Virus record (IMG/VR): IMGVR_UViG_3300041407_000182
Span: 1-34,113 of that record
Source of the DNA: a virus
Direction: 5' to 3' (one strand)
DNA length: 34,113 nt
Positions 1-34,113 of the stretch are shown here, one piece after another; the first letter of the stretch is position 1, and every line of letters begins with the position of its first letter. The notes beneath the pieces are model-generated. The model was not told where the DNA came from and made no database searches. It worked only from the letters and a program-made list of their open reading frames with translations. Both the position numbers and the translations under genes were made by a program.

Positions 1-53
1 GCAAAGAAAAACTTCATTTCCACGGCCACATCTGGTACAAAGTCAGCCGCTCA

Positions 54-127
54 GCGGGTGTCGTATAATGGCATTACTCCAGCTTCCCAAGCTGATAACG
101 AGGGTTCGATTCCCTTCACCCGCTCCA
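54..127 (+). tRNA. tRNA-Gly (anticodon CCC)
   Basis: The gene folds as a normal cloverleaf with a 7-bp acceptor stem (GCGGGTG with CACCCGC). The anticodon loop is TTCCCAA, closed by CAGC/GCTG. It has the T-loop sequence GTTCGATTC and an encoded CCA end preceded by discriminator T. The loop reads CCC as anticodon, hence glycine. The 5' half is chromosomal, and the 3' half from position 81 is supplied by the phage attachment core, so integration restores an intact gene. Confidence 0.95.
81..127 (+). repeat. attL core (47-bp direct repeat of tRNA 3' end)
   Basis: These 47 bases, starting AGCTTCCCAAG and ending CCCGCTCCA, recur exactly at 33826-33872. They cover the anticodon arm, T-arm and acceptor 3' strand of tRNA-Gly. 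This is the usual position for tyrosine-integrase crossover, and phage-specific sequence begins at 128. Confidence 0.93.
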
Positions 128-361
128 CGTATTTCAAGGCCTGTAGCTCTGTTCATCCACTACCGCATCCCTCTGGGGGCCGTATTGGGGACCGTTTCAT
201 CAGAGTAGACGCAAGTAGCTGCACAGCCTGATCCCAACCCCCGCATAGGTGCCAATCCTAAAATCCGTGGGGGTCCGAAAAAACAGTAATATTAGTAATA
301 TCCCCTGCCGAAAAACGCTACAGCCCTTGCAGATCAAGGCCTCCAGCGATTTTTGGAAAAG

Positions 362-561
362 GCGATATTTGAGCGATATGAAGGCGATAGTATTACCTTT
401 CTATAAAGCTATATTTCCATTCTTTAAAACCCAATGAATCCGGGGGTTTGGCTGAAATATTACTTTTCATATCGCTTCATATTACCTTCCCTTGTAATAC
501 CGCGAGCCCAGTAAAACCGGGGGTTCCAGACCCGTTAGCGATGCCGTATCGCTGATATCGC
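362..561. repeat. GCGATAT iteron-like array
   Basis: Three direct copies of GCGATA(T) start at 362, 373 and 384, exactly 11 bp apart, so on one face of the helix. Three inverted copies (TATCGC or ATATCGC) lie at 469-475, 547-552 and 555-561. TATTAC/GTAATA words are interspersed. The spacing suggests protein binding, perhaps integrase arm sites, a phage regulator or a replication or partition factor. Which one cannot be told from sequence. Confidence 0.55.
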
Positions 562-856
562 TCTTTTTGAAAATGCCCCCCTGCCCCTAAGAATCACTCT
601 CAATAAAATGACGTTTTTCAGCGAACCTGAATTGGCTGGATAAAGACGAACCAGGTCGTCGATCGCGTTCAGTTGTGTGAAATCCATCAAACACCGCACA
701 GCGCCCGTCTGGCGTGGCTTGCAGGGAATTCAGCCTCCCCCCGCACACTGCCAGTCTCCGCCCAAAAAAGATCGTGCGCGTTTTTGAAAACGCACCGAAA
801 CCCACGTTTTAAAAATTTTCACCCAATGAAACCGGGGGCTCCAGTCCTGCCCCGTT
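430..856 (+). repeat. Three dispersed CCCAATGAAACCGGGGG-type repeats
   Basis: Related units occur at about 430-450 (CCCAATGAATCCGGGGG), 508-535 (CCCAGTAAAACCGGGGG then TTCCAGACCCGTT) and 822-856 (CCCAATGAAACCGGGGG then CTCCAGTC and CCCGTT). The first and third are preceded by TTTAAAA-like stretches. A weaker relative may be at 256-272. They are not coding. Their role is unknown. Confidence 0.5.
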
Positions 857-899
857 CCTGACCGCCCGCTGCACCGCTGTGCAACCGCACTGCATTTCC

Positions 900-996
900 T
901 TGCAAAACCTTGCACAAAATGAAATGGCCGATCGCCTACAGAGCCCCACGGCCCGCCTGGGCTGCAGGTTCGTTTGCACTACATCTGGATTTGCAC
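900..996 (+). repeat. TTGCAC repeats beside cos candidate
   Basis: TTGCAA at 900 and TTGCAC at 910, 974 and 991 are direct repeats. The copies at 910 and 991 extend to TTGCACAAAA. Further TGCA words occur at 870-895. They lie within 120 bp of the cos candidate and could be terminase small-subunit binding sites. This is inferred only from location. Confidence 0.4.
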
Positions 997-1019
997 AAAA
1001 AACGGACACAAAGCCCGTC

Positions 1020-1040
1020 GGCGGGAGGGGGATAAGTGCG
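1020..1040 (+). other. cos: Candidate cos site
   Basis: The sequence begins GGCGGGAGGGGGATAAG and resembles P2 cos, which begins GGCGAGGCGGGGAAA as recalled. Its place between the tail-fibre end of the late operon and the attachment site is where HP1-like phages carry cos. The exact nick positions cannot be read from sequence. The phage has P2-type terminase genes that require such a site. Confidence 0.5.
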
Positions 1041-1128
1041 TTTTCAGTGGTTTATTTCTTTCCAGCGCTTTTTTCCGAACCGGGCTTCCGACACCCTCCA
1101 GTTTGAGCAACGCAAGGGTAAAGGCGAC

Positions 1129-1243
1129 ATGTACGACCAACTGCTTCCAGCGTGATCTAAGCAACACGATCGAGGGGCTGTACATAGGGTTTGAAGCAGG
1201 CGTTGCCGAACGAATGGAGGCGCTTCGCAGCGAGAGCTCATAA
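1129..1243 (+). pseudogene. Possible remnant of a small phage gene
   Basis: An ATG at 1129 is preceded by AAGGGTAAAGG, a good ribosome site, but the frame closes after eight codons (MYDQLLPA). A neighbouring frame then stays open to a stop at 1241-1243 and ends in the protein-like stretch EGLYIGFEAGVAERMEALRS. One indel could have broken a small gene of about 35 codons. It could equally be chance, and the family is not recognised. Confidence 0.2.
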
Positions 1244-1355
1244 GGAAGAGACGCTTGCAGTGCTCCGCTACCCCCAACCCTCATGAGTAGCTTATGCTGG
1301 GTCTCCACCGGGCCTGTGCCAAACCAGCTGCTTATGTTTTGAAATGGAGATTCGA

Positions 1356-2204
1356 ATGAAGGTTGAGACAATTGCTGAGCAACTGCTTTTCACCACTGTC
1401 AAAATAGAAACCGTGCATCCGAATGCTACAGGCTTTGGGACCGGCTTTTTTTTTATTCATGAACATCAAGGCGGCGAATACCCGTTCATCGTAACCAATA
1501 AACACGTCATAAAAGGAGCGGTGGGAGGAAAGCTAATATTCACGCAAAAAGGAGCTGACGGGGAGCCGCTCATCGGCCAACGCGTCACCCTAAATATGAA
1601 GCAAGAGGTATGGGAAGAATCGTGGTTCGGTCACCCGGACCCAGCTATTGATATCGCTGTAATGGCTCTAGAGCCTTTAATTCAGCAAGTTTCTGAAATG
1701 TTCCCAGTTGGGATTTTTTACATCGGGCTGAATGTCGGAATGATGCCCACCGCCGAGCAACTTAGCCAACTTGATGTACTCGAACAAGTCGCATTTGTTG
1801 GCTATCCAAACGGAGTATGGGACTCCAAGAACCTCATACCCATTATGCGACGGGGCACAACCGCAACGCCTCTGACATTGGACTTTGAAGGCGAGCCAAA
1901 ATTTTTAATTGATGCTTCGGTTTTTGGGGGGTCAAGTGGAAGCCCAGTGTTTATTTTAGATAATGGATTAGTTACAGACAGAAATGGCACGACTTCAATG
2001 CGCTCGCGCATTCATTTCATTGGCGTCATTGCACAGGTCTATCACCGAACCGACTTAAATGCAGTGATTGCAATCCCTATTCCTACACAGTATCAGCCAG
2101 GTGTCGAGACTAAACAGATGATAGATCTCGGAATCGTGATCAAGGCCCGAACGGTGGTTGAGGCGATCATGGCCTACCTGGCTATTCATGCTGAGCCTGA
2201 GTGA
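1356..2204 (+). CDS. Stand-alone trypsin-like serine protease (cargo gene)
   Basis: This 282-aa protein has the chymotrypsin/HtrA-like fold signature: His50 in TNKHVI, Asp99 in AIDIAVM and Ser194 in GGSSGSPVF. It has no signal peptide, membrane segment or PDZ domain, so it is probably a cytoplasmic single-domain protease. The start is ATG 1356 behind TGGAG; an ATG 12 bases upstream lacks a ribosome site. It is the only + strand gene at this end, converges on the late operon and is more AT-rich than the phage genes. These traits fit an independently expressed moron. Trypsin-like domains are effectors in several bacterial anti-phage systems, so defence is a reasonable guess but unproven; a virion-related processing role is less likely. 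Confidence 0.85.
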   Translation: MKVETIAEQLLFTTVKIETVHPNATGFGTGFFFIHEHQGGEYPFIVTNKHVIKGAVGGKLIFTQKGADGEPLIGQRVTLNMKQEVWEESWFGHPDPAIDIAVMALEPLIQQVSEMFPVGIFYIGLNVGMMPTAEQLSQLDVLEQVAFVGYPNGVWDSKNLIPIMRRGTTATPLTLDFEGEPKFLIDASVFGGSSGSPVFILDNGLVTDRNGTTSMRSRIHFIGVIAQVYHRTDLNAVIAIPIPTQYQPGVETKQMIDLGIVIKARTVVEAIMAYLAIHAEPE

Positions 2205-2244
2205 TTGCCCAAGGTCTGGAATACGGGAATGGGGATAGACAGAA

Positions 2245-2265
2245 AAGCCCGCACATAGCGGGCTT
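2245..2265 (-). terminator. Terminator at end of late operon
   Basis: AAGCCCGC and GCGGGCTT form an 8-bp stem around a 5-base loop, and on the minus strand it is followed by TTTTCTGT. It lies 46 bp beyond the last late gene and also between convergent genes, so it may stop the protease transcript in the other direction, although the + side U-tract is poor. Confidence 0.75.
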
Positions 2266-2310
2266 AATAGCTGGATTTTGTAGTCGTTGTTACCAGCCTT
2301 CACCTCTGAG

Positions 2311-3069
2311 TTAGAGCCTCGCCAGGCGCATTTTGGCAAAGGCTTTGAGGTTTGTGTAAAGCGCCGCATCCTGGGTCACGTCCTGGCTGAACAGTGCTAC
2401 CAAGTCGACCTCACCTGCAAAGGGATAAAGGCCTGAGGATCCCAGCAGGAAGTCCAGCACGGACGTTGAGGTCACTGCCGTAGCGCTGGTCGAGGATCCC
2501 GCGAACATATTGGTCGCTCGGGTCAGCGTGCCGTCATACGACGCGATAAAAGCCACCGGACTTGCGGCATCCAGCACTGGAGTGTTTGGCAGCGCTGCGC
2601 CGCGCACGTTGCGCATCAGAGGGCTTGAGCCTGTCAGGCTTTCCACCCGGATGTTACCCCCGCCCGCCCCCACTGGCGCGCCAGCAATGGCCATCTGTGC
2701 GGCATAGCTGTTCGGCTTGGCAATCACGACGATGCTGTAGGGCAGGATGCCGTTGATCTTCGCACCTACGCCCGCCAGATAGCTGGTACCCGACGGCACT
2801 AGGGCAACTGTCCCGCCCTTGGCTTTTGAAACCAAGGTAGCCTTGGCCGCACCCGCATTGAATGAAAGTAACGGCCCGTTATCCTTCCATGATTCCACGG
2901 ACAGAATACCGTTCTGAGCGTCCAGGTTAATAAACTCCGGGACGTCAAAGCGCCAGATCCCTTGGCAGGATTCATGAGCTGCCAATAAAGACTTGTAATC
3001 CTTGATAACGGTCAGTGCGTCGTTATCGAAATCGGCACCTTTGATATGCAACATTGTTGTTTGCAGCAT
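2311..3069 (-). CDS. Accessory tail protein at distal end of late operon
   Basis: This 252-aa protein is the last late gene, 10 bp after the SGNH tailspike. The start ATG 3069 has AAGG upstream; longer in-frame versions run into the previous gene and look like readthrough. The composition is rich in Ala, Gly, Ser and Thr with alternating hydrophobic strands, as in beta-sandwich (LamG/concanavalin-like) receptor-binding modules, but no motif is diagnostic. By position it is a tail fibre or spike partner or a receptor-binding accessory. The C-terminus (TNLKAFAKMRLARL) resembles the end of laminin-type phage domains. The function is inferred. Confidence 0.7.
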   Translation of the reverse strand: MLQTTMLHIKGADFDNDALTVIKDYKSLLAAHESCQGIWRFDVPEFINLDAQNGILSVESWKDNGPLLSFNAGAAKATLVSKAKGGTVALVPSGTSYLAGVGAKINGILPYSIVVIAKPNSYAAQMAIAGAPVGAGGGNIRVESLTGSSPLMRNVRGAALPNTPVLDAASPVAFIASYDGTLTRATNMFAGSSTSATAVTSTSVLDFLLGSSGLYPFAGEVDLVALFSQDVTQDAALYTNLKAFAKMRLARL

Positions 3070-3079
3070 GATTAATACC

Positions 3080-5410
3080 TTAGAAGAGTGAACAGATAAG
3101 TTTGCCGTAGAGTTCAACTTCTCTATAGCCGGGATGGTTAACCATGTTGGTAGAACAAAGAGTTTTGGGGGCAATGCCCAGGCAACCAATACTAACATCA
3201 TCGGCCACATCAGCATATGGCACATATGCGGCCCCGACATCTAAAGCCACACGGCGCAGCATCCGATTGGTATAACGCCACCCGTTAATGTTTTCGGACA
3301 TGTAGTTGCGGCGCGGAACCCCCAAGATAATAATCTCAGCCCCACCAGTAATAAGCTGCTCTGCGATGCTGCGCATGTTGGCATAGGTAGTAGCACTACC
3401 AAGTTCATTCATGCCGAATCCAAGAATAGCCAAGTCCGGTTTGCTTGCCAGCAACGGGTTAAAGCGTGCAGGCCAAAGACCATTGTTTTCGGTAGCGGCC
3501 GAGGTGGTACTACCGATACCCCAGTTATCGTAGGTGATGGTCACGCCGAACCGGCTCTCCAGGTAAGTCTTTAAAGTCCAGAGGCTACCGGTTTTCACAT
3601 GTCGTAGGCCTACTCCATCACCGAGGTCATAGAGGCCGGCAAGCACGCGGGTGTCATAGGGATACAGCGTTCCGTAATGCTCGGTGCGGTCTCGGAAGGG
3701 ACCGTTGGCAGTGGCCAGGTCCGGGATGGTGCCGTTTCCTTGAGCGGTGATCGAATCACCGTAGCCTGCCATGCGGATCGTCTCGCCACGGATCAGCTTG
3801 CCCATGACTTTGGACAGGCACCGTTGAGCATGCTGGCGAATGGCAGGGAAGCCTGCCGAGTGCAGTCTTCCCGGGTAGCCCTCTAACCAGGCACTGGCGT
3901 CAATGAGCGTTACCGTCTCACCGTAGACATAGACGTAGTAAAGAGGAATGCACCCGTTTGTTGGCTTGGCTCGATAGAAGTTCTCATGAGCATCCAGGCT
4001 GCGCTCGACACCCTTGATGACTTCCAGCGCCAACGTCTCGGTGTTCAGCTGGATCAGGTCGTAACGCTCTTTTTTATAGTCGTAGACTACGGAAACCGGC
4101 GTAGATACAGCCGTGGATACCAACCCGGTCAGCGTACTGTTCGTGCCATCTGCTGACAGTGCGTAGTCAACGCCCAAAGTCAGCAGCACGGAATCGGCGA
4201 TGCGCGTCACCTTGGTGTTGAAGGCGTGCTTGACTCGGCGATAGCTGTCGTCAGCGGCCTGGCCGTCAGTCAGGTGCAGAATCGCGTTGTACGGAAGATT
4301 CCCAGTGAACGCTACGCCCGCCACCGAAGCCGTGGCATCAATGGTTACGGAACCGGAAATGAGGAATGACGCGCCCTCTTTACGCAATTCACCACCGATC
4401 GTGACGACACGGCCGGTAACGGTTGCCTTGGGATATGCCTCGTCATAGATACCGATATCCCTTGGCAGACCTACGGCCTCCAAAACGTCCAAGCGCGCCT
4501 TGATCGGGCCCAACGCAATAGGCACAGCGTAGCTTTCGCCTGTAACCGGGTCATACCCGTCGACAATCCTGAAAGAGCTGTCACGAACCGGTTTCCAAAT
4601 CTGGGGAAACCAGTCGTGATAGTTGCGTGTTTCCTGCTCCAGGCTTCCGATATGTACGTCGCCCTTCTTATCGAACGTAATCGTCGCCTTTCCGCCGACG
4701 CCGACCAGGGCACCGATCATTTCCTCGCTGACATCGTTCGCCACGGTGATTACCGCCGGCTGATCGTTGAGCTGAATCCAGCTGCCAGCGCCGCTGGCCC
4801 CGACCTTCTCGTACCAGCCGTTGTTTTCCAGAATCTGGTCGTTGGTCACCATGGCGCGGACTTCGTCATCGGCAGACAAGTCCAGCAGCATCAGTGCAAG
4901 GGTTTTGAACGATTTGACTGATCCTGCGATCGCCTTGGCGCTGGGGTAGCGCTTCACTTCTACCGCAGTGCCGGCGGTGTTTTTATAGAGGATGACAAAC
5001 TCATTGACGTCGTCGCTGGCCACGCTGAAAAACTCACCGTCGACAGTTTTTGCCAGGCCGTCTTCAATCGAGCTGGCATTGCCACGCGACAACAGCGAAG
5101 CATCGAGCGCCGCTTCTGCCCGATGGGCGTAACCCTGCGCCGCCGCCAAGTCGTCATCGACGTCATTAAATTGCAGGTGGATGCGGAAATCACGTGTATC
5201 GGTGACCACCCGGACGTCATACAAACCATTTGCCGCAGCGAACTGGACCAGCCCGTTCTCGTCCGATTTGAACGGGTTGGTTAGCGTGCCCCCCGTTACG
5301 CTGACCACATTGGTCAACAGGTTCTCGGTACCGCGCCCGTACACGTAGCACGTCGCACCAGGCAATTTGTTGCCTTGGTCATCCTGGACAAAGAAGTTCT
5401 TGAGTTCCAA
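3080..5410 (-). CDS. Tailspike/tail fibre with SGNH esterase domain
   Basis: This 776-aa protein has an N-terminal particle-binding part (about 1-120, beginning KNFFVQDDQGNKLPG as in many phage fibres), a long central region and a C-terminal SGNH/GDSL hydrolase from about residue 540. The SGNH blocks are visible: GDSI with Ser553, Gly in NWGIGST, Asn668 in GFGMNEL and His759 in NHPGY. The Asp normally three residues before His is not obvious, as Asn/Met/Val/Asn occupy the area. Such domains deacetylate surface polysaccharide during adsorption. The start is TTG 5410, placed 7 bases after GGAG and one base beyond the spike stop codon. The following gene probably forms part of the same receptor-binding apparatus. 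Confidence 0.85.
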   Translation of the reverse strand: MELKNFFVQDDQGNKLPGATCYVYGRGTENLLTNVVSVTGGTLTNPFKSDENGLVQFAAANGLYDVRVVTDTRDFRIHLQFNDVDDDLAAAQGYAHRAEAALDASLLSRGNASSIEDGLAKTVDGEFFSVASDDVNEFVILYKNTAGTAVEVKRYPSAKAIAGSVKSFKTLALMLLDLSADDEVRAMVTNDQILENNGWYEKVGASGAGSWIQLNDQPAVITVANDVSEEMIGALVGVGGKATITFDKKGDVHIGSLEQETRNYHDWFPQIWKPVRDSSFRIVDGYDPVTGESYAVPIALGPIKARLDVLEAVGLPRDIGIYDEAYPKATVTGRVVTIGGELRKEGASFLISGSVTIDATASVAGVAFTGNLPYNAILHLTDGQAADDSYRRVKHAFNTKVTRIADSVLLTLGVDYALSADGTNSTLTGLVSTAVSTPVSVVYDYKKERYDLIQLNTETLALEVIKGVERSLDAHENFYRAKPTNGCIPLYYVYVYGETVTLIDASAWLEGYPGRLHSAGFPAIRQHAQRCLSKVMGKLIRGETIRMAGYGDSITAQGNGTIPDLATANGPFRDRTEHYGTLYPYDTRVLAGLYDLGDGVGLRHVKTGSLWTLKTYLESRFGVTITYDNWGIGSTTSAATENNGLWPARFNPLLASKPDLAILGFGMNELGSATTYANMRSIAEQLITGGAEIIILGVPRRNYMSENINGWRYTNRMLRRVALDVGAAYVPYADVADDVSIGCLGIAPKTLCSTNMVNHPGYREVELYGKLICSLF

Positions 5411-5411
5411 A

Positions 5412-6362
5412 TCATGCTCCAGTAATGGGCTTCAATTGCCCAGAAAGTAGTAAGCCGGTACCGGCGTGTGCAGCGAAGCTCGCCGCGTTGGAAGGCACCG
5501 GGCTGGAGCCATGCATATGGCCCGCGATATCGGTGTTGGTCTGGATGACTAGGTCAATCAGATCGCACAGCACCTGCAGCACGTTCACGCTCTCGGAACC
5601 GAGCCAGGTCTTGGAAGCAATGCTCTGGCGCGCGCCCTTGACTCGTTCGAGTAGATCTCCCCCGATCGCTGAATTCAGATCACGGGCCACTGCCGTGTTT
5701 TGGTCACGACCGGTGGCGAGATGCAGGTCATCGATCGCGGCCAGGCTGGCGGATCCGCCTGACAGCAACTTGAGCGCGCCCAGGGCCTCGATCTTCTTGA
5801 TGCCGCCGACGGTTTCCGTTGAGTGATCGTCGACCGCCACCGTGGTGGTCTGATGCTTCTCGGCGTTGTTTAGGCTGTTGATCTCGCGATCAATGGAGTC
5901 GTCCTTGATCCCGCCATCGGTCTGCCGCAACCAGTTACCGCTCGCGTCGACGCGCTGCTGGACGGCCTCGCTGTGCTGCCACACCTGGTCGCCCTTCGGT
6001 ACCTTGGGCAGGCTCAGGCCGTGTGGCAGGATGTTCTGAATGAAAGGCTTGTTCGGCAGACCGTAGGCAAAGCTGACCACGACCGTGGTGCCCTCGTCTG
6101 GAAAGGCGAAAAAGCCCATTTCATCCCCACCCATGGGTACCGGCAGCGGCACGCCAGCCAGGAGCGGCATGCTGCTGTCAGGCTCGCCGTCGGGCAGCAG
6201 GATCTGAATGTCCACTGCATAGCGCGGCCGGAAGTCGTCACAGATCCCGGCGCCGGCGGGCGCATCTGCGACCCCGGTGATGCGACCAAAACGGGGCAAG
6301 TGATAGCCCCCAGTCAATTCCGGGAACTGGCGCTCTACGCTGCGGCGGATTACTTCTTCCAT
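5412..6362 (-). CDS. Baseplate spike protein, gpV-like
   Basis: This 316-aa protein has an N-terminal OB-fold/gp5-like region (about 20-110; FGRITGVADAP, MPLLAGVPLPVP, DEGTTVVVSFAYG), the typical gpV/Mu gp45 start. A middle part has short repeats (EKHQTTTVAVDDHSTETVGG) like beta-helical spikes. The C-terminus contains GHMHGSS, where HxH may hold a metal as in phage spike tips. It would be the cell-puncturing tip of the contractile tail. It overlaps the preceding hub gene by 13 bp. It comes after the tail fibre gene, unlike in P2 where V precedes W and J. Confidence 0.8.
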   Translation of the reverse strand: MEEVIRRSVERQFPELTGGYHLPRFGRITGVADAPAGAGICDDFRPRYAVDIQILLPDGEPDSSMPLLAGVPLPVPMGGDEMGFFAFPDEGTTVVVSFAYGLPNKPFIQNILPHGLSLPKVPKGDQVWQHSEAVQQRVDASGNWLRQTDGGIKDDSIDREINSLNNAEKHQTTTVAVDDHSTETVGGIKKIEALGALKLLSGGSASLAAIDDLHLATGRDQNTAVARDLNSAIGGDLLERVKGARQSIASKTWLGSESVNVLQVLCDLIDLVIQTNTDIAGHMHGSSPVPSNAASFAAHAGTGLLLSGQLKPITGA

Positions 6363-7045
6363 TGGATCGCCATTTGGGTGCCGGCCAGGCTCACTTTCGT
6401 GATGCGCTCGCCGCTATTGATGGTTGCACCTGGTCGCAGCCCCGGCAGGGCTGCCACCACGGCGCTCTGATTGCCCTGGTAATCGTCGAAAAGCTCCGTC
6501 GGCAGCTGCAGCGCGGGACGTGCTCCAAAGAAGCTGTCGACCCAACTGCCCACGAAGACTTCGCCATTGCCCTGTTGCTGCCAGATGAAGTCCGGAATGC
6601 TGAACACCTTGGCCAGGCTATCCATCGCCTGGAAGCCAGCGGCCAGGCTGTAGAAGAACGGGGCTTTTACCTTGGCGTAGGCCTGATCTGGAACTAGGAA
6701 CGTCAGACCGGTTTTCTGGTGGATCTCGTCCAGCACGGTGCGCAGATCCGCATGACGCAGGTTCATGGGCAACGGGGCCGACAGGATCGAGGCGAGCTCG
6801 CGGCAAAACAGCACCTGCTCGACAGCGTTCGATGGCGTGCAGCGTTCGACGTAACCAATGAAATGGCGCTGCAGCGTGCTGTTGTTGTAGCCGATGTCGA
6901 GTGTCACCAATCCGGACACTTTGGCCGCTGACTGGATCGTGAGCAGGGCGCGCCCGGGGTTGCGGATCTCGAGCCGCACATCGTCCTTCACCAGGGGATA
7001 AACCTTGCCGGCGATCGTCAGCACCTTGTTGAGTTTCATGCTCAT
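6350..7045 (-). CDS. Baseplate hub-like protein (gpD/Mu gp44-like)
   Basis: This 231-aa protein sits immediately before the spike gene, where hub proteins of the gp27/gpD/gp44 type are encoded. The sequence shows a first beta-rich domain (MKLNKVLTIAGKVYPL, QRHFIGYVERCTP) and the hub-like stretch LRTVLDEIHQKTGLTFLVPD, typical of the helical part of phage hub proteins. It is shorter than P2 gpD (nearly 400 aa). The start ATG 7045 overlaps the previous stop in ATGA. The role is inferred from the motif and neighbourhood. Confidence 0.65.
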   Translation of the reverse strand: MSMKLNKVLTIAGKVYPLVKDDVRLEIRNPGRALLTIQSAAKVSGLVTLDIGYNNSTLQRHFIGYVERCTPSNAVEQVLFCRELASILSAPLPMNLRHADLRTVLDEIHQKTGLTFLVPDQAYAKVKAPFFYSLAAGFQAMDSLAKVFSIPDFIWQQQGNGEVFVGSWVDSFFGARPALQLPTELFDDYQGNQSAVVAALPGLRPGATINSGERITKVSLAGTQMAIQWKK

Positions 7046-7593
7046 GAAGCCGGCCCCAGGTAATCGTCGACCCGCTTCAATACCGCTTCAAAGCCGGTCA
7101 GCTCCGCACCGTGGCCCGTGGTCCCATCACCGCTGCCCGTGCCGGTACCGCCGACCGATACGCCAGTACCGCCCTGCTGGTTCACGGCTTTGGCTGCTCG
7201 ACGGCTTTCCACCCGCTCGGGGTTTGAGAGTTTTTCGGTCAGGGTGAACTGGATCCGCCAGGCGCTGAGGGTGTCGTCTTCCCGGGCGCTGACGCCGTCG
7301 GAAAACTGCACCTGGCGAATACCGAACGCTGCAGCGGTGTCGCTTACGACGCGATAGGTTTTGAGCTGGCCACCGGCTTCAGTGGCTTCGGCCAGGCTCA
7401 ACAGTGAGCGCAGCTGACTCTCGTCGACGTAGCGGATCAGCAGGGAAACGGCCAAGGTCTTGGGCTTGAAACCCTTGTGTGCCTTTTCGGTGTTGCTGGT
7501 CTGGCCCGACAGATCCTCGCTTTCGATGCGCAGGTTGGCCGTGACCTTGAGCCCCTTGCCGCGCACTTCTTGACCATCGAGCAAAAGGGTCAT
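7042..7593 (-). CDS. Tail/baseplate protein of unknown family
   Basis: This 183-aa protein starts at ATG 7593, overlapping the preceding stop by ATGA. The first 130 residues look like a compact beta-rich domain (MTLLLDGQEVRGKGLKV, SLLIRYVDESQLRSLLSL, WRIQFTLTEK). Residues about 135-165 form a Gly/Thr/Ser-rich linker (GGTGTGSGDGTTGHG) before a short helix. The location between the 306-aa tail protein and the hub suggests a baseplate component, possibly comparable to the gpU/gp43-type partner of the hub, but I do not recognise the family. Confidence 0.6.
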   Translation of the reverse strand: MTLLLDGQEVRGKGLKVTANLRIESEDLSGQTSNTEKAHKGFKPKTLAVSLLIRYVDESQLRSLLSLAEATEAGGQLKTYRVVSDTAAAFGIRQVQFSDGVSAREDDTLSAWRIQFTLTEKLSNPERVESRRAAKAVNQQGGTGVSVGGTGTGSGDGTTGHGAELTGFEAVLKRVDDYLGPAS

Positions 7594-8510
7594 AGGCCGA
7601 CCAACTCCCGGACGAAAGCCAGGCCTGACAGTGAGCCCACCAGCATCACGCCGGCAGACAACGGCCACTCATGGCCAGGCGCATCACCGGAAAGCAGCTG
7701 CTGACGCAGTTCCGCCGCGTTTCCGGGGCCGATCAGACGCGCGCGCATGGTGCTGCTCGCCGACCTGCCAGCCAGCTGCGCTTTCAGATCGGTCAGTGTC
7801 TGCATCTTGTTCTTGGCCTGCGCCGCTTTGCGGGTGGCCAGCGAGGACAGGTCGCCCAGAGGCGTACTGTCGGCATAGCTCTCCAGCGCAGCGAGCTGGC
7901 CGGACATGGCCTGGCCCGCAACCTTGGTGATGGTGCATCGATCCAGGGGAAGCTTGTCCCACAACGGCAGCATGCCGGCCGTTGGCAACTCCCACTTGTC
8001 CGCCTCCAAGGCGAACAACTGCCTGGCGCGTCGTTCGGCTCGTTGCAAGTCCTTCATCGGTAGCAAGGTGTTGAACGCCGCCAGAGTGCTGGCCAGCTGG
8101 TCGTACTGGGTCGCAAGAAACATGAGCACCAGGGCGTGCTGGGAATCACCCGGGCGCTTGTCATCGCTGCTGTCCTCGAGCTTGTCCGCCATGTGCTGCA
8201 GCAGGTTGGGCGCGGACAGGTAACGCTGATAGCCAACGCCCTGACCGACACCGCTCTGGAACGGCGTCACTACCAGACAGAGCGGCGGCTCGCCAAGAGC
8301 ACCAGCCAACGCCGCACGACCAGCCGCGACGGCCTGCATCGCGGCTGCGCCGACCGGCCCGGGCGATGTGGTGGCCAGCGTGGCCAGCGCCGAAACCCGC
8401 TCACCGGTGCTAGTCAGCTCCAGCCCTGCAAGGCCTTGGGCGTTGCTCAGGTCGGCCAGCCACTGTGTGGCCTGGTCAGGCCAGCGCATCTGTACGGGTG
8501 ACCAGGTCAT
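7590..8510 (-). CDS. Tail/baseplate-associated protein, unknown
   Basis: This 306-aa protein starts at ATG 8510, overlapping the stop of the small gene before it in ATGA. It is mostly helical and rich in Ala and Leu, with no signal peptide; a C-terminal hydrophobic stretch (SAGVMLVGSLSGLAFV) could be one membrane-prone helix. Its place between fibre accessory and hub-spike genes suggests a tail structural or assembly role, perhaps analogous to Mu gp43 (N-terminal half of a DNA-circularisation-type protein). I do not recognise it by sequence. Confidence 0.6.
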   Translation of the reverse strand: MTWSPVQMRWPDQATQWLADLSNAQGLAGLELTSTGERVSALATLATTSPGPVGAAAMQAVAAGRAALAGALGEPPLCLVVTPFQSGVGQGVGYQRYLSAPNLLQHMADKLEDSSDDKRPGDSQHALVLMFLATQYDQLASTLAAFNTLLPMKDLQRAERRARQLFALEADKWELPTAGMLPLWDKLPLDRCTITKVAGQAMSGQLAALESYADSTPLGDLSSLATRKAAQAKNKMQTLTDLKAQLAGRSASSTMRARLIGPGNAAELRQQLLSGDAPGHEWPLSAGVMLVGSLSGLAFVRELVGL

Positions 8511-8704
8511 GGATTCAGTTCCAAGAGTTGCCAGGCCTGGCCGTTCCACTGGGCTACCTTGCCCGCAGGAATCCGGGGCGGTGCTTGCGTGACGCAGCCT
8601 CTGGGCATCAGCCATACATCGGTTTCGAGGGGGGATCTGTCGGCGACGGTCTTGCCCACGTAGCGGCCCTGGTCGTCGAGCTGGTAAACAGTTTTAGTGT
8701 CCAT
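8507..8704 (-). CDS. Small tail-fibre-associated protein
   Basis: This 65-aa protein has a strong ribosome site (GAGGGG, 5 bases from ATG 8704). The sequence (YVGKTVADRSPLETDVWLMP, IPAGKVAQWNGQAWQLL) matches the short N-terminal module of tail fibre assembly proteins often encoded just after fibres in Pseudomonas phages. It lacks the longer C-terminal chaperone part. It is probably a fibre chaperone or cap. Confidence 0.65.
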   Translation of the reverse strand: MDTKTVYQLDDQGRYVGKTVADRSPLETDVWLMPRGCVTQAPPRIPAGKVAQWNGQAWQLLELNP

Positions 8705-8713
8705 GTTGTCCCC

Positions 8714-10240
8714 TCAATACTTAATGCAGGCGAGCAAGGCGACGTTGCGAGAGCGAGCCTCGGTGCCGCCGGACGATGCGATTTCAATGGGGTGATCGTG
8801 TTCGCCATCTTCCTGGGTAGTGGCCACGCCTTCGCCGTAGTACGGCTCGTCACCCCAGAGGGCGTTACCGTCACCGCCTGGGCCGCGGTCGAGTTTCAAA
8901 TTCAGGACGTGGGAATGCCTGCCTGAGCGGCCGACAGTCCCGGTGTGGGCATGGTTAGCGTTCTGGCCGATTTGCCAGCTGCCCAGGGCGCGGCCGCTGT
9001 CGACACCTCGTCCGTTGTCCCAACCTCGAAGGAACTCGCCTCGAAGGTCCGGGAGGGAAAAGGTCGTGGTGCCGTCACCGACTCCGTGCGTAGTGCCAAT
9101 GCGCTCAAACAAGGCCGCGTAGGTGATCCGCGATACCGCAGCCCCGTTCGCACGCAGCCAGCCCGTCGGCGGCACTGTCATGGGGAACATGCTGACCATG
9201 CCGGTCAAGTTGCCGTTGAGGCTGCTCATGAGATCGAACAAGGCCTTGGTGGTGGCCAGAATGTCGCTGCTGTTGGTGGCAGGGTCGTCGCTCTTGGCGT
9301 TGGGTAACTGGTCGAGGCCGACGTCTTCTTTGGTCGTCGCCCGGGCGCGCAAGTGTTCGTAGTCACCATCACGCGCGGCAAAATGCTCAACCAGGGCTTT
9401 GGTGATCGGCTGAACAGCGCGCAGGTCGGTGATGCCACCCGTTGCCGTCAAACTAGCCAGCGGCACCACGTAATGCTGATTACCGTTGCCGTCTTTGTAG
9501 TCGGCTTTGGCCGCCCCAAAGACCACCGTCCACCCAGCAACTACGTCGCTGCCCACATGCGCCAGGTAAACGTCGAGCCAGGCTTTGGCCGGAAGTGCTG
9601 GTAGCTGAACGAAGGTCGCTGCGTTCAATACGACCCTGACGCCTTCGATATAGGCCATGCCCGCTTTTAGCTGGTACAGGCCCAGACTGTTGCGCTCCAG
9701 CTGTAAGCTGTCATTGAAGAAACAGGCGCGCCCGTAGATGTCGCGGTTGCTCAAACGCTCGCGCTCATCAATGCCGTTCAAGCGGATCGTGAAGTCGTGT
9801 TGCCAGGTGCTGGCGTCGACAACAAGGCCCGTCAGCGCCTGGGCCCCACTGAACTCCACCAGGAAGTTGCGAGTGATGTTGTTGCCGATCTGCAGCGGCG
9901 GGATGTTGCGGCGTTTCTGCTGCACGGGCACGTAAGCGACGGCGAGCAGTACGTTTTCCGCCGTCTCCAGCCCGATCCAGTTGAAGTCCCAGTCGCCGAC
10001 ATCAGAGCCGACCATCAGGCTGTAAATCACCTGACGCGGGCTGACGAAGCCTTTGCGGTTCACATTGGCCGTGTAAACGATTTGGTTGGCCGGAGGCTTG
10101 ACGCCAGCCCGATCAACCGCTGCATTAGCATTCAGCCCCGGTACGTAGGCGAGCACAAACCGCGCAACGTCCAGTACCTGTTGAGCCGCCTGCTTCTGCG
10201 CAATGAGCGTCTCGCCGGCAAGGGTAATACTAGCTCCCAT
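8714..10240 (-). CDS. Tail fibre protein (gpH-like) with collar domain
   Basis: This 508-aa fibre has an N-terminal baseplate-attachment region of the DUF3751/gpH type (MGASITLAGETLIAQKQA, WIGLETAENVLLAVAYVP). A phage tail collar domain lies at about 350-430 (GWLRANGAAVSRITYAALF, FSLPDLRGEFLRGWDNGRG). The distal part has paired HxH motifs (NHAHTG, RHSHVL, EHDHPI), likely iron-binding as in T4 gp37-type tips, and ends VALLACIKY. The start ATG 10240 follows AGGAG by five bases and overlaps the I gene by 11 bp. It differs in kind from the SGNH spike further on, so the phage has two receptor-binding systems. Confidence 0.88.
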   Translation of the reverse strand: MGASITLAGETLIAQKQAAQQVLDVARFVLAYVPGLNANAAVDRAGVKPPANQIVYTANVNRKGFVSPRQVIYSLMVGSDVGDWDFNWIGLETAENVLLAVAYVPVQQKRRNIPPLQIGNNITRNFLVEFSGAQALTGLVVDASTWQHDFTIRLNGIDERERLSNRDIYGRACFFNDSLQLERNSLGLYQLKAGMAYIEGVRVVLNAATFVQLPALPAKAWLDVYLAHVGSDVVAGWTVVFGAAKADYKDGNGNQHYVVPLASLTATGGITDLRAVQPITKALVEHFAARDGDYEHLRARATTKEDVGLDQLPNAKSDDPATNSSDILATTKALFDLMSSLNGNLTGMVSMFPMTVPPTGWLRANGAAVSRITYAALFERIGTTHGVGDGTTTFSLPDLRGEFLRGWDNGRGVDSGRALGSWQIGQNANHAHTGTVGRSGRHSHVLNLKLDRGPGGDGNALWGDEPYYGEGVATTQEDGEHDHPIEIASSGGTEARSRNVALLACIKY

Positions 10241-10841
10241 GGGGGCTCCTAAATGGGTCGTTCAAAAGGGTCATCAGCACCTGGTCGTTGATCACCACCA
10301 GTTTGTTGGCGGTTTCGTCCAGGCTTGCGAACAGCGTTTGCTGGTCATCGTTGAAATCTGCGATGCGCAGGCCCAACACAACCGGAGTGATGGTCACAAA
10401 GTCATAGCGTCGGCAGGTCCGGCCGTACTGCTGCATCAGCACGCGCAACAGCACCGGGTTTTCGCTCAGCTGCGTGTCTGAGAGATGCAGCAGAATGATG
10501 TCCCAGTCCAAGCCATCGACCCGCTCTTCCAGCTCGACATAACCGACACCCAGGCGCTCGAAGACGCGGACCATGCCTGAGGTGCTGCCGGCGTCCACGG
10601 CATTGACGAAGGCGTACTTGACGCGAAGGCGATACAGGCGCTCAGGTTCACCATGAAAGCGCTGGATATCGCGCTGCCAGGCGAGCAGATCCAGCACGGA
10701 CAGGTGGCAGGTTTCAGCGTCCAGCTGCAGCATCGGCCAGCGAACCCAGTCTTCGGCCTTGGTCCACCACGACTGCGCGGCAGCTTTCAATTTGGTCAGC
10801 TCGACGCCGTCGAGCCAGAAAGGCAGGCTCAACTTAAGCAA
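10230..10841 (-). CDS. Baseplate/tail protein gpI-like
   Basis: This 203-aa protein directly follows J and precedes the tail fibre, the conserved position of P2 gpI. Internal sequence fits phage tail protein I (DLLAWQRDIQRFHGEPERLY, SGMVRVFERLGVG). The start is TTG 10841, placed four bases after GAGGTG within the end of the J gene, an 8-bp overlap. It links the baseplate wedge to the fibre. Confidence 0.8.
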   Translation of the reverse strand: MLKLSLPFWLDGVELTKLKAAAQSWWTKAEDWVRWPMLQLDAETCHLSVLDLLAWQRDIQRFHGEPERLYRLRVKYAFVNAVDAGSTSGMVRVFERLGVGYVELEERVDGLDWDIILLHLSDTQLSENPVLLRVLMQQYGRTCRRYDFVTITPVVLGLRIADFNDDQQTLFASLDETANKLVVINDQVLMTLLNDPFRSPHGS

Positions 10842-12006
10842 GGTTCACCTCGACACCCGTCAGCCGCGGGATGGTGAGTTCGGAAATGATGTCGTCGTTT
10901 TCGAAGTGCAGCGAATCGATACCCGCAAACTGCTGGTGCAACTCTTCGCCTAGGCGGCTGAATGAGAACCGTGACTGGGGAAAGGTCAGGGTCGGCTGAT
11001 AGTCGCTTTCGGTGCTTTCGCGAAATGCGGCGCGGATATACAGCTCGACATCGCTTTTTAGGGCTGGCCAGCGCTCTGAGCCCACCTCGGCCTTGGGCCA
11101 GACGGTCAACTGCACCAGGTGCTGGGTTTCCAGCATCTGCATCACCACCAGGTCATCACCGTGGCCATGGTTGCCCTGGTCACGGATGTACGAATTGATT
11201 TCCGCCAGATAGGTGTCAGCTGGGGAATTCGCCTCAAACAGCACGTAGGCGTTCGCGGTGCCTGGACCCCGGGGTGCTCCGTGTTCGAAATACACCCCGT
11301 CAGCCTGAACGCCCGGGAAGGCGGCGATCATGGCGCGATACACCGCATCGGTGTGCCACTGGTTAACCGCCGAAAACTGATTGCGGGTGCGCAGGCGCAG
11401 GTCGTCGTTGCTCTCCACGTCCGCCCCGGGCTGGCTTAACCAGCCCTCGGCATTGACTACCTGAATGACTCCAGGCACCGGTTCGGGCAGGATCGAGAAG
11501 TAACCCGGGGCCAGGTTGAATCCGCTACCGGCTTCGGTGGCCACGGCCGGAACCAGCACTTGGGACTGGCCGTCGATAAAGCTGGTGGCCACCGTCGTCA
11601 CCAGGACATAGACATTGCCGTTGATGGCGATCGACTGGATCCGAGTTCCTGCCGGCACCTCCAGCACACCGACCACGGCGCTGCGGGTAAACAGCAGCCA
11701 GCCTTCAGCCTTGGTCGCGGCTTTGCGGGTGACGTTGACCTGCCAGGCCAGCATGTCGAGCCAGGCATCGACCGCCGTTTTGACGAAGAAATTAGGCAGC
11801 ACCGTCAGGGCGATAAAATCGATCAGCCACATCACCGGCTTGGTGACCAGCGCAGTCACCACACGCCAGAACGGCGACCACGAGCTGGTGTTGCTCAGCT
11901 TGCTGCCCTGGGCGATAACTTCGGCCTCCCAGGCGGCGCGCAGCTTGGCTTCGGTGGTCGGAACGCCGGCGTCGCTCAGCGCCTGTTTGAAATCAACATC
12001 ACTCAC
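10834..12006 (-). CDS. Baseplate wedge protein gpJ-like
   Basis: This 390-aa protein belongs to the baseplate J family (Mu gp47/P2 gpJ). Visible family segments include VPAGTRIQSIAINGNVYV, EAGSGFNLAPG and the family hallmark SNDDLRLRTRNQFSA at about residues 205-215, followed by GAPRGPGTANAYVL. It is longer than P2 gpJ at about 300 aa. The start is GTG 12006, eight bases after GAGG, overlapping the DUF2590 gene by 4 bp. Confidence 0.88.
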   Translation of the reverse strand: MSDVDFKQALSDAGVPTTEAKLRAAWEAEVIAQGSKLSNTSSWSPFWRVVTALVTKPVMWLIDFIALTVLPNFFVKTAVDAWLDMLAWQVNVTRKAATKAEGWLLFTRSAVVGVLEVPAGTRIQSIAINGNVYVLVTTVATSFIDGQSQVLVPAVATEAGSGFNLAPGYFSILPEPVPGVIQVVNAEGWLSQPGADVESNDDLRLRTRNQFSAVNQWHTDAVYRAMIAAFPGVQADGVYFEHGAPRGPGTANAYVLFEANSPADTYLAEINSYIRDQGNHGHGDDLVVMQMLETQHLVQLTVWPKAEVGSERWPALKSDVELYIRAAFRESTESDYQPTLTFPQSRFSFSRLGEELHQQFAGIDSLHFENDDIISELTIPRLTGVEVNLA

Positions 12007-12320
12007 AGGACTACCTCGATAGATCCAAATTCAACGGTTTTGGCCGTGACCAGGTACTGCCCTGGCTCTTGCTTGATAAAGCGGGTGGTTCCCGGTACCA
12101 GGCGATCGTCGTTCTCTACGAGCAGCTCCAGCTGCTGGATGCAGTCGGCCTGGCGGTATCGGTTGCGCTCGCCGACTAGGGTCACCAGCAGGCCGCTGTC
12201 GCGGATCATGTGGGCGATGTCCTGGGCGATGCTGGCCCGGTCATCGATCAGCAACGGCTGATTCGAAGCGTCCAGGGTCAGGTCGTTGTGGGTGATCAGC
12301 AGATCGATATAGAGGCTCAT
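12003..12320 (-). CDS. DUF2590/gpW-like baseplate wedge protein
   Basis: This 105-aa protein overlaps the tape-measure stop in ATGA and precedes J, as gpW/gp25-like and DUF2590 proteins do. Family-like segments are IDDRASIAQDIAHMIRDSG and LLVTLVGERNRYRQ. It is likely the small wedge subunit that helps trigger sheath polymerisation. DUF2590 occurs in HP1-type phages with DUF2586 and DUF2597, both present here. Confidence 0.78.
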   Translation of the reverse strand: MSLYIDLLITHNDLTLDASNQPLLIDDRASIAQDIAHMIRDSGLLVTLVGERNRYRQADCIQQLELLVENDDRLVPGTTRFIKQEPGQYLVTAKTVEFGSIEVVL

Positions 12321-14347
12321 CCGCCCACCGCCATGCTCACCATGTTTTCCATTTCCAGCGGGGTCATCGGCTTGCTGTTCTGGATCGTCACGCTGCCAAC
12401 GTGGGTGACCTTCCCCTGATTCTGGTTGGTCGTGTTCTGGATGCTGCGCAGCAGGCCACCTTGGGGCACGGCAGTGGGCCCTATCGGCGACAGACCGCCC
12501 GACGTGCCGCTGCTCATGCGTTGGCGTGCCTGTTCGGCTTGTTCGGTCAGCGGCGGCGTGGTGACCAGTTGTGGCGGTGCCGGCACGTTGACCAGGGGCG
12601 CGGAAATGCCGGGAATCTCCGGCGCTTTAGGTATCTCGCCAAAGGCCGCATCGATCTGCACGCCGGGGATCTTGTTCAGCATTTCGATCAGGCCGTTGAT
12701 CGCGTCCTTGAAGATCGCGACGATGCCGTCCCAAGCCGCGCTGGCCATGCCGGTCCAACCGCCGATCGAGCCGAACCAATCCGACAGCGCCTGCAGCTTG
12801 CCGGCGATCCACTGGAACGCGGCGGTGTTCATCAGTGCAGCGGTCCATTGGTCCCAGTAGACGATCGCGGCAACCACCATCGCGACCAGGGCAACGATTC
12901 CGACAATGATCAGCAGCACCGGGTTGGCCAGCATGGCGGCGTTGACCAGCCAGATCGCACCCTGCCACAGCAACATGCCGACCCTGACCAAACCCATCCA
13001 GGTGTACAGCGCAACCAAGCCAACCACGAACGCGGCAACCAACACCGTCTGCAGCAGGAACATGGCGATACTGCGAAAACCCGTCCAGTTCAGCAGTTTC
13101 CAGACGGTGACCAGCGACAACCAAACCATCTTGCTCATGCCCACGACCAGGGTCATCGTGGCCATAGCAGCGATCAGCCCAAAGACCACCAGCACGGTGA
13201 TGCCGATCACCCGGGTAATGTTCGGGAACAACTGGGTCCAACGGGTCAGTGTTCCGGCGATGCCCACCAGCTTGTCCATCAGCGGGGTCAGCATCGGGAT
13301 CAGCGCCTGGCCGAAGGCAATGCGCAGCGCTTGGACGGCCGCGCCGAACTGTTGCCACGGGTCGACCATGGCCTTGGCCATCTTCTCGGCGCTCTCCAAG
13401 CCGCGAACTTTGCCCAACTGGTCGAGCCCGTTTTTGAACCGGTCGGTGTCCTTGGCCAGGGCATTAATCACCCTCGCCCCTTCACCGCCAAAAGCCTCGG
13501 TCAACTTGGTGCCGGCAGCGGCGCTGGTCAGGTCGCCGAACTTACCTTCGAGCTTGGCCAGAATGTCCGCCATCGGCATCAGCTGGCCGTTCTGCTCGGT
13601 GAATTTCAACTTGAGCTTTTCGGAGGCCGCGCCGATGTTCTCGAAAAACGACTTGTACAGTCCGCCAGCATCGCCGCCTTCCATGGTGCTGCTCAGCGTG
13701 CCGATCACCGCGAACTGCTCGGCGATATCGACGCCGGCCGTAGTGGCGAGCTGGCCCACCTCTTTGAACGCATCCTTGAGCTGTGCGCCGTCCGTGCGGA
13801 ACAGCTGCGCCGCCAGTGCCGTCTGGCCGCCCAGTTTCTCAACCCACTGGCTTTTGCCCATCGCGTCGGCCGAGGTTTTGAACAGGTTGTACATGGTGCC
13901 GACGTAGGCCCCCATGGTCTCGGCGTCGGACTTGGTGGCCTTGGCCAGCAGGTTGCTGGTGTTGGTGAAGGTGGCCAGCTGGTCACCGGACAACCCCTTG
14001 ATCGCGCCCGAGATGCTGTAGGCCGAGGCCACGAAGTCGCGGGCGTTCTCGCCGTAGTTCACGGAGAACTCCAGGGACTTTTTGTTCAGGGCATTCAATG
14101 CATCTTCAGCCACGCCCAGCGAGCGGACTTCGCCCAGGGCGCGGTTCATCTCCAGTGCCGGTTCCAGCGATTCGGAAATGGCCACGCCTGCGCCCACCAT
14201 GCCGGCCAGACCTGCGCCCATCTTCATGATGTTCTGCTGGCCTTGGGTGGCCAGGTCGGTGAAGCTGGTTTTCACCTTGCCCAGGGGCGCGCTGACCTTG
14301 TCGGTCAGACTCAGGATGAAAGCCAGTCGGGCGCTGCGGTCAGCCAT
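12317..14347 (-). CDS. Tail tape measure protein
   Basis: This 676-aa protein is a tape measure of the TP901 family. The N-terminal conserved domain (about 45-350) includes LEPALEMNRALGEVRSLG and MEGGDAGGLYKSFFE. A hydrophobic block at about 370-500 has several membrane-like segments (VIGITVLVVFGLIAAMATMT, VLLIIVGIVALVAMVVAAI). The C-terminus is Pro/Gln/Thr-rich. It sets tail length and passes into the cell membrane during injection. It starts seven bases after the end of the frameshifted chaperone frame, the usual order. Confidence 0.93.
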   Translation of the reverse strand: MADRSARLAFILSLTDKVSAPLGKVKTSFTDLATQGQQNIMKMGAGLAGMVGAGVAISESLEPALEMNRALGEVRSLGVAEDALNALNKKSLEFSVNYGENARDFVASAYSISGAIKGLSGDQLATFTNTSNLLAKATKSDAETMGAYVGTMYNLFKTSADAMGKSQWVEKLGGQTALAAQLFRTDGAQLKDAFKEVGQLATTAGVDIAEQFAVIGTLSSTMEGGDAGGLYKSFFENIGAASEKLKLKFTEQNGQLMPMADILAKLEGKFGDLTSAAAGTKLTEAFGGEGARVINALAKDTDRFKNGLDQLGKVRGLESAEKMAKAMVDPWQQFGAAVQALRIAFGQALIPMLTPLMDKLVGIAGTLTRWTQLFPNITRVIGITVLVVFGLIAAMATMTLVVGMSKMVWLSLVTVWKLLNWTGFRSIAMFLLQTVLVAAFVVGLVALYTWMGLVRVGMLLWQGAIWLVNAAMLANPVLLIIVGIVALVAMVVAAIVYWDQWTAALMNTAAFQWIAGKLQALSDWFGSIGGWTGMASAAWDGIVAIFKDAINGLIEMLNKIPGVQIDAAFGEIPKAPEIPGISAPLVNVPAPPQLVTTPPLTEQAEQARQRMSSGTSGGLSPIGPTAVPQGGLLRSIQNTTNQNQGKVTHVGSVTIQNSKPMTPLEMENMVSMAVGG

Positions 14348-14353
14348 GGATTG

Positions 14354-14542
14354 TTATCCGTTGAAGGCATGGGAAATGCCGTCAGCGACGGCAAAACTCA
14401 TGCGTTTCCAGTGTTCGTCTTCCAGCCACTTGGCCATGCCCATGTTCTCGATGGTGGGTTCGGCACCAGGCAGCCAGCGTTGGGTCAGGGCCAAAAGCTG
14501 GCCCAACCCGTCGTTGGTTAAGCCGTCAGCGTGGCTGAGGAC
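14354..14542 (-). CDS. Frameshift extension of tail assembly chaperone (gpE'-like)
   Basis: After a -1 slip at 14542-14548 the frame continues for 62 codons, beginning VLSHADGLTNDG and ending GISHAFNG, to a TAA at 14354-14356. The joined product would be about 155 aa (151 from the inner start). The extension has no start codon or ribosome site of its own, fills the otherwise empty gap before the tape measure gene, and reads like a protein (QLLALTQRWLPGAEPT, MAKWLEDEHWKRM). This mirrors E/E' of P2 and G/GT of lambda. Confidence 0.8.
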   Translation of the reverse strand, partial: VLSHADGLTNDGLGQLLALTQRWLPGAEPTIENMGMAKWLEDEHWKRMSFAVADGISHAFNG

Positions 14543-14820
14543 TTTTTTACGATGATGTCGATGTTCGGCGAGTACTCCTCGAGCAGCGCACCGGCGATGG
14601 TCATGGTGGTCACCGGATTTTCCAGCAGCGACTTCAGATCAGCCTTGCCTTCTGGCTTGACGGTGCTCATCAGCAGGTTGTGCGCTGGCGCGACCTTGTT
14701 CGCTTGAGTGGTTGCGTTGAAGTACTTGGTCACGTCCTGGGGCGTCAGGTGGAAGGTGAATTCCTGGTCGCCCATTTCCAGGGTGATATCGCGTTTTACG
14801 TCAGTCATTGGATGGTCCAT
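14518..14820 (-). CDS. Tail assembly chaperone, gpE-like (zero-frame product)
   Basis: This protein is 100 aa from ATG 14820, or 96 aa from the ATG 12 bases further on (MTDVKRD). It lies just before the tape measure gene, where P2 gpE-type chaperones sit, and contains ITLEMGDQEFTFHLTPQDV and NPVTTMTIAGALLEEYSP. Its last codons include the heptamer A AAA AAG in the proper frame, so part of the ribosomes should slip back one base and make a longer product. The chaperone pair would coat the tape measure during tail assembly. Confidence 0.85.
   Translation of the reverse strand: MDHPMTDVKRDITLEMGDQEFTFHLTPQDVTKYFNATTQANKVAPAHNLLMSTVKPEGKADLKSLLENPVTTMTIAGALLEEYSPNIDIIVKKSSATLTA
14542..14548 (-). 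other. Programmed -1 frameshift heptamer A AAA AAG
   Basis: Read on the minus strand, the zero frame is GTA AAA AAG TCC, giving the slippery heptamer A AAA AAG known from dnaX and several tail chaperone genes. Five bases downstream is an AGCC/GGCT stem, and about 36 bases downstream a stronger GGGCCA/TGGCCC stem. Either could stimulate slippage. Confidence 0.8.
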
Positions 14821-14845
14821 CTATAGGGAGTTGGATGAGCATTCA

Positions 14846-15328
14846 TCAGGGATTGGCGGGTATGTGTTGGCACACCTGCCGGGTGTAGTCCTGCAGGCCG
14901 AGGATCATTTGCCGACTTACGGCGAGCTGACTTCGAAGGGTGAAATAATCCGGTCGAGCGTCTGCTGCGAGTTCGGCGGTGCTTGCATCAGCCACGCCGG
15001 CGGCGCCGGTGGTTGTGGGCACTGCGGGTCTGCAGGTGGCACGGACTGGCAGCCGCTGACGGCCATCGTCAACATCGCGGCGCAGAGCGTCGTTTTCAGC
15101 GAGTGCATGGTTCAGTTCCTCGGTGTTTTTTTGGTCGACCTGGTCACGGGCGGCGAGCAGTTCACCGCTGATCCGGGCGGCCTCACGTAAGCCGATGACC
15201 TTGGACTGTGCGCTGTCACGTTCACGGCGGGCGTCGTCTCGCTGATCAGCGACCCAGCCAACTGCGCACCAGGCCAGCAAGCTGATGAGCACCAGAAACA
15301 GGAAAAGGCGTAGCGGACTGAGGGTCAT
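14846..15328 (-). CDS. Rz-like inner-membrane spanin
   Basis: This 160-aa protein has one N-terminal membrane anchor (LRLFLFLVLISLLAWCAVGWV), cytoplasm-facing N-terminus and a charged, helix-rich periplasmic domain (RDDARRERDSAQSKVIGLRE), as in Rz/LysB. The start ATG 15328 overlaps the endolysin stop in ATGA. It encloses the Rz1 gene in another frame, the classical embedded arrangement. Together they fuse inner and outer membranes at the end of lysis. Confidence 0.85.
   Translation of the reverse strand: MTLSPLRLFLFLVLISLLAWCAVGWVADQRDDARRERDSAQSKVIGLREAARISGELLAARDQVDQKNTEELNHALAENDALRRDVDDGRQRLPVRATCRPAVPTTTGAAGVADASTAELAADARPDYFTLRSQLAVSRQMILGLQDYTRQVCQHIPANP
14917..15108 (-). CDS. Rz1-like outer-membrane spanin lipoprotein
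   Basis: This 63-aa protein is encoded wholly inside the Rz gene in a different frame. It has a short signal sequence and a lipobox (AVSGC, lipidated Cys20), then a mature part of about 44 residues, rich in proline (SVPPADPQCPQPPAPP), which is the hallmark of Rz1. It would be exported and anchored in the outer membrane and bind Rz through its tail. Confidence 0.85.
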   Translation of the reverse strand: MHSLKTTLCAAMLTMAVSGCQSVPPADPQCPQPPAPPAWLMQAPPNSQQTLDRIISPFEVSSP

Positions 15329-15849
15329 TTGAGGCACATCTCCGCTTCCGCCCGACGCCGGTTGTACAGCCCAGGAACGAACACCTTGCGGCCCTGTGCA
15401 TCAGTGACGTAGGCCCAAACCGGTTTACCATCCGGAGCCCACGCCAGCGCCCTGCAGCCGTCCGCGATACGACCGGCGTTGATCAAGCCGACGGCCCGAC
15501 TGGCGCATGTATTCGCGGTGCCGACGTTGTGCGCATGACTGCTCAAGGCGTCGAAGGTGTTCTGGCTGATCTGCTGATTGGTCAGGCAGTCGGCCAGGGC
15601 CAGTTGCCCTTTCTGGACCACCAGACTTTCCACCTCGGCGCAGCGGGCGTCTGACCAGTATTCACCGACCACCACCGGCACCGGGCTGGTGTACTTGGTG
15701 ATGCCTTTGCACACGGTGGGCAGCCCACGGGCGAGATTGTCCGCGTAGACGACGTTCTGGCCGTTACCTTCCCAAGTGCCCAGGAAGGCCGTCAGCGCTC
15801 CGCTGCACAGGACCAGTACACCGGCCGCGATCTTGTTGCGCAGGTTCAT
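15325..15849 (-). CDS. SAR-type endolysin (GH24 muramidase)
   Basis: This 174-aa enzyme begins with a weakly hydrophobic signal-anchor-release segment (residues 7-25, IAAGVLVLCSGALTAFLG) rich in Gly/Ala and containing Cys15. The catalytic region follows: Glu27 in TWEGN, Asp37 and Thr45 in PTVCKGIT, matching the E/D/T triad of R21-like lysozymes with slightly longer spacing. It would be exported by Sec, held inactive in the membrane and released when the holin depolarises it. ATG 15849 overlaps the holin stop in ATGA; longer in-frame versions would run into the holin. Confidence 0.88.
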   Translation of the reverse strand: MNLRNKIAAGVLVLCSGALTAFLGTWEGNGQNVVYADNLARGLPTVCKGITKYTSPVPVVVGEYWSDARCAEVESLVVQKGQLALADCLTNQQISQNTFDALSSHAHNVGTANTCASRAVGLINAGRIADGCRALAWAPDGKPVWAYVTDAQGRKVFVPGLYNRRRAEAEMCLK

Positions 15850-16052
15850 AACTTGCCCTTCCAGTCGCGCAGCATCTGACGGTACTTCGGGGCCAGTAGC
15901 AGGATCTGCAGCACCATGTAGAGCGCAGTCAGCATGTAGGCCACTGCCGACCAGTCGATGGCACCTGTCACACCGGTGGCGGCCACGCCGATTGCGGGCG
16001 ATGCCTTTACGAGCGCAATGGCGGTGTCCTGAGCGGCCTGATTCGTGCTCAT
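15846..16052 (-). CDS. Holin
   Basis: This 68-aa protein has two membrane-prone segments (about 12-32, KASPAIGVAATGVTG, and 34-55, AVAYMLTALYMVLQILLL) and a basic tail (KYRQMLRDWKGKL), typical of small phage holins. GAGG lies upstream of ATG 16052, which overlaps the previous stop. The next gene is the SAR endolysin, so it may be a pinholin. It acts in the inner membrane to trigger lysis. Confidence 0.82.
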   Translation of the reverse strand: MSTNQAAQDTAIALVKASPAIGVAATGVTGAIDWSAVAYMLTALYMVLQILLLAPKYRQMLRDWKGKL

Positions 16053-16261
16053 CGGAGAACCTCTTCCTCAAAAATGGACTGGCACGGGACGCAACGGGTT
16101 ATCCCGCCCAACGCTTGACGCGCTGCAGGGATCTCGTTGTCGCAGTCCTGGCAATGGGTCCGGCTCGGTCCGGACGGGCGCGGGCGGGCGAGCTGCGCCG
16201 CAATGGCCTTGTCGCGCTCGCGCTGCTCTTGCGCCTGGGCGCGATCGAACCAGTCCACCAT
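16049..16261 (-). CDS. TraR/DksA-family zinc-finger protein
   Basis: This 70-aa protein has a C-terminal four-cysteine finger (CQDC at about 37-40 and CVPC at about 57-60) preceded by a charged helix, the layout of TraR and short phage DksA homologues. Such proteins enter the RNA polymerase secondary channel and act like DksA with ppGpp. It lies between tube and holin and is coupled to both by 1- and 4-base overlaps, so it would appear late. Confidence 0.85.
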   Translation of the reverse strand: MVDWFDRAQAQEQRERDKAIAAQLARPRPSGPSRTHCQDCDNEIPAARQALGGITRCVPCQSIFEEEVLR

Positions 16262-16713
16262 CAGCTCAGGCCTTCGATTTCAGTGGCGTCCAGGTACGGC
16301 ACACCGTTGATTTTCACGAAGTCCGGACTGGTGACGTCATACGGGATCTTGTGCTTGTTCTTTTCCGCGCCCTTGGGGTCGATGCTCAGCAGGCTGGACA
16401 GGCGCAACTTGCAGCCGAAGGCCTCAATGCGCAGCTCTTCCTCGCCCGCTTTGGCGAAGAACACAATGTCGAACGGAGCCAGTGACCGGAAACTGCCGGC
16501 GGTTTTGGCCGATTCGATCAGCAGGTTGAAGTTGGTGGTGTCCAGCTCCAGCTCGCCCGCTGCGGACACGTCGCCGTCAACGTGCCCGTCAGGCACGCCC
16601 CGGGTTTGCGCCACGGCGGTGTTGTCGGTGATGTCCAGAGTGCAGCTCTCCACGTGAACCTTGAGGTCGCCCAGGTTCACGTCGAAGTTCTTGCCGCCGA
16701 TTTTTGCTGACAT
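16261..16713 (-). CDS. Tail tube protein, DUF2597 family
   Basis: This 150-aa protein follows the sheath gene by 3 bp, the expected place of the tube. The N-terminus MSAKIGGKNFDVNLGDLKV and the central GVPDGHVDGDVSAAGELELD are typical of DUF2597. It forms the inner tube of the contractile tail and pairs with the DUF2586 sheath, a combination typical of HP1-like rather than P2-like (FI/FII) tails. Confidence 0.85.
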   Translation of the reverse strand: MSAKIGGKNFDVNLGDLKVHVESCTLDITDNTAVAQTRGVPDGHVDGDVSAAGELELDTTNFNLLIESAKTAGSFRSLAPFDIVFFAKAGEEELRIEAFGCKLRLSSLLSIDPKGAEKNKHKIPYDVTSPDFVKINGVPYLDATEIEGLS

Positions 16714-16716
16714 GGG

Positions 16717-17832
16717 TTACTCCGAATCGTCGGTCGAAAGGTCCAGCGCGATGTTCGCGGTCAGGTCTTTCGGGCAGTTGAGGGGGCGCAGCTTGATGTA
16801 GGCCACGACGGCGGTTTTGCTCATCCAGGTCAGGACAATGTCGCCGTCCTTGGGCTGCTCGATCTCGCCTGGGAACACAGCACCGCCGAAGGTCGTCGAC
16901 TTGGCCATCGCGCGCAGCGGAGCCATCAGTGCGTTGACGGCCACGGCCATGCTGTTGGCGCTGCTGTTCAAGCGGCGATCGGCCACACGGCGGATCAGCA
17001 GCGGGCGGATCTGGCGAGCGGCCTTGTCGACGGTGCGCAGGTACTCGATCACCTGGAAGTCGCTGCTTGGCGCGTCGAGCATGTTGCCGTCGCCCCAGAA
17101 CACGCCCGGGTAGTCCGGATACGTCTGGCTGACCGAGAAGCGGGCCGCGTCCAGGGCGCTGCGGATGGCTGACTGCAGGGGAATGCTGTCTACGTCAGTA
17201 GGCACTGCGCCCAAGCCCAGCAAGGCACCGGTGGCCACGCGCATGGGGCTGTCGGCAATGCTTACGGCAGCGTTGGCCAGGCGTCCGGCCAGAACGCCCA
17301 GGTCATTGCCGTGCAGCTGGGGAACGACCAGGACACGCGGCGCTGCAAGGCCTAGGGTGATTGCCTGTTGCTCGGCCAGGTATTCCGCCCAGGTCTGGGT
17401 TGGCTTAATGCCGGAGGTGGCCGCCATGACGAACACACGCCGGCCATAGATATTGCTCAGCTCAATGGCTGCCTCGTGCATGTCCGACAGCGCGTCAGCG
17501 GCGGTCACGGGAGTGGTGATCACCACGGCCTCAACCGAGTGCCCGAGCTGCTGCGCTTTCTCCAAAGCGTCATACCAGTCGTCATCGGCGGCGACCGGTG
17601 CTGCCAGGCAGGCCCAGCGATCGCCACCATTCAAGCGTGCGGCCGTGATCTGGGTTTTCAGGTCGCTGGCCGGGACGCCCAGTTGTACGTCCAGGTCGCT
17701 GTCGGTGTTCAAGGGGATCAGCGAACCGACGCTTTTCGCGCCTACGCCGATGAAAAGGAAATAGCGTTCAACCGCCGTCACAGCGCCTTGGCCGAGATTG
17801 AGATTGTTAACGCTGACTTTGCCGAGTGCCAT
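16717..17832 (-). CDS. Contractile tail sheath, DUF2586 family
   Basis: This 371-aa protein fits the DUF2586 sheath family: N-terminus MALGKVSVNNLNLGQGAVTA, a subtilisin-like core (AVVITTPVTAADALSDM, RRVFVMAATSGIKP) and a C-terminal assembly part (IEYLRTVDKAARQIRPLLIR). It polymerises around the tube and contracts on infection. The start is ATG 17832. It follows the S-like gene and leads the tail-lysis block. Confidence 0.88.
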   Translation of the reverse strand: MALGKVSVNNLNLGQGAVTAVERYFLFIGVGAKSVGSLIPLNTDSDLDVQLGVPASDLKTQITAARLNGGDRWACLAAPVAADDDWYDALEKAQQLGHSVEAVVITTPVTAADALSDMHEAAIELSNIYGRRVFVMAATSGIKPTQTWAEYLAEQQAITLGLAAPRVLVVPQLHGNDLGVLAGRLANAAVSIADSPMRVATGALLGLGAVPTDVDSIPLQSAIRSALDAARFSVSQTYPDYPGVFWGDGNMLDAPSSDFQVIEYLRTVDKAARQIRPLLIRRVADRRLNSSANSMAVAVNALMAPLRAMAKSTTFGGAVFPGEIEQPKDGDIVLTWMSKTAVVAYIKLRPLNCPKDLTANIALDLSTDDSE

Positions 17833-17843
17833 GCAGTGCCTCG

Positions 17844-18524
17844 CTAGCGGGGTGAATTAAGGATTTGTTGCAGCACCAGGTTCACCAGCGCGCTGGTTTC
17901 TGATTCCGTGCCAGGGCCGAGGAACTGACGTTTGGGCAGGGTGATATCCCAGCTCTGCGCACCAGATGACTCGGATTGTTCGTCGTCCAGGATGCGGATC
18001 AGCAGACCCGCCTTGGCGTAGTTCACGTGCTCTTTAATCCACGCCACGGACGGGCGTGTCAGGGTCTTCTTCCCCGCCTGACGGGTTTTAAAGCCCAGGC
18101 GGCGCAAGCGTTTGGCCTGCTTTTCTGTCGCAGCCAGGCCGACCGGAACCCGGTTCCACTGGCGCATTTGTGCGGCGGTCCGACGCTCGGAAACACCGTT
18201 GTGCTGCTGCGAAGCAACCCAGCGGGTCAACGCGTTACGCCAGCCCAGTTCGGCCTCGTTGGCACTCAGGCGGGTCACGTCGAGCAACTTGCCCAGGCCG
18301 GATTCCATTTTTTTCTTGCCCTTGGACGATGCTTTGCGCGGGGCGAAGGGAGTCCCGTCCAGGTTCTGCTGGGTGCTGACGCGCTTGCGGCTGATGCTGC
18401 GCACGCGCTTGGACACATTGTTCAGCAGACGCCGGCGCAATTTTGGCGGCAGCTCGAGCAGGGCCAGCTGCTGTTCAGCATCGACCAGGCCGCGTATGTC
18501 GAGGTCGAAGTTGTTACGCGCCAT
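17844..18524 (-). CDS. Tail completion/virion morphogenesis protein gpS-like
   Basis: This 226-aa protein starts at ATG 18524, six bases after GAGG and overlapping gpR by 11 bp; upstream in-frame extension would run into gpR. It matches phage virion morphogenesis proteins: an N-terminal helix (LVDAEQQLALLELPPKLRRR), a very basic region (KRVRSISRKRV, ASSKGKKKMES) and a C-terminal domain. It is longer than P2 gpS (about 150 aa). It is thought to finish the tail so that it can join the head. Confidence 0.82.
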   Translation of the reverse strand: MARNNFDLDIRGLVDAEQQLALLELPPKLRRRLLNNVSKRVRSISRKRVSTQQNLDGTPFAPRKASSKGKKKMESGLGKLLDVTRLSANEAELGWRNALTRWVASQQHNGVSERRTAAQMRQWNRVPVGLAATEKQAKRLRRLGFKTRQAGKKTLTRPSVAWIKEHVNYAKAGLLIRILDDEQSESSGAQSWDITLPKRQFLGPGTESETSALVNLVLQQILNSPR

Positions 18525-18954
18525 TGGCCACCTCGCCTGTTTCCGCGACCCACAGCTCGAACGGCACAAATGACCAGGTCTTTCCAAAAGCATGGATCTC
18601 GCCGGCAGGATCCTCGGCCAGGTATTGCGGCTCGGTGAACTGCAGCTTGATGTCCACGTCAGCCAGGTCGTCATCGAGCATGGTGATGTCGAACACGGTG
18701 GCGGGCAGGCCGTCGCGGTCCTCGTCGTGGGTCTCGAGCCAACTGCCGACCAGGGCCATCAGACGCCCGGGATGATCAGCGAATCGCTCCAGCACGATTG
18801 TGGCGCTGTAGTTCATGTCGCCCATGTGCATGCCGTCGACGTCGTCTTTCCAGATCAATTCCAGCTGCACCTGGTCCGTCCAGCTGTCGAGCTGTTCGGG
18901 GGCCACCAACTGGCGTTCGATGAGGTAGGCCGTCAAAGCCTGCAGCTTGATCAC
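18514..18954 (-). CDS. Tail completion protein gpR-like
   Basis: This 146-aa protein has the P2 gpR family N-terminus (MIKLQALTAYLIERQLVAP) and the conserved YSATIVLERFADHPGRLMAL stretch. It sits before S, as in P2. ATG 18954 overlaps the P-loop gene stop in ATGA, so the inserted upstream gene is fully coupled into the operon. Confidence 0.85.
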   Translation of the reverse strand: MIKLQALTAYLIERQLVAPEQLDSWTDQVQLELIWKDDVDGMHMGDMNYSATIVLERFADHPGRLMALVGSWLETHDEDRDGLPATVFDITMLDDDLADVDIKLQFTEPQYLAEDPAGEIHAFGKTWSFVPFELWVAETGEVANGA

Positions 18955-19436
18955 GACAGGAACTCCCCGAGCATGCTCAGACGGAATGCCTCTTCGGACA
19001 TGGTCTGCCGATGGACACTGACAAGATCGCGGTAGTCAAAAAGCCACAGGTGCCGCTCATGACGGTTTCCATAGTCACGAACAAGCCGCATTAGAAAATC
19101 ATTTTCCGGGAGGTCTTCACCCACGACGCGAAGGCGTGCAGCAGTGGTCGAGTAATAACCGCCGGGACGGAATGTCACTGAGTTCAGCAGATCGAACTCG
19201 TCGTAAAACCAGGTGCAGCGCTCAGCATGCATATGGCTTGGCAGCGGTTCACCGTCGGCAATTACTGTTACCCCTGGCATTTGGACCGGCAGCCACCGCA
19301 CGAGCTCAGGGGCGCAGACAAAAACAACAGGCTTACCGTGCTCGGCTGCGGCAATGGCCATGTTGCACAAACGTGTCGTTTTTCCCGTCATGCGAGGGGA
19401 GATTTCGAGATAGGCGATCTTCACGATCTGGCTCAT
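18951..19436 (-). CDS. Unknown P-loop ATPase-like protein in head-tail operon
   Basis: This 161-aa protein has a Walker A-like site, SPRMTGKTT at residues 13-21, where the first Gly is Ser; a Walker B-like CTWFYDEFD with Asp79-Glu80; and YYSTTAA at 94-100, in the place of a coupling or sensor motif. The order resembles a minimal terminase-like or Zot-like ATPase. ATG 19436 overlaps gpL by 4 bp, and the gene ends in a 4-bp overlap with gpR. P2 has genes X, Y, K and lysis genes here. I do not recognise the family; a role in DNA packaging, virion completion or host takeover is possible. Confidence 0.75.
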   Translation of the reverse strand: MSQIVKIAYLEISPRMTGKTTRLCNMAIAAAEHGKPVVFVCAPELVRWLPVQMPGVTVIADGEPLPSHMHAERCTWFYDEFDLLNSVTFRPGGYYSTTAARLRVVGEDLPENDFLMRLVRDYGNRHERHLWLFDYRDLVSVHRQTMSEEAFRLSMLGEFLS

Positions 19437-19894
19437 AGCAGTGCCGCCGTAATGCGACCACGGCCCTGCAGCGAACGAACGGCCTGCTGGCTGAATTCCA
19501 GAAAGGTTTCGCCACGCTCGGGCAATTCTTTGCCGGTGTTCTCCGCACTTTCACGGCGGGTCACGGTGGCGAACTGAGTCAGCAAGCTAGCCTTGGCGCG
19601 GCAGTAAACGGCGCGCTTATACGTCGCTGCGTGAAATGTGCGCTCGGGCAGCACCATAGGATCAGCAGATTCGACGGAGGTGATGCCCACGTTTTGCCAT
19701 TGGCCCTTGCGCTTGGTGAGATCTCGATTGACCTCGATCATCGCCGTGGTCAGATCAGTGACCAGCATGTCTACCAGGTACTCCGCCGGCAGGCGGTAAC
19801 CCTTCTGGAACTCGGCCAGGGAGAGGTCCGGCCAAAAGCCGTCGTTCTCGATCGCCTGTTCCACAAAGGTCGTGGGTTTCCCGGAAAAGCTCAT
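19433..19894 (-). CDS. Head completion/stabilisation protein gpL-like
   Basis: This 153-aa protein matches P2 gpL: the N-terminus MSFSGKPTTFVEQAIENDGFWPDL leads into the conserved LAEFQKGYRLP, with ERTFHAATYKRAVYCRAKA in the middle. It seals filled capsids and forms part of the connector for the tail. There is only a weak ribosome site (GAGTG) before ATG 19894, and an unusual 100-bp gap separates it from M. Confidence 0.85.
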   Translation of the reverse strand: MSFSGKPTTFVEQAIENDGFWPDLSLAEFQKGYRLPAEYLVDMLVTDLTTAMIEVNRDLTKRKGQWQNVGITSVESADPMVLPERTFHAATYKRAVYCRAKASLLTQFATVTRRESAENTGKELPERGETFLEFSQQAVRSLQGRGRITAALL

Positions 19895-19977
19895 TGCTGG
19901 GCACTCGAATAGGGGCGGGAAAACTGTTTCAGTGGGTCAAGGCCATAAATGGTTGGCTCACATCCACAGTTTCTCGC

Positions 19978-19987
19978 CGGGGGGGGG
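19978..19987 (+). repeat. G10 homopolymer in M-L gap
   Basis: A run of ten G (C10 on the transcribed strand) lies in the 100-bp gap between the small terminase and gpL genes, the largest gap inside this otherwise overlapping operon. No promoter or terminator is evident next to it. It could be prone to slippage or to sequencing error. Confidence 0.7.
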
Positions 19988-19994
19988 TAGTCGG

Positions 19995-20711
19995 TTATTC
20001 GGCGGCTTTCTCAGCCAGTTCTTTTGCCAGGGCTTTGCGAGCACCTTCCAGGCGAGTGCCCACACCGACAGCGGCGTGCAACTCAGTGGCCCGTTCGAAG
20101 TGGGCAATGGCGTTCGTCCAGTCCTTGGCGGCCATTGCTCGGATGCCAATCAACTTGTGGTACTTGGCCGGGATTTGCTCGGTGAGCTCCCATTCGCCAT
20201 CGATACGCGGTAGCAGGTCGGACAGGTACGGCTCAGGGCTGCGACCGGCTTTTTGCTCAGCTTCGGCCCACTCGATCACCGCATCCGCGACAAAGGTCGG
20301 CACGTCGCGCTTGAAGCGCTCGGGCATCGGCTGATCCTGTTCCATGGCAAAGTTCGCCAGGTCCAGGCCCGCTTCGAATTGCACCGTGTCGAACAGCCAG
20401 ACCAGGACCTGCATCACCACCGAGTTCGGGAAACTCAATCCGGAATCGCGGTAGCGCTGCACGTAGTCCAGGTACTTAGGCAGCAGCTCGTCACGCTTGA
20501 GCTGCTGACGTAGTTCGCGGCTGTTGATCGCGCTGATTCGCTCCAGATCCTGAGCCAATGCGTCTTCCATCAGCTTCAGGTGCTTTTTGCCATTGGCTGG
20601 GCTGGACAGCGCGGTGGCGGATGAATACACCACTGCTTCGGCACCGGAGCGTGCAGCGGCGGCTGGGCCTTCGGCTTGAACGCGGCGCTTGTGCGCCAGT
20701 GCCAGGCTCAT
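19995..20711 (-). CDS. Terminase small subunit/endonuclease gpM-like
   Basis: This 238-aa protein is close in length to P2 gpM. The N-terminal part has a basic region, followed by HLKLMEDALAQDLERISAIN and the conserved LLPKYLDYVQRYRDSG. It cuts cos DNA together with the large subunit encoded on the other strand. The start ATG 20711 overlaps the capsid stop. Confidence 0.87.
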   Translation of the reverse strand: MSLALAHKRRVQAEGPAAAARSGAEAVVYSSATALSSPANGKKHLKLMEDALAQDLERISAINSRELRQQLKRDELLPKYLDYVQRYRDSGLSFPNSVVMQVLVWLFDTVQFEAGLDLANFAMEQDQPMPERFKRDVPTFVADAVIEWAEAEQKAGRSPEPYLSDLLPRIDGEWELTEQIPAKYHKLIGIRAMAAKDWTNAIAHFERATELHAAVGVGTRLEGARKALAKELAEKAAE

Positions 20712-21727
20712 CAGATCAGCTCCACGTTTTCAGCGGCCGCGAATTTCTCCAGCTGCTCGATCACGTAGCCTTCGTTCCGGCCGTTGTAATCCTCGACGCG
20801 GGAGCGCTTCGGGTTCTCGAGCAGGTGACGACGCCAGCTGCTGTCCTGGAAGTAAATCGACAGGTTGTCCCAGCTGGTGACGACCACGGTGTTAACCGGG
20901 AAGTGCGGCACGGTGAAGGTCGGCAGACCGCCGTAGGTCGCAATGACTTGGGCGCTTTCGATGCGCTCTTTCTCGGTAGGCTTGCCCGCCTGGCTGGAAT
21001 ACAGCTTGGCCTTGTCAGCCGCCAGCAGGTCACTGCCGACGATCGCCACCAGGTCACCGCCGTCACGGAACACGGAGCTGATCATCTGCTTGGTGTCGTG
21101 CACCAGGGCGTCGAGGTTTTCGTAATCGCCGCCGGCACCCAGGGTGATTTTCCCAGCGGTGGCGCCCTCCTCGAGCACCTGCTCAGGAATCTGCTCGCGT
21201 GCCAGTTGCATCCACCCCTTGTTGACGTCCTGCAGCATCGGACTGGTGGCCAGATTGGTCTGAATCGCAGCGGTAACGCCATGCCAGCCGATCATGATGC
21301 GATCCAGGGCGATCTGCTTCTGCACTGCCGCCGAGTAGCGATCGGCGAAGTCGGGGAATTTCGCCCAGCTATCGATCTTGGCGAACGGCAGGCCGACGTC
21401 GGACTCGGTGGCAAACAGCTCGTAACCCAAACCGTTCAGGTCGGAAACATCCTTGGCTTCACGATCGGTGGTCTTGGTGTTGGTGCGACTGGTCACCGGA
21501 CCGTTCACACCGAACATGACCTTTTGGCCCTTAATTTCGGTGACCGGCACGACGTTGATGCGCTCGAGGAAATCGGCGCGCTCGGTGATCTTGTCGTTGA
21601 GTTCTTGGGCGATGCTCGGCTCGACGTTGAACTGGCGAGTCACGTCGACGCTGTAGGTCTCGCCGATCGCTTCACGCAAGGCGGCGTATTGCTTCAGAGC
21701 GCGGTTGGACAGAGATTGTTGGCTCAT
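20711..21727 (-). CDS. Major capsid protein gpN-like
   Basis: This 338-aa protein belongs to the P2 major capsid family: N-terminal QQSLSNRALKQYAALREAIG, then EPSIAQELNDKITERADFLE, VPVTEIKGQKVMFGVNGPV and the C-terminal TVPHFPVNTVVVTSWDNLSI. The N-terminal region is normally cleaved by the scaffold protease. It starts one base after the gpO stop. Confidence 0.93.
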   Translation of the reverse strand: MSQQSLSNRALKQYAALREAIGETYSVDVTRQFNVEPSIAQELNDKITERADFLERINVVPVTEIKGQKVMFGVNGPVTSRTNTKTTDREAKDVSDLNGLGYELFATESDVGLPFAKIDSWAKFPDFADRYSAAVQKQIALDRIMIGWHGVTAAIQTNLATSPMLQDVNKGWMQLAREQIPEQVLEEGATAGKITLGAGGDYENLDALVHDTKQMISSVFRDGGDLVAIVGSDLLAADKAKLYSSQAGKPTEKERIESAQVIATYGGLPTFTVPHFPVNTVVVTSWDNLSIYFQDSSWRRHLLENPKRSRVEDYNGRNEGYVIEQLEKFAAAENVELI

Positions 21728-21728
21728 A

Positions 21729-22646
21729 TCACAGCACCCGCTTTTTGACGTCGGCAGGGCCGGTGGAGCGCGGAAGCTGGCGACCTTGCGGGGTATTCAG
21801 CAGCGCGGTGAATTGCTTCTGCAGTTGAGCAACACTGGCCAGCACGGCCTTGTTGCCGGTCGTTTGGCGGCTGAGGTTTTTTTCTTCCTCGGCCGTGGTG
21901 ACGATCGCATCGACCGCCGCCTGTACGTCATCAATCGGCGCCTGATCCGGCTCCTCTTCAGTGACGATGGGTTCGATCAACGCTTGAAGGCCAGCGGCCA
22001 CAATCAGCAATTGCTCGATCAGGGCCTTGGCGGCCTTGGCTGTAGCTTCATCCATTGGGGGTTTGCTCTCGGTGGGGGTTTGCGGAGTGGTTTCGGCTGG
22101 GGTTTCTTCGATCCCGAAATGCTTGAACAGCCCCGAGAACATGGCGAACAGCTTCGCAAACTCGCCCTTGGGCTCTTCTTCGTTCAGGGAGCCAAGCGGC
22201 ACAGAACGAGCGAAATAGGCCGTCGCACTGGTCTTCTTGGAGAAGTACAGTTCTTGGGTACCGACGCTGGCCGGCTCATCAGTCACCGCCATACCGGTGA
22301 GGTAGGCTTTGCCCTTACCACGGAAATTTGGCGTGATCTCGATGCTGCTGAAGAGCTTCTGGCCTTGATCGTTGAGCCATAGCAGGCGGTCGTTGGGCTT
22401 GAGCTGTGCTTCCAGCGCGACATGACCTGGTTCCAGATCCTCGGCATCCTCTACCAGGCGTACGGCATAGACGGTGCCGTGGGAGCCCTGCCAGCGTTCG
22501 TGGTCACACCAGATCACTGCGGTGTAAAAGGACGACTTGTAGGTCTCAGCGATGTCGCGCAGTTCCTGGGGAAGGATCTCGCGACCATCGGCGGTGGTGC
22601 CGCTGGTGGCGACACGTTTCCAGAACGAAACAAGGGAACGGGGCAT
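21729..22646 (-). CDS. Capsid scaffold/protease gpO-like
   Basis: This 305-aa protein matches P2 gpO. The N-terminal protease domain carries candidate triad residues Asp20 (TADG), His49 (CDHER) and Ser100/101 (FSSIEITPN), and the family stretch GKAYLTGMAVTDEPASVGT. A Pro/Glu/Thr-rich linker (about 170-190) leads to a C-terminal helical scaffold (LSRQTTGNKAVLASVAQLQK). It shapes the procapsid, cuts itself, capsid and portal, and is removed. It is the first gene of the leftward late operon; ATG 22646 has little ribosome site. Confidence 0.9.
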   Translation of the reverse strand: MPRSLVSFWKRVATSGTTADGREILPQELRDIAETYKSSFYTAVIWCDHERWQGSHGTVYAVRLVEDAEDLEPGHVALEAQLKPNDRLLWLNDQGQKLFSSIEITPNFRGKGKAYLTGMAVTDEPASVGTQELYFSKKTSATAYFARSVPLGSLNEEEPKGEFAKLFAMFSGLFKHFGIEETPAETTPQTPTESKPPMDEATAKAAKALIEQLLIVAAGLQALIEPIVTEEEPDQAPIDDVQAAVDAIVTTAEEEKNLSRQTTGNKAVLASVAQLQKQFTALLNTPQGRQLPRSTGPADVKKRVL

Positions 22647-22808
22647 GGGCGATAACTGCGCTCAATCGGTGATTTGAGCCCCCACGATATGCACCGGCCG
22701 ATCACCAAACAAACGGTTAACTTTTGCTTTGGTCCTATATCGCGGATATAGGAGGAACGCGGATTTTAACCCCGCGTTTCGAGCGTTTTCGCCGCATAGA
22801 CTGCGGCC
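22647..22808. promoter_or_regulatory. Divergent late promoter region
   Basis: These 162 bp separate the divergent O and terminase genes and must contain promoters for both late operons. Two inverted repeats are visible: CCTATATC/GATATAGG around GCG (22734-22752) and AACGCGG/CCGCGTT (22756-22778). No clear sigma70 -10/-35 pair stands out, as expected for Ogr-activated promoters. A TGT-N12-ACA site as in P2 was not found in perfect form. Confidence 0.6.
22734..22752. promoter_or_regulatory. Perfect 19-bp inverted repeat, candidate activator site
   Basis: CCTATATC-GCG-GATATAGG is perfectly symmetric with a 3-base centre. It is placed between divergent late operons, 57-75 bp upstream of the terminase start and about 90 bp from O. 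It contains ATATCGC, the word repeated near attL. The Ogr-type protein or another dimeric regulator may bind it. Confidence 0.55.
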
Positions 22809-24866
22809 ATGCCATACGCCCCCGAACTTAAAGAAGCCGCCAAACGTCTCTATTTACGCCGCTGCAAGCCGCGTGAAATTCAGGCGCAACTGTCCCTGCC
22901 CAACATCCGGATCGTTTACTACTGGATCCGCCAAGGTGAGTGGGACGACATGCTGTCAGATGAAGAACCGCTGACCGCCGTTGGCCGGCGAATCACCCTC
23001 CTCCTGGACAAAGCCACGTCGCTGACCAAGGGCGATCTGGACGAGCTCGACCGACTGACCACGGTTCGCGATCGCCTGCTGAAGCAATCCGCAAAACCGG
23101 CGCCGGTCGGAGATCCGCCGGCGGACGATGGCCAACGCCGAGACAATCAACGCAGTGAGCGGCGGGACCGAGGCGATCGCGGCGACAAGGGCGGAAAGAA
23201 GCGCGAGAAGAAAGCCAAGAACGAAGTCGGCGAGCTGACGGAAGTGGACTTTCTCGACAAGTTCATCAGCAAAATGTACGGCTACCAGAAAGAGCTGTTC
23301 GCCGCCAAACAGAACCCGCTGACGGCGCGGATCCGCAACATTCTGAAAAGCCGCCAGGTCGGCCTGACGTACTACTTCGCCGGCGAAGCGTTCATGGACG
23401 CCGTACTGACCGGTGACAACCAGATATTCCTGTCGGCCAGCCGCGCCCAGTCCGAGATTTTCCGCAGCTACATCATCTCGTTTGCCCAGGAGTGGTTTGG
23501 CCTGGAGCTGACTGGCAACCCGATTGTGCTCAGCAAAGACGGCAAGCCGTGGGCCGAGTTGCGCTTTCTCAGCACCAACAGCAGCACCGCCCAAGGTCAC
23601 CATGGCCACGTCTACGTCGACGAGTACTTCTGGATCCGCGACTTCGAGAAGCTGAACACTGTCGCCAGTGCCATGGCCACCCACAAGAAATGGCGTAAGA
23701 CCTACTTTTCAACGCCCAGCGCGGTGTCGCATCAGGCCTATCCGTTCTGGACCGGCGAGAAATTTCGCAACAGCAAACGCAAAAACGCCAAGGATCCGTG
23801 GCCCAGCGAGGCCCAAGCTGCGGCTGGCTCGCTGTGCCCGGATGGCCAATGGCGCAAGGTCATCACCATCCTCGACGCCATCGCCGGTGGCTGCGATCTG
23901 TTCGACCTCGAGCAGCTGCAGCTGGAGTACGACGAAGACAAGTTTCAGCAGCTGTTCATGTGCAAATTCATCGACAGCACGATGAGCGCCTTTTCCCTGG
24001 CCGACCTGGAGCGTTGCTATTCCGACCTGTCGTTGTGGGCCGACTACGACCCCGACGATCCGCGCCCATTCGGCAACAGCCCGGTCTGGATCGGCTACGA
24101 CCCCAGCCGCACCCGCGACGATGCCAGCTGCGTGGTCATTGCCCCGCCGCTCGAGGACGGCGGTAAGTTCCGAATCTTGGAGAAACACAGCTGGCGTGGG
24201 CAGTCGTTCAAGTACCAGGCCGAGCAGGTCAAGAAGCTCACCGAAAAATTCAACGTGCAGCACATCGGCATCGATACCACCGGCATCGGTTACGGCGTGT
24301 TCGACCTGGTGCGCGACTTCTACCCGCGTGCGACCTCAATTCACTACAGCCTCGAAACCAAAAACACCCTGGTGCTCAAGGCGCAGGACACGATTCAGGG
24401 CAGCCGAATCGAGTGGGATGCCGGCTGGAATGACATCGCTCAGGCCTTCCTGACGATCAAGCGTGGCACCACTGGAGGTGGCCAGGTCACCTACAGCGCA
24501 TCGCGCACCGACGCCTCCGGTCATGCCGATATCGCCTGGGCAATCATGCACGCCCTGGCCCACGAACCCCTCAACACCAACAAACAGCGGCGCAGCCGCT
24601 ACACACTCAGCGGACCAAGCACCCATGGGCAAACCAGCAAAAAACCAGCCACAAAAACCAGCACCAGGTCCGATGCGGGCGTTTTCATTCGGTGCACCGG
24701 AACAGGTTCTGACCGAGAACATCGGGCATTACCTGGGCGTGTTCGCCAGCCACGACGGCAAGACCTACACGCCGCCGGTATCCCGCCAAGGCCTGGCCAA
24801 GCTGCTGCGCGCCAACGCTCATCACGGCGCCATTCCAGGGTTCAAGCGCAACCTGCTGCTGCGTGA
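22809..24866 (+). CDS. Terminase large (ATPase/nuclease) subunit gpP-like
   Basis: The frame encodes 685 aa. The N-terminus is a helix-turn-helix (MPYAPELKEAAKRLYLRRC, PNIRIVYYWIRQGEWDD), followed by a charged linker (about 105-145), an ATPase with KSRQVGLTYY and Walker B VYVDEYFW, and a nuclease starting GYDPSRTRDDAS. P2 gpP has about 590 aa; here the last 80 residues, after the portal start at 24625, read like an off-frame shadow of the portal gene. A lost stop codon or an unusual overlap is likely. It packages DNA at the portal. Confidence 0.9.
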   Translation: MPYAPELKEAAKRLYLRRCKPREIQAQLSLPNIRIVYYWIRQGEWDDMLSDEEPLTAVGRRITLLLDKATSLTKGDLDELDRLTTVRDRLLKQSAKPAPVGDPPADDGQRRDNQRSERRDRGDRGDKGGKKREKKAKNEVGELTEVDFLDKFISKMYGYQKELFAAKQNPLTARIRNILKSRQVGLTYYFAGEAFMDAVLTGDNQIFLSASRAQSEIFRSYIISFAQEWFGLELTGNPIVLSKDGKPWAELRFLSTNSSTAQGHHGHVYVDEYFWIRDFEKLNTVASAMATHKKWRKTYFSTPSAVSHQAYPFWTGEKFRNSKRKNAKDPWPSEAQAAAGSLCPDGQWRKVITILDAIAGGCDLFDLEQLQLEYDEDKFQQLFMCKFIDSTMSAFSLADLERCYSDLSLWADYDPDDPRPFGNSPVWIGYDPSRTRDDASCVVIAPPLEDGGKFRILEKHSWRGQSFKYQAEQVKKLTEKFNVQHIGIDTTGIGYGVFDLVRDFYPRATSIHYSLETKNTLVLKAQDTIQGSRIEWDAGWNDIAQAFLTIKRGTTGGGQVTYSASRTDASGHADIAWAIMHALAHEPLNTNKQRRSRYTLSGPSTHGQTSKKPATKTSTRSDAGVFIRCTGTGSDREHRALPGRVRQPRRQDLHAAGIPPRPGQAAARQRSSRRHSRVQAQPAAA

Positions 24867-25656
24867 GTTCATTGCTTCAGAGGGGTGTTCAGTTCAAACC
24901 ATGAGCCGTGCCGGGTTGGATTTCATGGTGTTCGGCGAGGCGTACTTTCTGCGCAACCGGAATGCCTTCGGCCAGGTACTGCAGATGGATCACCTGCCGA
25001 CGATCAACATGCGGGTCAGGGTTGGGGGCGGGTTTGTGATGCTGCTGCCGGACGGCAAAGAGGTGGAGTTCGAAGAGGATGAAATCGAGCACGTCATGAA
25101 CTACGACGTGGAACAAAACATCTACGGCGTGCCCGACTACCTGGGCGGCATGCAGGCGCTGTTGCTCAACGAGGCAGCGACCCTCTTCCGTCGGCGCTAC
25201 TACAGCAACGGTGCGCACGCCGGTTACATCTTCTACACCAACGACCCGAACCTGACTGAGGAGGACGAAGAGTCCCTGCGCGACCAGATCAGTGCGAGCA
25301 AGGGCGTGGGCAACTTCCGATCGATGTTCGTGAACATTCCGGGCGGCGCAGAGAAGGCGATTCAGATCATCCCGGTGGGTGATTTCCAAGCCAAGGACGA
25401 GCTGGAAAAGGTCAAGAACATCACACGCAACGACGTGATCGCTGCCTGGCGAATGAACCCCGCCCTGGCCGGCATCATCCCGGAAAACAGCGCGGGCTTT
25501 GGCGACATCGAAAAGATCGATCGCGTGTACACGAGTAACGAGATTCGACCGATCTGCCAGCTGTTCAACCAGCTGAATGACACGCTTCGGGAAGACAGAC
25601 GATTCACCTGGAAGGAACGCAAAGAGACAGTGGATTCCACTACATCCAGTGCGTAG
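24625..25656 (+). CDS. Portal protein gpQ-like
   Basis: This 343-aa protein is almost the length of P2 gpQ. Family segments include PMRAFSFGAPEQVL, LDFMVFGEAYFLRNR, YGVPDYLGGMQALLLNEAA, FRRRYYSNGAHAGYIFY and RMNPALAGIIPENSAGFGD. It forms the ring through which DNA enters the capsid. ATG 24625 lies inside the terminase frame (242-bp overlap), so translation is probably coupled; an open extension further upstream is not a plausible start. Confidence 0.92.
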   Translation: MGKPAKNQPQKPAPGPMRAFSFGAPEQVLTENIGHYLGVFASHDGKTYTPPVSRQGLAKLLRANAHHGAIPGFKRNLLLREFIASEGCSVQTMSRAGLDFMVFGEAYFLRNRNAFGQVLQMDHLPTINMRVRVGGGFVMLLPDGKEVEFEEDEIEHVMNYDVEQNIYGVPDYLGGMQALLLNEAATLFRRRYYSNGAHAGYIFYTNDPNLTEEDEESLRDQISASKGVGNFRSMFVNIPGGAEKAIQIIPVGDFQAKDELEKVKNITRNDVIAAWRMNPALAGIIPENSAGFGDIEKIDRVYTSNEIRPICQLFNQLNDTLREDRRFTWKERKETVDSTTSSA

Positions 25657-25721
25657 CTAAGAGATTACCACTACATAGTGTGGCAATATAGTGGCGATTG
25701 GCTGCCCTGGGGAGGGACATA

Positions 25722-25979
25722 ATGCGAGTTACATGCAAATGCGGACACAAGGGCCGGATCGCTTCGCGAGACGAGCTATCGATGGACTTTGCGAAGTTGT
25801 ACTGCCAGTGCCTGGATGCAATGTGCGGGCACACATGGGTGGCGAATCTGACGTTTTCACACACGTTGAGCCCTTCGGCTCAGTCGTTCGAAAGAATGTT
25901 GTTCGACCGTTTGAGGGATATGCCCAGGGCAAAACAGCGGGAGTTGTTTGAGCAGCTTGGCTCACAGGCCGTGGCGTAA
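25722..25979 (+). CDS. ogr: Ogr/Delta-type late transcription activator
   Basis: This 85-aa zinc-binding protein has Cys5, Cys7, Cys30 and Cys35, close to the Ogr finger (a CxC replaces CxxC at the first pair). The N-terminus MRVTCKCGHKGRIASRDEL and the segment ANLTFSHTLSPS are typical of Pseudomonas relatives. GGGAGG lies before ATG 25722. It activates late promoters, here probably in 22647-22808. It follows the portal gene, as in HP1-like layouts. Confidence 0.85.
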   Translation: MRVTCKCGHKGRIASRDELSMDFAKLYCQCLDAMCGHTWVANLTFSHTLSPSAQSFERMLFDRLRDMPRAKQRELFEQLGSQAVA

Positions 25980-26045
25980 GGCGCAAACCGCCGACTCAAT
26001 GCCGGCGATCGGTTACATGGAATGGGCTATCAGCGATCGGGAATA

Positions 26046-26231
26046 TCAGCTGCTCGCGGTTTCTTTGGGATTGGTCGCGAGTATTTGCGACATCCGCCGG
26101 AGTTGAAGTTGCTCCTGCTCATTCAACAGACGGTACAGGCGGATTAGGCGACGTTCAATTTTGGACAGATCTGGCCATTCGAATTCAGGTGTTTCAACGC
26201 TGACGCGCTCAGTTTTCGTGCGATCCAACAT
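26046..26231 (-). CDS. Small helical protein of unknown function
   Basis: This 61-aa protein has GGAG eight bases before ATG 26231. It is charged and helical (IERRLIRLYRLLNEQEQLQLRRMSQILA), like a small DNA-binding or coiled-coil protein. It lies downstream of the repressor gene on the same strand and may be co-transcribed with it in the lysogen. Confidence 0.6.
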   Translation of the reverse strand: MLDRTKTERVSVETPEFEWPDLSKIERRLIRLYRLLNEQEQLQLRRMSQILATNPKETASS

Positions 26232-26332
26232 GCTTACTACTCCATAAAGTGCATTGCTGAATCGACGATATCGGGGCGCGAACTGGCTTTAGGACGAGGG
26301 GGCGACGAATGCCGCACATGCTTTGTTACAAG

Positions 26333-26680
26333 TTAATTCCGGTGACGGGCGGCGTCGTCGGCCATGGCTTGCAGGAAACGACGAATCGCCTCTTGGTCGA
26401 ACGGTTTGATGCTTCTGTATTGCTTGATCAACTTCTCCTCCTCGGGAGTAAACAGTTGTCCAAGTGGCGTGGAACGCCGGCCAGTCAGCACAAACGCCGC
26501 ATCTACGCCGCACTCTTCAAGTGCCGACACATAGCGAAGGTCGAGCGAATTCGCCCCCAGCTCATAGTTTTTTTGAGTCCCCCGACTCACCCCAAGAAGC
26601 ACTCCAAACTCTGTTTGATTTAATCCTAAGCGCTCGCGCTCTTCCCTCAGGCGTTCACCTACTTGATCCGCTATGAGCAT
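26333..26680 (-). CDS. XRE-family lysogeny repressor (C/CI-like)
   Basis: The protein is about 115 aa. The N-terminal HTH (about 5-60) reads VGERLREERERLGLNQTEFG and VSRGTQKNYELGANSLD. The C-terminal part (FTPEEEKLIKQYRSIKPFDQEAIRRFLQ) is helical, with no LexA-like autopeptidase Ser/Lys domain, so RecA-stimulated self-cleavage is not expected, as for P2-type repressors. I chose ATG 26680, which has GGTGA eight bases before it; ATGs at 26695 and 26698 lie almost on the predicted transcript start. It faces the early operon across a shared operator. Confidence 0.82.
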   Translation of the reverse strand: MLIADQVGERLREERERLGLNQTEFGVLLGVSRGTQKNYELGANSLDLRYVSALEECGVDAAFVLTGRRSTPLGQLFTPEEEKLIKQYRSIKPFDQEAIRRFLQAMADDAARHRN

Positions 26681-26697
26681 TTTTTTATTCACCATCA

Positions 26698-26726
26698 TTG
26701 ACTTGATCAATTTTTTGACCAAGAAT
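26698..26726 (+). promoter_or_regulatory. Candidate early (rightward) promoter
   Basis: TTGACT (26698-26703) is followed after 17 bases by AAGAAT (26721-26726), giving five and four matches to sigma70 consensus. It lies about 46 bp before the first early gene and overlaps the operator, so the repressor would block it. Confidence 0.5.
26702..26723. promoter_or_regulatory. Operator-like inverted repeat in C/cox switch
   Basis: CTTGATCAA and TTGACCAAG form 9-bp arms with one mismatch around TTTT. The element lies between the divergent repressor and Cox-like genes, inside both predicted promoters. It is the best repressor operator candidate. Copies of ACAAACG at 26735 and 26751 may be additional sites, for example for the Cox-like protein. 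Confidence 0.6.
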
Positions 26727-26738
26727 CACCACAGACAA
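26710..26738 (-). promoter_or_regulatory. Candidate repressor (leftward) promoter
   Basis: On the minus strand TTGTCT (26738-26733) and AAAAAT (26715-26710) are separated by 17 bases. Transcription would begin near 26703, giving a leader of about 23 bases for a repressor start at 26680. It overlaps the rightward promoter face to face, which would make the switch mutually exclusive. Confidence 0.4.
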
Positions 26739-26772
26739 ACGCAAACAACCACAAACGAACAGAGTGAACACT

Positions 26773-26973
26773 ATGCCCGCCACTGTTACGCCCGAGCAAG
26801 CCCGGGCTGATCTGGATCGAAGAGGAATAAGCATTGCGGAATTCAGCCGTAAACATGGACTGAACAAAAATTTAGTCAGCGACCTATTGAACGGTCGGAT
26901 CAAAGGTCGCCGTGGGGAGGCACATCGCGCCGCCGTACTGCTTGGTATCAAAGACGGCGTGATCGAACAGTAA
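26773..26973 (+). CDS. Cox-like regulator, BcepMu gp16 family
   Basis: This 66-aa DNA-binding protein matches the BcepMu gp16-type phage regulators: GISIAEFSRKHGLNKNLVSDL as HTH, then GRIKGRRGEAHRAAVLLGIK. It is the first gene of the early operon, where P2-like phages put cox. It probably represses the C promoter and may assist excision. ATG 26773 has GAGTG upstream; GTG 26764 is an alternative. Confidence 0.8.
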   Translation: MPATVTPEQARADLDRRGISIAEFSRKHGLNKNLVSDLLNGRIKGRRGEAHRAAVLLGIKDGVIEQ

Positions 26974-27002
26974 TGGCACTGAGCCACAGGGAAAAGCAGA
27001 AC

Positions 27003-27482
27003 ATGAAAAGTTCAGTTCTAAAGACTCGCCGGGAAGTTGTCAGCGCCATTATCTGTAGCTACCCAGGTGGACGGGAATGCGCTGCAGCGCGCATAGGTTT
27101 GGCGCTGAAAAAATTCGACAACCACGCTTACGAAAACAACAACAGTCGCCCGCTATCAGACGCCCAGCTCTACCTGCTGGAACAGGAAGCCGGCACTCAA
27201 CATCTCCCCACGTACATCGCGGCAATGTATGACGGTTTGTTCGTTCCGGTGGCGGACCCTGAGAGCTTGGACAACGTTGAGATGTACACCCTCTCGGTAC
27301 ACGTCGCAGCCAAGCGCGGATGCGTTGACCAAGAAATTGCAAAGGCATTGGCGGACGGCTGCATTTCCGAAATCGAAGCGGAACACATCCTCAATGCCCA
27401 CAACCTGCACATGGCTGCACGTCACGCCGAAGTGCTGGCAGCCATCGACTTGTACCGCAACAAATCGGGGGCTGCCCAATGA
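27003..27482 (+). CDS. CII-like phage regulatory protein (CP76 family)
   Basis: This 159-aa protein has the Phage_CII/CP76 N-terminus KTRREVVSAIICSYPGGREC followed by ARIGLALKKFDNHAYEN, and is helical throughout. It probably regulates early transcription or DNA replication in P2-like phages. I chose ATG 27003 because AGGGA precedes it; ATG 26973 overlaps the previous stop (TAATG) and would add ten residues. Confidence 0.8.
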   Translation: MKSSVLKTRREVVSAIICSYPGGRECAAARIGLALKKFDNHAYENNNSRPLSDAQLYLLEQEAGTQHLPTYIAAMYDGLFVPVADPESLDNVEMYTLSVHVAAKRGCVDQEIAKALADGCISEIEAEHILNAHNLHMAARHAEVLAAIDLYRNKSGAAQ

Positions 27483-27844
27483 GCGTCCTGCCTGCAGTAC
27501 ACGAATACCAAGACGTGCTCAAAGCGGCCGCGCTTAGTTTCCTTGAGCGCCACCACTGCGAACATCTGGGCGACGATCAACAGTTGTTCGACCGCGCCGT
27601 GCAGCACCTGGTCAGCGACTATGACGTGCTCACTCAGACCGCTGAAAAACTGGTGCATTTGGCCTGCAGCGAAATGACCGCCGTCCGCGATCGGCAGCGC
27701 CTGGACATCGTCAGCAGCACATCGACGCATACCGTCATCATCGACCCGGCCACCGGCAAAGCTTGGGCCGTCCCGGTAAGCCTGATCTATGAACGCATTC
27801 TCAACGCACCCGACAACGGTCGTTTCCGCGTAGCCGCACCGTAA
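27479..27844 (+). CDS. Early phage protein of unknown function
   Basis: This 121-aa protein overlaps the CII-like gene in ATGA. It has an N-terminal helical half with His and Cys residues (SFLERHHCEHLGDDQQLFDR) and a C-terminal beta-like half (THTVIIDPATGKAWAVPVSL). The family is not recognised. It probably serves early regulation or replication because it is sandwiched between the CII-like and replication genes. Confidence 0.7.
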   Translation: MSVLPAVHEYQDVLKAAALSFLERHHCEHLGDDQQLFDRAVQHLVSDYDVLTQTAEKLVHLACSEMTAVRDRQRLDIVSSTSTHTVIIDPATGKAWAVPVSLIYERILNAPDNGRFRVAAP

Positions 27845-27916
27845 CTCCCACCCAATAAATCCGCCTGCCCCACCCCGTGGGTTTGGGTGAGCTGCGCCCG
27901 AAATTGAGGTTTGACG

Positions 27917-28150
27917 ATGGAAAACGCCATGAACATCAACGCAAAACTGACGCCCGATCAGGCTCAAGCGCTCTTGGCCAACCTGCGCGAGCAATACCGT
28001 CTCAGCCTCAACGACCTTTGGTACGCAGACCAATACCGCCTGATTCCCGATGGCCTGCGCCACGGATCGATCCTTGCCAACAGCCCCGTGATGGCCGCTC
28101 AGAAACACCTGATCGGCGCCCTCACCCACAGCCTCAAAGCAGTGAAATAA
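27917..28150 (+). CDS. Small early phage protein
   Basis: This 77-aa protein has GAGG eight bases before ATG 27917 and ends two bases before the primase-helicase start. It contains INAKLTPDQAQALLANLREQ and YRLIPDGLRHGSILANSP. It is helical and soluble, with no known family. Tight coupling suggests a replication accessory role. Confidence 0.65.
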   Translation: MENAMNINAKLTPDQAQALLANLREQYRLSLNDLWYADQYRLIPDGLRHGSILANSPVMAAQKHLIGALTHSLKAVK

Positions 28151-28152
28151 CC

Positions 28153-30855
28153 ATGAGAGAAGATCTCCGCCACGACATCCTGCAACGCCTTGAATCCGAC
28201 TACGGTTTAAAACACCGCAGCGGCACTGACTACATGCGCGGTGGCACGTGCCCGAACTGCAATCAGAAAACTCTATTCACGCGGTTTTCCGCCCCATGGA
28301 TGGTGATCTGCGGTCGTCCTGAGAAGTGCAAGCACACCATGCCGGTCAAGGAGATCTACAACGACCTGTTCGAAGACTGGAGCAAGCGCGCCCCTGTTAC
28401 GAATGATCAGCCAAACGCAACAGCTAGGGCCTATCTGGAGTTCGGCCGTGGCTTTCGCGTTGAAATGATCTCGGGCTGGTTTTCACAAGACAGCTACTTT
28501 TCCCCCGAAGTAAATGCTGGCAGTGCCACCGTGCGCTTCGCCTTGGAAAAAGGTGGTTACTGGGAACGATTGATTGATAAGCCGCATCGTTTCGGCAAGA
28601 AGAAAGCACGCTTCAAACCGGGTGAAAGCTACAAGGGGGTGTGGTGGTGTCCGCCGTGCGTCGACCTGCTCGAGGTCAAAGAGCTGTGGATCACCGAAGG
28701 GATCTTCGATGCCATTGCGCTCATCCACAACGACATTGCTGCAGTGGCCGCTATGTCATCCAACGCCTTCCCCGAAGCATCGCTGAAAAAGCTCGTTGAG
28801 TTACGCGGCAACAAACTGCCGACGCTGGTATGGGCTCCAGACAATGAGCCGGAGGCTTGTGAGTATGCCCGGCGGTGGGTTCGCTTGGCCCGTGAGATGG
28901 GGTTTACCTGCAGGGCAGCATTGATCCCACAGCCTGGCCGCAAAGTTGACTGGAACGACCTACATCAGCGCTGGCAGTTCGAAGATGACGAACAGAAGCG
29001 CAATCACCGGCGCACTCGTGACTTTGATACGGCACGTCACCATGGCGACCTGTTGCTGGCTGAGTCTGCCCGTGAGAAGGCGCTCTTGATCTATAGCTGG
29101 GAAGAAGAGGGATCAGAGTTCCACTTTGACTTCCACAACCGCTTGTACTGGGCGAAGTTCGACCTGCACAAACTCGACGAAGAGCAGCGCGAGCTGCTGA
29201 ACAGTGACGACCACGAAGACCAACTGCTGACCGAAAAAGGAGCCAGGCGCAAAGCGCTGGAAACGGCCTGCTCGCTGAAGCTTTTGGCGAACTGCAATTT
29301 CGAGACTTTGTATAAGCAATTGAACGAATCAACTGGTGAGGCTTGGTATTACGTTCGCATTACTCCGCCAAACGACGCCCCCAGCGAGAAGATCACCTTT
29401 ACCCTGAAACAATTCGCGTCGAGCAGTGAGTTCAAGGCGCGGCTGCTGTACTCCAGCGCTACTTGGCTAGGCGCTCAAAAGCACCTCGATCAAATCTCGA
29501 TGAAACAGATCGAGGGGATCAAGACGGTCGAAACCGTCGATTTCGTGGGTTACAGCAAGGATCACGGCGCCTACATCTTTAATGACCTCGCCTGTCATAA
29601 CGGCACGGTTTACAAGGCCAATGCTGAGGACTATTTCGAGTTCGGTAAACGCCGCGTGAAGTGTCTGGTCAAGAACGTGAAAATCAATCCGAAGGCCAGC
29701 AATGACGGCTATCGCGATGACTGGCTGGCGAAGCTGTGGCTGTGCTTCGGCGAAAAGGGCTTGATCGCGTTGACGTATTGGTTCGGCTCATTGTTCTCGG
29801 AGCAGATCCGGGCGCAGTACGAAAGCTTTCCTTTTCTTGAGGCTACCGGCGAACCGGATGCCGGCAAGACCACGTTGATCATGTTCCTGTGGAAACTCTT
29901 CGGTCGCCACTATGAGGGCTTCGACCCAACCAAGGGCACCGTGTCCGGTCGTAGCCGCTCGATGGGCCAGGTTGCAGGTATGCCGGTCGTGTTGATCGAA
30001 GGCGATCGGAACAGCGACGCATCGAACACCAAATCCTTCGACTGGGACGAGCTGAAAGACTTCTTCGGCGGTGGCCTGCTGGGCACCCGTGGTGTGAAGA
30101 ACAATACGAACGAAACCTACGAGCCGGAGTTTCGCGGAACGATCGTGATCAGCCAGAACGCCCCTGTCACCGGCCATGAAGCCATTATCAGTCGGATCGT
30201 CAAGCTGCACTTCCTCAAGCCCAAAATCACGCCCGAAAGCAGTGCCGCAGCTGATGCGCTCAATCAGATGGAAATGGACGAAGTCAGCAACTTCCTTGTC
30301 CAGGCGATCAGTCATGAACCTCAGGTGATGGCCCGGTTTTCCGAAACCTATCCGAAGCACCGCGAGCATCTGCGTTCGTTGCGCACACTCAGCTCGGCTC
30401 GGATCATCAAGAACCACAGCATGATGCTCGCCCTAGTCGATTGCCTTGCCCTGGTGTTGCCACTATCCGAAACCATGATCACCGGTGCGCGCCAAGAACT
30501 CATCGAAATGGCCCACGAACGGCAGGCCGCGATCGTCACCGATCCGCCTGAAGTCGTCGAGTTCTGGCAGGTGTATGAGTACCTGGAATCGCTTACTGGC
30601 GAGCCCTTGGTGAACCACAGCAAGAAGCCCGACGTCATCGCGATCAACCTCAACGGCTTCGCCAAAGTCGCCGCAGAGCACCGCCAGAAACTCGCCGACA
30701 TCGGAACCCTTCGCCATCTGTTGCGCGAATGCCGCTCCCACAAGTTGATCGACATCAACCGCACTACATCCAGCGCGATTAACAGCATTCAACGCCGGAA
30801 CAACTTGGTGAATCCACCACCTGAATCGGTGAGTTGCTGGCAATTCAAGGCCTAA
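28153..30855 (+). CDS. TOPRIM primase-helicase replication protein
   Basis: This 900-aa protein combines a zinc ribbon (Cys33, Cys36, Cys53, Cys59), a TOPRIM domain (Glu182 in WITEGIFDA, Asp230/Glu232 in WAPDNEPE) and a C-terminal helicase with Walker A GEPDAGKTT (566-574) and Walker B VVLIEGD (612-618). It would prime and unwind phage DNA. P2 and HP1 instead use a rolling-circle Rep nuclease, whose His-x-His and Tyr motifs I do not see here. The start is ATG 28153, two bases after the preceding stop; upstream in-frame sequence overlaps two other genes. Confidence 0.88.
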   Translation: MREDLRHDILQRLESDYGLKHRSGTDYMRGGTCPNCNQKTLFTRFSAPWMVICGRPEKCKHTMPVKEIYNDLFEDWSKRAPVTNDQPNATARAYLEFGRGFRVEMISGWFSQDSYFSPEVNAGSATVRFALEKGGYWERLIDKPHRFGKKKARFKPGESYKGVWWCPPCVDLLEVKELWITEGIFDAIALIHNDIAAVAAMSSNAFPEASLKKLVELRGNKLPTLVWAPDNEPEACEYARRWVRLAREMGFTCRAALIPQPGRKVDWNDLHQRWQFEDDEQKRNHRRTRDFDTARHHGDLLLAESAREKALLIYSWEEEGSEFHFDFHNRLYWAKFDLHKLDEEQRELLNSDDHEDQLLTEKGARRKALETACSLKLLANCNFETLYKQLNESTGEAWYYVRITPPNDAPSEKITFTLKQFASSSEFKARLLYSSATWLGAQKHLDQISMKQIEGIKTVETVDFVGYSKDHGAYIFNDLACHNGTVYKANAEDYFEFGKRRVKCLVKNVKINPKASNDGYRDDWLAKLWLCFGEKGLIALTYWFGSLFSEQIRAQYESFPFLEATGEPDAGKTTLIMFLWKLFGRHYEGFDPTKGTVSGRSRSMGQVAGMPVVLIEGDRNSDASNTKSFDWDELKDFFGGGLLGTRGVKNNTNETYEPEFRGTIVISQNAPVTGHEAIISRIVKLHFLKPKITPESSAAADALNQMEMDEVSNFLVQAISHEPQVMARFSETYPKHREHLRSLRTLSSARIIKNHSMMLALVDCLALVLPLSETMITGARQELIEMAHERQAAIVTDPPEVVEFWQVYEYLESLTGEPLVNHSKKPDVIAINLNGFAKVAAEHRQKLADIGTLRHLLRECRSHKLIDINRTTSSAINSIQRRNNLVNPPPESVSCWQFKA

Positions 30856-30876
30856 CACCACTAGGAGAAGAGAACT

Positions 30877-31200
30877 ATGCACGTCCAAGTCATCACCGGC
30901 GACGGTCCGAACGGAGAGACGTTCCGACTCAGGCACATAAAGGGGCTGCAGGACTGGCTCGGCGAAACGGCAAAAACCGTTCATGCAGAAGCCTATGGCG
31001 CGGCCGGACTGGTCGAGATCCTCGAAGTCCGTGCAGTAAACGAGCGGGAGATCCTGGTGCTGGATTGCAGCAGGGAACAGATCCAAGCGGTGCTGGAGTG
31101 GCAATCGGCGACTGATGAAGTCATCGAGCTCGAGGACCTGGTGCTTCACTTGGTGAAGCAAAAGCAGTCACCAGAAATAACGGTCGGCGAAAGCCGGTAA
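30877..31200 (+). CDS. Early phage protein of unknown function
   Basis: This 107-aa protein has a very good ribosome site (GGAGAAGAGA) before ATG 30877. It looks like an alpha/beta soluble protein (MHVQVITGDGPNGETFRLRH, REILVLDCSREQIQAVLEW). It has no recognised motif and follows the replication gene in the early operon. Confidence 0.7.
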   Translation: MHVQVITGDGPNGETFRLRHIKGLQDWLGETAKTVHAEAYGAAGLVEILEVRAVNEREILVLDCSREQIQAVLEWQSATDEVIELEDLVLHLVKQKQSPEITVGESR

Positions 31201-31207
31201 CAAGAAC

Positions 31208-31238
31208 GGTGCCGAGGAGTTCGCACCTCCCCGACACC
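31208..31238 (+). other. Hairpin between early genes
   Basis: GGTGCCGAGGAG and CTCCCCGACACC pair over 12 positions with two mismatches around a 7-base loop. There is no U-tract, so it is not a standard terminator. It may process or attenuate the transcript ahead of the distal early genes. Confidence 0.4.
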
Positions 31239-31260
31239 AGCCACCACTGAGGGCAACACC

Positions 31261-31524
31261 ATGCAAGCACAGCACCAAAGCAGCAGCGACCCAAAGGCTA
31301 ACACATCGACCTATGACGGCACCCAGTCGACACGACATCTGATGGCCATCCGGATCGTCGGCACCGCGCTATTCGATTACCAGGTGCGGAAAACTCCCGA
31401 TGCACGGATCCGCCTTGAATGCCTCACCACCATGGCCCACGAACTCGGCGACATCAGCTCGAACGAGGCCGCTGTCGTGGCCCAGCTGCTGGCCAAACAA
31501 ATTTTTATCGGAGCATCTGTATGA
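31261..31524 (+). CDS. Small early phage protein
   Basis: This 87-aa protein has GAGGG before ATG 31261. The N-terminal 25 residues are polar and probably disordered; the rest is helical (RHLMAIRIVGTALFDYQVRK, ECLTTMAHELGDISSNEAAV). No family is recognised. It probably belongs to the distal early operon with the next two frames. Confidence 0.65.
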   Translation: MQAQHQSSSDPKANTSTYDGTQSTRHLMAIRIVGTALFDYQVRKTPDARIRLECLTTMAHELGDISSNEAAVVAQLLAKQIFIGASV

Positions 31525-31598
31525 GCAGCTATTTCTGCAAGGGGAAGCGTTATGACCGTAGATACCTGACGATAAACGAGGGTAATCAAGTTGAGTAA
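31521..31598 (+). CDS. Tiny ORF linking early gene to AlpA-like gene
   Basis: This 25-codon frame (MSSYFCKGKRYDRRYL and nine further residues) starts in an ATGA overlap with the previous gene and ends over the TTG start of the next. It may be a real small protein or only a translational coupler. A GGGG-containing stretch inside it does not serve its own start. Confidence 0.35.
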   Translation: MSSYFCKGKRYDRRYLTINEGNQVE

Positions 31599-31794
31599 GC
31601 TGGATCGTTTCATGAGAGAAAGGGACGTGATCGCGGCGACGTCTCTTTCACACTCCACTATATGGCGCGCCATGAAAGACGGGCGTTTCCCTAGGCAGGT
31701 GTTGATCTCACCGGGCAGAGTCGGCTGGAGAGAGTCAGCGATTATTGCTTGGCAGGCAAACCCTGCCAGTTGGCAAGCAGCAAAAAGCATCTGA
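31591..31794 (+). CDS. AlpA-family regulator, probable excisionase
   Basis: This 67-aa protein has the AlpA winged-helix signature: REREDVIAATSLSHSTIWR-type helix-turn-helix (actual residues 8-27), MKDGRFPRQVLISPGRVGW and ESAIIAW. TTG 31591 is preceded by GAGGG at suitable distance; ATG 31612 is an alternative. Lying close to int, it probably acts as directionality factor or regulator of int. Confidence 0.82.
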   Translation: MSKLDRFMRERDVIAATSLSHSTIWRAMKDGRFPRQVLISPGRVGWRESAIIAWQANPASWQAAKSI

Positions 31795-31801
31795 ATCGTT
31801 A

Positions 31802-31840
31802 AGGCACAATTCCATCGACAATTCGATGGAAGTTGTGCCT
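31802..31840 (+). other. Long near-perfect hairpin before cargo gene
   Basis: AGGCACAATTCCATCG and CGATGGAAGTTGTGCCT form a 16-bp stem with one bulged base and a 6-base loop. No U-tract follows (GTCTTGG). It sits between the early operon and the HEPN-like gene. It may end or process the early transcript, or be a protein binding site. Confidence 0.6.
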
Positions 31841-31895
31841 GTCTTGGCCACCATGGGAGAATCTCAGCGGAAATAGAATATTCAGAGGAAGAGCC

Positions 31896-32402
31896 ATGAA
31901 TGCAGAAAGCAAAAAAATTTCGGACCAAACACCATTTGCACATAGTGAAGTAATCCGCATGTACGGTTTATTCATGATCGCATGGTCAGTTCTAGAAGCT
32001 GTCATCCAAACTGCAATCATGAAAGAGCTAGAGCTGGCACCGGAAAAAACGATAATGATCACTGGGAAAATGCAATTCCACCCACGTCTTCAGTTGCTGT
32101 GTCCGCTACTCAAGCTTCACGGACAAAAGCACAAACAGGCGATTGAATTATTGAACAAGTTCGAGTCATTTGCGCATCGCAATACCATTGTTCACGGCCT
32201 TGTTATCGTCGGCGTTCCAGACCAACTCACGTTCGTGAAGTACGACGGTGGTGCTAGTGCATCGCGAAGCTTCACAAGTGCCGAGCTGACGAAACACGTC
32301 GTAGGATTGAACGATAGGGTTGAAACTCTTCAAAAATTACTGGACATCAGCAATGCTGATATGCAGCAAATAATCGACGCTACGTTGGCCGGCTGCAAAT
32401 AA
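31896..32402 (+). CDS. HEPN-like protein with Rx4H motif (cargo candidate)
   Basis: This 168-aa mostly helical protein contains FESFAHRNTIVHG at residues 89-101, giving Arg95-Asn96-x3-His100, the Rx4-6H signature of HEPN ribonucleases. A hydrophobic N-terminal helix (RMYGLFMIAWSVLEAVIQTA) could make the dimer face. AGAGGAAGAG precedes ATG 31896. It is AT-rich (mid-40s percent GC by eye), convergent with int and separated from the early operon by a long hairpin, all typical of a moron. Abortive infection or superinfection exclusion is plausible; no antitoxin gene is adjacent. A non-enzymatic HEPN-like role is possible. Confidence 0.7.
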   Translation: MNAESKKISDQTPFAHSEVIRMYGLFMIAWSVLEAVIQTAIMKELELAPEKTIMITGKMQFHPRLQLLCPLLKLHGQKHKQAIELLNKFESFAHRNTIVHGLVIVGVPDQLTFVKYDGGASASRSFTSAELTKHVVGLNDRVETLQKLLDISNADMQQIIDATLAGCK

Positions 32403-32455
32403 TGGTGGCGTAATCAATGAGGAGTCATTCAGGACTAACTGAAACTCACCCCTCC

Positions 32456-33655
32456 TTAATCAGTTGTTACAACGTTCTTCTGTAGCCACAACGACCAGCG
32501 CTGTAGTCCTCGCTGCTTCTCTTTGAAATAGTCGTACCGATCGTAGTGTTTGGACGACACATCGTTAAATGCGTGGCCTTGTATCCGATCGCGCAATTCC
32601 TTGTCCAAGCCCGCAACCCCCATTAGCGTTTTACAGGTCCGTCGAACGTCACGAAGGGTGAACGGCCCGTCGAACAGTTTTGTGTGTCGGCTGTAAAGCT
32701 TCGTCACCGCTCTGGACAACGATTGAGTGTGCAGGGGCTTGTCTTCCATCTTCCCCATGAACCGATAGGCACTCGTTTCGCTGATCTCATCCAGAGTCTT
32801 CAGACTTTTCCGCATCAATCTGTTGTACGGCACTGCGTGCAAGATCCGCTCACCGTCGACGCCCTTGAGGTTACGGATCACCAGGTGATCGTCGAAGTAC
32901 TGCTTTCGCGTAGTGCCCAGCAATTGTTGGGGGCGCTGGCCACCTGACGCGATCAGGAACTTGATCAGCTCAGACGTCACAAGCGATAGCTGTTCGGGCA
33001 GCAAATTCCATAGGGATTTTAGTTCAGCAACGGACAACGCCCGATTCCCTGGTTGCTCCCAGTCAGCCTGCACGGGAATGCTGGCCACCGGATTGCTCAG
33101 TAAACCGAACTGGACCTTGTTCTGCAGATAGTTGCGCGGGTTGTGCTCTTGCTCCAAACCCAACTGGAACGCGGCGTGCAGTTGCGATCGCACGCGGTTG
33201 CAGTAGGTGGTGATGCCGTTGTCGATCATCCTCGCAATAACAGTACGGATCTCGACCGGTCCAATCATGGCGACCGGACGCTCGACCATTTGTGGAAACG
33301 GCCGAGTCACATAGCGTTCAAAGGAGCTTTTCACGTCCTCGACTGACGCTGCATTCTCAGCCCGCAGCTTGGCGATGTAGTTGTCCATCAGTTGCTGGAA
33401 CGTGCCCGCCGAAATTACCAGTTCCTTTTCTTCACGGCAGTTATCCCTGGCTGCGGTCAAGCTCAACCCCGGCCATGTGCCCAGCTTTGTGAGTTTCTTC
33501 TTTCCGCCAACGAAGCGTTGAAAATAGAACTCCTTTGTCCCGTTCGGGCGAATCTTGAGTATCAATACTCCCTCCCCCCTCGCACTACGCCCGTCCGAAA
33601 TAACGTATGGATTTTCCCGTGGCTGCAGCGCTCGTATCTGCTTATCCGTGAGCAT
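32456..33655 (-). CDS. int: Tyrosine-recombinase integrase
   Basis: This 399-aa integrase has an N-terminal DUF4102-like arm-binding domain (about 1-80), a core-binding domain (85-185) and a catalytic domain with Arg241 (SGGQRPQQLL), Lys264, Arg338 (LRDVRRT), His361 (QGHAF) and nucleophile Tyr371 (KHYDRY). The usual His of box II (HxLR) is Arg335, a substitution I recall in related phage integrases. The gene starts 170 bp from attR and inserts the phage into tRNA-Gly. Confidence 0.92.
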   Translation of the reverse strand: MLTDKQIRALQPRENPYVISDGRSARGEGVLILKIRPNGTKEFYFQRFVGGKKKLTKLGTWPGLSLTAARDNCREEKELVISAGTFQQLMDNYIAKLRAENAASVEDVKSSFERYVTRPFPQMVERPVAMIGPVEIRTVIARMIDNGITTYCNRVRSQLHAAFQLGLEQEHNPRNYLQNKVQFGLLSNPVASIPVQADWEQPGNRALSVAELKSLWNLLPEQLSLVTSELIKFLIASGGQRPQQLLGTTRKQYFDDHLVIRNLKGVDGERILHAVPYNRLMRKSLKTLDEISETSAYRFMGKMEDKPLHTQSLSRAVTKLYSRHTKLFDGPFTLRDVRRTCKTLMGVAGLDKELRDRIQGHAFNDVSSKHYDRYDYFKEKQRGLQRWSLWLQKNVVTTD

Positions 33656-33675
33656 CGGTATCTCGTCCTAGTAGT

Positions 33676-33701
33676 TGGTGACAGTTCGTGGTGACAGTTC
33701 G
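33676..33701 (+). repeat. Tandem 13-bp repeat upstream of int (candidate arm sites)
   Basis: TGGTGACAGTTCG is repeated head-to-tail at 33676-33688 and 33689-33701, between int and the attachment core. Tyrosine integrases bind arm sites as short repeats near the core, so these are likely Int or excisionase sites. A nearby inverted repeat (GCTCG/CGAGC, 33716-33732) could be another protein site. Confidence 0.55.
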
Positions 33702-33825
33702 CAGGAACCACTGTGGCTCGAGCTGAACGAGCACTGAATACCCCACCACGCTGAAAGGCACGATTCTACTGGGCCAGGGGGGGTTAATGATATTCCCGGG
33801 GCGATAATGGCATTACGCCACTAAT

Positions 33826-33872
33826 AGCTTCCCAAGCTGATAACGAGGGTTCGATTCCCTTCACCCGCTCCA
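33826..33872 (+). repeat. attR core (47-bp direct repeat)
   Basis: This is an exact second copy of 81-127. Upstream it is followed leftwards by an extra tRNA-like block (33804-33816 equals 65-77), but with a 9-base instead of 3-base spacer, and the acceptor 5' strand is absent. It is therefore not a working tRNA. Chromosomal DNA starts at 33873. Confidence 0.92.
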
Positions 33873-33925
33873 ATCGAATTTTGTCTCACGTCAGGATGTT
33901 TTTGACGGGTGACGCAAGAACGCAA

Positions 33926-33954
33926 AAAACCGGTCCGTTGTGACCGGTTTTTTT
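33926..33954 (+). terminator. Chromosomal terminator beyond attR
   Basis: AAAACCGGTC and GACCGGTTTT form a 10-bp stem around CGTTGT, flanked by A and T tracts on both sides, so it can work in both directions. It is probably the original terminator of the tRNA-Gly transcript, now displaced by the prophage. Confidence 0.8.
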
Positions 33955-34113
33955 ATGCCCTGGATTTGGGTTGCCGGGGAACCTGTCGGGAGCATCAGAA
34001 CGCATGTTTGCCGTCCCCATGCCCCAATGATATGCAGTGCTATACTTTTTTATGCTTTGAATGAAGCGTACAGCGTTGCCCACGGGTACTGATACCGACT
34101 GCAAATCTCGATT

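Follow-up and report, generated by a model that had tools for sequence, protein, structure and literature searches.

We find that a tail assembly chaperone gene, carried by what its sequence indicates is a Pseudomonas prophage, is very probably translated into a short and a long product through a −1 ribosomal slip at the heptamer A_AAA_AAG. A programmed −1 frameshift in this gene had been claimed in a preliminary description of the DNA, and the evidence from sequence evolution supports it well: the A6 site is conserved and the −1 frame is selected as protein. The frameshift thus appears to be real, if ordinary in kind. We infer the slippage itself, its efficiency and the binding roles of the two products. 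Most ribosomes would terminate at position 14518 and release a 100-aa chaperone. A minority would slip back by one base, with tRNA-Lys on AAA and AAG, and translate 62 more codons, giving a fusion of the chaperone with DUF6890. By analogy with the lambda gpG/gpGT model, as described in passages of PMC5009743, the short form would bind the tape measure protein, and recruitment of the tube subunit would fall to the less abundant long form. The ratio of short to long product would then matter for tail assembly.

Prophage setting and tail module

The window, by which we mean the whole stretch of DNA analyzed, is IMG/VR record IMGVR_UViG_3300041407_000182 and comprises 34,113 nt. It is most likely an integrated prophage, because an exact 47-bp direct repeat (81-127 and 33826-33872) flanks nearly all of it and the left copy lies in a tRNA gene, forming the 3′ part of tRNA-Gly(CCC) at 54-127. 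The two repeats are probably attL and attR of a prophage of ~33.7 kb. An integrase-like open reading frame (ORF) is present at 32456-33655. About 1.2 kb from the left repeat, and oriented opposite to the tail genes, a trypsin-like peptidase (PF13365, E 3.8e-9) is encoded at 1344-2204 (+); it may be cargo.

By DNA, the nearest annotated phage to the frameshift region (601-base query) is Pseudomonas phage UFJF_PfPro, at 74.8% over 82% of the query, followed by phi3 and its kin at 70.2% over 72%. All three HP1-group tail module families are present in the window (tube PF10772, chaperone PF10963 and extension PF21830). The tail sheath is encoded at 16717-17832 (−; PF10758 DUF2586, phrog_907) and the tail tube protein at 16261-16713 (−; PF10772 Phage_HP1_Orf24), the tube call resting on gene order and the labels of homologs. 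The tail tape measure protein is encoded at 12317-14347 (−; PF10145 and TIGR01760). Antisense to its gene runs a 706-codon open frame (12401-14521, +), which is probably an artifact because of the GC-rich codon use. Between the tube and chaperone genes lie other genes, an Rz-like lysis gene (PF03245; 14846-15337, −) among them. This gene encloses, in another frame, a lipoprotein-like 63-aa ORF at 14917-15108 (−), as expected for an embedded outer spanin.

The chaperone gene, its slip site and its extension

The short, zero-frame product of 100 aa is encoded at 14518-14820 (−) and matches PF10963 (Phage_TAC_10; E 7.3e-18) and phrog_1214 (E 5.1e-33). All 25 aligned chaperone members matched PF10963, and five of the 25 also gave a weak side match to DUF6848 (best E 3.6e-6). 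The true start may lie at about 14808, because the other aligned Pseudomonas rows begin at or near the residue that corresponds to Met5 of this ORF. The predicted fold of the short product is chaperone-like, with a beta-hairpin and four helices (mean pLDDT 86.7). It matches 3fgx_A, an uncharacterized Bacillus protein (Z 9.1, rmsd 2.8, 84 aligned), which was also returned, at E 0.035, when solved structures were searched by sequence. Weaker Foldseek matches were predicted proteins of Gordonia and Mycobacterium phages that carry the annotation tail assembly chaperone; the best of the named ones has E 0.014, and none reaches 0.001.

The chaperone ORF ends in ...IDIIVKKSSATLTA*, its TAA stop (14518-14520, −) lying 21 nt past the slippery heptamer A_AAA_AAG at 14542-14548 (−), which is read as GTA AAA AAG (Val-Lys-Lys) in the zero frame. 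From the heptamer, the −1 frame continues as two lysines and 62 further residues (14354-14548, −) to a TAA at 14354-14356, leaving a gap of 6 nt before the ATG of the tape measure gene at 14347, which the chaperone gene adjoins upstream. This agrees with the preliminary description, which had placed A AAA AAG in the correct frame near the end of the chaperone gene and had the −1 frame add 62 residues up to the tape measure. The peptide that it offered as a marker of the fusion, QLLALTQR-WLPGAEP, is found in the −1 translation.

The extension matches DUF6890 (PF21830, E 6.4e-19) over residues 20-63 of the 63-aa extension read, and phrog_7050 (E 3.4e-24) only from residue 17 onward. It is predicted to form a pair of long helices that span residues 2-25 and 33-63 (mean pLDDT 87.7). 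Most of the first helix falls outside the DUF6890 model, which would follow if the model derives from late-starting ORFs and suggests that it begins too late, ~20 residues past the slip. A fold search with the extension gave no usable match (best E 3.7), a sequence search of solved structures gave no convincing one, and a side match to DUF6961 was seen for one of 25 extensions. DUF6890, phrog_7050 and phrog_1214 have no assigned function in the libraries used. We propose that DUF6890 and phrog_7050 likely represent the frameshifted extension, and phrog_1214 the body, of a tail assembly chaperone.

Taken singly, the window is weak evidence for a frameshift; the relatives decide. Among 4,831 codon positions in 15 window ORFs, A_AAA_AAG occurs in frame once, at this site, and A_AAA_AAC twice elsewhere. 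In the codon use of the window, the probability of GTA AAA AAG given Val-Lys-Lys is 0.020, and GTA accounts for 31 of the 372 Val codons in 13 window ORFs. The bare motif, with frame ignored, is unremarkable: AAAAAAG is found 6 times against 3.54 expected, and 15 of 100 shuffles reach 6. An open −1 frame by itself is equally unremarkable, since 15.7% of 3,632 stretches of 63 codons in 12 window structural genes are open in −1. Both counts speak for the rival reading that the frame opened by chance in a GC-rich gene overlap and has no role. Furthermore, the window sequence alone cannot pin the shift to the heptamer, because the −1 frame is open upstream as far as a stop 93 nt before it.

Conservation of the site among relatives

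Relatives were collected from scans of IMG/VR and of GTDB genome contigs and from annotated phages. The scans with A3, A4 and A5 used patterns that exclude the slip codons; in the chaperone scan and the HP1 scan, one pattern of six reaches into the slip lysines. Three viral scans contributed the best 80 of 406, 88 and 439 relatives, respectively. Nine of 454 sequences had no plus-strand match and were dropped, namely six reverse duplicates (L080-L085), a copy of the window (L001) and two contig-end fragments (L067 and L079). The slip site was searched for as an A6 run within 9 nt of the homologous position, in steps of 3.

An A6 run was present at the homologous position in 443 of the 445 tblastn-matched records, in which some contigs are present twice. 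These 443 records reduce to 340 distinct 249-nt sequences in 42 clusters at 80% identity, from which the two records without A6 were left out. One of the two (L190) is a contig that starts inside the extension; in the other (L335) the run is lost around position 1501 (GTA AAG ATA TAA) and the extension is intact. Of the 340 sequences, 337 have GTA as the zero-frame codon that supplies the first A, two have CTA and one has TAA. AAAAAAG occurs at 77 of 77 loci from the genome-contig scan and in all 166 distinct Pseudomonas-group sequences, and so the supposition that the heptamer is peculiar to this phage is not borne out. Many third positions near the site vary, while the nine columns GT-AAAAAA-G are themselves fixed in 165 distinct Pseudomonas-group sequences.

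The −1 frame is conserved as well, which was a check that the preliminary description had put forward. The −1 ORF falls below 60 codons in only two of 345 distinct sequences (L028 and L373, each with one duplicate). L028 shares with L027 a junction ~75 nt past the chaperone stop, where the extension runs into different sequence; this may be recombination or a shared misassembly. The HP1-type pair L372/L373 has an extension of just 46 codons owing to an internal indel, through decay or sequencing error. A Vibrio-type sequence (L277) has an A8 run around position 1501 that places chaperone and extension in one frame, either a natural fusion or a sequencing error. Chaperone relatives were also found in four of 72,556 plasmid records (H113-H116; Pantoea, Enterobacter, Vibrio and Serratia), one of them only 30.8 kb long; these are possibly phage-plasmids or prophages in plasmids.

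Relatives also locate the shift more closely than the window does. The nearest upstream −1-frame stop lies a median of 12 nt before the heptamer in sequences with AAAAAAG (AAG class, 165 sequences) and 6 nt before it in those with AAAAAAC (AAC class, 97). In all 97 AAC-class sequences, and in 79 of 80 with AAAAAAA (AAA class), the heptamer is followed at once by the zero-frame stop. Where a close upstream −1 stop is combined with an abutting zero-frame stop, the shift is confined to the heptamer.

Selection on the two frames

We estimated dN/dS (Nei-Gojobori) from 3,000 random pairs among 165 distinct Pseudomonas-group sequences. Note that such pairs share ancestry and are not phylogenetically independent, and that the figures are descriptive and the contrast between frames is what counts: dN/dS was 0.37 for the chaperone body; 2.62 in the zero frame versus 0.30 in −1 for the seven codons from the heptamer to the stop; and, beyond the zero-frame stop, 0.157 in −1, 1.09 in the zero frame and 2.55 in +1. 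By this measure, the Pseudomonas-group extension evolves as protein in the −1 frame and in no other. The comparative data contradict a chance opening, to which we attach a negligible probability. Site and frame are kept throughout the 340 distinct sequences and their 42 clusters, the −1 frame has the lowest dN/dS of the three, and its product is predicted to form a two-helix domain.

The preliminary description expected automatic annotation to miss the extension, and for the most part it does. Of 22 annotated phage records examined, 14 list nothing, seven give a separate ORF and one, that of phage ACA1, joins the frames. The long product is hence omitted or split in most of these records. The seven separate ORFs raise the question of whether the extension is a small gene in its own right that has a separate start codon and is translated past the chaperone stop by coupling or re-initiation, the overlap being incidental. 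Candidate starts do exist: among extension codons 3 to 20, ATG, GTG or TTG occurs in 138 of the 165 sequences of the AAG class (ATG in 51) and in 77 of the 81 of the AAA class (ATG in 75), and the late beginnings of the DUF6890 and phrog_7050 matches look as if those families had been built from such ORFs. In the AAC class, however, 75 of 97 sequences have no such codon in this interval, and none of the remaining 22 has an ATG. A start preceded by a 4-nt Shine-Dalgarno-like match, scored in a crude upstream window, was seen in only nine of 343 sequences (four in the AAG class, none in the AAA class). A separate gene would also leave unexplained why, from heptamer to stop, the −1 frame and not the zero frame shows purifying selection, why the extension protein is alignable from the slip lysines onward across hosts, and why GTA AAA AA hardly varies at synonymous positions. 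We therefore consider a separate gene very unlikely.

A second product could also arise from transcriptional rather than ribosomal slippage, given that the site is a run of A. Bacterial slippage of this kind is cited for runs of more than 7 A or more than 8 T (passages of PMC3711429). With the exception of L277, no run here exceeds 7: the AAG and AAC classes have A6, and the AAA class has A7. Moreover, the A_AAA_AAN framing is needed by tandem tRNA slippage but not by transcriptional slippage, which we rate as slightly less probable even than a separate gene. Ribosomal slippage at the heptamer remains by far the most probable source of the long product.

RNA structure near the site

The preliminary description also took stems to be specific to this phage. 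Two are predicted in the window, a short stem one base past the heptamer (14523-14540, −) and a main hairpin ~32 nt past it (14482-14509, −), which may simply reflect the GQLxAL motif encoded there. Both pair above slid controls: 77% versus at most 54% for the main hairpin (77 representatives), and 69% of cells versus at most 46% for the short stem (71 representatives). Double changes in the main hairpin affect three of 11 pairs versus two to four when slid, which is no excess. Folding z over 70 nt was −3.5 for the window, −4.2 for phi3 and −2.0 for L072, and L077 gave no fold (z +1.1). RNAalifold returned −9.3 kcal/mol with the main hairpin for 41 window-like representatives and −2.0 for 32 phi3-like ones. 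We also resampled synonymous codons over the 60 nt from the last heptamer base. For the AAG class (45 of 64 representatives tested), the mean z was −0.93 at the heptamer, which does not improve on the −1.04 seen at +66. The AAC and AAA classes gave −1.94 (all 37) and −2.57 (all 19), both weakening downstream. Against base shuffles, the mean z values were 0.16 and −0.74. Given the weak resampling z, the lack of excess double changes and the distance of 32 nt, a role of the downstream stems as stimulators in the Pseudomonas group is neither established nor disproved, and the claim of phage-specific stems is not supported.

An upstream candidate stimulator, the Shine-Dalgarno-like GAGGAG 27-32 nt before the heptamer, was set aside. 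The corresponding element of dnaX lies roughly 10 nt upstream of the slip site, and GAGGAG is further away than this. A pattern search for the lysine tRNA of the host, run on four genomes, gave matches in only one, and its three matches were not tRNA genes according to ARAGORN.

Structure is clearer in some other relatives. The enteric/Aeromonas group has an 8-bp hairpin beginning 8 nt past the heptamer. Across 36 representatives, 96% of its cells are paired, where slid controls reach at most 39%, and there are double changes in three of eight pairs (zero to two when slid); its innermost pair is A-U in 11 and G-C in 22. RNAalifold gave −11.4 for this group, −17.2 for the HP1 group and −10.2 for the F108 group, and found no consensus structure for the Vibrio-type group. 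When representatives were pooled by heptamer class, there was no consensus apart from weak values.

Site classes and a possible division into two designs

The 340 distinct sequences fall into AAAAAAG with a stop 21 nt later (163 sequences), AAAAAAC with a stop at once (97), AAAAAAA with a stop at once (79) and AAAAAAA with a stop 21 nt later (one, ACA1). In relatives from hosts other than Pseudomonas, the C- or A-ending heptamers with an abutting stop prevail. A_AAA_AAG is reported to shift far more readily in E. coli than the other two heptamers, A_AAA_AAC and A_AAA_AAA (passages of PMC5009743). This difference leads us to a tentative and rather doubtful reading, in which the HP1-group chaperone, with a tube-recruiting DUF6890, would have two designs. 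In the Pseudomonas clade, the strong heptamer A_AAA_AAG would act alone, with the zero-frame stop exactly seven codons on. In enteric, Aeromonas, Pasteurellaceae and Vibrio relatives, a weaker A_AAA_AAC or A_AAA_AAA would be combined with an abutting stop and a selected RNA structure just downstream, such that termination pausing and structure would stand in for heptamer strength. The failure of the Vibrio-type group to give a consensus structure weakens this reading, and ACA1 breaks the pairing of heptamer class with stop distance. Heptamer class follows clade, in groups that were named by best-matching reference and not by tree, and so the association may reflect only one or two independent events.

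If the two-design reading is true, these phages provide a natural series for the trade-off of stop proximity and structure against slip-site strength. In any case the family is well sampled, and its natural AAG, AAC and AAA sites at two stop distances lend themselves to measuring what sets the ratio of products.

Comparison with known systems

The frameshift mechanism and its occurrence in the HP1 group are already known. The present analysis adds the wide conservation of the site, the assignment of DUF6890 and the two site classes, on which we found no paper in the open-licence literature searched. Likewise, we found there no paper that brings together tail assembly chaperone, frameshift and HP1, and no mention of DUF6890 or Phage_TAC_10.

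The closest likeness is to the HP1 group itself, represented by gp36/gp36a of ACA1 (GenBank OR438928.1) and orf26 of HP1, which share with the window a homologous chaperone and extension, an A-run slip site and a position before the tape measure gene. HP1's own chaperone and extension belong to PHROGs 1214 and 7050, as do those of the window. The sites differ: HP1 has A_AAA_AAC with the stop directly behind it, whereas the window has A_AAA_AAG and seven more codons, and ACA1 has A_AAA_AAA with the stop 21 nt later. ACA1 is an HP1-group member of the Peduoviridae from Pseudoalteromonas, and its GenBank annotation reads 'a projected programmed frameshift analogous to that in phage P2'. In the ACA1 phage paper, the word 'frameshift' occurs once, for a reverse transcriptase (PMC10612066). 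The RefSeq records of HP1 and HP2 leave the extension unannotated, and neither they nor the phi3 record join the two frames; for phage A051, chaperone and extension are given as two separate ORFs (passages of PMC11292799).

The preliminary description pointed to P2 and lambda as precedents, which is right as to the kind of mechanism; the sequence kinship is to HP1, and none to P2 E/E′ was detected. Like the window, P2 E/E+E′ is a Peduoviridae system with a −1 shift near the end of the chaperone gene and an extension just before the tape measure. Unlike the window, it has the slip site TTTTTTG and the domains PF10109 and PF06528. A further difference is the set of genes, the Rz-like one included, that separates tube from chaperone in the window. 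The slip site is listed as T6G for P2 and as T7G for Smp131 (passages of PMC3931495). PF10109 and PF06528 were not matched by window proteins at E up to 0.1, and P2's own proteins do match them. An hhalign comparison of TAC_10 and DUF6890 with P2 E/E′, in which P2 was represented by a single sequence, gave probabilities of 0.3 and 1.1. In lambda the slip sequence is GGGAAAG, and lambda G/GT resembles the window gene in its pairing of a short chaperone with a rarer frameshifted long form.

This likeness to lambda is drawn from passages of PMC5009743. In E. coli dnaX, the slip site is accompanied by an upstream Shine-Dalgarno-like element and a downstream hairpin (passages of PMC3711429), neither of which is established in the window gene; the heptamer itself, A_AAA_AAG, is the same in both (passages of PMC5009743 and PMC3711429).

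Follow-up and report, generated by a model that had tools for sequence, protein, structure and literature searches.

The gene at positions 31,896 to 32,402 (+) of the window, by which we mean the whole 34,113-nucleotide stretch of viral DNA that was analysed (IMG/VR record IMGVR_UViG_3300041407_000182), probably encodes a small stand-alone endoribonuclease of the HEPN superfamily, carried as single-gene lysogenic-conversion cargo, that blocks superinfection. The HEPN family and fold predicted for its product are fairly well supported; its defence role, dimerisation, RNase activity, target RNA and trigger are proposed by analogy. The features of the window that bear on this reading are as follows:

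81..127 (no strand): attL, the 3' part of tRNA-Gly(ccc), a 47-bp direct repeat
1344..2204 (+): cargo next to attL, a trypsin-like protease and candidate for defence (PADLOC PDC-S45, E 3e-95; phrog_7688)
31591..31794 (+): alpA, early regulator, left border of the cargo slot (PF05930, E 1.5e-15)
31803..31839 (+): long hairpin in the gap from alpA to the HEPN gene
31896..32402 (+): candidate HEPN-type RNase of 168 aa, motif R95-N-T-I-V-H100
32178..32195 (+): RNTIVH codons (residues 95-100, Rx4H motif)
32456..33655 (-): tyrosine integrase, right border of the cargo slot
33826..33872 (no strand): attR, an identical 47-bp repeat

The open reading frame is intact and, as an earlier note on this DNA had claimed, the ATG start is preceded by a ribosome site of its own, AGAGGAAG. 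The same note's description of the gene as AT-rich agrees with its GC content of 45%, compared with 58% for the window, and RNTIVH is indeed found at residues 95-100 when the motif is read from the translation: HRNTIVHG occupies residues 94-101, and R95-x4-H100 with an asparagine directly after the arginine is the HEPN form. Because 19% of shuffled versions of the window protein have a plain Rx4H (2.2% have R[NDH]x3H), the motif alone is weak evidence in this protein, and it is the conservation of HRNTIVHG in homologues (below) that gives it added weight. Scans of the window protein and its homologues with Pfam, PADLOC, PHROGs and NCBIfam returned no significant family (neither the best PADLOC match of the window protein, P0001 at an E of 0.034, nor the match of the L005 homologue with Csm6, at an E of 0.014, is significant). 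The curated HEPN families, Pfam models included, gave no sequence match to the window protein, and PDB sequence searches yielded nothing useful. A sensor domain, a conserved partner and a clear promoter were looked for, and none was found for this gene. Antisense open reading frames of 87 and 55 aa overlap it, with no support that either is a gene.

The alpA-integrase slot of an HP1-like prophage

Bounded by 47-bp repeats in tRNA-Gly, the prophage in the window is complete; it is an HP1-like member of the Peduoviridae, and its host is a Pseudomonas-type bacterium. Its tail sheath is 81% and 67% identical to those of Pseudomonas phages UFJF_PfPro and phi3, respectively; its identity with the sheaths of HP1, HP2 and phiO18P is 44-46%. 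The earlier description of the phage as P2-like is thus right at the family level, as the closest named phages, UFJF_PfPro and phi3, are Peduoviridae. The HEPN gene sits between alpA and the integrase gene, which is the position between early operon and integrase that had been ascribed to it. Among 13 integrase relatives this slot is empty in eight, in which alpA and the integrase gene nearly touch and six of which share an inverted repeat that resembles a terminator and lies around the stop codon of alpA, and the other five carry different cargoes: a one-TM-type protein, a RelA/SpoT-domain protein, a GNAT protein, a DUF6864 protein accompanied by a small membrane-type one, and an RDRITH protein of 241 aa (TM assignments were made by eye). 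Two of these cargo genes are located as follows:

L025 1483-2514 (-): RelA/SpoT-domain protein, 343 aa (PF04607, E 3.4e-21; PADLOC PDC-S33)
L032 3030-3755 (+): protein of 241 aa that matches no family, RDRITH (R[NDH]x3H in 6.5% of its shuffles)

The first is possibly of the toxic small-alarmone-synthetase type, and the second may be another, unrelated HEPN-like cargo. The comparison of related prophages that the earlier note had proposed, which looked for replacement of the gene by known defence genes, therefore found the slot either empty or occupied by other accessory genes, one of which, the RelA/SpoT-domain gene, matches the phage-defence-candidate model PDC-S33. The slot has the make-up of a defence-cargo hotspot in prophages, with variable genes, defence-like ones among them, between two conserved phage genes. 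In phage phi3 an annotated reverse transcriptase gene directly adjoins the integrase gene (L010 1071-2756, +), and it is possibly an RT-type defence cargo.

The long hairpin that had been said to set the gene apart is real (31,803-31,839; z -3.0, no shuffle equally stable) and is probably the terminator of alpA and the early operon, but it is not conserved alongside the gene in the homologue contexts. A function as a regulatory RNA was rejected for it, as Rfam has no match and the hairpin is not conserved with the gene. The HEPN gene follows directly on the early operon that ends in alpA and has the same orientation. Read-through from that operon when the prophage is induced would therefore give expression of the gene, and an HEPN RNase made in this way could serve the phage's own programme, for example by cutting host RNA or shutting down host translation after induction. 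We consider this unlikely in view of the hairpin that separates alpA from the gene, of the opposite orientation to the tail genes, typical of prophage cargo, that the homologues have in lambda-like phages (below), and of the slot being empty in most relatives, which indicates a lytic cycle that does not need the gene.

Homologues and their gene contexts

Only three phage homologues, at 52-57% identity, were found in 2.9 million IMG/VR contigs, and with the window protein and one remote plasmid homologue just five sequences are known:

L002 4986-5495: phage homologue
L004 22-540: phage homologue (the same locus as L017)
L005 1087-1596: phage homologue (the same locus as L018)
L034 3977-4372 (+): remote plasmid homologue, HEPN-like, on Ancylobacter plasmid pLGM

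The Ancylobacter sequence was the one convincing plasmid match in a tblastn search with the L005 homologue; the window protein itself gave no tblastn match in phages and plasmids, and genome-contig scans for the gene found no homologue. L003 and L007 were rejected as homologues because they are motif coincidences. The plasmid homologue aligns over 51 columns (hhalign probability 95%) and is probably truncated, since it lies directly 3' of an IS3 transposase gene and is missing the N-terminal part.

The phage homologues come from lambda-like Pseudomonas phages; at L017 and L018 they are situated among the tail genes and are read in the direction opposite to gpK and gpJ. L017 has relatives in Pseudomonas phages Medea1 and phiAH14a, both of which have other genes in the same tail interval, and in the tail-region island of L018 the strand opposite to the HEPN homologue encodes, immediately downstream of it, a 372-aa protein with no family match (8869-9987, -). 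The L002 homologue is 0.7 kb from an Imm_superinfect gene:

L002 3949-4287 (-): Imm_superinfect (PF14373) plus SHOCT protein, in the accessory island of the HEPN homologue

No flanking sequence is common to the four gene contexts, and for this reason the HEPN gene appears to move alone. That finding also bears on a possible role of the gene product as the toxin in an addiction or toxin-antitoxin module that would keep the prophage stable and whose antitoxin or regulatory RNA has escaped recognition. HEPN toxins do occur as the toxins of HEPN-MNT systems (PMC7641770), but in the four contexts no neighbour, RNA or flank is conserved, the genes adjacent to ours are alpA and integrase rather than a nucleotidyltransferase gene, and Rfam finds nothing, and we judge this explanation to be quite improbable.

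The trypsin-like protease gene, at the opposite end of the prophage from the HEPN gene, is AT-rich as well (GC 47% versus 58% for the window). Its product matches only two of 50,697 public phage records at E 1e-5; L017 nevertheless has a PDC-S45 homologue about 0.5 kb away from its HEPN gene, and PDC-S45 thus occurs in two of the four phages that have a HEPN gene. We give little credence to the more elaborate idea that the HEPN proteins form a new minimal defence family in temperate phages of Pseudomonas and act together with this separately encoded protease, which would cleave or release the HEPN protein on infection.

Conservation and predicted fold of the protein

Conservation of R95 and H100 among homologues had been set as a test of the original claim, and both residues are present in all four full-length proteins, the window's included, and in the remote plasmid homologue. 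Three blocks are invariant in the four phage proteins, ITGKxQFxPR, HRNTIVHG and LTFxKYDGGAS. The RNTIVH of these proteins is RNDILH in the plasmid homologue, where R, N, I and H are kept and the adjacent H, T, V and G have changed, and this retention in so remote a relative supports the HEPN RNase reading. An asparagine directly follows the arginine in all five sequences; in the HEPN superfamily this residue is N, D or H, and an Ex3[KR] motif is found in many, not all, of the families (PMC3710099). The latter, an optional and non-defining acidic feature, was not found in helix 2 of the homologue alignment. For the two closest homologues, L004 and L005, dN is 0.15 and dS is 1.64, a dN/dS of about 0.09 that indicates strong purifying selection on the protein.

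AlphaFold2 gave a poor model of the window protein from a four-sequence alignment (pLDDT 59), and structure searches with it matched nothing, HEPN proteins included. When the L005 homologue was the query, the best model had a pLDDT of 76.6 and a pTM of 0.73 (the pLDDT of the other four models was below 54), with helices at residues 12-43, 47-55, 59-71, 78-94, 126-146 and 151-166 and a beta-hairpin at 109-124. In this model R93, the equivalent of R95 in the window protein, ends the 78-94 helix and H98 is in the loop after it, so the motif falls at the end of helix 3 if the short 47-55 helix is counted as an insert among the core helices (our assignment). The end of helix 3 is where HEPN domains have their motif, and a hairpin directly after the motif has been described for Csx1 (PMC3710099). 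Alignment of the L005 model to 988 chains with VIA-align ranked the HEPN domain of human sacsin first (3o10; Z 7.4, rmsd 3.1, 102 residues aligned), a score at which helical bundles may have only a common arrangement, as Z values below about 13 are inconclusive for them. Eight entries of the top 20 belong to the HEPN superfamily; besides the sacsin domain, the top 20 include MtlR (3brj, 6kcr), HEPN toxins (8xdj, 8yuf, 7ae6) and PaREP HEPN-T (2jpu, 2q00). Foldseek alone was not significant with the L005 model, and HEPN proteins were absent among the best 50 matches listed; a BFVD search with it returned nothing beyond an unnamed protein (E 0.027, TM 0.50). The check for a HEPN core that the earlier note had suggested thus gives a HEPN-like predicted fold for the homologue, within the stated limit on Z, whereas for the window protein the model is uninformative.

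The presence of MtlR among the structural neighbours would fit a catalytically inactive HEPN-fold protein that, like MtlR, binds RNA or regulates, but inactive families lose the motif (PMC3710099) and here the full Rx4H with N after R is kept even in the remote homologue, which makes such a protein very unlikely. Least probable of all is a non-HEPN helical protein with a coincidental motif, for although there is no family match, Foldseek is not significant and the window protein model is poor, the residues R, N, I and H stay the same as those next to them change, and HEPN entries are enriched among the structural neighbours of the L005 model, in contrast to the poor model from the same family, which yields no HEPN entry.

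Proposed action and relation to known HEPN systems

The preferred reading, a HEPN RNase that blocks superinfection, can be framed by analogy with characterised HEPN RNases and with the prophage system Tha as follows: two subunits would pair and their RNTIVH motifs would form one metal-independent RNase site; the protein would be made from the silent prophage and would be inactive until a phage component activates it; once active it would cut cellular or phage RNA and cause growth arrest, and as a result the superinfecting phage would fail. In Tha of Staphylococcus aureus prophages, which has the motif RNSIMH, H270 is required and tail proteins are the activators; Tha-1 is a 301-aa protein in which a poorly predicted N-terminal region precedes a C-terminal HEPN domain, and a small antisense inhibitor, Ith, overlaps its gene (PMC11087260). 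The window protein and Tha-1 and Tha-2 are all prophage-encoded HEPN proteins with near-identical motifs (RNSIMH in Tha-1, RNTIVH here), a likeness that comes from the motif and not from sequence comparison. At 168 aa, however, the window protein does not have the two-part layout of about 300 aa, and no overlapping antisense inhibitor has been identified for it.

An Rx4H with N at the end of helix 3 (in the L005 model) is common to the window protein and to HEPN RNases such as the HEPN-MNT toxin and Csm6/Csx1 (PMC3710099), and the beta-hairpin after the motif in the same model is a further likeness to Csx1; unlike these systems, the window gene has no nucleotidyltransferase or CARF partner domain and no curated HEPN Pfam match. 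AbiF, whose prophage form is described in PMC12373285, and Abi2 are also HEPN effectors in prophages, but here Pfam finds no Abi2-family match and Rfam no RNA regulator. With regard to location, K139/phiO18P-like prophages have a defence hotspot between cI and integrase (PMC9122126). It and the slot described here are both variable accessory slots on the integrase side in related Peduoviridae, but here alpA takes the place of cI as the other border, the slot when filled usually has one cargo gene, and in most relatives it is empty. These hotspots support the defence reading without proving the case of this particular gene.

The results indicate that Pseudomonas temperate phages carry an unannotated HEPN family, and that the alpA-integrase slot of HP1-like prophages is a compact, testable accessory slot. 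If the gene does block phages, it would represent a stand-alone HEPN defence of very small size, and the question would then be how a short protein with no separate sensor domain senses infection and at the same time spares its own prophage.
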